Positions 1 to 64,000 of a DNA stretch of 64,000 bases are shown here, one piece after another; the stretch's first letter is position 1, and each line of letters opens with the position of its first letter. Under the pieces are notes generated by a model that saw nothing but the letters and a program-made list of their open reading frames with translations, was not told the DNA's origin and searched no databases. This DNA comes from Billgrantia sulfidoxydans. GTDB taxonomy: Bacteria > Pseudomonadota > Gammaproteobacteria > Pseudomonadales > Halomonadaceae. The DNA is taken from the NCBI RefSeq assembly GCF_017868775.1, contig NZ_CP053381.1, positions 3,472,001 to 3,536,000 of the forward strand, written 5' to 3'. Made by a program: the position numbers and the translations under genes.

Positions 1-2
1 TC

Positions 3-1496
3 GACCGCGGCTACATCGGCCATTGGCGGATCTCCGTGGCCGAGGCCGAAGCCGCCCTGGGCGCCGCGCTGAGCCGCTACCCCGAGCTGCCGACGGCCGC
101 CCCCGACGACGCCTTCCTCGACCTCTACTACGCCTACGTCAGCGCGCCGATGGTCGGTCGCAACCTGCTGGGCGACGAGGCCTTCTCGCGCCTGGCCGAC
201 GAACTCGCGGAAGGCCGGCAGATCCTGGCGGTCATGTCCAGTGGCCTCGTCGGTCATGTGGCGCAGGAGTTTCGCCCCCAGAGTGTCGCCGAGCGGCTGA
301 GCCTGGAACAGGGCCCGCTGGCGGTGGCGCTGCGCGACATGGACCGCCTGCCGCCCGAGGCGCCCCTGCGGGCCGAGGGCATGCCGGCCTTCCGCCAGGC
401 CCACCTGTTCGAGATGGGGGGGAGCGGCGGGTTCAACCCCGGCGCCGACGCCGACCTGGTGCTCGACCTGCCCCTGGCCAGGAACCCGCTGGTCGCGGAT
501 CGCGCCGAGTTTCGCACCGAACTGCACCTGCCCGACGAGCTCTTCGAGCCGGTAGCGGTCAGCGCTCCGCTGGCGCGCCCCACCCGGCCGGCCTGGGTGG
601 GGGTGTGGCAGGAACGCTGGCTGCAGGTCACGCTGCTGATGGCCGGCCTCACCGTGCTGAGCGTCCTGTTCGCCGGCCAGCACCGCTTCAGCCGGTATCC
701 GCGAGGGCTGCATCGCTTCCGCTGGGGGTTCCTCTTCTTCACGCTGCTCTTCATCGGCTTCTACGCCCAGGGCCAGCTCTCGGTGGTGAACGTCTTCACC
801 CTGCTGCTGGCCCTCTACGACGGCTTCGAACTCGGCCCCTTTCTGCTTGACCCGGTGCTCTTCGTGCTCTGGAGCTTCACCTTCGCGACCCTGTTCCTAT
901 GGGGTCGCGGCCTGTTCTGCGGCTGGCTGTGCCCCTTCGGGGCGATGCAGGAGATGGCCTCCTGGCTCGGCAAGCGGCTGGGACTTCGCCAGCGCAAGGT
1001 TCCCGGCGCCTGGCACCGCCGCCTGGTCTACCTCAAGTACCTGATCCTGATCGTTCTCCTCGCCACCGCCTTCCACTCCCCCACCCTGGCCGAGCGGCTG
1101 GCGGAAGTGGAGCCCTTCAAGACCAGCCTGACGCTCTACTTCTGGCGCGCCTGGCCGTTCGTGGCCTACGCCGTCGGCCTGCTGCTGGCGGGGATGGTCG
1201 TGCACAAGGTCTTCTGCCGCTACCTCTGTCCGCTGGGGGCCGGCCTGGCGATCCTCGGCCGGTTCCGCCTGTTCAGCTGGCTGACGCGCATCGAGGCCTG
1301 CGGCCAGCCCTGCCAGCTCTGCCACCAGCGCTGCGAGATCAACGCCATTCGTCGCGATGGCAGTATCGACTACGACGAATGCATACAATGCCTGGAGTGC
1401 CTGGTGATCCTGCACGATGACGACCAGTGCGTGGACAAGCGGCTGCGACGCAAACGCCGGCAGCGCGACCGGATCACCGCAGTGAACGTGGCATGA
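3..1496 (+). CDS. NosR/NirI-like membrane iron-sulfur protein, 5' truncated by window edge
   Basis: The reading frame is open from base 3, upstream of the first GTG at 36, so the gene begins outside the window. The visible 498 codons have a soluble N-terminal part, then about five or six hydrophobic segments from roughly residue 205. Two CxxxCP motifs (CGWLCPFG and CRYLCPLG) lie on cytoplasmic loops, and a C-terminal ferredoxin-like part has clustered cysteines (CGQPCQLCHQRC, CIQCLEC). This is the NosR/NirI layout: periplasmic FMN domain, here mostly off-window, then a membrane domain, then 4Fe-4S clusters, passing electrons across the inner membrane. No nos genes are visible. It converges on the pqqADE-like operon, and a role as electron donor or acceptor there is only inference. 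Confidence 0.85.
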   Translation, partial: DRGYIGHWRISVAEAEAALGAALSRYPELPTAAPDDAFLDLYYAYVSAPMVGRNLLGDEAFSRLADELAEGRQILAVMSSGLVGHVAQEFRPQSVAERLSLEQGPLAVALRDMDRLPPEAPLRAEGMPAFRQAHLFEMGGSGGFNPGADADLVLDLPLARNPLVADRAEFRTELHLPDELFEPVAVSAPLARPTRPAWVGVWQERWLQVTLLMAGLTVLSVLFAGQHRFSRYPRGLHRFRWGFLFFTLLFIGFYAQGQLSVVNVFTLLLALYDGFELGPFLLDPVLFVLWSFTFATLFLWGRGLFCGWLCPFGAMQEMASWLGKRLGLRQRKVPGAWHRRLVYLKYLILIVLLATAFHSPTLAERLAEVEPFKTSLTLYFWRAWPFVAYAVGLLLAGMVVHKVFCRYLCPLGAGLAILGRFRLFSWLTRIEACGQPCQLCHQRCEINAIRRDGSIDYDECIQCLECLVILHDDDQCVDKRLRRKRRQRDRITAVNVA

Positions 1497-1572
1497 CGCC
1501 GCGCGCCTGACACGGCTCGCCCCCGCCAGCGGGTCATGGCCTGGCCGGCCCGGGCCACGCCCGGCGCAGCCG

Positions 1573-2502
1573 TCAGCACAGCTCCCTCAGCATGCCCAGG
1601 GCCACCCGCGGCCCCTCGTAGACCAGGGCATCGTGCACCTGGACCAGGGCCGCCCCCGCCTGCAGACGCGCCTCGGCATGCGCGGCGGTCGCGATGCCGC
1701 CCACCGAGACCAGCGACACACGCCCGGCGAGGCAGGCGTGCGCCTGCGCCACCTGGCGACAGGCGAGGCGCTGGCGCAGCGGGTCATGCCACGCCGCGTA
1801 GCGCTGTGGCGTTGCCGGCGGCCCGGCATCGCTGGCGAGAATCAGCCCATCGATACCCAGCACAGCGAGGTGCGCCACGATGGCGGGGAGCGGCGAATCG
1901 AGCGTGAGCCGCAGCTTGACGGCCAAGGGCAGGCAGCGACCGGCCTGTGCCGCCAGCCGATCGCGCCGCTCGACGAGCGCAGCCAGCAGGCTCTCCAACT
2001 CGCCTAGCCGTGGGGGCTGTGTCAGCGCGTGAGCCTGGGGACTCCCCAGGTTGATCACCGCATAGTCCGCCGCGTGCCAGGCGGCGGCGAGCCCGGCAAG
2101 ATAGGCCGGGGCCGCCTGCGCCAGGTCGCAGCGCGGCGGCAGGCCCAGGTTGAAGCCGATGACGAGGCGCGAGGCCTGGGGCGGCCGCGGCCCGAGGCTG
2201 AGCGCACTCGCCTGCCGTGGCGTCAGCGAGCCGAGCTCGAGGCAACCGAACCCCAGGGCCTGGGCCCGCCATCCCAGCCGCCCCCAACGGTCGAAGCCGG
2301 CGGCAATCCCCAGCGGATTGGCAAATCCCAGCCCCATGGCGTGCACCGTTGCCGGCGCACGCCTCCCGTCCGACCGTGCCGGCGAGGCGAGCCAGTGGGC
2401 GGCCAGCTGCGCACGGGCGTAGGCGACGCCACGCCCCAGGCGCGGCGCTTGCCGCATCAAGGCGGTCATGAGGCATCGCGACACGCCGGCGCTGCCAGGC
2501 AC
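1573..2502 (-). CDS. Dihydroorotate dehydrogenase-like flavoprotein, divergent paralogue
   Basis: The 309-residue protein follows the class 2 PyrD pattern: GIAAGFD at about 65-71, GSLTPR at 91-96, INLGSP at 150-155, AVKL at 194-197 and the FMN-phosphate loop SVGGI at 266-270. The candidate base serine before proline (Ser154) is kept. Compared with E. coli PyrD from memory, the segment holding Asn111 is shortened, Asn177 is Gln156 and Asn246 is Ser224. These are orotate contacts, so I infer that the substrate is not dihydroorotate. The frame starts at a GTG 5 bases after the SerC-like stop; an ATG at 2469 is an alternative start. It is the last gene of the pqqA-D-E-like operon and could supply a flavin oxidation step. 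Confidence 0.72.
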   Translation of the reverse strand: MPGSAGVSRCLMTALMRQAPRLGRGVAYARAQLAAHWLASPARSDGRRAPATVHAMGLGFANPLGIAAGFDRWGRLGWRAQALGFGCLELGSLTPRQASALSLGPRPPQASRLVIGFNLGLPPRCDLAQAAPAYLAGLAAAWHAADYAVINLGSPQAHALTQPPRLGELESLLAALVERRDRLAAQAGRCLPLAVKLRLTLDSPLPAIVAHLAVLGIDGLILASDAGPPATPQRYAAWHDPLRQRLACRQVAQAHACLAGRVSLVSVGGIATAAHAEARLQAGAALVQVHDALVYEGPRVALGMLRELC

Positions 2503-2507
2503 GACGA

Positions 2508-3617
2508 CTATCCGCAGCGCCTGCGCGACCGGCCATGGCGCGCGGCAAACGCCGCCATGAAGGCGATCAGCGCCTCGACCCCGGCTTCGGGCATGGCGTT
2601 GTAGAGGCTGGCACGCAGTCCGCCCACGGCGGCATGGCCCTGCAGGTTGAGCAGCCCCTGGCGGCGCGCCTGAGCGACGAACTCAGCAGTCAGCGACGGC
2701 ACGGCGAGGTGGAAGCAGACATTCATGCGCGAGCGGTCGGCGACCCGCTGCGCACAGGCGTAGAAGTCGCTGGCGTCGATGAAGGCATAGAGCGCCTCGC
2801 TCTTGCGCCGGTTGCGCGCGGCCATCGCGCCCAGGCCGCCCTGCGAGCGCAGCCAGCGAAAGACCAGCCCGGCCAGGTAGATCGCCTGGGTCGGCGGCGT
2901 ATTGAAGCGGTTGTCGCTGTCGACCTGGACGCGGTAGCTGAACGCGGTGGGGCACGCCGGCCAGGCCGCTCGCAACAGGTCATCGCGGATGATGACGAGG
3001 GTCAACCCGGCAGGGCCGATGTTCTTCTGGGCGCCGGCGTAGATCACGCCGAAGCGCTCGATGTCGAGCGGGCGGGAGAGGAAGTCGGAGGTCATGTCGG
3101 CGACCAGCGGTACGCCCCGCGTGTCGGGCAGGCGGTGGTAGGCCAGCCCGTCGGCGGTCTCGTTGCTGGTGATGTGGCAATACCCGGCCCCGGGGTCGAG
3201 ACGCCAATGCCGGCGGCACGGCAGCCGGCGGTAGCCGTACCGGGCACCGCTGGCGGCCACGTTGACCGGCACGTAGCGCCGGGCCTCGGCGATCGCCTTG
3301 CGCGACCAGTGGCCGCTGTCGACGTAGTCCGCCCGGCCATCCGGCGGCAGCAGGTTCATCGGCAGCAGCGAGAACTGGGTCGAGGCCCCGCCCGGCAGGA
3401 ACAGCACCCGGTAGTTCGGCGGCAGGCCGACCAGTTCGCGCAGGTCGCGCCGCGCCTGATCCGCGATGTCCTGGAACGCCTCCCCCGTGAACGGCATCTC
3501 GAGGATCGACATGCCGCTGCGGCGGCAGTCGAGCAGCTCCCGCTGGGCCTCCAGCAGCACCTCCTGCGGCATGACACCGGGGCCCGCGGCAAAGTTGTAG
3601 ACCGCCGAGGCGTGCAT
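2508..3617 (-). CDS. SerC-like PLP aminotransferase with altered substrate pocket
   Basis: The 369-residue protein aligns along its full length with phosphoserine aminotransferase: N-terminal YNFAAGPGVMP, PLP lysine Lys198 in AGAQKNIGPAG, FNTPPT at 238-243, SRMNV at 296-300 and VGGLRAS at 331-337. The residues that bind the substrate phosphate in E. coli SerC are changed: His41 is Phe43, Arg42 is Thr44, Arg77 is Ser79 and Arg329 is Ala329. The alpha-carboxylate arginine (Arg335) is kept. I infer a PLP transaminase acting on a substrate without phosphate. It starts 10 bases after the PuuD-like gene and ends 5 bases before the flavoprotein gene, inside the pqqADE-like operon. Housekeeping serine synthesis is the less likely alternative. 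Confidence 0.82.
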   Translation of the reverse strand: MHASAVYNFAAGPGVMPQEVLLEAQRELLDCRRSGMSILEMPFTGEAFQDIADQARRDLRELVGLPPNYRVLFLPGGASTQFSLLPMNLLPPDGRADYVDSGHWSRKAIAEARRYVPVNVAASGARYGYRRLPCRRHWRLDPGAGYCHITSNETADGLAYHRLPDTRGVPLVADMTSDFLSRPLDIERFGVIYAGAQKNIGPAGLTLVIIRDDLLRAAWPACPTAFSYRVQVDSDNRFNTPPTQAIYLAGLVFRWLRSQGGLGAMAARNRRKSEALYAFIDASDFYACAQRVADRSRMNVCFHLAVPSLTAEFVAQARRQGLLNLQGHAAVGGLRASLYNAMPEAGVEALIAFMAAFAARHGRSRRRCG

Positions 3618-3627
3618 CGCGGTGCGC

Positions 3628-4131
3628 CTAGAAGAGCTGCAGGCCGTGACCGCTGGCCAGCATCAGGAACAGCAGCGGTATCGACAGGATGGTATTGGTC
3701 CGTGACGACAGGAAGGTGATGCGCGAGCAGCGCACCCGCTCCTCCATCGGCGCGGGTACGAAGCCGAGCACCTTCTTCTGGTGCGGCCAGAGCACCAGCC
3801 ACAGGTTGAGCAGCATCAGCGTGCCGATCCAGGCGCCCATGCCGATCACCGCCAGCGGCCCCTGCAGCAGCAGCGCGTCCGGCAGCCAGCCGCGCTGCCA
3901 CAGCATGGCCATGCCGGACGCCCAGACCACGATCGAAGCGTAGCGAAAGGTGCCGTGCTCGCGCTGCATCCGCGCCTCGAGATCGGCGCTGCGCGACGGC
4001 TCGTCGCGCTGCCCGCCGAGCGGCATGAAGGTCGGTTGCTTCACGACGTTGGCGTAGTTGTGCCCGATCCAGACCAGGGCGAACAGCAGGTGCGACCAGC
4101 GCAGCAGCAGGTCGAGGAACGAGGCGATCAT
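3628..4131 (-). CDS. PuuD-like integral membrane protein
   Basis: The protein has 167 residues with about four transmembrane segments: near 5-25 (RWSHLLFALVWIGHNY), 65-80, 92-113 (WIGTLMLLNLWLVLWPHQKK) and the C-terminal 20 residues. The WSH...WIG and LNLWLVLWPHQK patterns recall the membrane part of urate-hydroxylase PuuD/DUF989 proteins, which are far longer and carry a C-terminal cytochrome c. That domain is absent here. His14, His24 and His59 are possible heme or quinone ligands, which is speculative. TAGGAG lies just upstream of the ATG. The gene sits between the 30-residue peptide and the SerC-like gene, so a membrane redox partner of the pqqADE-like pathway is plausible. The function is not known. 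Confidence 0.6.
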   Translation of the reverse strand: MIASFLDLLLRWSHLLFALVWIGHNYANVVKQPTFMPLGGQRDEPSRSADLEARMQREHGTFRYASIVVWASGMAMLWQRGWLPDALLLQGPLAVIGMGAWIGTLMLLNLWLVLWPHQKKVLGFVPAPMEERVRCSRITFLSSRTNTILSIPLLFLMLASGHGLQLF

Positions 4132-4177
4132 GGCGGACTCCTATTCCGTTGAGGCGTCACACAGGGACGCGAAGGGC

Positions 4178-4270
4178 CTAGACCAGCATGCGCAGCCAAA
4201 GATAGAGCACGGCCGTCAGGGCGATGCCGGCCGACAGAGTCCCGGCCAGCGAGTCATGGGGCAGCCTCAT
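4178..4270 (-). CDS. 30-residue single-span membrane peptide
   Basis: This is a short frame, MRLPHDSLAGTLSAG followed by IALTAVLYLWLRMLV and a TAG stop. Its ATG overlaps the pqqE-paralogue TGA as ATGA, the usual sign of translational coupling. A strong GGAGGAGAG ribosome site lies a few bases before the ATG, within the end of pqqE. The last 18 or so residues form one hydrophobic helix ended by an arginine. The next gene, a PuuD-like membrane protein, begins 46 bases later. A small accessory subunit of that membrane protein is the natural guess. I recognise no family. Confidence 0.6.
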   Translation of the reverse strand: MRLPHDSLAGTLSAGIALTAVLYLWLRMLV

Positions 4271-5406
4271 GCGCCTCTCCTCCCGGAGGCCAGGCCGCCC
4301 TGCCGGGCGATGAGTTCGCCCCGTCCACCCACTGCCTGCGACTGGGCGATGGCCTGCTGGATCACGCCATGATGCGGCGACTTGCTGCAGGCCGGGTCCG
4401 CGTTGGCGGCGTCGCCGGTGAGCAGCAGCGCCTGGCAGCGGCAGCCGCCGAAGTCGCGCTCGCGCTCGTCGCAGCTACGGCAGGGCTCCTTCATCCACTC
4501 GTCGCCCCGGTACTTGCGGAAGGTGGGCGATTCCCGCCACAGCCATTCGAGGCTGTGCTCGCGCACGGTCGGGAACGCTAGCGTCTCCAGGGTGCGCGCC
4601 TGCGAGCAGGGCAGCGCCGCCCCGTCCGGGGCGATGGTCAGGTGGATCGAGCCCCAGCCGTTCATGCACGCCTTGGGACGGCCTTCGTAGTAGTCGGGGA
4701 TGACGAAGAAGATGGTCATCGAGCCCCCCAGCCGGCGGCGCGCCTTGGCGACCTCGGCCTCGGCCCAGGCCAGCTCCTCGCGAGTGGGCAGCAGGCGGTC
4801 GCGGTTGAGCAGCGCCCAGTTGTAGTACTGGACGTTGGCCAGCTCCAGGTACTCCATGCCCAGCGAGCTGGCCAGCTCGATGATCTCGGGAATCTGGGCG
4901 ATGTTGTGGCGGGTGATCGGTACGTTGAGCACCATGGGAAAACCGTGGGCCTTTATCTCGCGCGCCATGGCCAGCTTGCGATCGAAGCTGTTCACCCCCG
5001 CGAGCCAGTTCGCCGTCTGCCGGTCGCTGGACTGAAAGCCCAATTGGATATGCTTGAGCCCCGCCTCCTTCAGCGCTGCCAGGCGGCGTGAGGTCAAGCC
5101 GATGCCCGAGGTGATCAGGTTGGTGTAGTAACCCAGGTCGTTGGCCTCGGCCACCAGCGCCTCCAGGTCCTTGCGCAGCGTCGGCTCGCCACCGGAGAAA
5201 CCGATCTGCATCGCCCCCAGATCGCGGGCCTCACGCATCACCCGCTTCCACTCGGCGGTGCTCAGCTCCTCCTCGCCGTAGCGCTCGAAATCCACCGGAT
5301 TGCTGCAGAAAACGCACTTGAGCGGGCAACGATAGGTGAGTTCCAGCAAGACCCAGATGGGCTTGCCCTCACCGTCGAGGCTCGGCACGGATCCAACCCT
5401 TGTCAT
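4267..5406 (-). CDS. pqqE: PqqE-type radical SAM/SPASM peptide cyclase, second copy
   Basis: The 379-residue protein has the radical-SAM motif CPLKCVFC (Cys27, Cys31, Cys34), GFSGGEP as the SAM glycine motif, and a C-terminal SPASM region with clustered cysteines (CRSCDERERDFGGCRC). PqqE forms the carbon-carbon bond between the Glu and Tyr side chains of PqqA held by PqqD. The start at 5406 (MTRVGSV) overlaps the pqqD paralogue by 38 bases, and no further upstream start fits the family length. It ends in an ATGA overlap with the 30-residue peptide gene. It is a clear paralogue of the pqqE at 17632-18783, with the same LELTYRCPL core and TNLITSG motif, but is encoded away from any pqqB or pqqC. 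Confidence 0.9.
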   Translation of the reverse strand: MTRVGSVPSLDGEGKPIWVLLELTYRCPLKCVFCSNPVDFERYGEEELSTAEWKRVMREARDLGAMQIGFSGGEPTLRKDLEALVAEANDLGYYTNLITSGIGLTSRRLAALKEAGLKHIQLGFQSSDRQTANWLAGVNSFDRKLAMAREIKAHGFPMVLNVPITRHNIAQIPEIIELASSLGMEYLELANVQYYNWALLNRDRLLPTREELAWAEAEVAKARRRLGGSMTIFFVIPDYYEGRPKACMNGWGSIHLTIAPDGAALPCSQARTLETLAFPTVREHSLEWLWRESPTFRKYRGDEWMKEPCRSCDERERDFGGCRCQALLLTGDAANADPACSKSPHHGVIQQAIAQSQAVGGRGELIARQGGLASGRRGA

Positions 5407-5668
5407 GGGCCACCTCCAGAAACTTGACGACGCCCTCGGCAACGGTATCGCGCTTGGCGTCGTAGCATGTGGCGAGCGCATCGATCATCGCCGTCACGGT
5501 GGTATCGCCGTCGCAATGCGCGAGGATACGACCACCGGTCTCGTTCAGCTTGACGATGCCTTCGGGGTAAAGCAGGACGTGGGCATCCTGGGACGCTTCC
5601 CAGCGAAAGAGGAACGTCGGGTGGATCGAATAGCAAGCCGCCATGTCGATGCTCGATTGGTCAGTCAT
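5369..5668 (-). CDS. pqqD: PqqD-like peptide chaperone, second copy
   Basis: The protein is 99 residues, close to the usual PqqD length of about 90. It shows the family pattern [19 protein letters not shown] at 19-37 followed by LNETGGRIL and a C-terminal helix ending GWIRAEP. PqqD is a winged-helix RiPP recognition element that presents the PqqA peptide to PqqE. The gene follows the pqqA paralogue after a 90-base gap containing a stem-loop and overlaps pqqE by 38 bases. The matching DNA segment in the complete operon is 18776-19051, and the two proteins share HVLLYPEG and LN.(T/S)(G/A)G.IL. It probably partners the adjacent pqqA and pqqE copies rather than those of the complete operon. Confidence 0.9.
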   Translation of the reverse strand: MTDQSSIDMAACYSIHPTFLFRWEASQDAHVLLYPEGIVKLNETGGRILAHCDGDTTVTAMIDALATCYDAKRDTVAEGVVKFLEVAHDKGWIRAEPRR

Positions 5669-5722
5669 CGTCTCCTCCCCTGCCCTTTGCTCTTGCGGAC
5701 CTGCCCGTTTCGTCTCAGAAAA

Positions 5723-5748
5723 GCGGGAGTGGCGCCTGCCATTCCCGC
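5723..5748 (-). terminator. Stem-loop attenuator between the pqqA and pqqD paralogues
   Basis: An 11-bp inverted repeat, GCGGGAGTGGC (5723-5733) against GCCATTCCCGC (5738-5748), has one G-T wobble and a 4-base loop. Read on the minus strand the hairpin is followed by TTTT (5719-5722). It starts 11 bases after the pqqA-like stop. A weak intrinsic terminator here would give more precursor message than enzyme message, as expected for a peptide consumed one molecule per product. Confidence 0.6.
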
Positions 5749-5758
5749 CCGGTCTCGA

Positions 5759-5833
5759 TCAGCGAACGTAGACGTAGGCCGTCACTTCGAAGCCCAGACG
5801 CAAGTCGCAGAATGCCGGATCAACCCATTGCAT
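5759..5833 (-). CDS. pqqA: PqqA-like precursor peptide, second copy
   Basis: The 24-residue frame has the PqqA core [11 protein letters not shown], with the Glu-x3-Tyr pair at Glu16 and Tyr20 that PqqE cross-links. It is followed by VYVR, which adds a second tyrosine at Tyr22, and the leader carries Cys9 where the other copy has Arg. The copy at 20885-20956 has [10 protein letters not shown] and ends IANR. A GGGAGG ribosome site precedes the ATG. The gene is first in the minus-strand operon. The divergent leader and tail next to dedicated pqqD and pqqE copies suggest a matched precursor. It could still simply make PQQ using pqqB and pqqC in trans. Confidence 0.85.
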   Translation of the reverse strand: MQWVDPAFCDLRLGFEVTAYVYVR

Positions 5834-6110
5834 GGCGCACCTCCCATGATGCGATTCGTTGTCTGCAACGACAGTGTTGCCTTATCGAGGCTAGGCGGGT
5901 CGCCGCGCCCCTGGAATGGCACTTTGGCCGCGTCCCGTTACTCCTTTCGTACTGATTTTGAACTAGTTTTTGTGAAATCACGGCGCTACGCAGGGTAATT
6001 GACCCCACTCAAGGAAGCTTGGCTTGGCACTTGCCTGCCGGCGTTTTCGGGCGGCAACGGCGCACGCACGGGGGGCAGCGAGGGGGAACCGTCACCCGGC
6101 GGCACGCGGG
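5834..6110. promoter_or_regulatory. Intergenic region upstream of the pqqA paralogue
   Basis: This 277-base stretch lies between the pqqA-like gene and the ABC ATPase stop, both on the minus strand. I find no gene. The part around 5940-5985 is noticeably less GC-rich than its surroundings and is the likely promoter zone for the pqqA-like operon, but I cannot assign convincing -35 and -10 boxes. The remainder (6000-6110) is GC-rich, with no clear terminator for the ABC operon. Confidence 0.4.
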
Positions 6111-6779
6111 TCAGAGGGGGTCGGCCAGGCGCGACAGGGTCTGCACCACCGCGGCCCGATCGCTGTCCTGCGCGAGCCGCTCGTCCCAGCGCAGCTGCGC
6201 CGGCCGACCGTCGAGATACCAGACCCGGTTGGCCAGGCGCGCCGCATCCTGCGCGTCGTGGGTCACGCAGATCATCGCCATCTGCGGGTGCTGCTCCAGC
6301 AGCGCGCCGAGACATGCGCGCAGCGCCTGCGCCCGGCGCGAATCGAGCGAGGCGAAGGGCTCGTCGAGCAGCAGCAGGTCGGGCTCGACGGCCAGGCAGC
6401 GTGCCAGCGCCGCCCGGCGCGCCATGCCCAGCGACAGCTGGTCGGGCAGGTCGTCGCCGTGGCCGGCCAGGTCGACCCGGGCCAGCAGCGTGTCGACGTC
6501 CTCCGGGGCGGCGCCGACCAGGAGCAGGTTCTGACGCAGCGTGCGCCACGGCAGCAGTCGGTGCTCCTGGAACAGGTAGCCGATTCGCAGCGCGGCCTCG
6601 CGCGTCACGCCGCCACCCGAGGAGGGAGCATCCAGGCCGGCGATGAGGTTGAGCAACGTGGTCTTGCCGCTGCCCGAGGGACCCAGCAGGCAGATGCGGT
6701 CACCCGCGGCGACACGCAGGGAGAGACGGCCGAGAATCGTCCGAGGCGTGCCGTGGCGGGTGACGTCCAGCTCAAGCAT
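6111..6779 (-). CDS. ABC transporter ATPase, nitrate/taurine family
   Basis: The 222-residue nucleotide-binding subunit has Walker A GPSGSGKTT at about 34-42, a Q-loop (GYLFQEHRLLPW), the signature helix (LSLGMARRAALARCLA), Walker B LLLLDEPF and the switch histidine in CVTHDAQDAARLA. This is the layout of SsuB/TauB/NrtD-type importers. It is the third gene of a minus-strand operon: binding protein, permease (overlapping GTGA), ATPase (8-base overlap). It energises uptake of a small, probably anionic or aromatic, solute that cannot be named from sequence. Confidence 0.92.
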   Translation of the reverse strand: MLELDVTRHGTPRTILGRLSLRVAAGDRICLLGPSGSGKTTLLNLIAGLDAPSSGGGVTREAALRIGYLFQEHRLLPWRTLRQNLLLVGAAPEDVDTLLARVDLAGHGDDLPDQLSLGMARRAALARCLAVEPDLLLLDEPFASLDSRRAQALRACLGALLEQHPQMAMICVTHDAQDAARLANRVWYLDGRPAQLRWDERLAQDSDRAAVVQTLSRLADPL

Positions 6780-7536
6780 GGCGCGCTCCCCCGACCCGGC
6801 GCCAGCGCGTGGCGCGGCGCTCCAGCGGGCGCAGCACGCCGCGTTCGGCCAGCTGCACCACGGTGATGAAGGCCAGGCTGTAGGCCAGGAGGGTGGCCAC
6901 GTCGAAGAGCTGGAAGGCCATGTGCAGCTGGAAGCCGACCCCGTCGGAGCGCCCCAGCAGCTCGACCACCAGCACGATCTTCCACACCAGCGCCAGGCCG
7001 CTGCGGGCCGCTGCCATCAGGTAGGGGGCCAGCTGCGGCAGCCACACGTGAACCAGGCGCCTGGCGCGGCCGAAACGGTAGACGTCGGCCATCTGCTCGA
7101 GGCGCTCGTCGAGGCTGCGTGCGCCCTCGCGCACCGTGACCGCCACGTTGGGTACCTTGTTGATCACCACCGCCAGCACCGCAGCGGCCTCGACCAGGCC
7201 GAACCACACATAGAGCAGGATGATGGTGACCAGGGCGGGCAGGTTGAGCAGCGCCACCAGCAGCGGGTCGAGCAGATCGTCGACGAGCCGACTGCGCCCC
7301 ATCCAGACCCCCAGCAGCGTGCCCAGGGCCATCGCCAGCAGGAAGCTGATCGCCACCCGGCGCAGCGTTACCGCCAGGTGATGCCAGAGTTCGCCCGCCT
7401 GCTGCGCCTGCCACAGCGTCTCGAACACCACCCCCGGTGTGGGCAGCAGCGCGCTGTCCAGCAGGCCGGCGACCAGCCACCAGACGAGCAGCAGCGCCGG
7501 CAGGCCGACCCAGCCGGCCAGGGCGCGCACGCTCAC
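6772..7536 (-). CDS. ABC transporter permease, nitrate/taurine family
   Basis: The protein has 254 residues and about six transmembrane helices, with the BPD_transp_1 EAA-like loop near VYRFGRARRLVHVWLPQLAPYLMAAARSGLALVWK. The frame is open much further upstream, but the GTG at 7536 overlaps the binding-protein stop as GTGA and gives a normal SsuC-type length, so I place the start there. It forms the inner-membrane channel with the ATPase at 6111-6779 and receives substrate from the product of 7533-8549. Confidence 0.88.
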   Translation of the reverse strand: MSVRALAGWVGLPALLLVWWLVAGLLDSALLPTPGVVFETLWQAQQAGELWHHLAVTLRRVAISFLLAMALGTLLGVWMGRSRLVDDLLDPLLVALLNLPALVTIILLYVWFGLVEAAAVLAVVINKVPNVAVTVREGARSLDERLEQMADVYRFGRARRLVHVWLPQLAPYLMAAARSGLALVWKIVLVVELLGRSDGVGFQLHMAFQLFDVATLLAYSLAFITVVQLAERGVLRPLERRATRWRRVGGARHA

Positions 7537-8549
7537 GGCGGCTCCGTTCGAGCCGCGTGGCGGTAGAAGAGCCGGGGCGGCAACAGGCGCTCGGCATCGG
7601 CGCCGGCCAGCCGCAGCAGCGCCTGGAGGTCGGCGATGCGCCGCTCGTCGAGCGGCGCGGGCACGCCGCCGAGGAAGCCTTGGCGAAACGCCTCGAACTC
7701 GGCGTCGCTTGCCACGCGCATCAGCGGTCGCAGCGCGTCCCAGTGGGACTGGCTGCCTGCCAGCGAGCGCTTGGTCGCGTCCAGCGCGGCGGCGAAGCGA
7801 TCCAGCAGCGCGCGGTTCTCGCGGGCCCAGCCCTCGTGGAACACGTAGCCCAGCACCGGCAGGTCGCGCTCGAGCGCCAGGGCGTCGAGCAGGTCCGCCA
7901 TCTGCAGCAGCCGGCGCCCCTCGCCCGCCGCCTCGAGCCGTGCGGCGAAGTGCCAGTAGGTCACCAGCGCATCGATCCGGCCGCGGCGCAGCGCCTCGCT
8001 GAGCAGCGGCGGCGCGGCGTACTGCACCTCGGCCTCGCGCTCCAGGTCGAGGCCGCGCTCGGCCGCGACCCGGCGCAGCAGGATCCAGCCCTTGCTGTCG
8101 GGCCCGCCGGCCACGCCGATGCGCTTGCCGCGCAGGTCGTCGAGCGAGGCGATATCGGCATCCGGGGCCACCATGATGTCGCCGATCTGTGCGGAGAACG
8201 GCAGGAACAGATAGGGTTCGCCCTGTTCGAAGCGCGCCTGGACCCACAGCAGGTCGGCCACGGCGCCGGCCACCTCGCCGCTGGCCAGCGCGATGCGCGA
8301 CGCCGGCAGGTGCGGCACCAGGCGTACCTCGAGCGCGAATCCCGCCTGGCGATCCAGCCCCAGGCGGCGCATGTGCTCCAGCTCCCAGTGGGCGGTGCCC
8401 GACTGCAGCACGCTGAGCCGCAGCGGGGGCGGCTCCCCGGCGTGCGCGAGCGGCAGGCACAGGCCCAGCCCGAGCCCGAACACGAGCAAGATGCGACTGA
8501 GGGCATGGCACAGCGCGAGTGGCCATGAGGCGTGAGTGCGTATCGTCAT
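7533..8549 (-). CDS. Periplasmic substrate-binding protein of the ABC importer
   Basis: The protein is 338 residues from the ATG at 8549, chosen because it opens a signal peptide (hydrophobic stretch to about residue 36, cleavage near AHA-GEP). The mature part has the SsuA/NMT1-like pattern: LRLSVLQSGTAHWELEHM, then LASGEVAGAVADLLWVQA, then DDLRGKRIGVAGGPDSKGWILLR. Such proteins bind sulfonates, nitrate, pyrimidine precursors or similar solutes. The divergent LuxR regulator at 8770 and the palindromes at 8588-8623 suggest the operon belongs to the local PQQ/alcohol-related regulon. Its ligand is unknown. Confidence 0.85.
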   Translation of the reverse strand: MTIRTHASWPLALCHALSRILLVFGLGLGLCLPLAHAGEPPPLRLSVLQSGTAHWELEHMRRLGLDRQAGFALEVRLVPHLPASRIALASGEVAGAVADLLWVQARFEQGEPYLFLPFSAQIGDIMVAPDADIASLDDLRGKRIGVAGGPDSKGWILLRRVAAERGLDLEREAEVQYAAPPLLSEALRRGRIDALVTYWHFAARLEAAGEGRRLLQMADLLDALALERDLPVLGYVFHEGWARENRALLDRFAAALDATKRSLAGSQSHWDALRPLMRVASDAEFEAFRQGFLGGVPAPLDERRIADLQALLRLAGADAERLLPPRLFYRHAARTEPP

Positions 8550-8587
8550 GCCTGCACGATACGAAGGGCGCGGCGGCCTCAGAATAG

Positions 8588-8623
8588 TACCTTGGTACCT
8601 GCCACGTTGAGACAATGGTGGCA
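8588..8623. promoter_or_regulatory. Palindromes in the ABC importer/response-regulator divergent region
   Basis: TACCTTGGTA (8588-8597) is followed two bases later by TGCCAC (8600-8605) and then its inverted partner GTGGCA (8618-8623). Almost the same combination occurs at 13221-13267 upstream of nosP. NarL/LuxR-type regulators often recognise short TAC-rich inverted repeats, so this is a candidate operator for the regulator at 8770. Evidence is pattern only. Confidence 0.45.
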
Positions 8624-8769
8624 TTCCCTGCGGCGTGATACCTATCGTTCAATGAACGCAACATGACCCGTCGAGGTGCATCCCTGGCATTCGGATCCGA
8701 GAATGACGGACCGTGACGAGCGGCCTGGCGCCTGTATACCATTACAACGACAACCTTCGGGGCCTGCCC

Positions 8770-9450
8770 ATGTACAAGCTGCTGATCGCCGACGATCACC
8801 CTCTCTTCCGCGAAGCCATCTGTCGCGTGGTCCGCGACGGCTTCGAGCATGCCGAGGTCCTCGAAACCGAGGATCTCGAATCGACCCTGGCCCTGGCGCA
8901 GCAGCACGAGGACATCGACCTGATCCTGCTGGACCTCAACATGCCGGGCGTGCACGGCCTCTCCGGGCTGATCCAGCTGCGCAACGAGGCGCCGACCATC
9001 CCGGTGGTGATCATCTCGGCGGAACAGGAGAAGCAGGTGATCCTGCAGGCGGTCACCTACGGCGCGGTCGGGTTCATCACCAAGTCGTCACCGCGCGAGC
9101 AGATGACCCAGGCCATCGCCCAGATCCTGGAGGGAAACATCTACCTGCCCTCGGACATCATCCGCGCCAGCGGCGGCTCAGCGCGCACCAGCCGCGGCGA
9201 GCCGACGGTGACCGCACGCCAGCTGGAGACCCTGACGCGCAAGCAGCTGCAGGTGCTCGAGCACATGACCCGGGGCGAGTCCAACAAGATGATCGCCTAC
9301 CACCTGGAGATCGCCGAGACCACGGTCAAGGCGCATGTCTCAGCGATCCTGCGCAAGCTCGGCGTGAACAACCGGGTCCAGGCCATCCTGTCGGCCAGCG
9401 ACATCGACTTCAGCGTCTTTCACAAGCGTGCTCCGCGACTAGACGACTGA
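8770..9450 (+). CDS. LuxR-family response regulator, ErdR/EraR-like
   Basis: The 226-residue protein starts [17 protein letters not shown], typical of the ErdR/EraR/AgmR regulators that control PQQ-dependent alcohol oxidation and acetate use in Pseudomonas. The receiver domain covers 1-120 with phospho-acceptor Asp55 (LLDLNMPG) and Lys in ITKSS. The LuxR helix-turn-helix is at 155-215 ([22 protein letters not shown]...[16 protein letters not shown]). I use the ATG at 8770, not the frame opening at 8713, because it matches the family start. Its last 41 bases overlap the end of the convergent hybrid kinase gene, its possible phosphodonor. Confidence 0.9.
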
Positions 9451-11983
9451 GCGCCACGCGCAGCTTGAGCGGCTTGACCGGCTTGTGCAGCAGGGCGTAG
9501 CCGAGCTCGCGCATGCGCTGCTTGAGCTCGTGGCTGTGGTTGGCGGTGATCGCCATGACCGGCAGCGGCTCGCGGCGCCGGGCGTTGATGCGTTCGGCCA
9601 GCGCCAGGCCGGTGTCGCCGTCGTCGAGGTGATAGTCGACGATCAGCACGTCGGCGGGCGTCTCGCCCGGCACCACCTGGGCCGCCAGGGCGGCCTCGCT
9701 GTCGGCCACCCACACCTCACAGCCCCAGCGCGACAGCAGCACGCGCATCGCCTCACAGATATCGGCGTCGTTGTCGACCACCCAGATGCGCTTGCCCATC
9801 AGCACCGTCTCGTCGGCGATCGTGGTCGCCACCACCACGGCGGGGCGACGGCGTGGCGCCAGCTCCGCGTACGGCAGCAGCACGCGGAAGCACGAACCGC
9901 GACCGGCCACCGAGGCCACCCCCAGCGGATGGTCGAGCATGCGCGAGATCTTGTCGGCGATCGCCAGGCCCAGCCCCAGGCCGCGGTCCTGGCGTCGGCC
10001 GGCGGCGTGGGAGCGGCGGAACTCCTGGAAGATCGCCCCCAGTTCCTCGCTCTCGATGCCCATGCCGGTATCGCCCACCACGATCTCGAGCCCCGTCGCG
10101 CGGCGCCGGCAGCCGAGCAGGATGCGCCCCTCGCGGGTATAGCGAATGGCATTGGAGAGAAAGTTGCGCAGCACCCGCGTCAACAGCTGGATGTCGCTGC
10201 GCACCACGGCGCTGCTCGGCACGTAGTGAAATGCGAGCCCCTCGCTGGCCGCCACCTGGCGGTACTCCCGGGCCAGCCCGTCGAGCAGCTCCGCTACCGC
10301 GAAGGCATCCGGGTCGGGGGTCACCACCCCCGCGTCGAGCTTGGAGATGTCCACCAGGGTACCGAGCAGGCTCTCGACGTCCTTGAGCGAGCGTCCGGCC
10401 TGCTCGATCAGCTCGTGGTGTTCGGGCGCCACGTCCTGCTCGCTCAGCGCGCCGATGAACAGTCGGGCGGCGTTGAGCGGCTGCAGCAGGTCGTGGCTGA
10501 CCGCGGCGAGGAACTTGGTCTTCGACAGGTTGGCCGCCTCGGCTTCCGCCTTGGCCTCGCGCAGGCGCTGCTCGATCGCGGCGCGTTCGGCGATCTCCTC
10601 GCGCAGCTGGCCGTTGACCTGTGTCAGCTCGACGGTACGCTCACGCACACGCTGCTCCAGGTTCTGGTAGGCCTGGTGCAGCGCCTCGGCAGTGCGTCGC
10701 CGCTCGGTGATGTCGCGGATCAGCACGAACAGCCCGATCACCTCGCCGTCGCCGTCGAAATGGGGCACGTAGGCGCGCAGCAGCACCCGCCGCTCGCCGC
10801 TGCCGCTGACTTCGGGGAACTCGAAGGAGACGCTCTCGCCGGCCAGCGCTCGGGTCAGGTAGGGGCGCAGCTGGGCGCAGTGTTCGGCGCTGTGCAGAGC
10901 CTCGAGCTCACCGCCCAGCAGCAGATCTCGCGGCCAGCCGTACCACTCCTCGTAGACGCGGTTGGTGAACACGTAGCGCAGGTCGCGGTCGAGATAGGCG
11001 ATCATCGCCGGCAGCTCGTCGGTGATGGTGCGAATCCAGTGCTCACGCTCGCGCAGCGTCTCGGCATGGCGAATGCGCTCGGTAACGTCGGTAAAGGTCA
11101 GCACCTGGCCGCCGCCGGGCATCGCATGGCCACGCACCTCCACCACGCGACCGTCGGCGAGATGCCGCTCGCAGGCCTGCGTCACGCCGTGGGCGTCGCC
11201 CGCCTCGATCAGCTCGCTGCGGTGGCACAGCGCCGCCAGATCATGCGGCACCGCCAGCGCCGCCAGCCCGGTCAGCTCGCGGAACCGCTGGTTGCACATC
11301 TCCAGCATGCCGCTGTCGGCGACCACGGCCACGCCCTGCGACAGGCTGTCCATGGTGGCCTGCAGCAGCCGGGTCTTCTGCGCCAGGGCATGCTCGCGCT
11401 GGGCGTGCTCGTGGCGCTTGAGCTCGGTGATGTCGACGTAGAGGAAGACGCGCCCCCCGCCGCGAGTCGGGCGCTGATGCACCTGCACCCAGCGGTCGTT
11501 GTGCAGCCGGTAGATCGTACGCCGGTCGCGATGGCCGAGCTGCTCGCTGACCACCAGCCCCGAACTCAGTGCCAGGCGCCGCAGGTCCTCGAGCTGCATG
11601 CCCTGGCGGATACGGATGCCGGCCGGACGCCAGAATTCGGCGAAGCGGCTGTTGTAGCGCAGGATGCGCTGATCGGCATCGAACAGCACGAAGGCGTCGG
11701 TGATGCTCTCGATGGCATCGGCCAGGTACTGGCCGGCGGCTTCCGCCCGCTCACGCGCCTCGGCCAGCAGCCGGTTGCTGGCACGCAGCTCGTGGGTGGT
11801 CTGGTTGAGCGCCTGGGTGCGCTCGCGCACCTGCTCGGCGAGCAGCACGGCGTGTTCGAAGGCGGCGTAGGGTGCACTGCGCGGCAGGTTGCTGGCCTCG
11901 ACGCGCTCGATCAGCGCCGCGTTGATGCGCTTGAGCTTGGCGATCTCGCGTTCGAGCTCCCGCTCGCGCTCAACGGACGCCAT
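9410..11983 (-). CDS. nahK: PAS hybrid histidine kinase, NahK/ErcS'-like
   Basis: The 857-residue protein, with no transmembrane segment, has an N-terminal coiled coil ([15 protein letters not shown]), three PAS domains (about 85-190, 210-310 and 330-440), a second coiled coil, HisKA with the phospho-histidine in [12 protein letters not shown], a HATPase domain ([22 protein letters not shown]) and a C-terminal receiver ([10 protein letters not shown]). The start at MASVERERE overlaps the nosP stop by 14 bases. In P. aeruginosa the NosP-associated kinase NahK (PA1976) has the same neighbour and acts in NO-responsive phosphorelay control of biofilm and denitrification. The symbol is by homology and gene order. 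Confidence 0.85.
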
Positions 11984-13166
11984 GGCCCCGTCGCAGCTGG
12001 CCGATGACGACACCGGTGAAGGTCTGGTTGAGGTGCATGCCATTGCACTGCTCTCCGTAGGTGTTGAATCCCACCACGCGCTGCTCGCGCAGCAGCGCCG
12101 AGGCGGCCTCGCCGATGCCGTCGGCCTCGATCTCCAGGCGGCGCAGGAAGCAGTCGCAGCCGATCACCAGCCGCGGCGGCCCCAGGCGCTCACGGATGTC
12201 GTCGAGCGCGGCGCGCAGGTCGTCGAGAATGGGCGCGGCGCGCATGGCCGTCAGTACGATGCCGTTCTCCACGGCGCAGTAGAAGCTCAGGCTGAGGTCC
12301 TCGTTGACCCGTTGGATCGAACGCACGTAGGCATGGTCGTGCAGGCGTACCGCCAGCGGGTGGCGGGCGAAGACCACCTCGTCGAGCTCGTCGACCCGAC
12401 ACCCCACCAGTCGCGCATACTCCTCGGCGGCCGGCTCGGCGTTGAGCTCGATCACGCGCCGATGCTCGCGGTCGGCGGCAGTGACCACCAGCTTGTCGTC
12501 GAGCGGACGCAGGTGGTGGGTGGTGAACACCTCGAAGTCGAGCGGGGTGTTGATCATCACCACCACCGCGGCGGCGGTGCGAAAGCGCCCGTTGCCGTAG
12601 ACGTGGGTGCCGGCCAGGCGGTTGTCATCGCCGGCGCTGCCGCCGAAGTGCGGGATGCTGCCGAGCGCCGCGTTGAGCGTTGCCAGCACGCGCTCTTCGC
12701 TGGCCGACAGGCCATCGAGCAGGGTCAGGGCGAAGGTATGGCCCTTGATCGGGGCGATGCCCGCCTGTCGGCAACGATCGAGGAGCCCATCGGTGAGCTG
12801 CTGCGCGGCGAGCAGCGAGACCTGCTCCAGGTCGTCGAGCACCGCATGGTCGAGGGCGAAGTCGCGCTGGTCGAAGCCGATGGCGGTGATGCCGCCGCGG
12901 CTGTAGCCGGCATCGGTGATCTCGCCGGCGGTGGTGCAGCCGCACAGGGTCACGCCGCCGAAATGCTGCTCCAGGGCTTGGCCGAGCGCCTCGAGGTCGT
13001 ACTCCGCCGAGCAGAAGAACAGCACGCCGCCGAGACAGGGGTGAAGCAGCCGGCTCGCCAGGTCCTGGGCGGCCATGTCGGGGTCGCGAGAACCGCTGTG
13101 GGCGACCAGCACTGCCGCGTGGCGGTCCGGGCTGGTGACGTAGGACGTGGGGAGTTCGATATCCAT
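11970..13166 (-). CDS. nosP: NosP-like FIST-domain nitric oxide sensor
   Basis: The 398-residue soluble protein has a FIST N domain (about 15-215: AVLVAHSGSRDPDMAAQ, GCTTAGEITDAGY, FGGSAGDD) and a FIST C domain (about 220-390, ending GFNTYGEQCNGMHLNQTFTGVVIG). In P. aeruginosa the equivalent PA1975 is the heme NO sensor NosP, which controls the adjacent kinase. Here the kinase gene follows directly with a 14-base overlap. I cannot assign the heme ligand from sequence alone. A palindromic region at 13221-13267 lies 55-100 bases upstream of the start and probably controls the pair. Confidence 0.85.
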   Translation of the reverse strand: MDIELPTSYVTSPDRHAAVLVAHSGSRDPDMAAQDLASRLLHPCLGGVLFFCSAEYDLEALGQALEQHFGGVTLCGCTTAGEITDAGYSRGGITAIGFDQRDFALDHAVLDDLEQVSLLAAQQLTDGLLDRCRQAGIAPIKGHTFALTLLDGLSASEERVLATLNAALGSIPHFGGSAGDDNRLAGTHVYGNGRFRTAAAVVVMINTPLDFEVFTTHHLRPLDDKLVVTAADREHRRVIELNAEPAAEEYARLVGCRVDELDEVVFARHPLAVRLHDHAYVRSIQRVNEDLSLSFYCAVENGIVLTAMRAAPILDDLRAALDDIRERLGPPRLVIGCDCFLRRLEIEADGIGEAASALLREQRVVGFNTYGEQCNGMHLNQTFTGVVIGQLRRGHGVR

Positions 13167-13220
13167 GGGGCGCTCGCAGTGAATGGCTCCTCAAGTATAG
13201 GAAGCGCCCGGGGGCGGGGA

Positions 13221-13267
13221 TATGCCACTTGGGTGGCGTCCTTGGCACCCAGTGGCATACCTAGGTA
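13221..13267. promoter_or_regulatory. Long palindrome upstream of nosP
   Basis: The sequence TATGCCACTTGGGTG (13221-13235) has its inverted partner CACCCAGTGGCATA at 13246-13259, a 14-bp inverted repeat with one unpaired base. It runs into the 10-bp palindrome TACCTAGGTA (13258-13267). There is no T-run on either strand, so a terminator for the porin is unlikely. An operator for nosP-nahK fits better. The elements match those at 8588-8623. Confidence 0.5.
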
Positions 13268-13276
13268 GTAGACGAC

Positions 13277-14425
13277 CTACCAGGACATGGTGACGCCCAG
13301 CGCCACGGTGTCGGTCTGCTCGACGTCACCGCCACCGTCCAGCGCGGCGATGTCGTGTCGATTGACCTCACCGACCAGGGTCAGGTAGTCGTTGATGTCG
13401 TGAAACAGCGCCAGGCCTCGCGTGCGGAACTCGAGGCCGGTCTGCTCGTCCTCGGTCTCGCCGAACGACAGCGCCACGCGGTTGGAGCCGAAGCGATAGC
13501 CGCCCTGCAGCAGGTAGCCGTCGCTGTCCACCTCGCGCAGCGCGGCGTTGCCCACGTTGTTGGTGAAGAAGGCGTTGACCCCCTCGGCGTTGAACCCGGA
13601 CGCGCTCAGCGTGAGCGACCCCATGGTGGCCTGAACGCCGTAGCCCACGCCGCGCGAGGTCACCTCTTCCACGTCGGCGTCGCTGTTCTCGGAGGTCTGG
13701 TACTGGCCGTTCAGCCAGGTATAGACATCGATGCCGCCCAAGGTGGTTTCCCAGGTGAGCTCGGACTCGAACCGCGGTGCCTCTTCATAACGCCGCCCCA
13801 GCGGGCTTTCGTCGGCGGTATGCACCGGATCGAAGATGCCCGCGGCCAGGCGCAGACCGCCGGCCTTGGGCGTGCGATAGGTGATCTGGGCGGTGGGGAA
13901 CGGATAGGGGTAGCCGGAGCCGATGTTGCCGAACGAGACGCCGCCGAAATCGACCAGCCCCAGGGTGTCGCTGACCTGCCCATGGCCGGAGAGCAACTGG
14001 TCGAGGAAGATGTTGGAGCGGGCGAAGAGGCCGAAATCCTTGCCCACCAGCACCTCGCCCCAGTCGCCCTCGATGGTGCCGTAGAACTGGCGCACGTCGA
14101 TGCCGGTCTCGGTACCGTTGTCGTCGCTGTCGTTGATGGTGACCCAGAAGGAGGAGCGGGCTCCCAGCGTCAGTGCACCGACCTCGCGCGAGGCGTTGAA
14201 GCCGATCCAGTTGGGCAGGAAGCCCATCTTGACCCGCGACTGACGGCGGTCGAAGCGCGAATCGGCCGCATCGACCTCGGTATTGACGTAGAAGACGTTG
14301 ATGTAGCCGTCGGCGCTGAAACGGGTGCTGTCGCGCTCATAGAGAGTGATGTCCGCCTGGGCGGCGTGGCCAGCGGCGGCCAGGATGGCGGCCAGGCCGA
14401 ACGCCAACGGGGTTTGTGCACGCAT
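13277..14425 (-). CDS. Outer-membrane porin
   Basis: The 382-residue protein starts with a signal peptide cleaved near AAQA-DITLYERD and ends in the beta-barrel pattern DTVALGVTMSW with a terminal aromatic residue. Alternating amphipathic strands and acidic loops throughout fit the Gram-negative trimeric porin family common in halophilic gammaproteobacteria. The ATG at 14425, preceded by GGGAGAA, is preferred to the open frame back to 14515. It stands alone between the nosP and ercS-like genes on the same strand, and may admit the alcohols or acids that this region handles. Confidence 0.85.
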   Translation of the reverse strand: MRAQTPLAFGLAAILAAAGHAAQADITLYERDSTRFSADGYINVFYVNTEVDAADSRFDRRQSRVKMGFLPNWIGFNASREVGALTLGARSSFWVTINDSDDNGTETGIDVRQFYGTIEGDWGEVLVGKDFGLFARSNIFLDQLLSGHGQVSDTLGLVDFGGVSFGNIGSGYPYPFPTAQITYRTPKAGGLRLAAGIFDPVHTADESPLGRRYEEAPRFESELTWETTLGGIDVYTWLNGQYQTSENSDADVEEVTSRGVGYGVQATMGSLTLSASGFNAEGVNAFFTNNVGNAALREVDSDGYLLQGGYRFGSNRVALSFGETEDEQTGLEFRTRGLALFHDINDYLTLVGEVNRHDIAALDGGGDVEQTDTVALGVTMSW

Positions 14426-14597
14426 ATGATTGTTCTCCCTTTTTCCTTGCTGGACCGCGGATTGCGGCCCCCGGAGGGAGTATCCGGAGCGCCTTGCTTC
14501 GCCTCCATGCCTCATGGGTGGGAAGGACGGCTGGCCTTGGTGGGTGGTACCGAAGCCTTACGCCCCGCTACCGAAGCAGGACATCGGCCCAGCGGCC

Positions 14598-16337
14598 CTA
14601 CTCCTCGCCGGTGCTGGAGAGCAACTGGCTGAGCACGGCGCGCAGCTTGCCCGGGCGCAGCGGCTTGTTCAGGTACGGCAGGCGAGCCGCGCGCAGGCGC
14701 TGCAGCCAGGCGTCGCTGCGCTCGGCGGTGATGATGACCGCCGGCAGTTGCGGGCGGCCCCAGTGCTCGCGAAGCCACCGCACCAGCTCGTCGCCGGTCA
14801 GCCCTTCGTCCAGATGCAGGTCCACCAGCAGGAGGTCCGGTGGCGGCGGCGAGGCGGCGAGCGCCTCCTCGGCATCCAGCGCCAGCATGCAGGTCATGCC
14901 CCAGCCGCCGAGCAGGTCCTGCATGCTGGCCAGGATGCTCGGCTCGTTGTCGATCACCAGCACTCGATAGCCACTCAGGCCGGCCTCGGACAGCGCAGGG
15001 GGGGCCGCCAGGCGCGGCTGGCGGCCCGAGGGCCCCAGCGGCACCCGTACCGCGAAGCAGGAGCCCCGCCCGGGCCAGGAGCGCACCGTCACCTCGTGCT
15101 CGAGCCGCGCGACGATGCGCTCGACGATGGCCAGGCCCAGCCCCACCCCCTTGCGGTCGCGGGCGTGGCGCGCCCCGACCTGGTGAAATTCGCGAAAGAT
15201 CGCCCCGAGCTGATCCGCGGGGATGCCCGAGCCGCTGTCCCACACCTCGATCCAGAGCGCCTCGCCGCGGCGACGTGTGCCCAGCAGCACCCCACCCTGG
15301 CGCGTATAGCGGCAGGCGTTGGCGAGCAGGTTGCGCAGTACCCGGGCCAGCAGCCGGTAGTCGCTGACGACCCAGGCGTCGGTAACGCAGTGCCGGAACG
15401 CAAGGCCCTGGCTGTCGGCCAGCGAGGAGAATTCCGCCGCCAGCGACTCGGTCAGGTCGCGCAGGGCGAAGGGCTCGAGCTGCGGCTCGACCCGGTCCTG
15501 GTCGAGACGGGCGATGTCCAGCAGGTCGGTGAGCAGCTCCTCGGCGCCCTCCAGCGACAGGTGGATACGCTGCGCCAGGTCCTGGACCTCGCCCGCCAGG
15601 CGGCGCTCGAGCAGGGTGGCCACCAGCAGCCGCGCGGAGTTCATCGGCTGCAGCAGGTCGTGGCTGGCGGCGGCCAGGTAGCGATCCTTGCTGCGGTTGG
15701 CCTGCTCCGCGGCGTCGCGCGCCTCGCGCAGCTCGGCCTCGATGCGCCGGCGTTCGGCGATCTCCTGGCGCAGTTCGTCGTTGAGGCGCTCGAGCTCGCG
15801 GGTGCGATCCTGGACACGCGCCTCGAGCTGCTCGTTGAGCTGCTCGAGACGGCGCCGCGCCTGCTCACGCTCGGTGATGTCGGCGACGAAGGCCTCCATC
15901 ACCACCTCCTCGTCCGAGGTTGGCTTCTGCACCACCGTCATCGCCACCGGCACGCTGCGCCCGCCGCCGCCGCGCAGGTGGGTGGTGTAGCCGACGAGCC
16001 GGCCTTCGGCGAGCAGGCGCCGCTGCACCTCGCAGGCATCCGCGGGATCGGCGAACAGGGCCGCCAGGGTGGTGCAGCGGGCCAGGGTGGCGGCCACGTC
16101 ATCGTCGCCCAGCATGCTCGCGAGCGCGGGATTGGCGGCCCGCAGCCCGCCGCTCAGCGACGCCTGGAAGATACCGTGCAGGGCATTCTCGAACAGCCAC
16201 TTGTAGCGGTTGCGCTCGGCCTCGAGTTCGGCCATGCGCGCCGTCAGTTCGGGGTAGTAGCTCTTGCGCGCCGACTGGCTGCCCAGGCCGATCAGCTCGC
16301 TGACCGAGAGCCCATCGGGGTCGGAGGGTTTCTTCAC
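14598..16337 (-). CDS. ercS: PAS hybrid histidine kinase, ErcS-like
   Basis: The 579-residue soluble kinase opens MKKPSDPDGLSVSELIGLGSQSARKSYYPEL. It has one PAS domain (about 45-155), a coiled coil (about 155-215), HisKA with SHDLLQPMNSARLL, a HATPase domain (DSGSGIPADQL, GVGLGLAIVER) and a receiver (LLVDLHLDEGLTG). Domain order and the neighbouring ercA match Pseudomonas ErcS (PA1992) in the regulatory network for ethanol oxidation. The kinase core closely resembles that of the kinase at 9410-11983. It begins just after the ErcA-like gene (16-base gap), consistent with one transcript. Confidence 0.85.
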   Translation of the reverse strand: MKKPSDPDGLSVSELIGLGSQSARKSYYPELTARMAELEAERNRYKWLFENALHGIFQASLSGGLRAANPALASMLGDDDVAATLARCTTLAALFADPADACEVQRRLLAEGRLVGYTTHLRGGGGRSVPVAMTVVQKPTSDEEVVMEAFVADITEREQARRRLEQLNEQLEARVQDRTRELERLNDELRQEIAERRRIEAELREARDAAEQANRSKDRYLAAASHDLLQPMNSARLLVATLLERRLAGEVQDLAQRIHLSLEGAEELLTDLLDIARLDQDRVEPQLEPFALRDLTESLAAEFSSLADSQGLAFRHCVTDAWVVSDYRLLARVLRNLLANACRYTRQGGVLLGTRRRGEALWIEVWDSGSGIPADQLGAIFREFHQVGARHARDRKGVGLGLAIVERIVARLEHEVTVRSWPGRGSCFAVRVPLGPSGRQPRLAAPPALSEAGLSGYRVLVIDNEPSILASMQDLLGGWGMTCMLALDAEEALAASPPPPDLLLVDLHLDEGLTGDELVRWLREHWGRPQLPAVIITAERSDAWLQRLRAARLPYLNKPLRPGKLRAVLSQLLSSTGEE

Positions 16338-16353
16338 AAGGCCTCCCAGGGCG

Positions 16354-17517
16354 CTAGAGTGCCTCTTCGTAGACCACCGCCACGTCGCGCAGGCAGGAGC
16401 GCCGCGGGTTGGTCAGGATGCAGGGATCCTCCACGGCGTGTTCGGCCAGAAACGGCACGTCGCTGCTGCGCACGCCGGCGCCGCCCAGCGTTCCGGCGAG
16501 GCCCACGGCCCGCTTGAGCTCGACCAGGTGGGCGAGAAGCCGCTGCTTGACCATGTTCTGCGACAGCCCGCGGCAGTCGATGCCGAGCGTCTGCGCCACC
16601 CGCGTGAAGCGCTCCGGGGCGGCCTCGAAGTTGAAGGCGACCACGTGCTCGAGGAGCATCGAGTTGCACAGCCCGTGGGGCAGGTCGAGAAAGCCGCCCA
16701 GGCTGTGCGACATGGCGTGCACCGCGCCGAGGATGGCGTTGGAGAAGGCCAGCCCCGCCTGCATGCTGCCCAGCATGACCTGGGCGCGCAGCTCGCCATC
16801 GTGGGGGTTGTCGACCAGCGCCACCAGGTTGGCGTTGATCAGCCGCATCGCCTCCAGCGCGTGGCTGTCGGTCAGCGGCCCGCTACCGGTGGAGACAAAG
16901 GCCTCGATGGCGTGCACCAGCGCATCGACCCCGGTGCAGGCGGTGAGGAACGGATCCATGGTCAGCGTGACCTGAGGGTCGATCAGCGAGACGTCGGGCA
17001 CCACCGACTTGCTGATGATCGAGAACTTCATGCGCCGCTGGGGATCGGAGATGATCGCGAACTGGGAGACGTCGGCCGAGGTGCCCGCCGTCGAGGGAAT
17101 GAAGATCAGCGGCGGGATCGGCACGCGAATGGTGTCGACGCCTTCGAAGTCGAGAATGTGGCCGTCGTGGGCCACCACGATGCCGATGCCCTTGGCGCAG
17201 TCCATTGGACTACCGCCGCCCACCGCGACGATGGCATCGCAGCCGTAGTCGCGGTAGACCGCAGCCCCCGCCATGACCTCCTCGGCCCGCGGGTTCGGCG
17301 ACACCTGCAGAAAGCGGTGACAGGGAATGCCGCAGGCGGCCAGGTCGGCCTCGACCTCGGCGACCCAGCCGGCGGCCAGCACCCCCGGGTCGGAGACCAG
17401 CAGGATGCGGTGCGCCCCGAAGGTCTGGGCGTAGTTGGCGACGGCGTGACGGGAGCCGTCGCCGAAGATGATCTCGGGGGCCACGAACTTGCGTAACTGG
17501 GCGATGCTGCTCGACAT
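16354..17517 (-). CDS. ercA: Iron-containing alcohol dehydrogenase, ErcA-like
   Basis: The 387-residue group III alcohol dehydrogenase has the NAD-binding GGGSPMDCAKG (about 99-109), PSTAGTSADVS, and metal ligands in DALVHAIEAF and AVHAMSHSLGGFLDLPHG. It lies between an ErcS-like kinase and the pqq operon, the arrangement of ErcA (PA1991) in Pseudomonas. There it is needed for induction of the PQQ-dependent ethanol oxidation system, possibly by generating or removing an inducer rather than as the main catabolic enzyme. The start is the ATG at 17517. It is minus strand and probably cotranscribed with ercS. Confidence 0.88.
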   Translation of the reverse strand: MSSSIAQLRKFVAPEIIFGDGSRHAVANYAQTFGAHRILLVSDPGVLAAGWVAEVEADLAACGIPCHRFLQVSPNPRAEEVMAGAAVYRDYGCDAIVAVGGGSPMDCAKGIGIVVAHDGHILDFEGVDTIRVPIPPLIFIPSTAGTSADVSQFAIISDPQRRMKFSIISKSVVPDVSLIDPQVTLTMDPFLTACTGVDALVHAIEAFVSTGSGPLTDSHALEAMRLINANLVALVDNPHDGELRAQVMLGSMQAGLAFSNAILGAVHAMSHSLGGFLDLPHGLCNSMLLEHVVAFNFEAAPERFTRVAQTLGIDCRGLSQNMVKQRLLAHLVELKRAVGLAGTLGGAGVRSSDVPFLAEHAVEDPCILTNPRRSCLRDVAVVYEEAL

Positions 17518-17631
17518 GGCGCCCGTACCTCGTTGTCGTTGTCATGGGTGTCATCGCTGAGAGTACCCGATGCCACCGGCGGCTTCCCTACACCCATGGT
17601 CTCAACGTCTCGCACCGCGGGCAGCCACTGC

Positions 17632-18783
17632 TCACCGGCGGCAGAACACCCGTGACTCGTGCACGTTGCGCGGGGTCAGGCCGGTAACGGAGCGCTCGCC
17701 GGCCTCGGCCTGATGGCGGGCGGCCTCGATCAGGTGGTGCTCCGGCGACAGCGAACAGACCGGGTCGGTGGCGGCGGCGTCACCGGTGAGCAGGTAGGCC
17801 TGGCAGCGGCAGCCGCCGACGTCCCGGTGGCGCTCGTCGCAGCGGCGGCACGGCTCGCGCATCCAGCCATCGCCGCGGTAGCGGTTGAAGGCCTCGCTGT
17901 CGTACCAGATCTCGCGCAGCGGCCGCTCGCGCACGTTGGGAAAGGTCATCGGCAGTATCCGTGCGCTGTGGCACGGCAGCACCGCGCCGTCGGGCACCAC
18001 GGTCATGAAGATCGCCCCCCAGCCGCCCATGCACGCCTTGGGACGGTCGTTGTAGTAGTCGGGCACCACGAACAGCAGGCGCATGTCGCGCCCCTGCGCC
18101 GCCAGCCGCTCGCGCCAGCGCGCGGTGGTGGCCTCGGCCGTTTCGAGCTGCTCGCGGCTCGGCAGCAGCCCCTCGCGATTGAGCTGCGCCCAGCCGTACA
18201 TCTGGCAGTTGGCCAGCTCCACGGCGTCGGCACCCAGCTCGTCGCACAGGGCGATGATGGCGTCGAGCTCGTCGATGTTGTGACGATGCAGCACCACGTT
18301 GAGCACCATCGGGTAACCGGCGGCCTTGACCGCGCGGGCCATGGCGAGTTTCCTGGCGTGGGCCTTGGGCGAGCCGGCCACCGCCGCGGCGACGTCCGGG
18401 TCGGAGGCCTGCAGGCTGATCTGGATATGGTCAAGGCCGGCCGCGTGCAGCGCCGCGATGCGCGCCTCGTCGAGCCCCAGCCCGGAGGTGATCAGGTTGG
18501 TATAGAAGCCGAGCCGGCGCGCCTCGGCGACCAGGGTCTCGAGGTCCTGGCGCACCAGCGGCTCGCCGCCGGAGAAGCCCATCTGCACCGCGCCCATGGC
18601 GCGGGCCTGGGCCAGCACGTCCAGCCACTCCTCGGTGGCGAGCTCCTCCTTCACCGCGGCGAAGTCGAGCGGATTGGAGCAGTAGGCGCACTGCAGCGGG
18701 CAGCGGTAGGTCAGCTCGGCGAGCAGCCACAGCGGGGCGCCGGTGGCACCGTTGACGGCAGCGGTGTGAGTACGGTCAGTCAT
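17632..18783 (-). CDS. pqqE: PqqE, radical SAM PqqA peptide cyclase
   Basis: The 383-residue protein has the radical-SAM motif [18 protein letters not shown] and the C-terminal SPASM cysteines ([16 protein letters not shown], then CSLSPEHH). It cross-links Glu and Tyr of PqqA as the first step of pyrroloquinoline quinone synthesis. The start at [10 protein letters not shown] overlaps pqqD by 8 bases. It is the last gene of the complete pqqABCDE operon. A 20-30 residue tail after the SPASM region ([10 protein letters not shown]...) differs from the second pqqE copy. Confidence 0.95.
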
Positions 18784-19051
18784 ATTCGATCCAGCCCTGC
18801 CGCAAGGCCTCGTCGAAGAACTCGATGACGTCCTGAGCGAGCTCACCGCCTGCCCCCTCGGGGTAGCGACGGCTGAGCTCGTCGATCACCTCGGCGATAT
18901 CGCGCTCACCGTCGACCAGTGAGAGAATCGCGCCGGCGCTGTCGTTGAGCTGCACCATGCCCTCGGGATAGAGCAGCACGTGGCGGCCCTGGGCCGCTTC
19001 CCACTGCAGGCGCCAGCCGCGGCGAAGCGCCGGCACCGAGCAGGCGTTCAT
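18776..19051 (-). CDS. pqqD: PqqD, PqqA-binding chaperone
   Basis: The 91-residue protein has the PqqD pattern [27 protein letters not shown] and a C-terminal helix ending RQGWIEYD. It binds PqqA and delivers it to PqqE. The frame is open far upstream, but the ATG at 19051 overlaps the pqqC stop as ATGA and gives the normal family length. It overlaps pqqE by 8 bases, so the three genes are translationally coupled. Confidence 0.93.
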
Positions 19052-19815
19052 GCCACCCCCCGATGGAACACGGCCCGATCGGTCACGCTGTGGTAGGGCG
19101 GGCGCCCGAGCTGGTAGGCCAGGGTCATGGCGTCGAGCATGCTCCACAGCACATCGAGCTTGAACTGCAGGATCTCCAGGGCGCGCTGCTGGGCGGCGGC
19201 GGTGGTGCACACCGCCAGCGCCACCTCGAGGCCATGGTCGACGTCGCGTCGGGCCTCCTTGAGGCGCTTGCGGAAGTAGCCGTAGCCGGCCTCGTCGATC
19301 CAGGGGTAGTGACCCGGCCAGGTGTCGAGCCGGCTCTGGTGCGCCTGGGGGGCGAACAGCTCGGTCAGCGACGAGATCGCCGCCTCCTGCCAGCTCGCCC
19401 GGCGCACGAAGTTGACGTAGGCGTCGACGGCGAAGCGCACGCCGGGCAGCACGTGCTCCTGGGCCCACAGTTCATCGCGGGTCAGCCCGACCGCCTCGCC
19501 CAGGGTCAGCCATGCCTCGATGCCGCCGGCGTCGTCATCGCGACCGTCGTGGTCGAGCAGGCGCTGGATCCAGCGGCGGCGGGTGGCGGCATCGGGGCAG
19601 TTGGCCAGCAGCGCGGCATCCTTCTGCGGGATCATCACCTGGTAGTAGAAGCGGTTGGCGACCCAGCCGCGGATCTGCTCCGGCGTGGCGCGCCCCTCGG
19701 CCATGTCGACCTGGTAGGGGTGATGGATATGGTAGTAGGCCCCCTTGGCCAGCAGGGCCTGGCGGAAAGCCTCGGGCGTCAGCGCAGCGGCGGTCGGTGT
19801 TTCAACGATGTTCAT
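19048..19815 (-). CDS. pqqC: PqqC, final oxidase of PQQ synthesis
   Basis: The 255-residue protein is all-helical and cofactor-free, with the conserved [12 protein letters not shown] near the N-terminus, [20 protein letters not shown], and [28 protein letters not shown]. PqqC carries out the last ring closure and eight-electron oxidation to PQQ. The length is typical (about 250). It follows pqqB after 70 bases and is joined to pqqD by an ATGA overlap. It is the only pqqC in the window; the pqqADE-like operon has none. Confidence 0.95.
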
Positions 19816-19885
19816 GGCGAGCCCCTATGTGTACTGGCTTGTTGTTATCTTCAGTTCAGCGGCGCGACGACGATGCTCCTGGCCG

Positions 19886-20815
19886 CTACAGGGTGAGCTG
19901 CATGCCGTCGTGGGCGACCTCGATGCCGTGCCGGTCGAGCACGGCGCGCTCGGCCGAGGTTTCGTCCAGGATCGGGTTGGTGTTGTTGATATGAATAAGG
20001 ATGCGCCGCGTCGTCTCGGGCAGTGCGTCGAGCTCGGCGATCATGCCGCCCTCCCCGGCCAGGGCCAGATGCCCCATCTCGCGCCCGGTGGCGTCGGTGA
20101 TGCCCAGACGCGCCATCTCGTCGTCGTGCCACAGGGTGCCATCCACCAGCACGCAGTCGGCCTCGGCCATCAGCGCCCGCGCCGCGTCGCTCGGCTCTCC
20201 CAGGCCGGGCGCGTAGAAGAGCGCGCCGCCCGTCAGCCTGTCGTGGAACAGCAGCCCCAGGTTGTCGCCGGTCGCCGGCGAACCGCGGCGGGGAGAGTAA
20301 GGTGGCGCATTGGAGCTCAGCGAGAGTGCAGTGATCTCGAGTTCGGGGCAGCTCGGCACCCGGAAGGTGCAACGCTCGCATGCGTCCGCCAGCGGAATCT
20401 CGCGCCAGGCGAGCCCACCGTTCCAGTGGCGCAGCATGGGAAACAGCGGGAAGCCGCTGGAAAGGTCATCATGCACGCGAGGCGTGCACCAGACGTCGAA
20501 GGGGCACCCTTCGCGCAGCGACAGCAGGCCGCTGACGTGATCGATCTGGGCATCCACGAGCAGCACCTCGGCGATGCCGCTGTCACGCAGGCCACGGGTC
20601 GGCCAGAGCGCCGGATGGGCGTTGAGCTGGGCGCGGATATCGGGCGAGGCGTTGCACAACAGCCAGCGCTCGCCGTCCATGCTGACGGCGATGGAGGATT
20701 GGGTCCTGGGGCTCAGGCCGACGCGCCCCTGGCGCACCCCACGGCAGTTGTCACAGTTGCAGTTCCATTGCGGAAAACCGCCGCCGGCAGCCGAGCCGAG
20801 TATGAGCACCTGCAT
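19886..20815 (-). CDS. pqqB: PqqB, metallo-beta-lactamase-fold PQQ synthesis enzyme
   Basis: The 309-residue protein starts [21 protein letters not shown] and carries the zinc-type CNCxNC cluster plus the metallo-beta-lactamase core in [15 protein letters not shown] and HINNTNPIL. PqqB is thought to hydroxylate the cross-linked tyrosine intermediate or help release product; its role is still debated. It starts 70 bases after pqqA, with a strong stem-loop in between (20834-20857), so it is probably expressed less than the precursor gene. Confidence 0.95.
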
Positions 20816-20833
20816 GGCGACTCCCCCCGAATC

Positions 20834-20857
20834 GAACGGGGCCGTACGGCCCCGTTC
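20834..20857 (-). terminator. Perfect 10-bp hairpin between pqqA and pqqB
   Basis: GAACGGGGCC (20834-20843) pairs perfectly with GGCCCCGTTC (20848-20857) around a GTAC loop. It lies 28 bases after the pqqA stop and 19 bases before pqqB. No U-run follows on the minus strand, so it is more likely a processing or stability hairpin, or a leaky terminator, that protects a short pqqA message. This fits the abundant pqqA transcript known in other PQQ producers. Confidence 0.6.
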
Positions 20858-20884
20858 ATGAATGGCACGGTTCGGATAGTCCGA

Positions 20885-20956
20885 TCAGCGGTTGGCGATG
20901 TAGAGGGTGACCTCGAAACCGAGGCGCAGGTCACGAAAGCTGGGCTTGGTCCACAT
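20885..20956 (-). CDS. pqqA: PqqA, PQQ precursor peptide
   Basis: The 23-residue peptide contains the canonical core [11 protein letters not shown] with Glu15 and Tyr19, the residues joined to make PQQ, and ends IANR. A ribosome site AGGAGAG lies before the ATG. It heads the complete pqqABCDE operon on the minus strand. Length and sequence are standard, unlike the second copy at 5759-5833. Confidence 0.95.
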
Positions 20957-20994
20957 GGCGTCTCTCCTGTTGGATTCCTGGGTGATTGGCAGCC

Positions 20995-21014
20995 GTGCCG
21001 TGGGGCGACGGCAC
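20995..21014. promoter_or_regulatory. Inverted repeat upstream of pqqA
   Basis: GTGCCGT (20995-21001) and ACGGCAC (21008-21014) form a perfect 7-bp inverted repeat with a 6-base spacer, 39-58 bases upstream of the pqqA start. Position suits an operator or a 5' leader structure for the pqq operon. It could also belong to the end of the upstream kinase-side sequence. No other function is visible in this 212-base gap. Confidence 0.35.
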
Positions 21015-21168
21015 GAACCCAGTAAAGCATTCGAGGCGCACTCGGGAGGCGCTACTTTGGAGGGAGGCCGCCTCCTTCATTGGAGCCAACCGGGAAGTCG
21101 GGCCGCGCCTCCTGACCGGTGCACGCAGGAAGCGCCGGGGCCGAAGCCCCGAGGCCGGCCCTGCCCGG

Positions 21169-23352
21169 CTAGCGCTCCTCCCGCCGAGCCTCGAGCCAGC
21201 CTTCCAGCGCCGCCAGGGTCACGGGGATACTGGCCAGCAGGACCTGGAGTTCGGCCGCCGCCTCGCGACGCTGCTCGGCGCGGGCAAATCGTTCCAGGCG
21301 CTGGGCGATGCCGGCCAGGCGGCGCCCGCCCAGGCTGCCCGATTCGCCCTTGATGCGATGGGCCCCCTGCTCCAACCGCGCCATGTCGTCCCTCTCCCAG
21401 GCGGCGTGAAGATTCTCGGCATGCTGCTGCAGCTGCTCGCGATGCACGGCCAACAGGGTGGCGAGCGCCTCCGCCCCCAGCGTTTCCTGCAGTTCGACGA
21501 GCACGTCCTCATCCACGATGCCGTCCGGCGAGCCCTCGGCCGGCGCCGGGTCCGATGTGCCGGGCAGTGCTCTCCCCGACAAGCCATGCCGGAGCGAGGC
21601 CGCCAACTCGTCGCGCCGCAGCGGCTTCACCAGGTAGTCGGTCATGCCGGCCATCAGGCAGCGTTCGCGCTCGGCGCCCGGCCCGCCTGCGGTCATGGCC
21701 ACGATCGGCACCCTGGCGCACCAGCCGCCGGCCGCGCGCAAGCGTCGAGTGGTTTCCAGGCCGTCCATGCCCGGCATCTGCACGTCCATGAAGATCAGGT
21801 CGAAAGTCTCGCTGGCGGCCAGTTCCAGCGCTCGGCTGCCGCTCTCCACCACGCTGACGTGGCAGCCGTGGCGTTCGAGCAGGGCCACCGCCACCTGCTG
21901 GTTCACCGGGTCGTCCTCCACCAGCAGCACCCTGACGCCCACCGCCGGCTCCAACTTTGCCGGCTCGGGCGTTTCCGGCTCATGCTCGCCGTGGGACGGC
22001 TCCAGCGGCAGCTCGATCCAAAAACGGCTGCCCCGGCCGGGATGGCTATCCACGCCAATGGCGCCGCCCATGGCCTCGGCCAGGCGCCGGCAGATGGCGA
22101 GCCCGAGCCCGGTCCCGCCGTAGCGCCTGGCCGTCGAAGCATCGCCTTGACGAAAGGGTTCGAAGAGCCAGGCCAGCTTGTCTTCCGGGATGCCCGGACC
22201 GGTATCGCAGACCGCCAGGTTCAGTCGCCCCTGCGCACTCAGCGTCGCCTCGACACGCACTTCGCCCTGCTCGGTGAACTTGATGGCATTGGAGAGAAGG
22301 TTGAGCAGCACCTGGCGCAATCGGGTCGGGTCCCCCATGAGCGACTCGGGCAGGACCGGCGATATCTGCGTCACCAACGCCAGGCCTTTGCCCCGGGCGC
22401 GCGGTGCGAAGAGTTCGCAGGCGTCGTCGATCAGCGCAGCCAGGCGGAACGGACGCCGCTCGAGTTCCAGCTTGCCCGACTCGATCTTGGAGAAGTCGAG
22501 GATGTCGTTGATCAGTTCCAGCAGGCGCGCCGCGCTGACGTGCAGGGTTCGGGCATACTCGCGGGACTGGGCGTCGATCGGCTGATCGAGGAGCAGGTCG
22601 CTCATGCCGATGACGCCGTTGAGCGGCGTGCGAATCTCGTGGCTGACCGTGGCCAGGAACTCCGATTTCGACTGGCTGGCGGCTTCGGCCCGGCGGGCAG
22701 TGAACTGGAGCTTGCGGCTCAGCGATTCCAGCGAGCGACGTGCCTCGGCATTGTCACGCGCCTCGCGCACCAGAAAGACGATCACCAGCATGGCGGCCAG
22801 GCTCATGGCCAGGATCAGCGCCAGCAACAGGGCATAGAGGGTCTGCAGCACCTTGCGATCATGGGTCGCCGACTCGGCCAGGTGGCCGTTGACGGCGATG
22901 ATCAGCTGCTCGGTCAGCCCCCCCACGCGCTCCAGGCGGTCGGCCAATACCCAGCGCTCCCCCTCTTCCAGCTGGGCGATCTCCTGGAGCAGGCGATCCA
23001 GGTCGTCAATGAGCACGATCAGGTCGGACAGCAGCCGGTCGGCCAGGGACACCTGGGCGAGGGCGCGACTGATGTCGCCGCGCTGCAGCAGATTGACGCG
23101 ACTGTAGATCAGTTCGAAGCGCAGTCTCAGCGCCTCCAGGGAGCTTACATTGGCCGTGTGCAACGCCAGGTCGCTGCGCAGCTGGGTGATGTCGCGGTCG
23201 AGCTTGTAGGCGTGCCAGGCCGCGTCTTCGATCACGCTCTGGTGGAGCTGCTCCTGACGCCAGGCGGTCAGCCCCACCACCACCAGGGCGGCGGTGAAGA
23301 ACATCAGGGCCGCCGCCGCCCCCAGCTTCAGTCGTAGCGGGTAGCGCAGCAT
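21169..23352 (-). CDS. Membrane hybrid histidine kinase with receiver and Hpt domains
   Basis: The 727-residue protein has a first transmembrane helix at about 10-30, a periplasmic helical sensor region (about 35-165), a second helix at 168-195, HisKA with [13 protein letters not shown], HATPase ([22 protein letters not shown]), a receiver ([11 protein letters not shown]) and a C-terminal Hpt domain with [13 protein letters not shown]. It is a BarA/ArcB-type unorthodox phosphorelay kinase. The ligand is unknown. It lies upstream of pqqA on the same strand with a 212-base gap, so it is probably separately transcribed, but it may govern the PQQ regulon. Confidence 0.88.
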
Positions 23353-23379
23353 GCGGCGATGCCTCGCGTCGGATCGGGG

Positions 23380-23901
23380 TTAGGGGACATGGACGCTGCC
23401 CACATGCCATACCGAACGGTGGCGAATGGTTTCGTTGAGCAACTCCGGATGCTCGTCGAAGGGATAGAGGACGAACATCGGCCCCAGGTCACGTACGGCA
23501 ATGGGCTCCCCGTCGCGTTCGAGGGCCAGGATGACGTCATAGGCATGAAAGTCGGCGACCGGCACCTCGGATTCGTACTCGTTCAGCGCCCGGATCCGCA
23601 CATGGTCGCTGCGGGTGCCGGCCGCCTCCAGCAGGGCGCGCAGCAGTGGCCCCTCGAAGCGGCCGACGCCCTCGGTCCAGGGGGTGCTCGTCTCGATCAC
23701 ACCCTGGGGGAGGGACTTCAGCATCGCGCGATCAAGATGCAGCTCCTCACCGACGTTGGGGTGCTCGATATCGCCCACCACCCTGAGCAGCACGTCGCCC
23801 TGCGGGGGTGGCAACGGCTCCGCCATCAGCGGCAAGGCAACGCTGGACAGGAGAAACAAGCTGACGGTCAAGACGGCGCGACCAGGCCACAATGAAGACA
23901 T
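23380..23901 (-). CDS. Exported molybdopterin-oxidoreductase-fold protein
   Basis: The 173-residue protein starts with a signal peptide (SSLWPGRAVLTVSLFLLSSV, cleavage near LMA-EPL). The mature part resembles the sulfite-oxidase/YedY molybdopterin-binding fold: VLLRVVGDIEHPN, then FEGPLLRALLEAAGTRSDHVRIRALNEYESEVPVADF, and FVLYPFDE. The cysteine that binds molybdenum in active family members is not present, so it is probably a redox-inactive binding protein. The gene lies 27 bases upstream of the hybrid kinase on the same strand and could provide its periplasmic sensory partner. Confidence 0.65.
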   Translation of the reverse strand: MSSLWPGRAVLTVSLFLLSSVALPLMAEPLPPPQGDVLLRVVGDIEHPNVGEELHLDRAMLKSLPQGVIETSTPWTEGVGRFEGPLLRALLEAAGTRSDHVRIRALNEYESEVPVADFHAYDVILALERDGEPIAVRDLGPMFVLYPFDEHPELLNETIRHRSVWHVGSVHVP

Positions 23902-24016
23902 CGAGGGGCTTCCGTGTTTTTGCAAAGCCCCAAGCCTACGCGAATCGCCGAAAAAGTTCAGGTCGAACGACTGGCTAACCAACGGCAGGGGGCCGCGCCC
24001 CCTGCCGGGCCCGTCG

Positions 24017-24829
24017 TCACGCCTCCCCGTCCTTCTGTTCGCAGCGCACCAGGTCCTCGTAGGCGTGCCAGCTGGCATGCCCCAGCACCGGCAGGATCAG
24101 CGCCAGACCGATGTAGAAGGTCAGCACTCCCACCAGCACGCACGCGGTCAGGATGACGGCCCACAGCAGCATCGGCCGGAAGTTGCGCGCCACGGCACGC
24201 ACGCTGGCTTCGATGCCCTCCATGAAGGTCAGGTCCTGGTCCATCAGGGTCGGGATGGCCACCACGCTGATGGAGAAGGCGCCGAAGGCCAGCACGGCCC
24301 CCACTGCGGTGCCCACCGCTATCAGGCCAAGCCCGTCCGGGGTGGTCAGCAGGGAGGCGTAGAGTTCGACCGCCCCAGGCGCCTCGAAGCCGAAGAAGAG
24401 CGCGAACAGCAGCGTGGCCAGGCGGATCCAGGCGAGAAAGAAGATCATCATCATCACGCCCATCATCGCCAGTTGCCCCGCGTGCGGGCGCCAGGCGCCG
24501 AAGGCGTCGCCCAGGTGCGGCGCGCGCCCCTCCTCGAGGGCACGGCTGATGCCATAGGAGCCGACCGCCACCAGCGGCCCGAGGAACATGAAGCCCGCCA
24601 CCAGTGGCAGCAGCCAGTGCCACAGGTCGAGTAAGACGGCACCTGCCGTGATGGCAATACTCAGGCCGACCCAGAACATGCCGTAGGCGAGGCTGACCGC
24701 CGCGGCCTGACGGAAGTCCTCGAAGCCGGCCGACAGCCAGGCCTTGGGCCTGTCCATGCCGATCGGGTTGATGATGATCTTGACGTTGGGAGTGGAGGGC
24801 TGTCCGGCACTTCTTGTGGCTGCATTCAT
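24017..24829 (-). CDS. DUF2189 family membrane protein
   Basis: The 270-residue protein has about six transmembrane helices and the family pattern PKAWLSAGFEDFRQA followed by LAYGMFWVGLSI and GFMFLGPLVAVGSYGISRALEEG. DUF2189 proteins often accompany cytochrome oxidase genes and may act in respiratory assembly, but the function is not established. I use the ATG at 24829 (MNAATRSAG) preceded by GGGGT; an upstream ATG at 24853 is possible. It is divergent from the flavocytochrome pair at 25063. Confidence 0.8.
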   Translation of the reverse strand: MNAATRSAGQPSTPNVKIIINPIGMDRPKAWLSAGFEDFRQAAAVSLAYGMFWVGLSIAITAGAVLLDLWHWLLPLVAGFMFLGPLVAVGSYGISRALEEGRAPHLGDAFGAWRPHAGQLAMMGVMMMIFFLAWIRLATLLFALFFGFEAPGAVELYASLLTTPDGLGLIAVGTAVGAVLAFGAFSISVVAIPTLMDQDLTFMEGIEASVRAVARNFRPMLLWAVILTACVLVGVLTFYIGLALILPVLGHASWHAYEDLVRCEQKDGEA

Positions 24830-25062
24830 TGTCGTACCCCGTTTGGTCGCCATGAGAAGGACGATGCGAGCGTTTTTCCGGCCGGGAGGTCCGGATGACG
24901 TCTTGTTGTCTTCGTACTCCTCTACTGTAGTTGAGCGGGCTCAAGGCTGCCGCGCAATGTTGTCAACGCAGCGCGCAAACCAGCCTGCCCCGAGTGCGTT
25001 CGACATGAACGTGCGCTTCGCAGGCGTGGTCCAACGGGAGGAAATCCATCAGGAACTTGCCG

Positions 25063-25437
25063 ATGAAACGGACCCTTCACGAGGCGATCGCGATGCTGCT
25101 CGGCGTGCTGCCGCTGCTGGGAAGCGCTATCCCAAGCCTTGCCGAAGACACCTTCTCCACCGAGCAGATGGCCCTCATGGCGGGCGCCTGCGCCAACTGC
25201 CACGGCACCGACGGACGACTGGCCGGCAGCGTGCCGACCATCGCCGGGAGGCCCGCCGCCGTTCTCGAAGCGCGACTGCTCGCCTTCAAGCGCGACGAGG
25301 CGAGCGATGCCACCGTCATGAACCGTATCGCCAAGGGCTTCAGCGACGAGGAACTGGCTGCCCTGGCCGGCCATTTTTCCGCCATCGACCCACAGGCCGA
25401 CGAGGCCTGGGAAACCGAACAGGGAGCACAGGAGTGA
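25063..25437 (+). CDS. fccA: Monoheme cytochrome c subunit of flavocytochrome c-like dehydrogenase
   Basis: The 124-residue protein has a signal peptide (cleavage near SLA-EDT) and one CANCH heme motif at about 46-50, with a candidate distal methionine in DATVMNRIAKGF. The ATG at 25063 follows AGGA. The next gene, 10 bases later, is the FAD subunit, so the pair resembles periplasmic flavocytochrome c sulfide dehydrogenase (FccAB). Many FccA proteins are diheme; this is the short monoheme form. Confidence 0.82.
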   Translation: MKRTLHEAIAMLLGVLPLLGSAIPSLAEDTFSTEQMALMAGACANCHGTDGRLAGSVPTIAGRPAAVLEARLLAFKRDEASDATVMNRIAKGFSDEELAALAGHFSAIDPQADEAWETEQGAQE

Positions 25438-25447
25438 GACCCACGCC

Positions 25448-26764
25448 ATGACAAAGGATTGCCTACGTCCTGACCTCGACCGTCGCCGGTGGCTCAAGCG
25501 CCTGGGGGCCGCCTCGCTGCTGCCGCTGGTCGGCGGCGTCACGCCCTTCGCCATTGGCAACCGGCACGCCGGTCAAGTCGTGGTGGTGGGCGGAGGCTTC
25601 GGCGGCACCACTGCGGCCAAGTACCTCAAGCGAGCCAATCCAGCAATCGAAGTGATCCTGGTCACGCCCGAAGAAGTCTTTCATACCGGCCCTTTCAGCA
25701 ACCTGCACCTGGGCGGGCTGCGCAGCATGGACGCCCTCGCCCATGGCTACGACGAGCTGCAGGACCGCTACGGCGTGCGCGTGATCCATGCCACCGTGGA
25801 GAGCGCCGACACCAACGCGCATCGCGTCAGGCTCTCCACCGGGCGCGAACTGGAGTACGACCGGCTGATCCTCTCCCCCGGCATCGACATGCGCTGGGAC
25901 GCCCTGGAGGGCTACACCGAGGAAGCGGCCGAGAAGGCGCCCCATGCGTGGCGGGCCGGCCCCCAGACGGAACTGCTGCGCACCCAGCTGCTGGCCATGG
26001 AGGACGGTGGCACCTTCGTCATGGTCGTCCCCTCCGCCCCCTTCCGCTGCCCGTCTGCTCCCTACGAGCGCGCCAGCCTGGTGGCCAGCTACCTGACCCG
26101 CTACAAGCCGAAATCGAAGATACTGATCCTCGATGCCAAGGACGGCTTCTCCAAGCAGGCGCTGTTCATGGAGGGCTGGGAGCGACTCTATGGCGATCGC
26201 ATCGAGTGGGTGGGGCGCTCCGCTGGCGGCCGCGTGACCCGGATCGATGCCGAGCGGCGCGAGGTCGAGACCGAGCTCGGCAGCGTGCAGCGGGCCGAGG
26301 TGCTCAACGTGATACCGCCGCAGAAGGCCGGCGGGATCGCCGAGCGAGCCGGCGTGACCGACGCTTCCGGTTGGGTACCGGTCAAGCCGGAGACCTTCGA
26401 GTCGCAACGGGCCGAGGACGTCTTCGTGATCGGCGATGCGGCGGCCGCCGACCCGATGCCCAAGTCGGCCTTCTGCGCCAATGCGCAGGCCAAGGTCGTG
26501 GCGGCGGCCGTTGTCGCCTCGCTGGCGTCTCGCCCGGCTCCCGAAGCGTACTGGACCAGTGCCTGCTATAGCCTGGTTGGGCCCGAGTACGGCATCTCGG
26601 AGGTCGGCGTCTATCGGGTGCGGGACGGCGCCATCGCCGAGGTCGAAGGGGCCGGCGGCCTGAGCCCGCAGGGCGCTTCCGAAGCCACCCGCGCCCTCGA
26701 GGCCGAATACGCCACCGGCTGGTACAACGCGATCTGCCAGGACACCTGGGGCACCAGGGCCTGA
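25448..26764 (+). CDS. fccB: Flavocytochrome c sulfide dehydrogenase-like FAD subunit
   Basis: The 438-residue flavoprotein has a twin-arginine-type N-terminus (DRRRWLKRLGAASLLPL), the FAD dinucleotide fold VVVGGGFGGTTAA at about 45-57, APFRCPSAPYERAS with Cys201, and PMPKSAFCANAQAKV near 337-350. It should move electrons from sulfide, or a related thiol donor, to the cytochrome encoded just upstream. From remembered Allochromatium FccB, the cysteine that binds FAD covalently is Gly81 here. One partner of the redox disulfide is also missing, at GDAAAADP. The start at 25448 is the only one giving the export signal. Confidence 0.8.
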   Translation: MTKDCLRPDLDRRRWLKRLGAASLLPLVGGVTPFAIGNRHAGQVVVVGGGFGGTTAAKYLKRANPAIEVILVTPEEVFHTGPFSNLHLGGLRSMDALAHGYDELQDRYGVRVIHATVESADTNAHRVRLSTGRELEYDRLILSPGIDMRWDALEGYTEEAAEKAPHAWRAGPQTELLRTQLLAMEDGGTFVMVVPSAPFRCPSAPYERASLVASYLTRYKPKSKILILDAKDGFSKQALFMEGWERLYGDRIEWVGRSAGGRVTRIDAERREVETELGSVQRAEVLNVIPPQKAGGIAERAGVTDASGWVPVKPETFESQRAEDVFVIGDAAAADPMPKSAFCANAQAKVVAAAVVASLASRPAPEAYWTSACYSLVGPEYGISEVGVYRVRDGAIAEVEGAGGLSPQGASEATRALEAEYATGWYNAICQDTWGTRA

Positions 26765-26778
26765 TGTCCCGGCGCGCC

Positions 26779-27207
26779 TCAGCGCACGATCATCACCGAC
26801 ATCTTCGAGTGGTGCACGACATGTTCGGCATTCGGGCCCAGCACGTAGTCGGCGAACTTGCGCTTGTTGTGCGAGGCCATCACGATCAGGTCGACCTGGA
26901 GCTTCTTGGCCGCCTTGACGATGGCCTCCCAGGGGGAGCCATCGACGATCACCGACTGCACCTTGACGTCGTCGGGCACGTGTTCCTGGATGAAGCGGTG
27001 CTGCGCCTGCGACAGCGCCTCGTGCGCCTTCTCCGCGAAGTCGCTAGGAAAGTAGGAGCCGACCAGCGGCATGTGGTAATCCGGCAGCACCGTCACCACG
27101 TGCAGCGAGGCCCCGAAGGTGCGGCACAGGGTCAGCGCCGTGGGCAGCGCCTTGACCCAGGAGGACTCTTCGTTGAGGTCCACCGGCAGCAGTATCTTTT
27201 CGTACAT
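26779..27207 (-). CDS. Universal stress protein
   Basis: The 142-residue single-domain UspA-family protein starts MYEKILLPVDLNE and has the ATP-binding end GPNAEHVVHHSKMSVMIVR (G-x9-G-type motif partly kept) after VDLIVMASHNKRK. It sits 12 bases after the TRAP permease gene on the same strand. In Halomonas the ectoine TRAP system TeaABC is accompanied by the regulatory Usp protein TeaD, so a regulatory role for this transporter is likely by analogy. Confidence 0.88.
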   Translation of the reverse strand: MYEKILLPVDLNEESSWVKALPTALTLCRTFGASLHVVTVLPDYHMPLVGSYFPSDFAEKAHEALSQAQHRFIQEHVPDDVKVQSVIVDGSPWEAIVKAAKKLQVDLIVMASHNKRKFADYVLGPNAEHVVHHSKMSVMIVR

Positions 27208-27219
27208 CGTTCCCCCTCC

Positions 27220-29817
27220 TCAAGCAGCGTGGGCAGTCGTCGGCCGCTGCTGGCGCCGCCGACGCTGCAGCACTACCACCAGGCCGAACACCAGGAAGCC
27301 CGGGAGCCACATCCACTCCTTGGCCCAGCGATCCACCGGGGCCAGCACCTCGACGATCTCCTGGTCGAAATCGAAGCCGAGATCCTCGGCCGTGCTACCG
27401 AACTCGACGAAATCGACGAGGGTCCGGTCGTCCTCGGTCATCAGCTCCAGCCCCAGCCGCTCCATGCGCTCCTCGGCGGTGTCACCGCGCGGGACCGGCA
27501 CCAGGACGTAGGTCGTCAGGGGATCGCCGAAGGCATCCTCGCCGGCCACCTGCACGCGCAGCTGGCTGCCGTCGTCCACGCTCGCCAGCGCCTGGGCGAA
27601 GTCCGCCGGCGGCACCGACTCGTAGGGGTCGTGGATCCGATCCATCCAGAAGCCGGGGCGGAACAGGGTGAAGGCGACCAGCAGCAGCAGCAGCGACTCG
27701 TACCAGCGGTTACGTACCAGGAAGTAGCCCTGCGTGCCGGCGGCGAAGATGAGCATGGCGATCGTCGCGATGATGAATATCACGATGCCCTGCAGCCAGC
27801 CCACCTCGATGAGCAGCAGGTCGGTATTGAAGATGAACAGGAACGGCAGCGCCGCGGTACGCAGGCTGTAGTAGAAGGCCTGAAAGCCGGTGCGCAGCGG
27901 GTCGCCGCCCGAGACCGCCGCCGCCGCAAACGACGCCAGCCCCACCGGTGGCGTTACGTCGGCCATGATGCCGAAATAGAACACGAACAGATGCACCGCG
28001 ATCAGCGGCACGATCAGGCCGTTCTGCTGGCCCAGCAGCACGATCACCGGCGCCATCAACGCCGACACCACGATGTAGTTGGCGGTGGTCGGCAGGCCCA
28101 TGCCGAGGATCAGGCTGAGCAGCGCGGTGAGCAGCAGGATCAGCATCAGGTTGCCCATGGCCAGGACTTCGACCACGTCGGCCAGCACCAGGCCCACGCC
28201 GGTCTGCGAAACCGCCCCCACCACGATGCCGGCGGTGGCGGTGGCGATGCCGATGCCGATCATGTTGCGGGCACCGGCCACCAGGCCGTCCCACAGGTCG
28301 AGGAAGCCCTCCTTGACGTCCGCCGCGAGGCGGCTGCGGCCGCGGAACAGGGCGGTGATGGGGCGTTGGGTAAGCATGATGAAGATCATGAACACCGTGG
28401 CCCAGAAGGCCGAGAGCCCCGGCGACAGGCGTTCCACCATCAGGCACCAGACCAGCACGACCACCGGCAGGATGTAGTGCAGGCCGACCATCACCGTGGG
28501 CCGGGTCTGGGGCAGCGTGACCACCTGGGAGGTGGGGTCATCGAGCTCCAGCTCAGGGTAGAACGAGCCGAGCTTGAGCAGGCCCACGTAGACGATCGCC
28601 AGGATGACCCCGACCACCCAGGGCGTGGCCTCGCCCAGCACCGGCTTGAGCCAGCCGAGGCCATAGTAGACGCCAAACGAGAGCGCCATCAGCAACAGCA
28701 GGCCGGTCAGGAAGCCGACCGCCTTGTTGAGGAAGGGGCGTACCGGGTTGCTCGACGGCAGGCCCTGCATGTCGGCCTTGAGCGCCTCGAGGTGAACGAT
28801 GTAGATCAACGCGATATAGGAGATCAGGGCCGGCAGGAAGGCATGCTTGATCACCTCCACGTAGGAGATGCCGACGTACTCCACCATCAGGAAGGCCGCG
28901 GCGCCCATGACCGGCGGCATGATCTGGCCGTTCACCGACGACGACACCTCCACCGCACCGGCCTTCTCGGCCGAGAAACCGACCCGCTTCATCATGGGGA
29001 TGGTGAAGGTGCCGGTCGTCACGGTATTGGCGATGGACGAGCCCGAGATCAGGCCGGTCATGCCGGAGGCCACCACGGCCGCCTTGGCCGGCCCGCCCTT
29101 GTAGTGGCCGAGCAGCGAAAACGCCACCTTGATGAAATAGTTGCCGGCCCCGGCCTTGTCGAGCAGGGCGCCGAACAGGACGAACAGGAACACGAAGCTG
29201 GTGGAGACACCCAGGGCGATGCCGAACACACCCTGGGTGGTCAGCCACTGGTGGTTGATCAATCCGTACAGGCTGACCCCGCGGTGGGCCAGGATGCCTG
29301 GCATGTAGGGGCCGAACAGCGAGTAGACGATGAACAGCGAAGCCACGATGGCCAGCGGCGGCCCCAGCGCCCGCCGGGTCGCCTCCAGCAGCACCAGGAT
29401 GCCGACCACGCCCACGATCACGTCCTGCAGGATCGGCGATCCGGGGCGGTTGGCGAGCTCGGCGTAGAACAGGAAGATGTAGGCGGCACAGAAGGCACCC
29501 ACCAGGCCGAGCACCCAGTCCTGCAGAGGAATGCGGTCACGGGGCGAGCGCTTGAGCGCCGGATAGGCCATGAACGCCAGGAAGGTGGCGAAGGCCAGGT
29601 GAATCGAGCGCGCCTCGGTCGCGTTGAACACCCCGAAACGGAGCAAGAACGGTAGCGGCGAGGCGATCCAGAGCTGGAACAACGACCACGCGGCCGCGAT
29701 GCCGACCAGCAGCTTGCCGGGAGCCCCCAGCGGCTTGCGCGCCCCGCTGTCACTCGAGGCCACCATGTCCTCGAGATCCACCTCGGGCTTTTGTGGATTC
29801 GTATTTTCGTTAGTCAT
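27220..29817 (-). CDS. TRAP transporter fused 4TM/12TM permease
   Basis: The 865-residue protein joins a DctQ-like N-terminal membrane part to a DctM-like large subunit, the form found in TAXI-type TRAP systems. Conserved DctM elements include GLISGSSIANTVTTGTFTIPMMK and LGMGLPTTANYI. A C-terminal soluble insertion (about 730-850) follows the main helices. The start MTNENTNPQK at 29817 is preferred to the earlier ATG. The gene lies downstream of the TAXI binding-protein gene (29969) and upstream of usp. It uses the sodium or proton gradient to import an organic acid or amino acid. Confidence 0.92.
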   Translation of the reverse strand: MTNENTNPQKPEVDLEDMVASSDSGARKPLGAPGKLLVGIAAAWSLFQLWIASPLPFLLRFGVFNATEARSIHLAFATFLAFMAYPALKRSPRDRIPLQDWVLGLVGAFCAAYIFLFYAELANRPGSPILQDVIVGVVGILVLLEATRRALGPPLAIVASLFIVYSLFGPYMPGILAHRGVSLYGLINHQWLTTQGVFGIALGVSTSFVFLFVLFGALLDKAGAGNYFIKVAFSLLGHYKGGPAKAAVVASGMTGLISGSSIANTVTTGTFTIPMMKRVGFSAEKAGAVEVSSSVNGQIMPPVMGAAAFLMVEYVGISYVEVIKHAFLPALISYIALIYIVHLEALKADMQGLPSSNPVRPFLNKAVGFLTGLLLLMALSFGVYYGLGWLKPVLGEATPWVVGVILAIVYVGLLKLGSFYPELELDDPTSQVVTLPQTRPTVMVGLHYILPVVVLVWCLMVERLSPGLSAFWATVFMIFIMLTQRPITALFRGRSRLAADVKEGFLDLWDGLVAGARNMIGIGIATATAGIVVGAVSQTGVGLVLADVVEVLAMGNLMLILLLTALLSLILGMGLPTTANYIVVSALMAPVIVLLGQQNGLIVPLIAVHLFVFYFGIMADVTPPVGLASFAAAAVSGGDPLRTGFQAFYYSLRTAALPFLFIFNTDLLLIEVGWLQGIVIFIIATIAMLIFAAGTQGYFLVRNRWYESLLLLLVAFTLFRPGFWMDRIHDPYESVPPADFAQALASVDDGSQLRVQVAGEDAFGDPLTTYVLVPVPRGDTAEERMERLGLELMTEDDRTLVDFVEFGSTAEDLGFDFDQEIVEVLAPVDRWAKEWMWLPGFLVFGLVVVLQRRRRQQRPTTAHAA

Positions 29818-29968
29818 TACCGTCGTGCCCCACGATCGCTTCGCCTCGATGATGGCCCGCTCCAAAGCATAGCCGGTCCATCCAGACGTCTGTGCCGGTC
29901 CAAACGGATGCGCGGACCCCTAGGGTCCGCGCATCTCACCAGAGGGAGTCCTTACCCCTCGATCCTAC

Positions 29969-30949
29969 TCACTCGATCCAGCCACGCTCACGATAGTAGC
30001 GCGCAGCGCCGTCGTGCAGCGGTGCGGTCAGGCCATCGGAGATCATCTCCTCTTCGTTGAGGTTCTCGAACGCCGGATGCAGGCGCTTGAAGCGATCGAA
30101 GTTCTCGAATACCGCCTTGACGGTCTCGTAGACGATCTCTTCGTCCACCTCGGCGGAGGTCACGAAGGTGGCCGCCACGCCGAAGGTCTCGACGTCCTCG
30201 TCGTTACCACGATACAGGCCGCCGGGGATGACCGAGCGGGTGTAGTAGGGATGCTCCTCGATGAGGGCGTCGATCTCGTCGCCGGTCACCGGGACGAGGC
30301 GAGCGTCGATGGTGGTGGTGGCTTCCTGGATGGAGCCGTTGGGATGCCCTACCACGTAGACCATGGCATCGATGTTGTTGTCGGCCAGGGCCGCGGCCTG
30401 CTCGGCGGCATCGAGCTGGGAAGCCAGCGAGAAGGTATCGGTATCCCAGCCCATCGCCTCCATCACCACGTTCATGGTGTTGCGCTGGCCGGAGCCCGGG
30501 TTGCCGATGTTGACGCGCTTGCCGGGGAAGTCGGTGAAGTGCTCGATGCCGGAGTCGGCGCGCGCCACCACGGTCAGTGGCTCGCCGTGCATGGTGAAGA
30601 CGGCCCGCATGTCCTCCCAGGCGCCGTCGGACTCGAAGTTGTCCTCGCCATGGTAGGCGCGGTACTGGACGTCGGACTGCACCACGCCCATGTCGAGCTC
30701 GCCGCTGCGCATGCCGTTGACGTTGGCCACGGAGCCGCCCGTGGACGGGGCGTTACAACGGATGTTGTGCTCGTCACTGCCGCGATTCACCATGCGACAG
30801 ACGGACTGGCCCACCACGTAGTAGACGCCCGTCTGGCCGCCGGTACCGATGGTGATGAAGCGCTCTTGGGCCACGGCCGGGGCGGAAAACATGGCGGCAC
30901 CGAGGAGGGCACCCGAAAAGGCTGCCGCGGAAAAAGCATGGCGTTTCAT
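29969..30949 (-). CDS. TAXI-family TRAP solute-binding protein
   Basis: The 326-residue protein has a signal peptide (cleavage near AVAQE), the TAXI-family start RFITIGTGGQTGVYYVVGQSVCR, and RCNAPSTGGSVANVNGMRSGELDMGVVQSD. A GAGGTG ribosome site precedes the ATG at 30949; an in-frame GTG lies 6 bases further up. TAXI proteins bind glutamate, glutamine or short organic acids. It is first in a minus-strand operon with the fused permease and usp. Confidence 0.92.
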   Translation of the reverse strand: MKRHAFSAAAFSGALLGAAMFSAPAVAQERFITIGTGGQTGVYYVVGQSVCRMVNRGSDEHNIRCNAPSTGGSVANVNGMRSGELDMGVVQSDVQYRAYHGEDNFESDGAWEDMRAVFTMHGEPLTVVARADSGIEHFTDFPGKRVNIGNPGSGQRNTMNVVMEAMGWDTDTFSLASQLDAAEQAAALADNNIDAMVYVVGHPNGSIQEATTTIDARLVPVTGDEIDALIEEHPYYTRSVIPGGLYRGNDEDVETFGVAATFVTSAEVDEEIVYETVKAVFENFDRFKRLHPAFENLNEEEMISDGLTAPLHDGAARYYRERGWIE

Positions 30950-31259
30950 TAACACACCTCTTTGACGTTATTGGCTAGTCGTCATTGCTGACGAGCATGA
31001 TCCCTGGGTAGCCAGGCGCTGAAGCCACTGGCTGGCGGAAACAACCGCTCCCCTCTACTTTAGCGAAAAAAACGTCGGGACGATGGGTCTTTTTCAACTG
31101 GCCTAATTTTAGTCTGGCTTTTCGTTTAGTGTGCGTTAATTCCTGATATGCATGGGCCATGAGAAGACCTAACCGCCCGAGTGGCCGCCCTGCAGCGCGC
31201 CTTGGACACCGGCGCTGGCGACCGCCACACTCAAGGCACAGCCAAGAGGGAGAGCACAC
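30950..31259. promoter_or_regulatory. Intergenic region between TAXI binding-protein and macrodomain genes
   Basis: These 310 bases separate two divergent genes. Around 31060-31150 the DNA is clearly AT-richer than the flanks and must hold the promoters in both directions. I see no gene, repeat or convincing terminator here. Confidence 0.4.
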
Positions 31260-31775
31260 ATGACAGGGCAACTGGAGTGCTGCCAGGGCGACATCGCCCG
31301 ACAGTCCGACATCGACGCCGTGGTCAATGCCGCCAACGCCGAGCTGCGCCCCGGCGGGGGCGTGGCCGGCGCTCTGCATCGGGCGGCCGGGCCACGGCTC
31401 GATCGCGCCTGTCGGCCGCTGGCGCCGATCGCACCGGGTGAGGCGGTGATCACCGAGGCCTTCGACCTGCCCAACCGCTACGTCATCCACTGCCTCGGTC
31501 CGGTGTACGGCCGCGACAGGCCGGAAGCGGAACTGCTCGCCGCCTGCTACCGCAACGCCCTCGAGCTGGCCGAACGCCACGGGCTGACCAGCATTGCCTT
31601 CCCGGCCCTGTCGGCGGGCGCCTTCGGCTATCCCCTCGAGGAGGCCGCCCGGGTCGCCCTCGCCACGGTGCACGAGACGCTGCCTCGCTGTCCCGGCATT
31701 GCAAAAGTGCGCTTCGTGCTGTTCGATGCCGGAAGCGCCGAGGTCTTTCAGCGCAGCCTGGATGCGCTGGGCTAG
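31260..31775 (+). CDS. Macrodomain protein, ADP-ribosyl deacylase type
   Basis: The 171-residue protein is a single macrodomain: DAVVNAANAELRPGGGVAGALHRAAG at 19-44 is the adenine and ribose loop of the MacroD class, and SAGAFGYP at 121-128 is the phosphate loop. Such enzymes hydrolyse O-acetyl-ADP-ribose or remove ADP-ribose from acidic side chains. The gene stands alone, divergent from the TAXI operon. Its TAG stop shares the palindromic CTAG with the stop of the convergent TRAP permease gene (4-base overlap). Confidence 0.9.
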   Translation: MTGQLECCQGDIARQSDIDAVVNAANAELRPGGGVAGALHRAAGPRLDRACRPLAPIAPGEAVITEAFDLPNRYVIHCLGPVYGRDRPEAELLAACYRNALELAERHGLTSIAFPALSAGAFGYPLEEAARVALATVHETLPRCPGIAKVRFVLFDAGSAEVFQRSLDALG

Positions 31776-33076
31776 ACGTTGTACCCCAGCGTTCTCGGCA
31801 ACCACAGGGCGACCTCGGGGAACAGCGCCACCAGCGCCAAGGCGCCGGCCATGGCCAGCACGAACAGCAGCGCCCAGCCCAGGGTCTGCTCCAGGCGTAT
31901 CCTGGCGATCTCGGTGGTCACCATCAGGTTGACCGCCACCGGCGGCGTGAACTGGCCGATGGCGATGTTCATCGCCAGCAGCACGCCGAACCATACCGGG
32001 TTCCAGCCGAAATGCTGCATCACCGGGATCAGGATCGGCATCATGATCAGGTAGATCGAGATGGCGTCGAGCAGCATGCCCGCCAGCAGCACCGCCAGCA
32101 TGACCAGGATCAGCAGCAGTGCACCGTTGTCGGACAGGCCGATGATCCACTCCGCCAGGTGGCGGAAGGTGCCGAGCATGGTGCCGGCCCAGGCGAAGAT
32201 ACCCGCCAGGGCGATGATCAGCATCACCACGCCGGAGATCACCGCCGCCTCGCCGAACAGGCTCCACAGGTCGCGCCAGCCGATCTCGCGGGTCAGGAAC
32301 AGCCCCACCAGAGCGCCATAGGCCACCGCCACCACGGCCGCCTCGGTGGGCGTGAACAGCCCCGAGCGCAGCCCGCCGAGTATCAGCACCGGGGCGAACA
32401 GCGCCGGCAGTGCCTGCTTGAAGGTCTCGCCCACCGCGAGGCGCTCGTCGCCCGACGCCGAGGTGCCGCCCTCCCAGCCGTAGCGTCGCGACACCAGCAG
32501 CGCCGGCACCAGCAGCGCCAGGCCGGCGAGGATACCGGGAAAGAGCCCGGCGGCGAACAGCGCGCGCAGGTCGACGCCGGGCACCACGATCGAGTAGAGA
32601 ATCAGCGCCACCGAGGGCGGGATCAGGATCGCCGTGGAGGCGGAGGCGGCGATCAACGTGGCCGAGAAGGGCTTGGGATAGCCCGCCCGGGTCATGCTCG
32701 GCAGCATCACCATGGCCACCGCGGCGGCGTCCGCCGGGCCGGAGCCGCTCATGCCGCCCATGATCATGCACACCAGCACCGCGACCAGCGCCAGGCCGCC
32801 GTGGCGCGGCCCGATCAGCGCCTGGGCGAAGCGCACCAGGCGCAGCGCCACCCCCGCGCGCTCGAAGATCAGCCCGGTCATGATGAACAGCGGGATGGCG
32901 ATCAGCGGGTACTTGGCGATGCTGTTGTAGGTGTTGGTGCCGAGCGTGGCCAGCATCGCCGGCGAGAGGCCCGAGACGATGCCCACTGCCCCGGCCAGGG
33001 CCAGCGAGAAGGCCACCGGTACGCCGGCGATCAGCAGCCCGGCGAAGGCCAGGATCATCCACAGGTCAGGGCTCAT
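31772..33076 (-). CDS. dctM: TRAP transporter large permease, DctM type
   Basis: The 434-residue protein has about 12 transmembrane helices, with conserved PLFIMTGLIFERAGVA near the N-terminus, GGMSGSGPADAAAVAMVMLPSM and PPSVALILYSIV, and the late motif GQFTPPVAVNLMV. The start MSPDLWMIL at 33076 overlaps dctQ by 11 bases. It is the last gene of a DctP-Q-M operon and carries out the ion-coupled transport step for C4-dicarboxylate-like acids; the specific substrate is unknown. Confidence 0.92.
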   Translation of the reverse strand: MSPDLWMILAFAGLLIAGVPVAFSLALAGAVGIVSGLSPAMLATLGTNTYNSIAKYPLIAIPLFIMTGLIFERAGVALRLVRFAQALIGPRHGGLALVAVLVCMIMGGMSGSGPADAAAVAMVMLPSMTRAGYPKPFSATLIAASASTAILIPPSVALILYSIVVPGVDLRALFAAGLFPGILAGLALLVPALLVSRRYGWEGGTSASGDERLAVGETFKQALPALFAPVLILGGLRSGLFTPTEAAVVAVAYGALVGLFLTREIGWRDLWSLFGEAAVISGVVMLIIALAGIFAWAGTMLGTFRHLAEWIIGLSDNGALLLILVMLAVLLAGMLLDAISIYLIMMPILIPVMQHFGWNPVWFGVLLAMNIAIGQFTPPVAVNLMVTTEIARIRLEQTLGWALLFVLAMAGALALVALFPEVALWLPRTLGYNV

Positions 33077-33545
33077 CGTCGAGCCTCCCGCGCCAGCGGT
33101 CGAGGAGCTGCTGCGCAAGGCGCACCAGCATCGTGGCCGAGAGCAGCGGCAGCCACACCAGGTACCACCACTGCGGCAGGCCGAGCCCCGGCGACAGCGA
33201 CTCCCACTGGTACTCCTCCCAGGTCAGCTTGGCGCCGTACCAGGTGATCAAGCCCAGCACGATGGCACAGCTCAGGCCCTGGAAGAGGATCAGGGCGCGA
33301 CGCGGCGCCGTCGGCAGCGCGCGTTCGAGCAGGCCGATGCGGATATGGCCGTTGCGTCGCAGCGCCACCGAAGCGCCGGTGAAGGTCAACACCACCAGCA
33401 GGAACACCGAGAACTCCTCGGTGAAGGCGAGCGACCCGCCGGTCACGTAGCGCGTCACGACATTGCCCAGGCTGATCAGCGAAATGACCGCCAGCGCCAG
33501 TGCGCCCAGCCAGCGCTCCGGCCTGGCGTCGGGGGAGAGTTTCAT
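33066..33545 (-). CDS. dctQ: TRAP transporter small permease, DctQ type
   Basis: The 159-residue protein has four transmembrane helices and the DctQ elements LGNVVTRYVTGGSLAFTEEFSVFLLVVLTFTGASVALRRNGHIRI. It joins DctM in the membrane and docks the binding protein. It starts 71 bases after dctP and overlaps dctM, so the three are one operon. Confidence 0.92.
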   Translation of the reverse strand: MKLSPDARPERWLGALALAVISLISLGNVVTRYVTGGSLAFTEEFSVFLLVVLTFTGASVALRRNGHIRIGLLERALPTAPRRALILFQGLSCAIVLGLITWYGAKLTWEEYQWESLSPGLGLPQWWYLVWLPLLSATMLVRLAQQLLDRWRGRLDDEP

Positions 33546-33616
33546 CGAAGCCTCGCGATAACGGGCCCGGCGTCGGCAGGCGACGCCGGGGTCAGGCTTG
33601 TTCCAGCGCGATGGAG

Positions 33617-34627
33617 TCAGCGCGCCTCGATGGCCTCACGCGCGGCATCGACCAGCTCCTCGCCAATACGCGGGGTCCACTTGTCATGCACGCTCTGGGT
33701 CGCGTTGACGAATGCCTGGTGCTGCTCCTCGGTGAGCTCGGTGACCTCAACGCCGCGCTCCTGGATGGCGGCCAGGCGCTCGCTCTCCTGTTCGCGGGTC
33801 ATGGCGATCTCCCACTCGCCCGCCTCGATGGCGGTCTCGCGCAGGATCTCGCGCTCCTCCTCGGAGAGCGTTTCCCAGACCTGCTGGTTGACGGCAAAGA
33901 TCAGCGGATCGTTCATGTAGTTCCACAGCGTCAGGTACTGTTGGCCGACCTGATCGATGCGCGCCACGTCGAACACGGAGAGCGGGTTTTCCTGGCCGTC
34001 CACGGCGCCGGTGGTCAGCGCGGGCTGGGCGTCGGTCCAGCTCATCTGGGTCGGGTCGGCGCCCAGCGCGGTGAAGGTATCCTGGAACAGCGGCGAGCCG
34101 ACCACGCGGATCTTGAGGCCGTCGAGGTCGCCGGGCTCGTCGATGGGGCCGCGCGAATTGGAAAGCTGGCGGAAGCCGTTCTCGCCCCAGGCCAGCGGAA
34201 TCACGCCGCGCGATTCGATGGCCTCGAAGATCATCTCGCCGGCCGCACCGCCGGTCACGGCATCCACGGCGGCCTCGTCGGGCATGAAGAACGGCAGCGA
34301 GAAGAGGTTGAGTTCGGGTACCTGCGGCGACCAGTTGATGGTCGAGCCGACGGCCATGTCGATCAGGCCCGAACGCATGGCCGAGAATTCCCGCGTCTGA
34401 TCGCCGTTGACCAGCTGCGAGTTGGGGTAGACACGCAGGGTGAGCTCTCCGTCGGTGCGCTCTTCCACCAGTTCGGCCCACTTCTCGGCCGCCTGCCCCC
34501 AGGGGAATGCATCGGAAAGCACGGTGGAAATGGAGAGTTCGCGGGCCTGTGCGGAGAGCGACGCGGCCAGCACGGTGGCCCCGGCCACGGCAGCGGCGAT
34601 ACGGGAGATACGGCTTGCTGAGATCAT
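33617..34627 (-). CDS. dctP: TRAP solute-binding protein, DctP type
   Basis: The 336-residue protein has a signal peptide (cleavage near AQARELS) and the DctP pattern ISTVLSDAFPWGQAAEKWAELVEERTDGELTLRVYPNSQL, with the carboxylate-contact region LDGLKIRVVGSPLFQDTFTALGADPTQMSW. The ATG at 34627 is preferred to the open frame back to 34720. It is the first gene of the minus-strand DctPQM operon; the 180-base gap to the divergent exporter holds its promoter. Confidence 0.92.
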   Translation of the reverse strand: MISASRISRIAAAVAGATVLAASLSAQARELSISTVLSDAFPWGQAAEKWAELVEERTDGELTLRVYPNSQLVNGDQTREFSAMRSGLIDMAVGSTINWSPQVPELNLFSLPFFMPDEAAVDAVTGGAAGEMIFEAIESRGVIPLAWGENGFRQLSNSRGPIDEPGDLDGLKIRVVGSPLFQDTFTALGADPTQMSWTDAQPALTTGAVDGQENPLSVFDVARIDQVGQQYLTLWNYMNDPLIFAVNQQVWETLSEEEREILRETAIEAGEWEIAMTREQESERLAAIQERGVEVTELTEEQHQAFVNATQSVHDKWTPRIGEELVDAAREAIEAR

Positions 34628-34807
34628 GACGTGTCCTTGCAGCTGAGGCCGGTTGCGGCACGACCGGCCATGATTATCGTTCCGGCGGGCATCGACGTAA
34701 GCATCGCCGCGCCTCGACATTCTACGACGTCACGCGTTGAATGGTAGCCCGTTAACGATATAGGACGACGCCCGGAGACCACCTGCTACCCTCGCCGGGC
34801 CGAAGAC

Positions 34808-35680
34808 ATGAAGGAATCCGCCGTGCCGCTGCGCGACCTGCTGCTTGGCCTCTCGATCGTGGCGATCTGGGCCCTGAACATCATCGTCATCAAGCTGGGC
34901 GTCGAGGAGCTGCCGCCGCTGCTGCTGACCACCCTGCGCTTTCTCCTGGTGGCCGCCCTGCTGGTGCCCTTTCACCCCGTGGCGCGCCACCAGCTGCCCT
35001 TCCTGCTGCTGTTGTCGGCCACCTTCGGTACCCTGCACTTCGCCCTGCTGTTCATCGGCCTGGGGCAGGCGGAGGCCGGTACCGGCGCGCTGCTGGTGCA
35101 GATGGGCACCCCCTTCGCCACCCTGCTGGCGGTGATCTTTCTGGGCGAGAGGCTGAGCGCCAAGCGGCTGGTCGGGCTGGCGCTGTCGTTCGGCGGCGTG
35201 GTGGTCCTGGCCGGCGGCCCCAGCCTGCCTTCGCCGTTGCCCATGGCATTGCTGCTGCTCAGCGCCCTCGGCTGGGCGGTCTCGCAGCTGTTGATCAAGA
35301 AGGGACCCAACCTGGCGCCGATGGCGCTGGCCGGCTGGACGGCGCTCTTCGCCGTGCCCCAGGTGGCGCTGGGCTCGTGGTGGTTCGAGCAGGACCAGGT
35401 GGGCGCCATGGCCGCGGCCGGCTGGTTCGGCTGGGGCGCGGTATTCTATACGGCGGTGATGTCGTCGATCGTCGCCTACGGGATGTGGTACGGCCTGCTG
35501 CGCCGTCATCCGGTCAGCCGGCTGGCGCCGCTGAGCCTGCTGGTGCCGGCGGGAGCCGTAGCGCTGGGTATCGTGCTGCTGGGCGAGACTCTCAACGCCC
35601 ATATCGTCCTCGGCGGAGCCATGGTCATCGCCGGGGTGGGGCTGATCGTGATTCGCTTTCGCGCCCTACTCGGCCGCTGA
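34808..35680 (+). CDS. EamA/DMT-family transporter
   Basis: The 290-residue protein has ten transmembrane helices in two repeated EamA halves (GLSIVAIWALNIIVIKLGVEELPP near the N-terminus and LGWAVSQLLIKKGPN in the middle). Members export or import amino acids, nucleotides or metabolites; the substrate cannot be inferred. It is divergent from the TRAP operon. Its last 15 bases overlap the end of the convergent DUF192 gene. Confidence 0.88.
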   Translation: MKESAVPLRDLLLGLSIVAIWALNIIVIKLGVEELPPLLLTTLRFLLVAALLVPFHPVARHQLPFLLLLSATFGTLHFALLFIGLGQAEAGTGALLVQMGTPFATLLAVIFLGERLSAKRLVGLALSFGGVVVLAGGPSLPSPLPMALLLLSALGWAVSQLLIKKGPNLAPMALAGWTALFAVPQVALGSWWFEQDQVGAMAAAGWFGWGAVFYTAVMSSIVAYGMWYGLLRRHPVSRLAPLSLLVPAGAVALGIVLLGETLNAHIVLGGAMVIAGVGLIVIRFRALLGR

Positions 35681-36175
35681 CCGGCAGCCACTCCGGCGCC
35701 CGGGCCAGCTCACGCAGGCGCCCTCCTCGATGCCGCGCGCCTCGAAATAGCCGGCGTTGACCTCCAGCGCGGCGTGGTAGGCGGCACCGGCCAGGGTCAC
35801 GGGGCAGTCGTAGGGGTTGCGCGAAGGGCACGGCTGCATGGTATGCACTGCGACGATGTGCCCGTCGGCGTCGAGGAAGGCGATGTCCAGCGGAATGCGG
35901 GTCCGATACATCCAGAATCCCGCCTGGGCGGGTTGGAGCTCGTCGTAGAGGAACAGCATGCCGGCCTCCGCCGCCAGCTGGTCCCGATCCATCAGCCCCT
36001 GGCGCCGCTCGGCCGGGGTGCGTGCCAGCTCCACCTCCAGACGGTGGCGCTCGGTGCCCGCCTGAATCTCCAGCGGTGCGCGCGGCAGCGTCGCCGCCGC
36101 ATCGGCCCAGGCCGGCACCTGCCAGGCCAGCAACGTCGTCAGCCAGGCGACGGGCAGCACTCGCTTGACAAGCAT
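35666..36175 (-). CDS. Exported DUF192 family protein
   Basis: The 169-residue protein has a signal peptide (cleavage near AWADAAA) and the DUF192 signature ELARTPAERRQGLMDRDQLAAEAGMLFLY then FWMYRTRIPLDIAFLDADGHIVAV and NAGYFEARGIEEG. The fold is known but the function is not; some members are found near arsenic or thiol-related genes. It lies 4 bases after the GntR gene on the same strand and may share its transcript. Confidence 0.88.
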   Translation of the reverse strand: MLVKRVLPVAWLTTLLAWQVPAWADAAATLPRAPLEIQAGTERHRLEVELARTPAERRQGLMDRDQLAAEAGMLFLYDELQPAQAGFWMYRTRIPLDIAFLDADGHIVAVHTMQPCPSRNPYDCPVTLAGAAYHAALEVNAGYFEARGIEEGACVSWPGRRSGCRSAAE

Positions 36176-36179
36176 GGCG

Positions 36180-36929
36180 TTACTCCTTGCCCAGGCTCAT
36201 CGCGGCGCCTTCGCGCTGGCCGAGGATCGCCATCAGGTCGATGCGCGATTCGCGGGTCGTGAGATCGAGCAGCCCTTCCAGCGCCCGGAGGTGGTCGTGA
36301 ATGCCGCGTCGTGCGGCCTCGCCGTCGCCGCTGCGCAGGTGGGCGAGCAGCGCCGGGTGGTCCTCGGCCAGGTAGCAGCTGGCCAGGCCGGCGCGCTTGT
36401 ACAACGCGATGACGATGGAGGTGCGCAGGATCAGGTCGGTGAGCATGGCGCCGAGCACGCGGTTGGGCGAGTGCTCGGCGAGCAAGTGATGAATGGCCAG
36501 CGAGTGCTCGATGCGTGCCGGCTCGTTGCCGCGGGCATGCGCCTCGGCCTCGCGATCGACCAGGGCGGCGATCTCCTCGAGCAACGCCGGGCTGGCGCCT
36601 CCCGCCAGCAGCGCGGCCACCTCGCCCTCCACCAGGCGGCGGGCGGCGAAGGTCTCGCGGGTCTCCTCGATGCTGGGTGCGCGCACCCGCGCCACCTGGT
36701 TGGGCTGCTGGCTGACCACATGATCGGCCGCCAGCCGGGTCAGCGCCTTGCGCACCACCGAGCGGCTGACGCCGAAGATCTCGCCCAGCGCGACCTCGGG
36801 CAGGCGGGTACCCGGCGGCAGGCGCTGGGTCAGCACCGCCGTGCGTACCTTGTCGACGATGAAGCGGTCGCTGATACGGCCACCGGCCCGCGTCTCGGCG
36901 GCAACCTCCTCCTGCCAGGTATTGCTCAT
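36180..36929 (-). CDS. GntR/FCD transcriptional regulator, likely of the allantoin-glyoxylate genes
   Basis: The 249-residue FadR/VanR-type regulator has an N-terminal winged helix (LPEVALGEIFGVSRSVVRKALTRLAADHVV) and a C-terminal FCD ligand domain with candidate metal histidines (IHHLLAEHSPN, AEDHPALLAHL, GIHDHLRALE). A TGTATACA palindrome lies 80 bases upstream of its own start (37009-37016). The same palindrome occurs four times between puuE and the racemase gene (56706-57185). I infer autoregulation and control of allantoin catabolism; the effector could be allantoin, glyoxylate or a related acid. Confidence 0.85.
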   Translation of the reverse strand: MSNTWQEEVAAETRAGGRISDRFIVDKVRTAVLTQRLPPGTRLPEVALGEIFGVSRSVVRKALTRLAADHVVSQQPNQVARVRAPSIEETRETFAARRLVEGEVAALLAGGASPALLEEIAALVDREAEAHARGNEPARIEHSLAIHHLLAEHSPNRVLGAMLTDLILRTSIVIALYKRAGLASCYLAEDHPALLAHLRSGDGEAARRGIHDHLRALEGLLDLTTRESRIDLMAILGQREGAAMSLGKE

Positions 36930-37008
36930 GGTAGCCTCTCGAAGCCTTTGCTCATGGGCTTACCTTCGCACGTTTCCCCCTGGCCTGACCACAACAAACC
37001 GGCCTTTA

Positions 37009-37016
37009 TGTATACA
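37009..37016. promoter_or_regulatory. TGTATACA operator candidate upstream of the GntR gene
   Basis: TGTATACA followed by AAAA lies 80 bases upstream of the GntR start and 8 bases beyond the end of the pyruvate kinase gene. It matches the palindromes at 56706, 56870 and 56989 and the variant TGTGTACA at 57178. The position suits autoregulation of the regulator. Confidence 0.55.
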
Positions 37017-37023
37017 AAAAGGC

Positions 37024-38511
37024 TCACGCCGGGCAGTGCCGCTCCCCCACGTCGAGAATCTTCAAGGTATTGGTTCCACCGTGGGCGTTCATGTGGTCGC
37101 CCCGGGTCAGGATGACATGATCGCCCGGTTCGGCAATCCCCTGTTCCACCAGCAGCGAAAGCGCCCGGTCGTTGAGTTCGCCGGCCGCCATCGCCGTGGT
37201 GTCGAACGGCAGCGAGACCACCCCTCGGTAGAGCGCCATGCGGCGCTGGGCCACGGGGCTGTGGGCGAGCCCGACGATCGGCAGCCCCGAGCGGATGCGC
37301 GAGGCGATCAAGGGCGTGTAGCCGGTCGAGGTCATGCAGGCGATGGCGGCCACCCCGCTGAGGTGGTTGGCGGCGTACATGGCGGAGAGCGCGATGGTCT
37401 CGTCGATGCGCGAGAAGCCCTCGTGGATGCGGTGGCCCGATTCCTGGGCGATGCGCTCGCGCTCGGCGCCGAGGCACACCCGGCGCATGGCCTCGAGCGT
37501 CTCCACCGGGTAGTCGCCGGCGGCGGTCTCGGCCGAGAGCATCACCGCGTCGGTGCCGTCGAGCACGGCGTTGGCGACGTCGAACACCTCGGCGCGGGTG
37601 GGCAGCGGCGAGCCGATCATCGACTCCATCATCTGGGTCGCGGTGATCACCGCGCGGTTGAGGGTGCGGGCGCGCTTGATGATGCGCTTCTGCATGCCGA
37701 TCAGCTTCTCGTCGCCGATCTCCACGCCGAGATCGCCGCGCGCCACCATCACCGCCTCGCTGGCCTCGATGATGCCGTTGAGCGTGGCGTCGTCGGCCAC
37801 CGCCTCGGCGCGCTCGAGCTTGGCGACCAGGCCGATCTCCTTGCCCGCCTCGCCGAGCAGCCGGCGCGCCTCGTGCATGTCCTCGGCATGCCGCGGGAAG
37901 GAGACGGCGAGATAATCCACGCCGATCTCGATGGCGGTCGCGAGGTCGGCCTTGTCCTTGTCGGTGAGCGCCGGGGCCGAGAGCCCGCCGCCCTGCTTGT
38001 TGATGCCCTTGTTGTTGGAGAGCTTGCCGCCGGTGACCACGGTGGTGTGGACCTGCGCCCCCTCGACCCGCTCCACGTCGAGCACCAGGCGACCGTCGTC
38101 GAGCAGCAGGCGGTCGCCGGGGGCGACGTCGTCGATCAGCTGCTTGTAGTCGCAGCCGACGCGGGTGGCGTCGCCGGCGTCGCCGGCCAGCGCCATGTCG
38201 AGGACGAAGGGCTGGCCCTCCTCGAGGGTCACGGCGCCGTCCTGGAAGCGGGCGATGCGGATCTTGGGGCCCTGCAGGTCGCCCAGGGCGGCGACGCTGC
38301 GCCCCAGGCGGTCGGCGATCTGGCGCACGGCGATCAGCCGGCGGCGGTGGTCGGCGGCGCTGCCGTGGGAGAAGTTGAGGCGCACCACGTCGACGCCGGC
38401 GCGGATCATCGCCTCCAGCACGCCCTCGCGGTCGCTGGCCGGGCCCAGGGTGGCGACGATCTTGGTGCGGCGAATGGGATCGTGGATGGGGGCATGGGGC
38501 GGAAGCGTCAT
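37024..38511 (-). CDS. pyk: Pyruvate kinase
   Basis: The 495-residue protein has the full pyruvate kinase pattern: [15 protein letters not shown] near 15-30, [10 protein letters not shown], the catalytic loop [44 protein letters not shown] and a C-terminal allosteric domain. It converts PEP and ADP to pyruvate and ATP. Its start overlaps the glycerate kinase stop (ATGA), so the two are one transcript. Here it completes the route from glyoxylate through 2-phosphoglycerate, with enolase elsewhere. This is a pathway-specific rather than central copy by context. Confidence 0.95.
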
Positions 38512-39812
38512 GGTGTCCTCGGCAAGACCAGGATGGCACGGAAGTCGTTGACGTTGGTGCGAGTCGGCCCGGTGACGATGAGCCGATCCAACGCCTGGAA
38601 GAAAGTATACGCGTCGTTGCGTGACAGGTAATCGGCGGGATCGAGGCCCCGCTCCTTGGCACGACTCCAGTCGCCGGGCGAGAACAGCGCGCCGGCGTTG
38701 TCCTCGGAGCCGTCGATGCCGTCGGTGTCGATGGCCAGGGCGTGGATGCCCGGCGCCCCGGCCAGCGCCTCGAACAGCCCCAGCAGGTACTCGACGTTGC
38801 GCCCGCCGCGGCCGTCGCCGCGCACGGTGACGCTGGTCTCGCCGCCGGAGAGGATCAGCAGCGGCGCGCTGGCGCCGCCTTGCGCTTCCAGGGCCAGGCG
38901 CGCATGGTCACGCCCCAGTTCGCGGGCCTCGCCCTCCAGGTCGTCGCCCAGCACACGTACCAGTACGCCGGCCTCCTCCGCCGCGTTCCTGGCGGCTTCC
39001 AGGGCGTCGCGGGCGCGCGCCAGGGTCACGCTGTCGTCGCGCTCGAAGGCCTCGTCGTCGGGCGATGGCGCCCCCTGGGACTGCTCCAGATGGCGACGCA
39101 CGTGAGCGGGCACCTCGATGGCGTAGCGCTCGAGCACCGCCAGGGCGTCGGCCGGGGTCGAGCGATCGGGCAGGGTCGGCCCCGAGGCGATCTGCGTGGC
39201 GACGTCGCCGGGAATGTCGGAGATCAGCCAGGTCACCACCTGGGCGGGGTGCGCCGCCGCCGCCAGGCGCCCGCCCTTGATCGCCGAGAGGTGGCGGCGC
39301 ACCGTGTTCATCTGGCCGATCGGCGCCCCGCAGCGCAGCAGCTCGCGGTTGATGGCCTGCTTGTCGGCGAGCGAGATGCCCTCGGCGGGCAGCGTCATCA
39401 GCGCCGAGCCGCCGCCGGAGATCAGCGCGATCACGCGGTCGTCCTCGCCTAGTGGCTCGACGGCTTCGAGCATGCGCCGGGCCGCCTTCTCGCCCAGGTC
39501 GTCGGGCATCGGGTGGGAGGCTTCGAGTACTTCGATCACCTCGCAGGGCTCGCCATGCCCGTAACGGGTCACCACCAGCCCGGTGAGCGGCGCATCGGGG
39601 CAGCGCGCCCGCCAGGCACGCTCCAGCGCGGCGGCCATGGCAGCGGCCGCCTTGCCGGCCCCCACCACCACGGTGCGCCCCGGGGGCGGGTCGGGCAGCA
39701 GGTCGGCGACCAGGGTATCGGGATGCACGGCGGTCACGGCCACGTCGGCGAGCCGGCGCAGCCAGTCCGAGACCTCTACCGTGCGATCCAGGGAAGGGAG
39801 TTCATGCGACAT
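38508..39812 (-). CDS. ttuD: Glycerate 2-kinase, TtuD/GckA type
   Basis: The 434-residue class II glycerate kinase (MOFRL family) shows [17 protein letters not shown] at about 47-63, [53 protein letters not shown] and the terminal [19 protein letters not shown]. It phosphorylates glycerate made by GlxR, most likely to 2-phosphoglycerate. It is cotranscribed with the pyruvate kinase gene and separated from glxR by a terminator-like hairpin at 39863-39911. Confidence 0.92.
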
Positions 39813-39862
39813 GGCACACCTCGGCGGAAGACAGCATCGACGGTAACAGCAGGGTGGGCAGG

Positions 39863-39911
39863 AAAAAAGCCCGGCGACGGGCGGGGTCCAGCCGGGGATC
39901 CCGCCGCCGGG
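39863..39911 (-). terminator. Terminator-like hairpin after glxR
   Basis: A GC-rich imperfect inverted repeat (CCCGGCGACGGGCGGGG at 39870-39886 against CCCGCCGCCGGG at 39900-39911) is followed on the minus strand by a run of six T (39863-39868). It lies about 120 bases beyond the glxR stop and 51 bases before the glycerate kinase start. It would end the gcl-hyi-glxR message. Confidence 0.55.
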
Positions 39912-40030
39912 TCAAGGCCGCACCCAGTACGGCCGGTTGGCGGACGCCGGGCCGACGCCCACCTGGAGGGAAATATCGGCTCAGCGTCTGCACGACTGGC
40001 AGGCCGAATGGTGCCTCCTTCGAACGCGAA

Positions 40031-40915
40031 TCAGTGGCCCACCTCGTGGTCGGCCAGCGCCTCCAGTGCACGCAGGATGCCGGCGTGATCCCAATCCTCA
40101 CCGCCGTGGGCGACACAGGCCTGGAACAGCTGCTGGGCGTTGGCGGTACCGGGCAGCGCCAGGTTGAGGCTGCGCGCGCCTTCCAGCGCCAGGTTGAGAT
40201 CCTTCTGGTGCAGCTTGATCTTGAACCCCGGGTCGAAGGTACGCTTGATCATGCGCTCGCCGTGCACATCGAGGATCTTCGACTGCGCCAGGCCGCCGAG
40301 CAGCGATTCGCGCACCTTGGCCACGTCGGCGCCCGCCTTCGAGGCGAACAGCAGCCCCTCGGCCACCGCCTCGATGGTCAGGGCGACGACGATCTGGTTG
40401 GCCACCTTGCAGGTCTGGCCGGCACCGTGCCCCCCAATATGGGTGATGGTCTTGCCCATCACCTCGAGGATCGGCTTGGCCCGCGAGAAGCCCTCCTCGG
40501 TGGCGCCGACCATGATGGTCAATGCCGCGTTGATGGCGCCGCCCTCGCCGCCGGAAACCGGGGCGTCGACGTATTCGCCGCCGGCCTCATGGATGCGCTT
40601 GGCGAAGCCCTGGGTGGCAATGGGCGCGATGGAACTCATGTCGATCACCAGGGTGCCCGGCTTGAGCCCCTCGGCGACGCCGCCCTCGCCGAACAGCACC
40701 TGCTCGACGTCGGGGGTGTCCGGCACCATGGTGATGATCACCTCGGCCTGCTCGGCCACGGCGCGGGGGCTGTCGAGCTCGCGCATGCCCTTCTCGGCCA
40801 GGGTGGCGTCCAGCGTGCCGCGCTTGACGGTGACGAGTTCGTGGCCGGCATCCAGCAGATGCCCCGCCATGGGACGGCCCATGATGCCAAGGCCAATGAA
40901 ACCGATCTTGCTCAT
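40031..40915 (-). CDS. glxR: Tartronate semialdehyde reductase
   Basis: The 294-residue beta-hydroxyacid dehydrogenase has the NAD(P) motif GFIGLGIMGRPMAGHL at 5-20, the substrate-binding DAPVSGGEGGA at about 117-127, and the catalytic lysine region GHGAGQTCKVANQ. It reduces tartronate semialdehyde to D-glycerate after Gcl and Hyi. The ATG at 40915 is the family start, although the frame is open further upstream through the repeat at 41004-41100. Confidence 0.95.
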   Translation of the reverse strand: MSKIGFIGLGIMGRPMAGHLLDAGHELVTVKRGTLDATLAEKGMRELDSPRAVAEQAEVIITMVPDTPDVEQVLFGEGGVAEGLKPGTLVIDMSSIAPIATQGFAKRIHEAGGEYVDAPVSGGEGGAINAALTIMVGATEEGFSRAKPILEVMGKTITHIGGHGAGQTCKVANQIVVALTIEAVAEGLLFASKAGADVAKVRESLLGGLAQSKILDVHGERMIKRTFDPGFKIKLHQKDLNLALEGARSLNLALPGTANAQQLFQACVAHGGEDWDHAGILRALEALADHEVGH

Positions 40916-41003
40916 GATGCTTCTCCTTTCCGCTTGTCTTTGTCGTTGCAATCGGATGCAGTGGCAGTCGCGAATGACGTTGCCACTCGGGGCTGATCCG
41001 TCG

Positions 41004-41100
41004 ACAGGCCGTCGAGGAGGCGCTGTGAACCCATCCCTGGGCGCTACTTTTGCCATCCATGGCAAAGGACCTCCTCTTTGGCCTGCCCCCGGCGCCCCTC
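41004..41100. repeat. Structured ~97-bp intergenic repeat, copy 1
   Basis: This copy lies between hyi and glxR. The outer arms are CAGGCC and GGCCTG, then GAGGAGG and CCTCCTC. Inside are two short hairpins, CCCA-TCCC-TGGG within a GCGC pair, and TTTGCCA/TGGCAAA. The fold resembles a three-way junction. Copies 2 and 3 are at 54531-54627 and 55571-55668 with base changes that keep the pairing. It starts 22 bases after the hyi stop on the transcribed strand. Confidence 0.75.
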
Positions 41101-41121
41101 GTTAGGAGGGGCTGCTGCGCC

Positions 41122-41901
41122 TCAGCCGCGGCCTTGGTCGAGCCAGCCCAGCCCTTCTTTCGTCGTCGTGGCCGGCTTGTACTCGCAGCCGATCCAGCCG
41201 TCGTAGCCCAGCCGGTCGAGGTGGGCGAACAGGAACGGGTAATTGATCTCGCCGGTACCCGGCTCGTGGCGCCCCGGGTTGTCGGCCAGCTGCACGTGGG
41301 CGATGCGCCCCAGGTGCTTCTCGATGGTCGGGGCGAGATCGCCCTCCATGATCTGCATATGATAGATGTCGTACTGCAGCTTGAGGTTGTCACTGCCAAC
41401 CTCGTCGAAGATCGCCAGGGCCTGTTCCGTGCGGTTGAGGAAGAACCCCGGAATGTCGCGAGTGTTGATCGGCTCGGCCAGCAGCACGATCCCGGCGGCC
41501 TCGAGCTTGTCGGCGGCGAAACGCAGGTTCTCCACCAGGGTGCGGCGCGCCTGCTCCAGGCTCACGCCCTGGGGCTGGATGCCGGCCAGGCAGTTGACCT
41601 GCTTGCACCCGAGCGCGGTGGCGTAGTCGATGGCCTTCTCCACGCCGGCACGAAACTCCTCGACGCGATCCGGGTGGCAGGCGATGCCACGCTCGCCGGC
41701 ACCCCAGTCGCCTGCCGGCAGGTTGTGCAGCACCTGGGTCAGGCCGTGCTCGTCGAGGCGCGCCTTGATCTCGGTGGCGGGGTAATCGTAGGGAAAGAGG
41801 TATTCCACCCCCTTGAAGCCCGCGTCGGCGGCGGCCTTGAAGCGATCGAGGAAATCCTCCTCGGTGAACAGCATGCTGAGGTTGGCGGCAAACTTTGGCA
41901 T
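41122..41901 (-). CDS. hyi: Hydroxypyruvate isomerase
   Basis: The 259-residue TIM-barrel protein has the Hyi pattern PKFAANLSMLFTEEDFLDRF, VEYLFPYDYPATEI, ILLAEPIN-type metal glutamate (VLLAEPINTRDIPGFFLN) and YDIYHMQIMEGDL with HVQLADNPGRHEPGTGEINY. It interconverts hydroxypyruvate and tartronate semialdehyde. The ATG at 41901 follows GGGAGA. It lies between gcl (77-base gap) and glxR on the minus strand, as in E. coli gcl-hyi-glxR. Confidence 0.95.
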   Translation of the reverse strand: MPKFAANLSMLFTEEDFLDRFKAAADAGFKGVEYLFPYDYPATEIKARLDEHGLTQVLHNLPAGDWGAGERGIACHPDRVEEFRAGVEKAIDYATALGCKQVNCLAGIQPQGVSLEQARRTLVENLRFAADKLEAAGIVLLAEPINTRDIPGFFLNRTEQALAIFDEVGSDNLKLQYDIYHMQIMEGDLAPTIEKHLGRIAHVQLADNPGRHEPGTGEINYPFLFAHLDRLGYDGWIGCEYKPATTTKEGLGWLDQGRG

Positions 41902-41978
41902 GTGGGTCTCCCTCTCTTGTGTCATCGACTGTGGTACATCGCCGCGCCATCGTCCCCGCGATGGCACGGCGCAAGGCC

Positions 41979-43754
41979 TTACGTGAGCGCCGCGATCGAG
42001 GTCGGCGCATCCTCGCGGTTCTCGGCCAGCGCCTCGAATTCGTTGATGCCGTCGAGATCGGTGCCCATGGCGATGTTGGTCACCCGCTCGAGAATCACCT
42101 CGACCACCACCGGGACCCGGTGCTCGGCCTTGAGCCGCTTGGCCTCCTCCAGCGCCGGGGCGATCTCCTCGGGACGGGTGACGCGAAGGGCCTTGCAGCC
42201 GAGCCCCTCCACCACCGAGACGTGATCAACGCCGTACTCGTTGATCTCCGGGCAGTTGATGTTCTCGAACGAGAGCTGCACGCAGTAGTCCATCTCGAAG
42301 CCGCGCTGGGCCTGGCGGATCAACCCCAGGTAGGAGTTGTTCACCAGCACGTGGATGTAGGGCAGGTTGAACTGGGCGCCCGCGGCCAACTCCTCGACCA
42401 TGAACTGGAAGTCGTAGTCCCCCGACAGCGCCACCACCTCGGCGCTTGGGTCGGCCTTGCACACACCGAGCGCGGCGGGAATGGTCCAGCCCAGCGGGCC
42501 GGCCTGGCCGCAGTTGATCCAGTGGCGCGGCTGGTAGACGTGCAGGAACTGGGCACCGGCGATCTGCGACAGGCCGATGGTGCTGACGTAGCGGGTGTTC
42601 TTGCCGAAGACCTTGTTCATCTCCTCGTAGACCCGCTGCGGCTTCACCGGCACGTCGTCGAAGTGGGTCTTGCGCAGCAGAGTGCGCTTGCGCTCCTGGC
42701 ACGACTCGGCCCAGGCGCTGCGATTCTTGAGCGTGCCCGCCGCCTTGCGCTCACGCGCCACCTCGACGAACAGCTCGAGCGCCGCCTTGGCATCGGAGAC
42801 GATGCCGTAGTCGGGGCCGAAGATGCGCCCGATCTGGGTCGGCTCGATGTCGACGTGGACGAACTTGCGTCCCTTGGTATAGGTCTCGAGGTTGCCCGTG
42901 TGGCGATTGGCCCAGCGATTACCGATCCCCATCACGAAGTCGGACTCGAGCAGCGTGGCGTTGCCGTAGCGGTGCGAGGTCTGCAGCCCCACCATGCCGG
43001 CCATCAGCGGATGGTCGTCGGCGATGCTGCCCCAACCCATCAGCGTGGGGATGACCGGCACGCCGGTGAGCTCGGCGAACTCGACCAGCAGCGCGCTGGC
43101 GTCGGCGTTGATGATGCCGCCGCCGGCAACCAGCAACGGGCGCTCGGCCTCGTCGAGCATGGCCATGGCCTTCTCGACCTGGGCGCGGGAGGCGCTGGGC
43201 TTGTAGGCCGGCAGTGGCTCGTAGGTGTCCGGGTCGAACTCGATCTCGCTCATCTGCACGTCGATCGGCAGGTCGATCAGCACCGGCCCCGGGCGCGAAG
43301 AGCGCATCAGTTGGAAGGCCTGCTGGAAAGCCCGTGGCACCTGGGCCGGCTCGAGCACGGTGACCGCCCACTTGGTTACCGGGCCGGCGATGGCCTGGAT
43401 ATCGACCGCCTGGAAGTCCTCCTTGTGCAGCTTGGCACGCGGCGCCTGGCCGGTGATGCACAGGATCGGAATGGAATCCGCGCTGGCCGAGTAAAGCCCG
43501 GTGATCATGTCGGTGCCGGCGGGGCCCGATGTACCGATGCACACGCCGATGTTGCCGGCCCGGGTGCGGGTATAGCCTTCGGCCATGTGCGACGCCCCCT
43601 CGACGTGACGCGCCAGCACGTGGTCGATGCCGCCGATCTTGCGCAGGGCGGCGTAGAAGGGGTTGATGGCGGCCCCGGGCACGCCGAAGGCGACGTCGAT
43701 GCCTTCCTTGCGGAGCACGTGAACGGCGGCTTCTGCTGCGGTCATACGAGCCAT
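41979..43754 (-). CDS. gcl: Glyoxylate carboligase
   Basis: The 591-residue thiamine-diphosphate enzyme starts [37 protein letters not shown]. The usual catalytic glutamate of this family is replaced by valine, the Gcl hallmark, consistent with [10 protein letters not shown]. The ThDP motif is [29 protein letters not shown]. It condenses two glyoxylates to tartronate semialdehyde and CO2. It heads the gcl-hyi-glxR group. Two TTGGAAA palindromic sites lie 35-110 bases upstream (43790-43864). Confidence 0.95.
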
Positions 43755-43789
43755 GACGGTTCCTCCCGTGAGTGGCGACCAGATTGTTT

Positions 43790-43864
43790 TTGGAAAATAT
43801 TTCTGTATATCAAGATTAGGCTCGGCCTCGCAGGCCCGTCAAGAAATTTGGAAAATATTTCCAA
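43790..43864. promoter_or_regulatory. TTGGAAA palindromes upstream of gcl
   Basis: TTGGAAA-ATA-TTTCCAA (43848-43864) is a perfect 7-bp inverted repeat, and a second copy with a degraded right arm begins TTGGAAAATATTTCT at 43790. The stretch is AT-rich and lies 35-110 bases upstream of the gcl start. The arrangement suits repressor sites; in enteric bacteria the gcl promoter is controlled by the IclR-type AllR. No IclR gene is in this window. Confidence 0.6.
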
Positions 43865-43881
43865 TTAACTTTTCTGAGCTG

Positions 43882-43911
43882 AAAAAACCCAGGCAATATC
43901 AGTTGCCTGGG
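43882..43911 (-). terminator. Intrinsic terminator of the hydantoinase gene
   Basis: CCCAGGCAA (43888-43896) pairs perfectly with TTGCCTGGG (43903-43911) around a 6-base loop. On the minus strand it is followed by TTTTTT (43882-43887). It lies 26 bases after the hydantoinase stop. Confidence 0.9.
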
Positions 43912-43936
43912 CTTGTGGCACGCGTCGAACGGCTGC

Positions 43937-45367
43937 CTAGAACCCCTTGGCCGAGCCGCGTGGCCTGGCGGGCTGCGGCTTGTCACATTTGAGGAATAGA
44001 CCGTGCCCCGCGTCCACCATGGGTTCGCCGCCACGCGATACCACCCGCCCCCGACACAGGGTCAGTACCGGGCGGCCGGTGAGCTCCACTCCCTCATAAG
44101 GGGTGTAGTCGACGGCGTGATGCAAGGCTTCGTTGCGCACCGTCATCTTCGCTTCGCTGTCCCACAGCGTCAGGTCGGCATCGCTGCCGATGGCGATGGT
44201 GCCCTTGCGCGGGTAGAGGCCGTAGATCTTGGCCGGATTGGTAGCGGTAAGGGCAACGAAGCGGGTCGCGTCGATGCGCTGCTTGACGACCCCCTCCGAG
44301 AACAGGATCGCCAGACGCGTCTCGAGCCCCGGAATGCCATTGGGGATATGGTGGAAACCCGCATCTTCCCCATGCAGCTTCTTGCCCTGCGGATCGTCGT
44401 AGCGAAAGGGGGCGTGATCGGAGGAGAAGACCTGGAACACGCCGTTCTCCAGCGCCTGCCAGACCGCCTCTTGCGCCTTCTCGTCGCGCGGCGGCGGGCT
44501 GCACACGCACTTGGCCCCCTCGAAGCCCTCCCGGTCCAGGTCATTGGCGGTCAGCATCAGGTACTGCGGGCAGGTCTCGCCGTAGACCCGTAGCCCCCGC
44601 CCCTGAGCCCAGCGGATCTGCTCGATGGCCTCGGGCCCCGAGACGTGCACGATCAGGATCGGCACGTCGATCAACTCGGCCAGGGAGATGGCGCGGTGGG
44701 TCGCCTCGCGCTCGGCGATCGCCGAATGGGCCTCGCCGTGGAAGTACGGCGCGGTCTTGCCCTGGGCCTCGAGCAGTTCGGTCAGGTAGGCGATGCAGTC
44801 GGCGTTCTCCGCATGCACCATCACCATGCCGCCCTCACGGCGCGCCATGGCCAGCACCTCGAGCACCTCGCGATCGTTGAGCTTGAGGTCGTCGTAGGTC
44901 AGGTAGATCTTGAACGAGCTGTAGCCCTCCTGGATCAGGGCCGGCAGCTCCTCCTTGAGCACCGTCTCGGTAGGGTCGGTCACGATCATGTGGAAGGCGT
45001 AATCGACCATCGCCTTGCCTTCGCTGCGGCGGTGGTAGTCCTCCACCGCGGCGCGCAGGCTCTGGCCCTTCTGCTGGGCGGCGAAGGGAATCACCGTGGT
45101 GGTGCCGCCGCAGGCCGCCGAGCGGGTGCCGGTCAGGAAGTCGTCGGCCATCACCGCGCCGTCGCCGAGGGGCTGGTCCAGGTGGCAATGGGCATCGATG
45201 CCGCCCGGCATCACCCATAGCCCCTGGGCATCGATGACCTCGTCGGCCCCCTCCAAGCCCTGCCCCAGGGCGACGATGCGTCCATCCTTGATGCCGATAT
45301 CGGCGTCGTAGCTGTCGGCCGCAGTGATGATCCGGCCGTTCTTGATCAGGGTGTCGAAGCGTGTCAT
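43937..45367 (-). CDS. Dihydropyrimidinase/hydantoinase
   Basis: The 476-residue amidohydrolase has the metal motif GGIDAHCHLDQPLG at about 55-68, the carboxylated lysine in SSFKIYLTYDDLK, ligands in MVHAENAD and LIVHVSGPEA, and the aspartate in VFSSDHAPFRYDD. It hydrolyses the ring amide of dihydropyrimidines or 5-substituted hydantoins. Allantoinase AllB is a relative, but the DDFLTGTRSAACGGTTTVIPF pattern favours the hydantoinase group, and a PuuE-type allantoinase is encoded at 55703. It lies upstream of gcl and ends at a strong terminator. Confidence 0.9.
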   Translation of the reverse strand: MTRFDTLIKNGRIITAADSYDADIGIKDGRIVALGQGLEGADEVIDAQGLWVMPGGIDAHCHLDQPLGDGAVMADDFLTGTRSAACGGTTTVIPFAAQQKGQSLRAAVEDYHRRSEGKAMVDYAFHMIVTDPTETVLKEELPALIQEGYSSFKIYLTYDDLKLNDREVLEVLAMARREGGMVMVHAENADCIAYLTELLEAQGKTAPYFHGEAHSAIAEREATHRAISLAELIDVPILIVHVSGPEAIEQIRWAQGRGLRVYGETCPQYLMLTANDLDREGFEGAKCVCSPPPRDEKAQEAVWQALENGVFQVFSSDHAPFRYDDPQGKKLHGEDAGFHHIPNGIPGLETRLAILFSEGVVKQRIDATRFVALTATNPAKIYGLYPRKGTIAIGSDADLTLWDSEAKMTVRNEALHHAVDYTPYEGVELTGRPVLTLCRGRVVSRGGEPMVDAGHGLFLKCDKPQPARPRGSAKGF

Positions 45368-45424
45368 ATCGCTCGTCTCGTCATGTCGAAAAACGCACGG
45401 CCGGCGCTCACCGGCCGCATTGGT

Positions 45425-46726
45425 CTAGCCCATGGCCTCGGGCAGCCAGAGCACCAGGCCGGGCCAGAGAATGATCGCCAGCACGAACAGCAGCATGATG
45501 GCGAGGAACGGCAGGCTGCCGACCATCACGTCGGTGATGCCACCTCGCCCGCGCACGCCTTGCACCACATAGAGGTTCATGCCGATGGGCGGGGTGATCA
45601 GCGAGATTTCCATCATCACCACGAGGAAGATGCCGAACCACACCGGGTCGAAGCCGAACTGGACGACCATGGGCACCACGATCGGGACGGTGGCGATCAT
45701 CATCGATAGCGTCTCGAGGAAGCAGCCCAGTACCAGGTAGAAGACCACCAGCGCCAGGATCAGCCCGACGGGGGTGAGCCCCAGGTCGGCCACCCAGCGG
45801 GTCAGCGTGGTGGGAATACCGAGGATGCCGACGATGTAGTTGAGGAAGAAGGCCGCGACGATGATCAGCATGATCATGGCCGTGGTGCGGGCCATGGAGA
45901 GGAAGCTCTCATGCAGCATCTTCAGGCTCAGCTTGCGGTTCCATGCGGCGAGGCCCAGCGCGGCGATCACCCCCAGCGCGGCCGCCTCGGTGGGCGTGGC
46001 CCAGCCGCTGTAGATGCTGCCGATGACGATGGCGAAGACGAAGGCCGGCGGCAGCAGGTCCACCAGCGAAGCCAGGCGTTCACGCAGCGATGCCCGCGCG
46101 GAGGCCCGGCCCACCACGCCGGGCCGCAACAGGGCAAAGGCCATGATGGTGAGCATGAAGGCACCGGCCAGTGCCAGCCCCGGCAGGATCCCGGCGATGA
46201 ACAGTTTGCCGATCGAGGTGTTGGTGATCGCGCCGTAGATGATCATGTTGATGCTGGGCGGTATCAGGATGCCCAGGGTCGCCCCGGCGGCCAGGGTGCC
46301 CAGCGCCAGCCGCTCGCTGTAGCCGCGCTCGGCGAAGGCCGGCAGGGCCACGGTACCGATGGTGGCGGCCGTCGCCACCGACGAGCCGGACATGGCGGCG
46401 AACACCGACGAGGCGCCGATATTGGTGTGCAGCAGGCCACCCGGCAGGCGATCGAGCCACACGGACAGGGCGCTGTACATGCGCTCGGTGACGCCGCTGC
46501 GCAGCAGCAGCTCGCCGAGCAGGATGAACAGCGGGATGGCCGTCAGGATGAAGTCGTTGAGCGTGCCCCACAGCGTGTCGCCGAACGAGTAGAGCAGTGG
46601 CGTTCCCAGGTACATCAGGGTGCCCAGAGTGGCGACGGTGAAGATCGCCACGGCGACGTGGATGCCGGCCGCCATCATGCCGAGCATGACGAGAAAGCCG
46701 ACCATGACCTCGAAGGCACCGATCAT
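45425..46726 (-). CDS. dctM: TRAP transporter large permease, DctM type, second system
   Basis: The 433-residue protein has about 12 transmembrane helices, with FILTAIPLFILLGELLLRSGVTERM, GASSVFAAMSGSSVATAATIGTVALP and GMNLYVVQGV near the end. The start at 46726 overlaps the dctQ stop as ATGA. It is the last gene of the minus-strand P-Q-M set. A hydantoinase gene follows at 45367, so products of hydantoin breakdown are a possible substrate class, but this is inference. Confidence 0.92.
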   Translation of the reverse strand: MIGAFEVMVGFLVMLGMMAAGIHVAVAIFTVATLGTLMYLGTPLLYSFGDTLWGTLNDFILTAIPLFILLGELLLRSGVTERMYSALSVWLDRLPGGLLHTNIGASSVFAAMSGSSVATAATIGTVALPAFAERGYSERLALGTLAAGATLGILIPPSINMIIYGAITNTSIGKLFIAGILPGLALAGAFMLTIMAFALLRPGVVGRASARASLRERLASLVDLLPPAFVFAIVIGSIYSGWATPTEAAALGVIAALGLAAWNRKLSLKMLHESFLSMARTTAMIMLIIVAAFFLNYIVGILGIPTTLTRWVADLGLTPVGLILALVVFYLVLGCFLETLSMMIATVPIVVPMVVQFGFDPVWFGIFLVVMMEISLITPPIGMNLYVVQGVRGRGGITDVMVGSLPFLAIMLLFVLAIILWPGLVLWLPEAMG

Positions 46727-47334
46727 GACGCGGCCCTCCCCGGTTCGGCGGCGACGTCGCGGCCGTAGTCCTTGCGCGCCTCGTTCAGTTCGTCGTCGGT
46801 GGAGCGCGGGCCGTACTCCCGATCCAGCGCGTCCAGCCGGCCGGTGATCAGGAGCCCCAGGGCGTGAGCCGCCAGCAGCAGGGTCAGCACACAGAACACC
46901 CCGAGACCCGCCACCCACAGGCCCTGCGGGATCCACAGCGGGGTCTGCAGCGGCGTGCTGGCCAGGCTGCCGAACTCCAGCGTCTCCTCCAGCGTCTCGA
47001 CGGCGCGCCACAGCATGAAGGTCGCGAAGGCCGCCAGCATGGTCATCGCGGCGGCGTTGAGCGGTGCCTGAAGCGCCCGCGGCAGACGCGTCAGCAGCAC
47101 GTCGACGCGGGTATGCGCGCGGTGCAGCAGCGCATAGGCAAAGCTGAACGAGACGCCGATGGCCAGCACGTAGCCGCCGATCTCATCGACGCCCTGCAGC
47201 GAAAAGGCGAACAGCTTGCGTGCGATCACCTCGAAGGTGATCAGCAGCGACAGTCCGAGGGCGGCATAGCCGGCGGCAATCGCGGCGCCATGGGCCAGCT
47301 GTCGGGCCAGCCGGTAAGGAAGCGGTGAAACCAT
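46723..47334 (-). CDS. dctQ: TRAP transporter small permease, DctQ type, second system
   Basis: The 203-residue protein has four transmembrane helices and the DctQ pattern ITFEVIARKLFAFSLQGVDEIGGYVLAIGVSFSFAYALLHRAHTRVDVLL. The frame is open upstream, but the ATG at 47334 gives the family start. The C-terminal 40 residues form a charged tail (REYGPRSTDDELNEARKDYGR), longer than usual. It overlaps dctM by 4 bases. Confidence 0.9.
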   Translation of the reverse strand: MVSPLPYRLARQLAHGAAIAAGYAALGLSLLITFEVIARKLFAFSLQGVDEIGGYVLAIGVSFSFAYALLHRAHTRVDVLLTRLPRALQAPLNAAAMTMLAAFATFMLWRAVETLEETLEFGSLASTPLQTPLWIPQGLWVAGLGVFCVLTLLLAAHALGLLITGRLDALDREYGPRSTDDELNEARKDYGRDVAAEPGRAAS

Positions 47335-47390
47335 CGCATTTCTCCCGTGTCGCCCCGGCCACCCCCAGGCAGCCGGGGCGAGGCAGTGAC

Positions 47391-48446
47391 TTACTGGGAA
47401 ACGGACATGCCAGCGGCCTGTCCCACCGTTTCGTTCCAGACCTCGACGCAGCCGTCGTACCGAGCGCTGCAGCTCTCGGCCCATACCGGCAGGACGGCCT
47501 CCTGGGTGATCGCCTCCACCAGCGCGCGCGATTCGGGGTCGATCTCCACCAGCGCCATGTCGTAGGCCTCGTGCCGCGAACACTCCGCCTGGCCGGTATT
47601 GCAGGCGATGGCGTCGTCGTTGACCTCGTAGGCCAGCTCCCACATCTGTTCCTCGAGCCGCGCGAAGGCCTCGGTCAGCGCCTGCTGCTGGGCCTCGTCG
47701 AAGCGGTTCCAGGTGTCCAGGTTCATGAAGTGACCCTGCACCGAGTAGGAGAGCGGCAGCGGCACGAAGGTGTCGGTCACTTCCGGCCACTTGCCGTTGT
47801 TGCCGGCCGAGGGGGCGGTCACGCCGCAGTCGGCCACGCCGCGCTGCAGTGCCAGGTAGACCTCGCTGAACTGCAGGGTGACGGGGGTGGCGCCAAGCCC
47901 TTCGACCAGCCGCGACATCGACGGCGTGAAGACGCGCACCTTCTTGCCCGAGAGGTCGCCGACGTCGTCGATGTCGCCGTTGCAGAACATCATCTGCGGC
48001 CCGAAGGGCCATAGCGTCATCAGCTTGGCGTTGAAGCGGGACTGCAGCCGGTCGTCGAACGCCGCGCGCACGGCGTCGACGGCCTCGCGCTGGGCGTCCA
48101 GGTCCGGCGAGACGCCGGCCAGGTCGATGCCCTCGAAGAAGGGTTCGTCGCGGGAGGCCATGCCGATCTGCACCGACATCACGTCGAAGGCGCCGGAGCG
48201 GAGGCTGCGCAGCGCATCCGCCGCCTCCACGCCGATGGCATCCATGGTGTTGTAGACCACCGTCACGTCGTCGCGCTGGCCAAGCGACTCGAAGAAGGGT
48301 CGCTCCACTTCGTCCACGTGCAGCTTGTTGCCGGAGAAGTTACCGACGACGCGCAGGGTCGTTTCGGCCTGGGCCAGGCCGCCGGCCAGCACGCTGGCCA
48401 GGGAAACCCCCAGCGCCAGGGTCTTGATGGTTGCCTTGCGGGGCAT
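47391..48446 (-). CDS. dctP: TRAP solute-binding protein, DctP type, cysteine-rich
   Basis: The 351-residue protein has a signal peptide (cleavage near AQAETTLRV) and binding elements DDVGDLSGKKVRVFTPSMSRLVEGLGATPVTLQFSEVYLALQRGVAD. Six cysteines occur in the mature protein, four of them near the C-terminus (IACNTGQAEC, SCSARYDGC), which suggests disulfides not usual in this family. The ATG at 48446 follows GAGGTGAC. It heads the second TRAP operon, just downstream of the arylmalonate-decarboxylase-like gene on the same strand. Confidence 0.9.
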   Translation of the reverse strand: MPRKATIKTLALGVSLASVLAGGLAQAETTLRVVGNFSGNKLHVDEVERPFFESLGQRDDVTVVYNTMDAIGVEAADALRSLRSGAFDVMSVQIGMASRDEPFFEGIDLAGVSPDLDAQREAVDAVRAAFDDRLQSRFNAKLMTLWPFGPQMMFCNGDIDDVGDLSGKKVRVFTPSMSRLVEGLGATPVTLQFSEVYLALQRGVADCGVTAPSAGNNGKWPEVTDTFVPLPLSYSVQGHFMNLDTWNRFDEAQQQALTEAFARLEEQMWELAYEVNDDAIACNTGQAECSRHEAYDMALVEIDPESRALVEAITQEAVLPVWAESCSARYDGCVEVWNETVGQAAGMSVSQ

Positions 48447-48547
48447 GGTGTCACCTCGTGATTGCTGTTGTTGGTGGGTGTTGCCGATGCGTTGCATTGC
48501 GATGCGGTCGTCCCTGTCCTGGTACGCCGAGGCGCGAACCCTGTGCC

Positions 48548-49285
48548 TCACGCGCCGAGGCGCGGATCCTGAAACAATTGTCCCCAGCCACTGATCCGGG
48601 CGGGATCCACCCCGGCCAGCACCAGCGACTTCCATACCGTCACGCTCACCGAGTCATAGATGGGCATGCCGATCTCCTGCTCCAGCGCCGGGACGATGCC
48701 CGCCCCGCGCAGGTTGGTGCACAGGATGGCGATGGCCTCGGGCTCGGCCCTGGCCACGTCGCGCACCAGCCCCGCCAGCGTCGTCTCGTCGTACTCGGAG
48801 AAGGAAAAGTTGCCGCGGTCGCCCAGATGCCGCTCGGCGACGATCTCGATCCCCGCGGCGGCATAGTTGGCGACGATTGCCGCCTGGATATCGTCCAGGT
48901 AGGGCGTCACCAGGCCGAGCCGCGTCACGCCGGTACGCGCCAGGGCTTCGTTGAGCGCCAGCACGCTGGTGGTCGCCGCCACCCCGGTGGCCTCGGTGAT
49001 GGCGGCACACAGCCGGCGATCGGACTCGAAGCCGAGCCAGCTGGCCGAAGTGCCGCCCCAGGCGATGACGTCCATGCGCGCATCATTGAGCCGTTCCGCC
49101 GCCGCCAGCAGCGGTGTCGGATCGAACTGGGCCAGGGCCTCGTCGCGCAGGGAGATCTCGCGGACGGTGAAGCGCTGGAAGTGGGCGGTAACGGCGGGAA
49201 AGAGATCGCGCAGCAGGGCCGCGCTGAAAGGCTCCAGCACGGTATTGGAGGACGGCGTCAGCATGCCGATCAGCGTGCGTTCCAT
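48548..49285 (-). CDS. Asp/Glu-racemase superfamily protein, arylmalonate decarboxylase/maleate isomerase type
   Basis: The 245-residue protein has the superfamily halves GMLTPSSNTVLEPF, VIAWGGTSASWLGF at 74-87, LVTPYLDDIQ and AILCTNLRGAG at 187-197. Racemases and maleate isomerase have cysteine in both catalytic positions. Here the first is Gly78 and the second is Cys189, which is the arrangement of arylmalonate decarboxylase. I infer decarboxylation or isomerisation of a malonate- or maleate-like acid imported by the neighbouring TRAP systems. The ATG at 49285 is chosen because it matches the family start. Confidence 0.75.
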   Translation of the reverse strand: MERTLIGMLTPSSNTVLEPFSAALLRDLFPAVTAHFQRFTVREISLRDEALAQFDPTPLLAAAERLNDARMDVIAWGGTSASWLGFESDRRLCAAITEATGVAATTSVLALNEALARTGVTRLGLVTPYLDDIQAAIVANYAAAGIEIVAERHLGDRGNFSFSEYDETTLAGLVRDVARAEPEAIAILCTNLRGAGIVPALEQEIGMPIYDSVSVTVWKSLVLAGVDPARISGWGQLFQDPRLGA

Positions 49286-49551
49286 GGTTGTCTCCGGCTT
49301 GTTTTTGGTATTCGGTATACTGTATCCAGGCACGGACATAGCCTTGCACAGCCGCCGAAGATTGCAAGCCAGAAAACCGAAAAACTCCCGAAAAACAGCA
49401 AATTTTAATACTTAATTGACTGATTTTTATAGTAAATAAAAAATTTGGTATCCAGTATTTTGTATTCTGATAGATTTTGCCCTAAGGTTCACAAGAGTCG
49501 CCCAGGATCGACGGGCGACGTCCACCCAAACGTGAAGAGAGAGAAGCTCGG
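49286..49551. promoter_or_regulatory. Divergent AT-rich control region with GGTATAC-type repeats
   Basis: These 266 bases separate the decarboxylase-like gene (minus) from the third TRAP operon (plus) and are strikingly AT-rich for this genome. GGTATAC (49314-49320) abuts TGTATCC (49321-49327) as an imperfect palindrome, and GGTATCC (49447-49453) is followed by TGTATTC (49461-49467). Paired half-sites at both ends suit a GntR/FadR-type regulator, probably the one encoded at 53252-53938. Confidence 0.5.
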
Positions 49552-50550
49552 ATGACAACAACAACCCGCCTTGCCCGTCGCTCCGCTACGGTCTTGCTGG
49601 CTCTGGGCCTGGGAGCCCCGCTGCTGGCCGGCGCCGAAACCCTGCGATTCAGCGGCAACTTCACCGACGATCACTCCAGCAGCCGGGCCATGGAGGTCTT
49701 TCGCGACACCCTGGCCGAGCGCACCGGCGGCGATCTGAACGCCCAGCTGTTCCCCAACATGCAGCTGGGCGGTGCCAGCGAGAACGTTGACCAGGTCAGC
49801 ACCGGGTCGATTGCCGGCACCTGGATCGGCATCTCCTACCTCTCGCGCACCGTGCCCGAACTCGAGGCGCTGAGCCTGCCGTTCGCCTTCGACAGCCGCG
49901 ACGAGGCCTTCCAGTTGATCGACGGCGAGGTGGGGGAACTCCTCGACGAGAAGCTGGCCGAGAAGGGCTTCACCGCGCTGGGCTACATGGAGCTGGGCTT
50001 CCGCCACGTCACCAACAGCGAGCGCCCGCTCGAGACGCTCGAGGACTTCCAGGGGCTCAAGATTCGCCTGCAGCCCAACGAGACCCACCTGGACACCTTC
50101 CGTGCCATCGGCGCGAGCCCGGTATCGATGGACATCAACGAGGTCTATGGCGCACTGCAGCAGGGCGTGCTGGACGGCCAGGAGAACCCCTACAGCATCA
50201 TCAGCACCAAGCGCATGGACGAGGTGCAGCAGTACCTCTCCGACAGCGGGCACTTCTACGACTTCATCGTGGTGGTGACCCACCGCGACACGTTCATGAG
50301 CCTGAGCGAAGAGCACCAGCAGGCGGTACGCACGGCCATGGACGAGGCGGTCGCCTGGCAGCGTCAGACCGCCGCCGAGGAGGACGAGGCCGCGCGCCAG
50401 GCGCTGATCGAGCGTGGCATGGAGTTCACCCCCATCAGCGACGCGACCCGGACCGCCCTGCGCGAAGCCAGCCAGGGGGTTGTCGGCGACCTGCGCGACA
50501 AGATCGGCGCCGAAATCGTCGATCGCGTGCTCGCGGAGCTCGACGCATGA
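49552..50550 (+). CDS. dctP: TRAP solute-binding protein, DctP type, third system
   Basis: The 332-residue protein has a signal peptide (cleavage near LLAGAETLRFS) and the DctP pattern DHSSSRAMEVFRDTLAERTGGDLNAQLFPNMQLGGASENVDQV with LEDFQGLKIRLQPNETHLDTFRAIGASPVSM. It starts the plus-strand P-Q-M operon that continues into the racemase-like and GntR genes. The stop overlaps dctQ as ATGA. Confidence 0.93.
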   Translation: MTTTTRLARRSATVLLALGLGAPLLAGAETLRFSGNFTDDHSSSRAMEVFRDTLAERTGGDLNAQLFPNMQLGGASENVDQVSTGSIAGTWIGISYLSRTVPELEALSLPFAFDSRDEAFQLIDGEVGELLDEKLAEKGFTALGYMELGFRHVTNSERPLETLEDFQGLKIRLQPNETHLDTFRAIGASPVSMDINEVYGALQQGVLDGQENPYSIISTKRMDEVQQYLSDSGHFYDFIVVVTHRDTFMSLSEEHQQAVRTAMDEAVAWQRQTAAEEDEAARQALIERGMEFTPISDATRTALREASQGVVGDLRDKIGAEIVDRVLAELDA

Positions 50551-51101
50551 CACCCGCCTGGCAACGGCTGGAGGCGAGCGCCTCCAGCCCGGTCAAGCGC
50601 CACTTCCTGCATGGTCTGGCGCTTCTCGACCGGACGTCCTATTACGCCATTCTGGTCGCCATGGGCATGATGACGCTGCTGGTCTCGGCCCAGGTATTCA
50701 GCCGCTACGTGCTGTCGAACTCCATCGACTCGGCCGACGAGCTCTCCCGGCTGTGCTTCGTGTGGGCGATCTTTCTGGCCATCCCCCATGGCATCAAGGT
50801 CGGCATCCACGTGGGCATCGATGCCCTGGTGACCCATCTTCCCGGCTCGCTGCAGCGGCGGCTCGCCCAGCTGATGGCCTGGCTGAGCGCCGCCATGATG
50901 GCCGCCCTGTTCTGGGTCAGCCTCGGCGCGGCGGCCAGCAAGTGGCAGGAACTGATGCCGACGCTGCCCGTCACCGCCGCCGTCTTCTACATCGCCGTGC
51001 TGGTCTGCGCCGGCCACAGCTGCCTGCACCTGGTGGCCCAGGCCCTGCGCCTGGAGCCGCTGCCCAGCGCGCCCGAGCGACCCCAAGGAGCCGACTCATG
51101 A
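50547..51101 (+). CDS. dctQ: TRAP transporter small permease, DctQ type, third system
   Basis: The 184-residue protein has four transmembrane helices and the pattern VSAQVFSRYVLSNSIDSADELSRLCFVWAIFLAIPHGIKVGIHVGIDAL. It is joined to dctP and dctM by ATGA overlaps on both sides, so the three are translationally coupled. Confidence 0.93.
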   Translation: MTPAWQRLEASASSPVKRHFLHGLALLDRTSYYAILVAMGMMTLLVSAQVFSRYVLSNSIDSADELSRLCFVWAIFLAIPHGIKVGIHVGIDALVTHLPGSLQRRLAQLMAWLSAAMMAALFWVSLGAAASKWQELMPTLPVTAAVFYIAVLVCAGHSCLHLVAQALRLEPLPSAPERPQGADS

Positions 51102-52378
51102 CACCCGCCATCGTCTTTTCCTTCCTGGGGCTCGCCCTGCTGCGCATGCCGCTGGCCTTCGCCCTGGGCCTGGCCTCGCTGGTCGGCCTCTATGTCGGCG
51201 GCATGGACTTCTCGGTGCTGCCCCAGCGCATGATGCACTCGGTGAACAGCTTCCCGCTGATGGCCATCCCGCTGTTCATGCTGGCCGGCGAGCTGATGGT
51301 GGCGGCGGGCATCCTGCAGCGCCTGGTGGACTTCGCCAACTCGTTGATCGGCCGCGTGCACGGCGGGCTGGCCCACGTGGCCATCGTCGCCGGCATGGTG
51401 CTGGCCGCGGTCAGCGGTGCCGCCGTCGCCAGCGCCAGCGCGCTGGGCAGCTCGCTGGTGCCGTCGATGCGCCAGCAGTACGACACCGGCTACAGCAGCG
51501 CCGTGGTGGCCTCGGCGGCCAACCTGGGCGCCATCATCCCGCCCAGCAACGCCATGATCGTCTATGCGCTGATGGCCGGTTCCTCGGTCTCGGTGGGCGG
51601 GCTGTTCATGGCCGGCGTGGTGCCGGGCATCCTGCTCGCGGTGGGCTTCATGGGCCTGGCCACCTTCATCTCCATGCGCCGCCGCTACCCGCTGGCCGGC
51701 GGCGAGATCGGGCTCAAGCACGTCCTGGTGCAGACCTGGCGCGCCCTGCCGATCCTGCTGATGCCGATCGTGGTGGTCGGCGGCATCGTCGCGGGCGCCT
51801 TCACTCCCACCGAGGGAGCCGCAATCGCCGTCGTCTATGCGCTGTTCGTCGGTTTCTTCGTGACCCGCAAACTGCGCCTCGCCGATCTCCCTCGGGCGAT
51901 GTTCAACGCCGCCGTCACCGCCGCCATGGTGGGCGCCCTGATCGCCTTCGCCTCGACCATGACCTTCGCCTTCACCCTCGACCTGATCCCCATGCAGCTG
52001 ACCGGCTGGCTGCAGGATTTCACCCAGGATCCGCTGGTCTTCCTGCTGCTGGTGATGGCGCTGCTGATCGGCGTGGGGATGTTCATCGAATCCAACGCCG
52101 CCTACATCATGCTGGTGCCCCTGCTGGCCCCCATCGCGCTGGCCTACGGCATCGACCCGCTGCTGTTCGGCTTCCTGTTCGTGATGAACCTGGTGGTCGG
52201 CATGATGACGCCGCCCGTGGGCGTGCTGCTGTTCGTGATGTGCGGGATCTCCAAAATCAGCCTCAACGAGCTGATGAAGAGCGCCTGGCCCTTCATCGTC
52301 TTCCAGTATGCCGTGCTGATCGCCTGCATCGCCTTCCCGGGCCTCGTTACCTGGCTGCCTCGCGCCCTGGGCTACTGA
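51098..52378 (+). CDS. dctM: TRAP transporter large permease, DctM type, third system
   Basis: The 426-residue protein has about 12 transmembrane helices, with PLFMLAGELMVAAGILQRLVDFANSLIGRVHGGLAHVAIVAGMVLAAVSGAAVASASALGS, GAIIPPSNAMIVYALM and MTPPVGVLLFVMCG. The frame is open upstream to 50414, but the ATG at 51098 overlaps the dctQ stop. It is the transport subunit of the third TRAP system. Confidence 0.93.
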   Translation: MTPAIVFSFLGLALLRMPLAFALGLASLVGLYVGGMDFSVLPQRMMHSVNSFPLMAIPLFMLAGELMVAAGILQRLVDFANSLIGRVHGGLAHVAIVAGMVLAAVSGAAVASASALGSSLVPSMRQQYDTGYSSAVVASAANLGAIIPPSNAMIVYALMAGSSVSVGGLFMAGVVPGILLAVGFMGLATFISMRRRYPLAGGEIGLKHVLVQTWRALPILLMPIVVVGGIVAGAFTPTEGAAIAVVYALFVGFFVTRKLRLADLPRAMFNAAVTAAMVGALIAFASTMTFAFTLDLIPMQLTGWLQDFTQDPLVFLLLVMALLIGVGMFIESNAAYIMLVPLLAPIALAYGIDPLLFGFLFVMNLVVGMMTPPVGVLLFVMCGISKISLNELMKSAWPFIVFQYAVLIACIAFPGLVTWLPRALGY

Positions 52379-52416
52379 CGTCTGCCCCATAACCATAACG
52401 ATTGAAGGAACACGCC

Positions 52417-53187
52417 ATGAAACTGCTGGTCATCAACCCCAATATCTCGGGCGACGTGACTCGCCTGATCGAATCCGAGGCGCGTCGCAGCATTCGACCG
52501 GGGACCGAGCTGACCCTGGCCACCGCCCCGTTCGGGGTGGCCTACATCGAAACGCGCGCCGAGGCCCAGGTCGGCGGCTATGCCGCCATGCAGGTCGCCG
52601 CCGAGCGCTACGCCGATCACGACGCGGTCGTGGTCGCGGCGTTCGGCGACCCGGGCCTTGCCGCGCTGCGCGAGATCCTGCCGATCCCGGTGGCGGGCAT
52701 GACCGAATCGGCGCTGGTCAGCGCCTGCCAGCGAGGCAGCCGCTTCTCCGTCATCGCCATCTCCCAGCGCATCCAGGCCTGGTACCGCGAAACCATCGCC
52801 GCCTACGGGTTCAGCGAGCGGCTGGCCAGTATCCGCGCCCTCGACGAGCCGCTCGCTCACATCGGCACGGTGCAGGAGGACCAAGGGGAGCGCCTGGTCG
52901 CCCTGGCGGAGCGCGCGGTCTTCCACGACGGGGCAGACGTGCTGATCCTTGCCGGCGCCCCCTTGGCGGGCCTGGCGCGCAGCGTCGCCGAGCGCCTGCC
53001 GGTGCCTGCCCTGGACGGTGTCACCTGCGCGATGCACCAGGCCCAGGCGATGGTCGACCTCGGCGCCGCCGCCCCTACCGCCGGCAGCTTCGCACCGCCC
53101 CCCGAGAAACCCTGCCAGGGGCTTCCCGAGCCGCTCGCCAGGCTCATGGGACGGCGCACGGCAGCCCCCGTGTCAACGCTCGGTTGA
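52417..53187 (+). CDS. Asp/Glu/hydantoin racemase-fold protein lacking both catalytic cysteines
   Basis: The 256-residue protein has the family start MKLLVINPNISGDVT and the two half-site motifs, but both cysteines are gone: VVAAFGDPG has Ala75 where the racemase at 57228 has Cys76 (IACFGDP). LILAGAPL has Gly180 where that protein has Cys181. Without the cysteine pair, racemase chemistry is unlikely; it may bind the TRAP substrate, act as a regulator, or use different chemistry. The ATG at 52417 follows AAGGA. It is 38 bases after dctM and belongs to that operon. Confidence 0.8.
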   Translation: MKLLVINPNISGDVTRLIESEARRSIRPGTELTLATAPFGVAYIETRAEAQVGGYAAMQVAAERYADHDAVVVAAFGDPGLAALREILPIPVAGMTESALVSACQRGSRFSVIAISQRIQAWYRETIAAYGFSERLASIRALDEPLAHIGTVQEDQGERLVALAERAVFHDGADVLILAGAPLAGLARSVAERLPVPALDGVTCAMHQAQAMVDLGAAAPTAGSFAPPPEKPCQGLPEPLARLMGRRTAAPVSTLG

Positions 53188-53251
53188 TTGTGTCCCGCGC
53201 GACAATTCGGAGACAATCGACCCGTCTCCTCAGCAGAGAGGAATGGAAGAC

Positions 53252-53938
53252 ATGACGATGGAAGGTGCCGCCCTGCTCGGGCGACGACGCATCACGACCC
53301 CCTCGCTGGCAGAGGAAGCCTATGAGGCGCTGCACGACTTGATCGTTCATGGGCGCCTGGCACCCGGCCAGCGCCTCAGCGAGCCGGAGCTGTGCGAGCA
53401 GCTCGGCATCTCGCGCACGCCGCTGCGCGAGGCCTTGAAGATGCTGGCCGCCGACGGTCTGGTGACCCTGCGCCGCAATCGCAATGCCCAGGTCTCGCTG
53501 ATCGAGCCGGAGGAGCTGAAGCACCTCTTCGAGGTGGAAGCCGGGCTGGAGAGCCTGGCCGCCAGCCTCGCCGCCAAGCGCATGACCAACACCGAACTCA
53601 AGCGGCTGGAGACGCTCCAGGAGCGCCTGGAGCGGCTGCTGGAGAAGGGCGACCGGAACGCCTATTTCGAGCTCAACCAGCGCATTCACGGGCTGATCGT
53701 GTCCGGGGCCAAGAACCCGGTGCTCGAGGAGACCCACCGCAGCCTGCTGGGCCGGCTGGAGCGGGCACGCTACCTGGCGCTGGATCATCTCGGGCGCTGG
53801 GAGGAGTCCACGCGTGAGCACCGCGAGATCCTGGAAGCGCTCAAGGCCCGGGACAGCGACCTCGCCCGCCGCCTGCTGGCGGATCACGTCCAGCACACCG
53901 GCGATGCCATCGCCGCCATCAACCGCCCTCGCCACTGA
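53252..53938 (+). CDS. GntR/FCD transcriptional regulator
   Basis: The 228-residue FadR-type regulator has a winged helix (RLSEPELCEQLGISRTPLREALKMLAADGLVTLRRNR) and an FCD domain with possible metal ligands (FELNQRIHGLIV, TREHREILEALKARD, LLADHVQHTGD). AGAGGA ends 9 bases before the ATG at 53252. The ATG at 53243 is too close to the ribosome site. It follows the TRAP-racemase operon and most likely controls it through the repeats at 49314-49467. Confidence 0.85.
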   Translation: MTMEGAALLGRRRITTPSLAEEAYEALHDLIVHGRLAPGQRLSEPELCEQLGISRTPLREALKMLAADGLVTLRRNRNAQVSLIEPEELKHLFEVEAGLESLAASLAAKRMTNTELKRLETLQERLERLLEKGDRNAYFELNQRIHGLIVSGAKNPVLEETHRSLLGRLERARYLALDHLGRWEESTREHREILEALKARDSDLARRLLADHVQHTGDAIAAINRPRH

Positions 53939-54001
53939 CGCGCCCGGCGAGCCTCCTCGCGGTGGGCTCGCTGAGTCATCGGCGCATCGTTCGCCCGGGC
54001 T

Positions 54002-54490
54002 TCAGTCCAGGGTGACGCGCAGCGCCAGCGGGTACTCGTCGCAGTTGTTGCCTTCACCGCCGCGATCCAACACCAGGAATTCCCCTTCACGCTCGAGCAC
54101 CGACTGGATGGCATGCCAGGTGCCGGCGCGGTAGTTGACGCCCTGGCGCCCGTCGGTGACGAAGGCGCGCACCTCGGCCGGGTCGATGGTCTCGCCCGGC
54201 GGCGCCACCACGATCACGAAGCGCTCCTCGTGCAGCGGCATGAAGGCCTGGCTGCCCTGGGGATGGCGCTCGAGGAAGTCGAGCTCCAGCGGGATCGACA
54301 CGGGCTGGCTGACGAAGATGCTGATCAGCGCCCTCGCCTGCTCGCCCAGGGTCTCGACCCTGGCCAGGTCGTGGTAGCGCCGGGTGCGCCCCGCGTTGAT
54401 GTGAAAGTAGTCCGCCGTGCGGGTGTCGATGACATCGCCGAAGGGCGCGAAGGCCTCAGGCGTCAACGGCTCGGCTTTGAGCTCCAGCAT
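54002..54490 (-). CDS. allA: Ureidoglycolate lyase
   Basis: The 162-residue cupin-fold protein has the AllA pattern EPLTPEAFAPFGDVIDT, HINAGRTRRYHDLARV, ISIFVSQPVSIPLELDFLERHPQGSQAFMPLHEERFVIVVAP and NYRAGTWHAIQSVLE. It splits ureidoglycolate to glyoxylate and urea, feeding the gcl route at 38-44 kb. The ATG at 54490 is the family start; upstream the frame runs through the structured repeat. It is on the minus strand, downstream of allE. Confidence 0.95.
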   Translation of the reverse strand: MLELKAEPLTPEAFAPFGDVIDTRTADYFHINAGRTRRYHDLARVETLGEQARALISIFVSQPVSIPLELDFLERHPQGSQAFMPLHEERFVIVVAPPGETIDPAEVRAFVTDGRQGVNYRAGTWHAIQSVLEREGEFLVLDRGGEGNNCDEYPLALRVTLD

Positions 54491-54530
54491 GTTAGCCCCT
54501 CGAGTGCAGTACACCGGGGCTGTTCCGGCG

Positions 54531-54627
54531 GCAGGCCTGCGGGGAGGCGCTGTGAACCCACCCCTGGGCGCTACTTTTGCCATTCCTGGCAAAAGACCTC
54601 CTCTTCGGCCTGCCCCCGGCGCCCCTA
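54531..54627. repeat. Structured ~97-bp intergenic repeat, copy 2
   Basis: This copy lies between allE and allA. Outer arms CAGGCC/GGCCTG and GGGGAGG/CCTCCTC, a CCCA-CCCC-TGGG hairpin, and the inner arm CTTTTGCCA/TGGCAAAAG. It begins 54 bases after the allE stop on the transcribed strand. It has the same order and orientation as copies 1 and 3. Confidence 0.75.
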
Positions 54628-54680
54628 ACGTCGCTGAGATTCGGAAAAACTCGGTAATACTAATGCAAGTCCGCTACGCC

Positions 54681-55514
54681 TTAGCGAGCACCAAGCCGCA
54701 GCGCCGCGTGGCGGTTTACGTCTTTATAGAGCAAATAGCGGAACGGCCCCGGGCCGCCGGCATAGCAGGCCTGCGGACAGAAGGCGCGCAGCCACATGAA
54801 ATCCCCCGCCTCGACCTCGACCCACTCCTGGTTGAGGTGGTACACCGCCTTGCCCTCGAGCACATAGAGGCCGTGTTCCATGACGTGGGTCTCGTCGAAG
54901 GGAATCACTCCCCCGGGCTGGAAGGTGACGATGTTGACGTGCATGTCGTGGCGCACGTCGCCGGGGTCGACGAAGCGGGTGGTGGCCCAGCGCCCCTCGG
55001 TGTCCGGCATCTCGCTCGGCGCGATGTCGTTCTCGTTGGTGACGAACGCCTCGGGCACCTCGATGCCCTCGACGAACTCGTAGGCCTTGCGCACCCAATG
55101 GAAGCGCACCGGCGCCGCGGATTCGTTGCGCAGCTGCCAGTGGCAGCCCGGCGGCAGGAAGGCGTAGCCGCCTGGCGTCATCTCGTGGCGCTCGCCGGCG
55201 ATGGTCAGCGTCATCTCGCCTTCCAACACGAACAGCACCCCCTCGGCGGCGGGATCGAGCTCGGGCTTCTCACTGCCCCCGCCGGGCCCCACCTCCATGA
55301 TGTATTGCGAGAAGGTCTCGGCGAAGCCGGAGAGCGGGCGCGCCAGCACCCACAGCCGGGTCTGCTCCCAGAACGGCAGGTTGCTGGTGACGATGTCGCG
55401 CATCACCCCCTTGGGGATGAAGGCGTAGGCCTCGGTGAACACCGCCCGGTCGGAGAGCAGCTGGGTCTGGGGCGGGTGTCCGCCGTGGGGGGCGTAATAG
55501 GTGCGTTGGCTCAT
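54681..55514 (-). CDS. allE: (S)-ureidoglycine aminohydrolase
   Basis: The 277-residue bicupin matches AllE/YlbA: MSQRTYYAPHGGHPPQTQLLSDRAVFTEAYAFIPKGVMRDIVTSNLP, then GVLFVLEGEMTL, and the second cupin with metal ligands in FDETHVMEHGLYVLEGKAVYHLNQEW. It converts ureidoglycine to ureidoglycolate and ammonia. The ATG at 55514 is the family start. It lies between puuE and allA, with structured repeats on both sides. Confidence 0.95.
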   Translation of the reverse strand: MSQRTYYAPHGGHPPQTQLLSDRAVFTEAYAFIPKGVMRDIVTSNLPFWEQTRLWVLARPLSGFAETFSQYIMEVGPGGGSEKPELDPAAEGVLFVLEGEMTLTIAGERHEMTPGGYAFLPPGCHWQLRNESAAPVRFHWVRKAYEFVEGIEVPEAFVTNENDIAPSEMPDTEGRWATTRFVDPGDVRHDMHVNIVTFQPGGVIPFDETHVMEHGLYVLEGKAVYHLNQEWVEVEAGDFMWLRAFCPQACYAGGPGPFRYLLYKDVNRHAALRLGAR

Positions 55515-55570
55515 GAGAGGTCCTTGATGAGATTGGGCCAACCTTAGCCGCTCTCGGGGCTACCCCGGGA

Positions 55571-55668
55571 ACAGACCTTCGAGGAGGCGCTGTGAACCCA
55601 TCCCTGGGCGCTACATTTGCCAACCATGGCAAATGACCTCCTCTTCGGTCTGTCCCCGGCGCCCCTCG
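55571..55668. repeat. Structured ~97-bp intergenic repeat, copy 3
   Basis: This copy lies between puuE and allE. Outer arms CAGACC/GGTCTG replace CAGGCC/GGCCTG of the other copies, and the inner arm CATTTGCCA/TGGCAAATG replaces CTTTTGCCA/TGGCAAAAG. Both are paired changes that keep the helices. It begins 35 bases after the puuE stop. Confidence 0.75.
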
Positions 55669-55702
55669 TCAGCCAGCCAGGCTGCCTTGTCGGGATTAGA
55701 CG

Positions 55703-56635
55703 TCAGCGCGCCGGCGCCGGGTGGTGCTCGATCCAGTGTCGCGCGATGTCGATGCGCCGCGTCACCCACACCCGATCGTGCGCCTCGATGTGGTCGAGGA
55801 AGCGCTGCAGGGCGCGGAAGCGGCCGGGGCGCCCGAGCAACCGGCAGTGCATGCCCACCGAGAGCATCTTGGGCGACTCTTCCCCTTCCGCGTACAGAAC
55901 GTCGAAGGCGTCGCGCAGGTAGGTGAAGAAGTGATCGGCGGTGTTGAAGCCCTGGGGGGCGGCGAAGCGCATGTCGTTGCTGTCCAGGGTATAGGGTACG
56001 ATCAGGTGGTCGTGCTCGCTGCCCTGGCTGTCGGTCACCCGGCTCCAGAACGGCAAGTCGTCGCCGTAGTAGTCGCTGTCGTAGAGGAAGCCGCCCTCAT
56101 CGAGTATCAGGCGCCGGGTGTTGGGGCTGTCGCGGCCGGTATACCAACCCTGCGGCTTCTCGCCGTAGAGGCGCTGGAAAATCTCCATGGCGCGCTGCAG
56201 GTGCTCGCGCTCGACGTGCTCCGGCACCTCCTGGTAGTGGATCCAGCGATAGCCGTGGCAGGCGATCTCGTGGCCCAGCTCCCTGAAGGCGTGCGCCACC
56301 TCGGGGTGGCGCTCCAGCGCCATGGCCACACCGAACACCGTCAGCGGCAGGCCACGACGCTCGAACTCGCGCAGGATGCGCCACACGCCCGCACGCGAGC
56401 CGTACTCGTAGATCGACTCCATGCTGAGGTGGCGATCGGGATAGGCGGCCGCCCCGATGATCTCGGAGAGGAACTGCTCGGAGCCGGCATCACCATGCAG
56501 GACGCAGTTCTCCCCACCCTCTTCGTAGTTGAGCACGAACTGTACGGCGATCCTGGCTTGCCCCGGCCAGTTGGCGTGGGGCGGGGTACGGCCGTAGCCG
56601 ATCAGGTCGCGGGGATAGTCATGACTATCACGCAT
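55703..56635 (-). CDS. puuE: PuuE-type allantoinase
   Basis: The 310-residue polysaccharide-deacetylase-fold protein matches PuuE: YPRDLIGYGRTPPHANWPGQARIAVQFVLNYEEGGENCVLHGD, ESIYEYGSRAGVWRILREFERR, GHEIACHGYRWIHYQEV and TGRDSPNTRRLI. It hydrolyses allantoin to allantoate without metal dependence typical of AllB. It starts the minus-strand puuE-allE-allA group; a TGTATACA site lies 71 bases upstream. Confidence 0.95.
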   Translation of the reverse strand: MRDSHDYPRDLIGYGRTPPHANWPGQARIAVQFVLNYEEGGENCVLHGDAGSEQFLSEIIGAAAYPDRHLSMESIYEYGSRAGVWRILREFERRGLPLTVFGVAMALERHPEVAHAFRELGHEIACHGYRWIHYQEVPEHVEREHLQRAMEIFQRLYGEKPQGWYTGRDSPNTRRLILDEGGFLYDSDYYGDDLPFWSRVTDSQGSEHDHLIVPYTLDSNDMRFAAPQGFNTADHFFTYLRDAFDVLYAEGEESPKMLSVGMHCRLLGRPGRFRALQRFLDHIEAHDRVWVTRRIDIARHWIEHHPAPAR

Positions 56636-57227
56636 GGCACTTCCTCTTGTTCTCGTTGGCAGGGGGTGGTGCTAGCTGCTGCCGAAGCGGCCCTGCCTGA
56701 CAAAGTGTATACAATACAGAAAATAGACTGTATCCACAAAGGTTGCAACAGGCTGTCCCACCCATACGCCGGCGGCCTTGTCAGCGGTTACGTCCGGCGG
56801 TTTTATCCGTCCCTGACGCCTGCATAACAGCCCGCCAGATGCCGAAATCCTGTCACGCCGAACCCTCTTTGTATACAAAAATTCGCGACCACTGCAACCC
56901 TGAAAGCCAAACTGCCCGCTGGCGGCAGGCCGGCACCTCGACGCCGGGACACCCGGCAGCGAGTCAGCCAACATACTGAAGATCAGAATGTATACACTTT
57001 ACGGAAGATAAAGTCGTCACTTCGCCTTCAACCCCCTTGCTCTCTACCTTTGTCTAAGAGGCCAGGTGTGTCACGAAGTGCCTCGATATAGATATAAACC
57101 ATTGAAAATAAAAACCTATATCTGAAATCTCGGGAACCGAAGGAAATCCTTGCGTCGTAGTGGCGCCAGGTCTATTTTGTGTACAAAGAGATTTTTTATT
57201 GTTCACAAGAAAAGTTCGGAGTTCGCG
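56636..57227. promoter_or_regulatory. 592-base divergent control region with TGTATACA operators
   Basis: No gene is seen here between puuE (minus) and the racemase (plus). Four palindromes occur: TGTATACA at 56706-56713, 56870-56877 (as TTGTATACAA) and 56989-56996, and TGTGTACA at 57178-57185. The first lies 71 bases before puuE and the last 43 bases before the racemase gene. All match the site upstream of the GntR gene at 37009. TGTATCC also occurs near 56729. Confidence 0.6.
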
Positions 57228-57974
57228 ATGCGCCTACGCCTCATCAATCCCAACACCACGACCGCCATGACCGACAAGATCGGCGAGGCGGCACGACGCG
57301 TTGCGGCACCCGGCACCACCGTGGTGGCGACCCAGCCGGCCGATGGCCCGGTGTCGATCGAGAGCCACTTCGACGAAGCCATCAGCGCGGTGGGCGTTGC
57401 GGAAGAGGTACTGGCAGGCGAGAGGGAGGCCACCGACGCCTACGTGATCGCCTGCTTCGGCGATCCGGGCCTGCTGGCCGCACGCGAGCTGACCCGCGCC
57501 CCGGTGATCGGCATTGCCGAGGCGGCCTTCCATATGGCCAGCCTGATCAGCACGCGCTTCTCGGTGGTGACCACCCTGTCGCGCACCGCCATCATCGCCG
57601 AGCACCTGCTCGAGCAGTACGGCTTCCGCCATCACTGCCGCCGGATCCGCGCCGCCGAGATACCGGTGCTCGACCTGGAGGAGAACGGCACGGCGGCGCT
57701 GGCACGCATCATCGACGAGTGCCACCGCGCCCGCGACGAAGATGGTATCGGCGCCATCGTGCTGGGCTGCGGCGGCATGGCCGACCTGACCGAGACCATT
57801 TCCCGCGAGGTCGGCCTGCCGGTGATCGAGGGTGTCACGGCCGCGGTCAAGCTGGCCGAGGCCCTCGTCGGCCTCGGGCTCGGTACCAGCAAGCATGGCG
57901 ACCTGGCCTTCCCGCGGCCCAAGGCCTTCAGCGGACGCTTCGAGAGGTACTCGAATCTCACACCCGAGCTCTGA
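57228..57974 (+). CDS. hpxA: Allantoin/hydantoin racemase
   Basis: The 248-residue Asp/Glu/hydantoin racemase starts MRLRLINPNTTTAMTDKIGEAAR and keeps both catalytic cysteines, Cys76 (IACFGDPG) and Cys181 (LGCGGMAD). It should interconvert allantoin enantiomers, as HpxA does, supplying the S form to allantoinase. It is divergent from puuE and followed by two NCS1 permease genes. The ATG at 57228 is the family start; a frame opening at 57150 is not needed. Confidence 0.85.
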   Translation: MRLRLINPNTTTAMTDKIGEAARRVAAPGTTVVATQPADGPVSIESHFDEAISAVGVAEEVLAGEREATDAYVIACFGDPGLLAARELTRAPVIGIAEAAFHMASLISTRFSVVTTLSRTAIIAEHLLEQYGFRHHCRRIRAAEIPVLDLEENGTAALARIIDECHRARDEDGIGAIVLGCGGMADLTETISREVGLPVIEGVTAAVKLAEALVGLGLGTSKHGDLAFPRPKAFSGRFERYSNLTPEL

Positions 57975-58093
57975 GACTCTCTGACCGACAACGACACTCA
58001 TAACAACGCGCCTTGAGCACGTCTCGCCACAAAGCCCAAGAGCAGCATCGGGCACAACCACAACACAGAGCAACGACTTGCGAGGACAGACCC

Positions 58094-59470
58094 ATGCAAC
58101 ACCCCACCCCACACAGCACGGCGGCCGACCCAGCCTCCTTGGCGGCGGCCGAGTCAGGCGCCACCAAGGCACTGGGCGAGGAGTCGCTGGCCCCGCAGAA
58201 GACCCGCATCATGGGGCGCACCTCCTACTTCCTGGCCTGGTTCGGTGGCTGCGTGTCGATCGGCACCTTCGCCATGGGCTCCAGCGTGGTCGGCACCCTC
58301 AACCTGATCCAGGCGACCCTGGCCATCGCCATCGGCTGCTTCGTGATCGGCATCGCCCTGGCGCTGAATGGCGCCGCCGGCTACAAGTACGGCATCCCCT
58401 TCATGGTGCAGGCGCGCAGCGCCTTCGGCTTCGCCGGCACGCGGCTGCCCGGCCTGGTGCGGGCCGTTCCCGCGGTGGTGTGGTACGGCTTCCAGAGCTG
58501 GATCGGCGCCGGGGCGCTGAACATGGTCTCGGCCACCCTGTTCGGCTTCGACAATCTGGTGTTCTACTTCATCGCCTTCCAGTTCCTGCAGATCGGTCTC
58601 TCGGTGATGGGGTTCCAGGGCATCAAGTGGCTGGAAAACATCGGCAGCGCCTTCATCCTCGCCTCGCTGGTCTACATGTTCTATGCCACGGTGCAGCGCT
58701 ACGGTGATGAGCTCTCGACCAGCCTGCTGACCATGGAAGGCTCGTGGGGCATGCCGTTCTGGGGCGCCACCATGCTGTTCCTGGGCATCTACAGCACCAT
58801 GATGCTCAACGTCAGCGACTATTCACGCGAGCACAAGGAGGGCACCGGCCCGGGGATCCTCACCACCATCTACGCCATGTCGATCCTGCCCTGCACGCTG
58901 TTCATGGGCCTGATCGGCTACATGGTCTCCGAGGCCACCGGCACCGCCGACCCCATCCAAGTCTTTGCCAACGCGGTAGACAACACGCCGCTGCTGATGA
59001 CCACGCTGCTGTTCATCGCCTTCGCCCAGGTCACCACCAACGTGCTCAACAACGTGGTGCCGCCGACCTACGTGCTGATGGACGTGTTCAAGCTCAAGTT
59101 CACCACCTCTTCGGTCATCGTCGGCCTGCTGGCCTTCGCCACCTTCCCCTGGAAGCTGGTGCAGCCCGATTCCGCGGCCGGCCTGCAGCTCTTCGTGCAG
59201 ACCTACTCAGCCTTCCTCGGCCCGATCTTCGCCGTCTTGGTGGTCGACTATTACCTGATTCGCCGCCGCACCCTGGACCTCGGCAAGCTCTACGACGAGA
59301 ACGGCCCCTACCAGGGCGTCAACAAAGCGGCACTGGTCGCCACCGCCGTGGGCATCGCAGCGGCGCTGACATTCTCCGCCGTGTCGTGGTACGCCAGCCT
59401 GATCCCGGCCGGCCTGACCTATTATCTGCTAATGAAGCATTGGGCCCCCTGCCAGCGCTTCCGTCAGTGA
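58094..59470 (+). CDS. NCS1-family permease, allantoin/purine type
   Basis: The 458-residue protein has about 12 transmembrane helices and the NCS1 pattern GRTSYFLAWFGGCVSIGTFAMGSSVVGTLNLIQATLAI, YKYGIPFMVQARSAFG and AVPAVVWYGFQSWIGAGALN, which holds the substrate-site aromatic residues. The long N-terminal cytoplasmic tail (30 residues) is kept from the ATG at 58094, preceded by GAGGA. It probably imports allantoin, hydantoin or a purine base. It follows the racemase gene by 119 bases. Confidence 0.88.
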   Translation: MQHPTPHSTAADPASLAAAESGATKALGEESLAPQKTRIMGRTSYFLAWFGGCVSIGTFAMGSSVVGTLNLIQATLAIAIGCFVIGIALALNGAAGYKYGIPFMVQARSAFGFAGTRLPGLVRAVPAVVWYGFQSWIGAGALNMVSATLFGFDNLVFYFIAFQFLQIGLSVMGFQGIKWLENIGSAFILASLVYMFYATVQRYGDELSTSLLTMEGSWGMPFWGATMLFLGIYSTMMLNVSDYSREHKEGTGPGILTTIYAMSILPCTLFMGLIGYMVSEATGTADPIQVFANAVDNTPLLMTTLLFIAFAQVTTNVLNNVVPPTYVLMDVFKLKFTTSSVIVGLLAFATFPWKLVQPDSAAGLQLFVQTYSAFLGPIFAVLVVDYYLIRRRTLDLGKLYDENGPYQGVNKAALVATAVGIAAALTFSAVSWYASLIPAGLTYYLLMKHWAPCQRFRQ

Positions 59471-59519
59471 TCCATCGCTGCCCCGTCGCCCTCCGGCCAT
59501 GCCGGAAGGGCGACGCCCC

Positions 59520-60998
59520 ATGACAACAACGGTGACGACGATGAAAGAGAACGAGCTGGACATCCAGCGTATCGATCCGACGCTTTACAACGCCGACCTC
59601 GCCCCACTGAAACACAAGGACCGCAACTGGGGGGCCTTCGAGATCTTCAATGTGTGGTCCAACGACATCCAGAGCCTGTTCGGCTATACCCTGGCGGCCT
59701 CGCTGTTCCTGAGCTATGGGCTCAACGGCTGGGCGGTAATGGCGGCGATCATTCTCGCCGGCGTCATCGTCATGGTGCTGGTCAATCTGACCGGCAAGCC
59801 CAGCGTCAAGTACGGCATCCCCTTCCCGGTCATGGTCCGCGCCAGCATGGGGGTGCGCGGCGCCAACCTCCCGGCCATGCTGCGCGCTATCATCGGTATC
59901 TTCTGGTACGGCGTGCAGACCTATTTCGCCTCCACCGCGGTAGCGCTGCTGATCACCGCGCTGTTCGGCGCCGGCAATGGGGCTACCTTCCTGGGACTTT
60001 CCAGTGTGGCCTGGATCTCGTTCGTGATCGTCTGGCTGTTCCAGATCGCGATCTTCTGGCAGGGCATCGAACGCATCAAGCACTTCCTCAACTGGGCGGG
60101 CCCGCTGGTCTACGTGGTGATGGTGGCGCTGATGATCGTGGTCTGGTACCAGGCCGGCGATGAGCTGCTGCCGGCCATCAGCACCATCTTCAGCGCCGAC
60201 GCCGATCGCAGCGGTAGCGCCGTAGCCGCCTTCCTGGCCATCGTCGGCACCATGGTCGCCTACTTTGCGGCGGTGGTGATCAACTTCGGCGACTTCACCC
60301 GCTTCGTCAGGACCGAACGCCAGATGAAGCTCGGCAATCTGCTGGGGCTGCCGCTCAACGTGGCCTTCTTCTCGTTCATCGCGCTGATCATCACCGCCGG
60401 CACCCTGGTGCTGTTCGGCGACGCCCTGACCAACCCGGCCGACATCGTCGAGCGGGTCGACTCGCTGCCGCTGACCATCGTCGCCGCGCTGACCTTCTTT
60501 GCCGCCACCGTCGGCATCAACCTGGTGGCCAACTTCATCCCGCCGGCCTACGACCTGGCCAACCTCTTCCCCAGCAAGATCAGCTTCAAGGTGGGCGGCC
60601 TGATCACCGCCATCGTGGCCTTCTTCGTCGGCGCGCTGTGGGTCTCGGTGATCAGCCAGATCGGCGTGCCCGGCTTCGTCAACGCGCTCGGCGCCATCGT
60701 CGCGCCCTTCTACGGCATCATCGTGGTGGATTACTACCTGGTGAAGCGTCAGCACCTCGACATGCAGCAGCTGTTCTCCTCCGAGCCGGGAAGCGCCTAC
60801 TACTACGTGAAGGGCTGGAATACCCGGGCGCTGATGGCCTTCGGCTGCGCTGCGCTGTTCTCGATCTCTACCGTGCTGGTGCCGGCGCTAGCCAGCCTCG
60901 GCGGCTATGGCTGGATGATTGGTGCCGCGCTCGGCGGTGCTTTCTACTACGGCTTGATGCTGAGCCACCGCCCGGCGGCTGCAACGCCGGCTATCTAA
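59520..60998 (+). CDS. NCS1-family permease, second copy
   Basis: The 492-residue protein has about 12 transmembrane helices with KDRNWGAFEIFNVWSNDIQSLFGYTLAASLFLSYGL, YGIPFPVMVRASMGVRGANLPAMLRAIIGIFWYGVQTYF and NFGDFTRFVRTERQMKLGN, the last a strong NCS1 motif of allantoin/hydantoin permeases. The charged 50-residue N-terminus is cytoplasmic. The start at 59520 (MTTTVTT) follows GGAAGGG. It lies 49 bases after the first permease and is likely cotranscribed. Two permeases suggest two related ring substrates. Confidence 0.9.
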   Translation: MTTTVTTMKENELDIQRIDPTLYNADLAPLKHKDRNWGAFEIFNVWSNDIQSLFGYTLAASLFLSYGLNGWAVMAAIILAGVIVMVLVNLTGKPSVKYGIPFPVMVRASMGVRGANLPAMLRAIIGIFWYGVQTYFASTAVALLITALFGAGNGATFLGLSSVAWISFVIVWLFQIAIFWQGIERIKHFLNWAGPLVYVVMVALMIVVWYQAGDELLPAISTIFSADADRSGSAVAAFLAIVGTMVAYFAAVVINFGDFTRFVRTERQMKLGNLLGLPLNVAFFSFIALIITAGTLVLFGDALTNPADIVERVDSLPLTIVAALTFFAATVGINLVANFIPPAYDLANLFPSKISFKVGGLITAIVAFFVGALWVSVISQIGVPGFVNALGAIVAPFYGIIVVDYYLVKRQHLDMQQLFSSEPGSAYYYVKGWNTRALMAFGCAALFSISTVLVPALASLGGYGWMIGAALGGAFYYGLMLSHRPAAATPAI

Positions 60999-61103
60999 AG
61001 CACTTTGGCAAAAAGCGCCTCCGGCCTGGCCGGGGGCGCCTTCCGTTCCGATACCCCGGGTAAGGACATCCGGCGGCTTTCCACGAGGCGGGCCCCAGAG
61101 CTT

Positions 61104-61880
61104 TCAACCGCGGCCGAACAAATTCTGCTTCACCTCGAGCAGATGCTCCTCGAGCAGGCTGCGAGCCACCTCCTCGTCGCGGTCACGCAGGGCCGCCACG
61201 ATGGCGCGATGCTGCGTCTCGTAGCGCCTGCGTCGCTCGGACGTCAGTGAGATCCGCTTGAGCCGCCCCCATTCGCCCTCCTCCCGCACCATGTTGGTCA
61301 ACTCCAGGATACGCAGGAAGAAACTGTTGTGGGTGGCTTCGGCAAAGGCCTGATGTAAGGCACCGTCCCAATGCTCGAAGGCCTCGATGCTGTCGGCCGA
61401 TTCCGAGTGCTCAAGACATTCATCCATGCGAGCGAAATCGGCGGCCGTGGCGAAGCGCACGATCAATGCCACCATCTGGGGCTCGATCAGCACTCGGGCA
61501 TCCATCAACTGCGCCGGACTCACCTGCTTCACCATGCTTCCGGCGCTCGTCGATACCGCCGTTGAAGCGCTGCTCCTGGGTTCGGGAAGCAGCTCAGCGG
61601 CGCGTTCGCTGACGAAGGTGCCGCTGCCCACGACTTGGGTGATCGCCCCCAGCGACTTGAAGTGCCCCAGCACCCGCCTCACCGCACCGCGAGAGGCACC
61701 AAAGCGTTCGCTAAGCTCACGCTCCGTGGGCAGCCGATGACCGGGAGGAAAGCGGCCGCTGGCAATCTCACCCTGCACGTAGCGAGCCAGGGCCTTGGCC
61801 CCGTCCGAGCGGATGTCGCTCTCGGCTAGCGAGTCCCATGGGCTCCGAGCTGGATTGGTAGATACCGGCCTTTCGCTCAC
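61104..61880 (-). CDS. GntR/FCD transcriptional regulator
   Basis: The 258-residue FadR-type regulator has a winged helix (LPTERELSERFGASRGAVRRVLGHFKSLGAITQVVGSGTFV) and an FCD domain with possible metal ligands (HQAFAEATHN, YETQHRAIVAALRDRDEE, LLEEHLLEVKQ). It is divergent from the fumarylacetoacetase-family gene at 62037 and so probably controls it and the TctC-like gene. GATTGGTA at 61853-61860 and TACCAATC at 61974-61981 are inverted copies around its promoter region. Confidence 0.85.
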   Translation of the reverse strand: MSERPVSTNPARSPWDSLAESDIRSDGAKALARYVQGEIASGRFPPGHRLPTERELSERFGASRGAVRRVLGHFKSLGAITQVVGSGTFVSERAAELLPEPRSSASTAVSTSAGSMVKQVSPAQLMDARVLIEPQMVALIVRFATAADFARMDECLEHSESADSIEAFEHWDGALHQAFAEATHNSFFLRILELTNMVREEGEWGRLKRISLTSERRRRYETQHRAIVAALRDRDEEVARSLLEEHLLEVKQNLFGRG

Positions 61881-62036
61881 TGAGCATCCTTATCAATGTA
61901 CTTCATACGAGTCCAATACTTGCAGAATCTAGCCCATTTGGTTTCTCAGGACAAAGATTTCGGCTTGATTAAGTACCAATCTGCTTCTAGCCTCGGACAA
62001 TGCAGGACCAAAAACAACCAATGGAGATCCAATTTC

Positions 62037-62921
62037 ATGAGATTCGCCACGCTGCGGCCGGCGCCTGACCAGCCGCCCCGCGTCGCCCTGGTCGACGCTG
62101 CAGGCCAGCGCTACTGGCCGCTGGACGAGCTGGTGCCCGAGTTCCAGGGCGACATGCAGCAATTGATTCAAGACTGGGCATCACTGGTCCCCCGGATAGC
62201 GCCCAGGGGGGAAGGACGCCTCCTCGAAGCCGCTCGCCTCGCGCCCCCCATCCACCCTCATCGGAACATGTTCTGCGTCGGCAAAAATTACTTCGAACAC
62301 GCGGCAGAATTCAGTGGCTCCGGCTTCGACAGCAGCACCACTGCCGACGACGTGGTGCCCAAGCATCCGATCATCTTCACCAAGGCCTACAACACGCTGA
62401 TCGCCCATGGTGACGACATTCCCCGCCACGCCGGAATCACCGATCAGCTCGACTACGAGGCGGAGTTCGCCGTCATCATAGGCAAGGGCGGCCGTGGCAT
62501 CACCAAGAACAATGCCTACCACCATGTCTGGGGCTACACCATCGCCAACGACGTCACCGCCCGCGATCTGCAGAAGAAGCACAAGCAGTGGCATCTCGGC
62601 AAGTCGCTGGACGGCCTCTGCCCGATGGGACCGTGGCTCGTCACCGCCGACGAAGTGGACCGCGATCGCGCCTCCATCAAGTGCTGGGTCAACGGTGAAC
62701 TGCGCCAGGAGGCCCGCCTCGATCAGTTGATCTTCGACGTGCCCACGCTGATCGAGACCCTCTCCGCCGGCATCGAACTCAAGCCCGGCGACGTGATTCT
62801 GACCGGCACCCCGGTCGGCGTCGGTATCGGCTTCACTCCGCCCAGGTTCCTCAACAGCGGCGACAGCGTGCGCATCGAGGTCGAGGGCATGGGAGTACTG
62901 GAAAACCGGGTCGGCGACTGA
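62037..62921 (+). CDS. Fumarylacetoacetate hydrolase family protein
   Basis: The 294-residue protein has the FAH pattern MFCVGKNYFEHAAEF, the metal ligands in LDYEAEFAVIIGKGGRGI (glutamates) and WGYTIANDVTARDLQ (aspartate), and GDVILTGTPVGVGIGF. Members act on acylpyruvates, oxaloacetate or 2-hydroxydienoates; exact substrate is unclear. The ATG at 62037 follows GGAGAT. A GntR gene is divergent and a TctC-like binding-protein gene follows in the same direction, so the product likely acts on an imported carboxylic acid. Confidence 0.88.
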   Translation: MRFATLRPAPDQPPRVALVDAAGQRYWPLDELVPEFQGDMQQLIQDWASLVPRIAPRGEGRLLEAARLAPPIHPHRNMFCVGKNYFEHAAEFSGSGFDSSTTADDVVPKHPIIFTKAYNTLIAHGDDIPRHAGITDQLDYEAEFAVIIGKGGRGITKNNAYHHVWGYTIANDVTARDLQKKHKQWHLGKSLDGLCPMGPWLVTADEVDRDRASIKCWVNGELRQEARLDQLIFDVPTLIETLSAGIELKPGDVILTGTPVGVGIGFTPPRFLNSGDSVRIEVEGMGVLENRVGD

Positions 62922-62994
62922 CCGGCCAGGCTTCAGCACCGGCAATCGGTCTCACAAGTCGCCATCGAGCGCAACAACAACACAGGAGCACGCC

Positions 62995-64000
62995 ATGACC
63001 ATTCCCGAAACCCCACTGAAGAGTATCACCGCCGCCGCGCTGGTCGCTGCTGGCGGCCTGGCCGTCGCCCCCGCCATGGCGGAGGAGTACTACGCCGGCA
63101 AATCCATCGAGATGGTGGTGCCGTTTGGCGAGGGCGGCGCCGCCTACGTAGCCGCGAAGTTCCTAGAACCCTTCTTGGAGGAGCACCTGCCGGGGAACCC
63201 GCAGGTCAATGTCAACACGCGCCCAGGCGGCGGCTCGATCCTCGGCGCCAACTGGTTTGAGCAGAATGCCGAGCCGGACGGCGAAACGATTCTATTCACC
63301 ACCTCCTCCACCTCCAACCCCTTTGTGCTGGGCATGGAGGCCGTGGAGTACGACCTGGCCGCGATGCGCCCGGCCTTCAGCCTGCCCTTCGGTGCCGTGA
63401 TCTATGTCTCGCCGAGCACCGGCATCGAAACACCGGCGGACCTGCACTCTCCCAACATGCCGCTGATCTACGGTGGCATCGCGGCCGCCGCCAGCGACCT
63501 GCCCGTGCTGCTGGCCTTCGAGCTTCTGGAGCTGGACCTGCAAACGGTTCTTGGTTTCGATGGCCGTGGCCCTGCCCGCCTGGCTTTCGAACGCGGTGAA
63601 ACCAACATCGACTTCCAGTTCACGCCTGCCTACATGTCGCAGGTGGTGGACATGGTCGAGGCCGGCAGCGCAGTGCCGATCATGTCCGGCGGCGCCGTGG
63701 GCGACGACGGCACCCTCAGCGCTCGGGACCCGGCGTTCCCCGACTACCCCTCGGTCTACGAGGTGTACGAGGAGCTGAACGGGGAGGCGCCGTCCGGCGT
63801 GGAATGGGATGCCTTCCAGGCGATAGGCGCGACTACCTTCAACTTTGGCCTGACCGCCTACCTGCCAAAAGGCACGCCGGACGAGGTCATGGAGGTCTTC
63901 GAGGAAGCCATCGCCGCGATCAATGACGATCCCGATTACCAGTCCAAGAGCGAGGAAGCCGTGGGTGGCTACGACCTGCTGCCGGCGTCGACCGTCGCCG
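62995..64000 (+). CDS. TctC-like tripartite tricarboxylate transporter receptor, 3' truncated by window edge
   Basis: The frame is open from the ATG at 62995 to the window end (335 codons) with no stop. AGGAG precedes the ATG. The start is a signal peptide (LKSITAAALVAAGGLAVAPA, cleavage near AMAEEYY), and the mature part has the TctC/Bug pattern KSIEMVVPFGEGGAAYVAAKFLEPFL, TRPGGGSILGANWF and YLPKGTPDEVMEVFEEAIAAI. These receptors bind di- and tricarboxylates for TctAB permeases, whose genes would lie beyond the window. It follows the FAH-family gene by 73 bases. Confidence 0.8.
   Translation, partial: MTIPETPLKSITAAALVAAGGLAVAPAMAEEYYAGKSIEMVVPFGEGGAAYVAAKFLEPFLEEHLPGNPQVNVNTRPGGGSILGANWFEQNAEPDGETILFTTSSTSNPFVLGMEAVEYDLAAMRPAFSLPFGAVIYVSPSTGIETPADLHSPNMPLIYGGIAAAASDLPVLLAFELLELDLQTVLGFDGRGPARLAFERGETNIDFQFTPAYMSQVVDMVEAGSAVPIMSGGAVGDDGTLSARDPAFPDYPSVYEVYEELNGEAPSGVEWDAFQAIGATTFNFGLTAYLPKGTPDEVMEVFEEAIAAINDDPDYQSKSEEAVGGYDLLPASTVA

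Follow-up and report, generated by a model that had tools for sequence, protein, structure and literature searches.

A pqqA-pqqD-pqqE operon with PuuD-, SerC- and PyrD-like genes in Billgrantia sulfidoxydans as a probable oxygen-independent branch of PQQ synthesis

Introduction

The last steps of ordinary PQQ synthesis require O2, according to the relevant passages of PMC12423496 and of the 2026 article PMC12997753, the latter describing several PQQ steps as strictly O2-dependent. Methanol with nitrate supports growth of Hyphomicrobium denitrificans, whose methanol dehydrogenase then requires PQQ, as stated in part of PMC12423496. Section 2.9 of that paper (2025) describes pqqAED-puuD-serC-pyrD clusters in H. 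denitrificans and other denitrifiers, with Halomonas sulfidovorans MCCC 1A13718, S. stutzeri, Methylophaga and Azoarcus named as examples, and proposes O2-free PQQ synthesis. The same section reports that, in two repressor mutants, transcript levels of the second pqqA/D/E copies of H. denitrificans were far lower, and those of denitrification and anaerobic ubiquinone genes were down as well. The idea of O2-independent PQQ synthesis is therefore already known from PMC12423496, where it occupies a single paragraph. A related case is the UbiUVT pathway of anaerobic ubiquinone synthesis, likewise an O2-independent substitute for O2-using hydroxylases, although its proteins are unrelated to those considered here.

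In this work, we describe an operon of Billgrantia sulfidoxydans with the same gene set as the clusters in that section, namely pqqA, pqqD and pqqE with puuD-, serC- and pyrD-like genes. To the transcript data and few examples given in section 2.9 of PMC12423496, we add a regulatory box, a PqqE tree, natural gene-loss cases and an active-site analysis. Judged from sequence comparison, the operon is probably an O2-independent PQQ branch serving anaerobic, mostly denitrifying growth.

Results

Operon organization

The window is the whole 64,000-nucleotide stretch of the B. sulfidoxydans genome that was analysed. All seven frames of pqqA2-D2-E2-p30-memX-serCx-pyrDx are present and co-directional on the minus strand, from 5833 to 1573, as the first-pass annotation had described, and family searches confirmed the families it had named. 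The precursor gene pqqA2 (5759..5833, minus strand) encodes a 24-residue peptide with Glu16 and Tyr20 (PF08042, 39.0 bits, cut-off 21.1). It is followed by pqqD2 (5369..5668, minus), a peptide chaperone of 99 residues (TIGR03859, 86.8 bits, cut-off 46), and pqqE2 (4267..5481, minus), a radical SAM/SPASM PqqE listed at 404 residues (TIGR02109, 516.2 bits, cut-off 381.35). The pqqE2 frame as listed shares 113 nt with that of pqqD2, but the true start of pqqE2 probably lies further inside its frame. The hydrophobic 30-residue peptide p30 (4178..4270, minus), which overlaps pqqE2 by 4 nt, is probably a single membrane helix; it gave no family match in profile searches, and gene calling recovered it at 58 of the 80 loci. 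The remaining genes are memX (3628..4131, minus; PuuD-like membrane protein, 167 residues; PF06181, 51.2 bits, cut-off 26.9), serCx (2508..3617, minus; SerC-like PLP enzyme, 369 residues; NF003764, 473.7 bits, cut-off 253) and pyrDx (1573..2502, minus; class-2 PyrD-like FMN protein, 309 residues; PF01180, 65.6 bits, cut-off 27). The intergenic gaps measure 90, 46, 10 and 5 nt. Rfam gave no match above gathering scores in window positions 1-22000.

The ordinary pqqABCDE operon, also identified earlier as complete, lies at 17632..20956 on the minus strand according to family matches, and a further ordinary pqq operon (L056) is found elsewhere in the genome. Both operon types share a PqqA with Glu-x3-Tyr and PqqD and PqqE above cut-offs. 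However, the ordinary operon carries pqqB and pqqC, which neither the frame list nor the family search revealed in the window's operon; there MemX, SerCx and PyrDx stand in their place, as the first-pass annotation had proposed. Its argument that the set is not needed for ordinary PQQ misses the O2 need of the ordinary last steps set out in the passages of PMC12423496 and PMC12997753 introduced above.

MemX, SerCx and PyrDx

MemX shares the Urate_ox_N domain with PuuD, the cytochrome c urate oxidase, which is thought to oxidise urate by passing electrons to cytochrome c, according to the part of PMC4562309 concerned. PuuD has eight helices and a cytochrome c domain, whereas MemX has four long helices (AF2 pLDDT 87.3) and no cytochrome c domain; it resembles half of the PuuD membrane domain. 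Residues H14, H24, E58, H59, R63, R144 and H162 are invariant among 38 aligned MemX sequences. The comparison of MemX with PDB sequences gave no match, and Foldseek returned no significant match but a mixture of unspecific helical bundles. A fold shared with heme-binding four-helix membrane proteins of the HemJ/CopD type was considered on these matches, which did not include HemJ itself; no function was read from the unspecific bundles.

SerCx is homologous over its whole length to the phosphoserine aminotransferase SerC, with a TIGR01364 score of 433.3 bits, below the cut-off of 443.6. Residues K198, H328 and R335 are invariant in 27 SerCx sequences; we take K198 to be the PLP lysine and R335 the arginine that binds the substrate carboxylate. 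SerC has S-H-R where SerCx has P-F-T or similar, meaning that the His-Arg pair, presumably the phosphate site, is lost. A sequence pattern for this site read 53 of 79 frames, 52 of them with F replacing H; the remaining 26 were assessed by visual inspection only. Arginine 77 of SerC was set aside as a distinguishing residue, since it is likewise missing from the SerC of 4xk1.

PyrDx scores 118.7 bits against TIGR01036, below the cut-off of 200, and its fold matches E. coli 7t5k (E 2.2e-18). The fold and FMN-site residues of class-2 dihydroorotate dehydrogenase are kept, whereas the orotate-site loops are deleted or altered. Members of the PyrDx family are 26-58% identical to the window's copy, which has a serine at the place of the PyrD catalytic serine that is not conserved across the family.

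Conservation and distribution

The MemX search yielded 80 loci, and in 72 of these, spread over three classes, the six family-assignable genes stand in the same order; the conservation of the operon is therefore not due to chance. The search of other genomes thus recovered a conserved arrangement, and in the tree the PqqE copies of the operon formed one clade separate from ordinary PqqE, both in line with the first-pass annotation. The tree comprised 41 of 79 operon-type PqqE sequences picked for spread, together with the window's copy; the L110 sequence among them consists largely of gaps. The sequence GFEVTAY was found in 74 of 74 called PqqA2 copies (PqqA2 was not called in 6 of the 80 loci). 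The Glu-x3-Tyr core is kept, upholding the earlier basis for a Glu-Tyr cross-link, while the tail reads GFEVTAYVYVR in most copies versus GFE(V/I)T(M/L)Y... in ordinary PqqA. The operon has no constant neighbour: the largest recurring flank cluster is present in only 19 of 80 loci. Paramagnetospirillum carries A2/D2/E2/MemX without adjacent serCx or pyrDx. Separately, pqqB and pqqC were seen adjoining the operon in L073 and L125.

The operon is uncommon in even genome draws. Among 151 genomes from the organism's own family, 2 had MemX of the operon type (at least 92% identity) and 8 others gave weak matches; among 369 genomes from its class, 5 had MemX at no less than 61% identity and 129 others carried weaker relatives. 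The counts of 2 and 5 include the organism's own genome. Among carriers, counts were made on the genomes of 50 of the 80 loci, mainly near-copies having been left out. PqqC is present in 46 of the 50, indicating that the operon is usually additional to ordinary PQQ genes, and PQQ-family alcohol dehydrogenases (TIGR03075) are present in 49, in 47 of them above the cut-off.

Natural gene-loss cases

Finer gene-loss checks were performed on 9 of these 50 carrier genomes. In Billgrantia campisalis, the ordinary pqqA ends GFEVTLIANR and has lost its tyrosine; the ordinary locus retains intact pqqB and pqqC but is missing pqqD and pqqE; the genome's single PqqE is PqqE2. Motiliproteus MSK22-1, two Sedimenticola and Paramagnetospirillum each have a single PqqA of the new type and a single PqqE, together with one PqqB and one PqqC above cut-offs. 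Additionally, two MAGs (G541 and G542) have no PqqA or PqqE other than the new type, with PQQ dehydrogenases about 7-10 kb away; neither PqqB nor PqqC was found in these assemblies, which may be incomplete, and PQQ made by other organisms can be taken up by bacteria, as stated in a passage of PMC12997753. PqqB and PqqC are thus kept in genomes whose sole usable PqqA and PqqE are the new ones, or PQQ dehydrogenases are present without PqqB and PqqC, which fits PQQ as the end product, reached by an O2-independent route. Halomonas heilongjiangensis was not counted as a single-PqqE case because its two PqqC matches stop at contig ends. Likewise, a 2.2 Mb MAG (L094) and Methylophaga OBS4 (L127) were not counted as PqqC-less, since these genomes look incomplete and the L127 contig stops before PqqE.

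Anaerobic signals

A TTGATN4ATCAA box of the FNR/ANR/DNR type was sought within 300 bp upstream of pqqA2, where it scored 10/10 in 20, 9/10 in 13 and 8/10 in 14 of 74 regions. Scores of at least 9/10 were obtained in 33 of 74 regions upstream of pqqA2 versus 1 of 54 upstream of ordinary pqqA (Fisher p 7.6e-9, the rows not being independent), where the 54 include some operons twice, reached from the same genome by two routes, and exclude L148 and L155. Random stretches from the same loci, which could overlap the pqqA2 upstream regions, reached this score in 2.0% of 4440. Of the 33 genus groups, 16 had one or more boxes at this level, and Stutzerimonas loci mostly scored 7/10. The window's own box, TTGACCCCACTCAA (5999..6012, no strand assigned), scores only 8/10, with its centre 172 bp upstream of pqqA2; shuffles score as high or higher in about 13%. 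Taken alone this candidate box is weak, and its distance to pqqA2 is the same as that of the better boxes in relatives. Scores of 6-7/10 in Motiliproteus MSK22-1, both Sedimenticola and Paramagnetospirillum suggested at first that genomes dependent on PqqA2 for their aerobic PQQ have no box. We do not use this pattern, because B. campisalis has a 9/10 box, though PqqA2 seems its only usable precursor, and a Motiliproteus with two PqqE (L069) scores 6/10.

UbiT-, UbiV- and UbiU-like genes flank 13, 10 and 9 of the 80 loci (raw counts with no matched control; names confirmed on L103 and L095), and nrdD adjoins the operon in L051. Of 248 genomes from one family, 79 have pqqC and nosZ, and 32 of these carry the MemX marker; the marker occurs in 1 of the 110 that have pqqC without nosZ, and in none of the 16 with nosZ alone or the 43 with neither gene. 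Thus, 32 of the 33 carriers have both genes, the exception (G811) being without nosZ, and 30 of the 33 belong to one genus. Of the 79 genomes that have both genes, 47 are without the operon, which is therefore dispensable for denitrification as such. NosZ, the sole denitrification gene sought, is present in B. sulfidoxydans (1067.6 bits). The boxes, the ubiUVT and nrdD neighbours, the co-occurrence with pqqC and nosZ and the gene-loss cases constitute new support beyond the section of PMC12423496 considered here.

Discussion

Comparison supports a front end and an end product shared with ordinary PQQ synthesis, under anaerobic control. The first-pass annotation had favoured a different small molecule, in which PqqE2 would link Glu and Tyr and the PLP and flavin enzymes would give a non-PQQ cofactor or metabolite. 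The PqqA type with its distinct tail, the separate PqqE clade, the altered substrate sites of SerCx and PyrDx and the usual presence of ordinary PQQ genes all speak for it. However, B. campisalis, Motiliproteus, Sedimenticola and Paramagnetospirillum keep PqqB and PqqC with the new PqqA and PqqE as the only usable source found, no further gene recurs beside the operon, and nearly all carriers have PQQ-family dehydrogenases; the gene-loss genomes and dehydrogenases thus fit PQQ instead. We regard a different product as unlikely and consider O2-independent PQQ synthesis the more probable reading. A modified PQQ, such as an aminated or partly oxidised form, made anaerobically for the same dehydrogenases, would suit a SerC-like PLP enzyme better than plain PQQ does, through amination or deamination, and would accommodate the two MAGs, but the carriers' dehydrogenases match the ordinary family TIGR03075, and we consider it distinctly improbable. 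Least probable of all is that the pqqA/D/E copies merely raise dosage while MemX, SerCx and PyrDx are unrelated passengers: PqqA2, D2 and E2 by themselves seem to supply PqqB and PqqC in B. campisalis, and Paramagnetospirillum has no adjacent serCx or pyrDx, yet gene order is kept across three classes and the site changes in SerCx and PyrDx are consistent across copies. Against O2-independent PQQ synthesis itself stand the PLP enzyme, for which known PQQ chemistry offers no evident role, the many pqqC and nosZ genomes without the operon, and the Paramagnetospirillum arrangement. On the same side are the concentration of the 33 carriers in one genus, the carrier without nosZ, the low box scores of the window and of most Stutzerimonas loci, the 9/10 box of B. 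campisalis, the possible incompleteness and PQQ uptake of the two MAGs, and the lack of a significant fold match for MemX.

For O2-independent PQQ synthesis, PqqE2 with PqqD2 would join Glu16 to Tyr20 of PqqA2, as in the ordinary pathway, and a peptidase encoded elsewhere would release the joined pair. MemX with p30, SerCx and PyrDx would then finish the molecule, replacing the hydroxylase PqqB and the O2-using oxidase PqqC. The assignment of enzymes to steps, and water as the oxygen source, we infer. Most likely, the PuuD-like MemX would oxidise and hydroxylate the ring with oxygen from water, passing electrons to the respiratory chain; PyrDx may carry out an FMN-based dehydrogenation of the nitrogen ring in PqqC's stead, and SerCx a PLP step at an amino-acid end of the intermediate. 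This full scheme of different post-cross-link chemistry, in which a PuuD-like membrane enzyme coupled to the respiratory chain brings in oxygen from water, a PLP enzyme descended from SerC processes the intermediate and a flavoprotein descended from PyrD takes over from PqqC, we hold to be about evenly balanced between right and wrong. If true, the operon would account for the PQQ supply of H. denitrificans on methanol with nitrate, place another O2-independent quinone pathway next to UbiUVT, and represent three house-keeping folds recruited to new chemistry.

We weighed Cys9 of PqqA2 as a possible modification site but abandoned the idea, because it is absent from some PqqA2 and present in some ordinary PqqA (e.g. 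L169). As a separate observation, a p30-like peptide also adjoins the genes for more distantly related MemX proteins at loci L053 and L055.

Organization and distribution of the operon

The operon pqqA2-pqqD2-pqqE2-p30-memX-serCx-pyrDx spans positions 5833 to 1573 of the window on the minus strand, and neighbouring genes either overlap or are separated by no more than 90 nt. Family models agreed with the gene names of the first-pass annotation, including a PuuD-like membrane protein (MemX), a SerC-like PLP enzyme (SerCx) and a PyrD-like FMN protein (PyrDx), while p30 encodes a hydrophobic peptide of 30 residues. Directly upstream of pqqA2 (6111-8624, minus strand) lie co-directional genes for an ABC transporter whose binding protein is NMT1/THI5-like, and a similar ATPase was seen by eye at the same place in locus L048. 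An ordinary pqqABCDE operon is located at 17632-20956, and a further one at position 4.03 Mb on the chromosome of 4.49 Mb (L056, 7382-13253), where the next gene resembles a PqqF peptidase by eye. PqqE2 as a query against its own genome returned three strong PqqE hits, along with five weak ones.

A MemX search of 84,980 species genomes yielded 115 relatives. Among the best 80 of these 115 loci (55 gamma-, 20 beta-, 2 alphaproteobacterial, 3 unassigned), 72 shared the same order of the six recognisable genes. In seven of the eight deviating loci, the missing genes are accounted for by contig ends, by placement on a second contig (L110) or by the gene calling; the eighth, Paramagnetospirillum (L105), has a different order and carries neither serCx nor pyrDx beside MemX. 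The operon is thus real and conserved. It is uncommon in even draws, occurring in 2 of 151 genomes of its own family and 5 of 369 of the class, own genome counted in both, and in 33 of 248 genomes from the family to which G312 belongs. Weaker MemX relatives were found in 129 of the 369 class genomes, and MemX may derive from the widespread, unnamed membrane protein that they represent. Distant relatives (42-46%) were observed in L053, L054, L055 and L057, adjoined by a p30-like peptide in L053 and L055 and by genes resembling argD-argF (by eye) in L053, L054 and L057.

The first-pass annotation had suggested a PqqE tree as a check for a separate clade, which was indeed recovered: a single branch (SH-aLRT 95) parted 42 auxiliary from 47 ordinary sequences (n = 89). 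In the alphaproteobacterial MAG G565 (L155, L179, L186), three PqqC and two ordinary-type PqqE accompany the auxiliary PqqE, and its PqqB/PqqC are only 37-40% identical to those of the window.

Product of the pathway

Several genomes bear on the product. In Billgrantia campisalis, PqqB and PqqC are intact, the ordinary PqqA (GFEVTLIANR; L191, 12185-12382) lacks tyrosine, neither pqqD nor pqqE follows pqqC at that locus, and no PqqE other than PqqE2 was found genome-wide. Motiliproteus MSK22-1 and two Sedimenticola strains each contain a single PqqA of the new type, a single PqqE, one PQQ-family alcohol dehydrogenase and, above the cut-offs, one PqqB and one PqqC. The pqqB and pqqC genes follow pyrDx together with pqqD in MSK22-1, lie ahead of pqqA2 in Sedimenticola SB48, and are at the end of a different contig in SN1189. 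Paramagnetospirillum is similar, without serCx/pyrDx nearby. Because new-type PqqA/PqqE are the only usable source found beside retained PqqB/PqqC, it seems that the ordinary PQQ-making route can accept cross-linked PqqA2. In MAGs G541 and G542, PqqA and PqqE are exclusively of the new type (A2 and D2 on a separate contig in G541), PqqB and PqqC were sought and not found, and PQQ dehydrogenases lie ~7-10 kb from the operon. Taken together, these genomes favour one product made by two finishing routes, although the MAG point is weakened by MAG gaps and by PQQ uptake from outside, described as possible under anoxic conditions in PMC12997753.

The first-pass annotation had instead proposed a different peptide-derived cofactor or metabolite. 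Given genomes in which new-type PqqA/PqqE are the only usable source found beside retained PqqB/PqqC, or occur with PQQ dehydrogenases where no PqqB or PqqC was found, such a new end product is unlikely, and the operon is more probably a variant of the known PQQ pathway. A 2025 Mol Microbiol article (PMC12423496) reports a pqqAED-puuD-serC-pyrD cluster in Hyphomicrobium denitrificans and lists further denitrifiers that carry it, namely Halomonas sulfidovorans, S. stutzeri, Methylophaga and Azoarcus. Its authors call it "tempting to speculate" that the final PQQ steps in the absence of O2 are encoded there; they also cite that Klebsiella and P. aeruginosa, with ordinary genes only, make no PQQ anaerobically. 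A 2026 paper about the ped cluster (PMC12997753) terms several PQQ steps strictly O2-dependent and mentions incomplete secondary pqq operons. Our literature search for experimental tests of the O2-independent proposal found none; the comparative genomic evidence makes this published proposal considerably stronger.

Predicted enzyme functions

SerCx is a full-length SerC-like protein with invariant K198 and R335 (27 aligned), and has P-F-T or similar in place of the S-H-R of SerC (three of three SerC alignments), a substitution seen in 52 of the 53 frames that the search pattern could read; in SerC the lysine binds PLP, the arginine corresponding to R335 the substrate carboxylate, and the S-H-R site phosphate. 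The predicted fold of PyrDx resembles that of E. coli PyrD (AF2 pLDDT 93.6; Foldseek E 2.2e-18, TMq 0.73), several members being without the N-terminal helices. PyrDx retains the FMN-site lysine and glycines, whereas the loops used for orotate binding in E. coli are deleted or changed. MemX is predicted to have four long helices (pLDDT 87.3), and contains several invariant histidines; 38 of 38 members hit the family of the PuuD membrane domain with E ≤ 1. PuuD has been proposed to hand electrons from urate to cytochrome c, an alternative also being discussed (PMC4562309). These features, together with PuuD electron transfer, led to a tentative and rather doubtful division of labour, in which MemX would replace PqqB as an O2-free hydroxylase or dehydrogenase, PyrDx would replace PqqC, and SerCx would perform a PLP step.

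Probable anaerobic control and genomic context

In 74 loci, the 300 bp preceding pqqA2 were searched for an FNR/ANR/DNR-like box (TTGATN4ATCAA). It matched at 10/10 in 20 loci, 9/10 in 13 more and 8/10 in another 14. At ≥9/10, the controls gave 0.9% (mononucleotide shuffles), 1.3% (first-order model) and 2.0% (random stretches from the same loci, n = 4440), and ordinary pqqA upstreams 1 of 54. At least one box at this level was present in 16 of 33 genus groups, built from record titles. The window's own box (8/10, 5999-6012) is weak taken alone, but three Billgrantia/Halomonas relatives have a 9/10 box at 176-178 bp. Most Stutzerimonas loci scored 7/10, which argues against a uniform rule. Where PqqA2 must also serve PqqB/PqqC, the box does not behave alike, scoring 6-7 in Motiliproteus MSK22-1, two Sedimenticola and Paramagnetospirillum, and 9 in B. 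campisalis.

NosZ, a denitrification marker, is present in the window's genome. With MemX at E 1e-40 or better as the operon marker in the 248-genome family set, the operon occurred in 32 of 79 genomes with PqqC and NosZ, 1 of 110 with PqqC only, none of 16 with NosZ only and none of 43 with neither; the Fisher value for NosZ among PqqC carriers (1.9e-13) is inflated, since a single genus accounts for 30 of the 33 carriers.

A NosR-like iron-sulfur membrane protein (3-1496, plus strand, running on left of the window; 489 bits, under the NosR cut-off of 1000) lies tail to tail with the operon. Another adjoins it in L111 (528 bits), whose flank cluster recurs in L122 and L125, and one was seen by eye beside the ordinary pqqA of L191. 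This protein may serve PQQ enzymes as an electron partner.

The flanks of the 80 loci contained UbiT-like (13), UbiV-like (10), UbiU-like (9), UbiD-like (6) and UbiX-like (5) genes, and anaerobic ribonucleotide reductase NrdD adjoins the operon in L051, counts that stand without a matched control. The Ubi names were verified on L103 and, for UbiT alone, on L095. In the genome of L103 (G536, Methylotenera mobilis 13), 12 PqqA matches over the cut-off are scattered along the chromosome.
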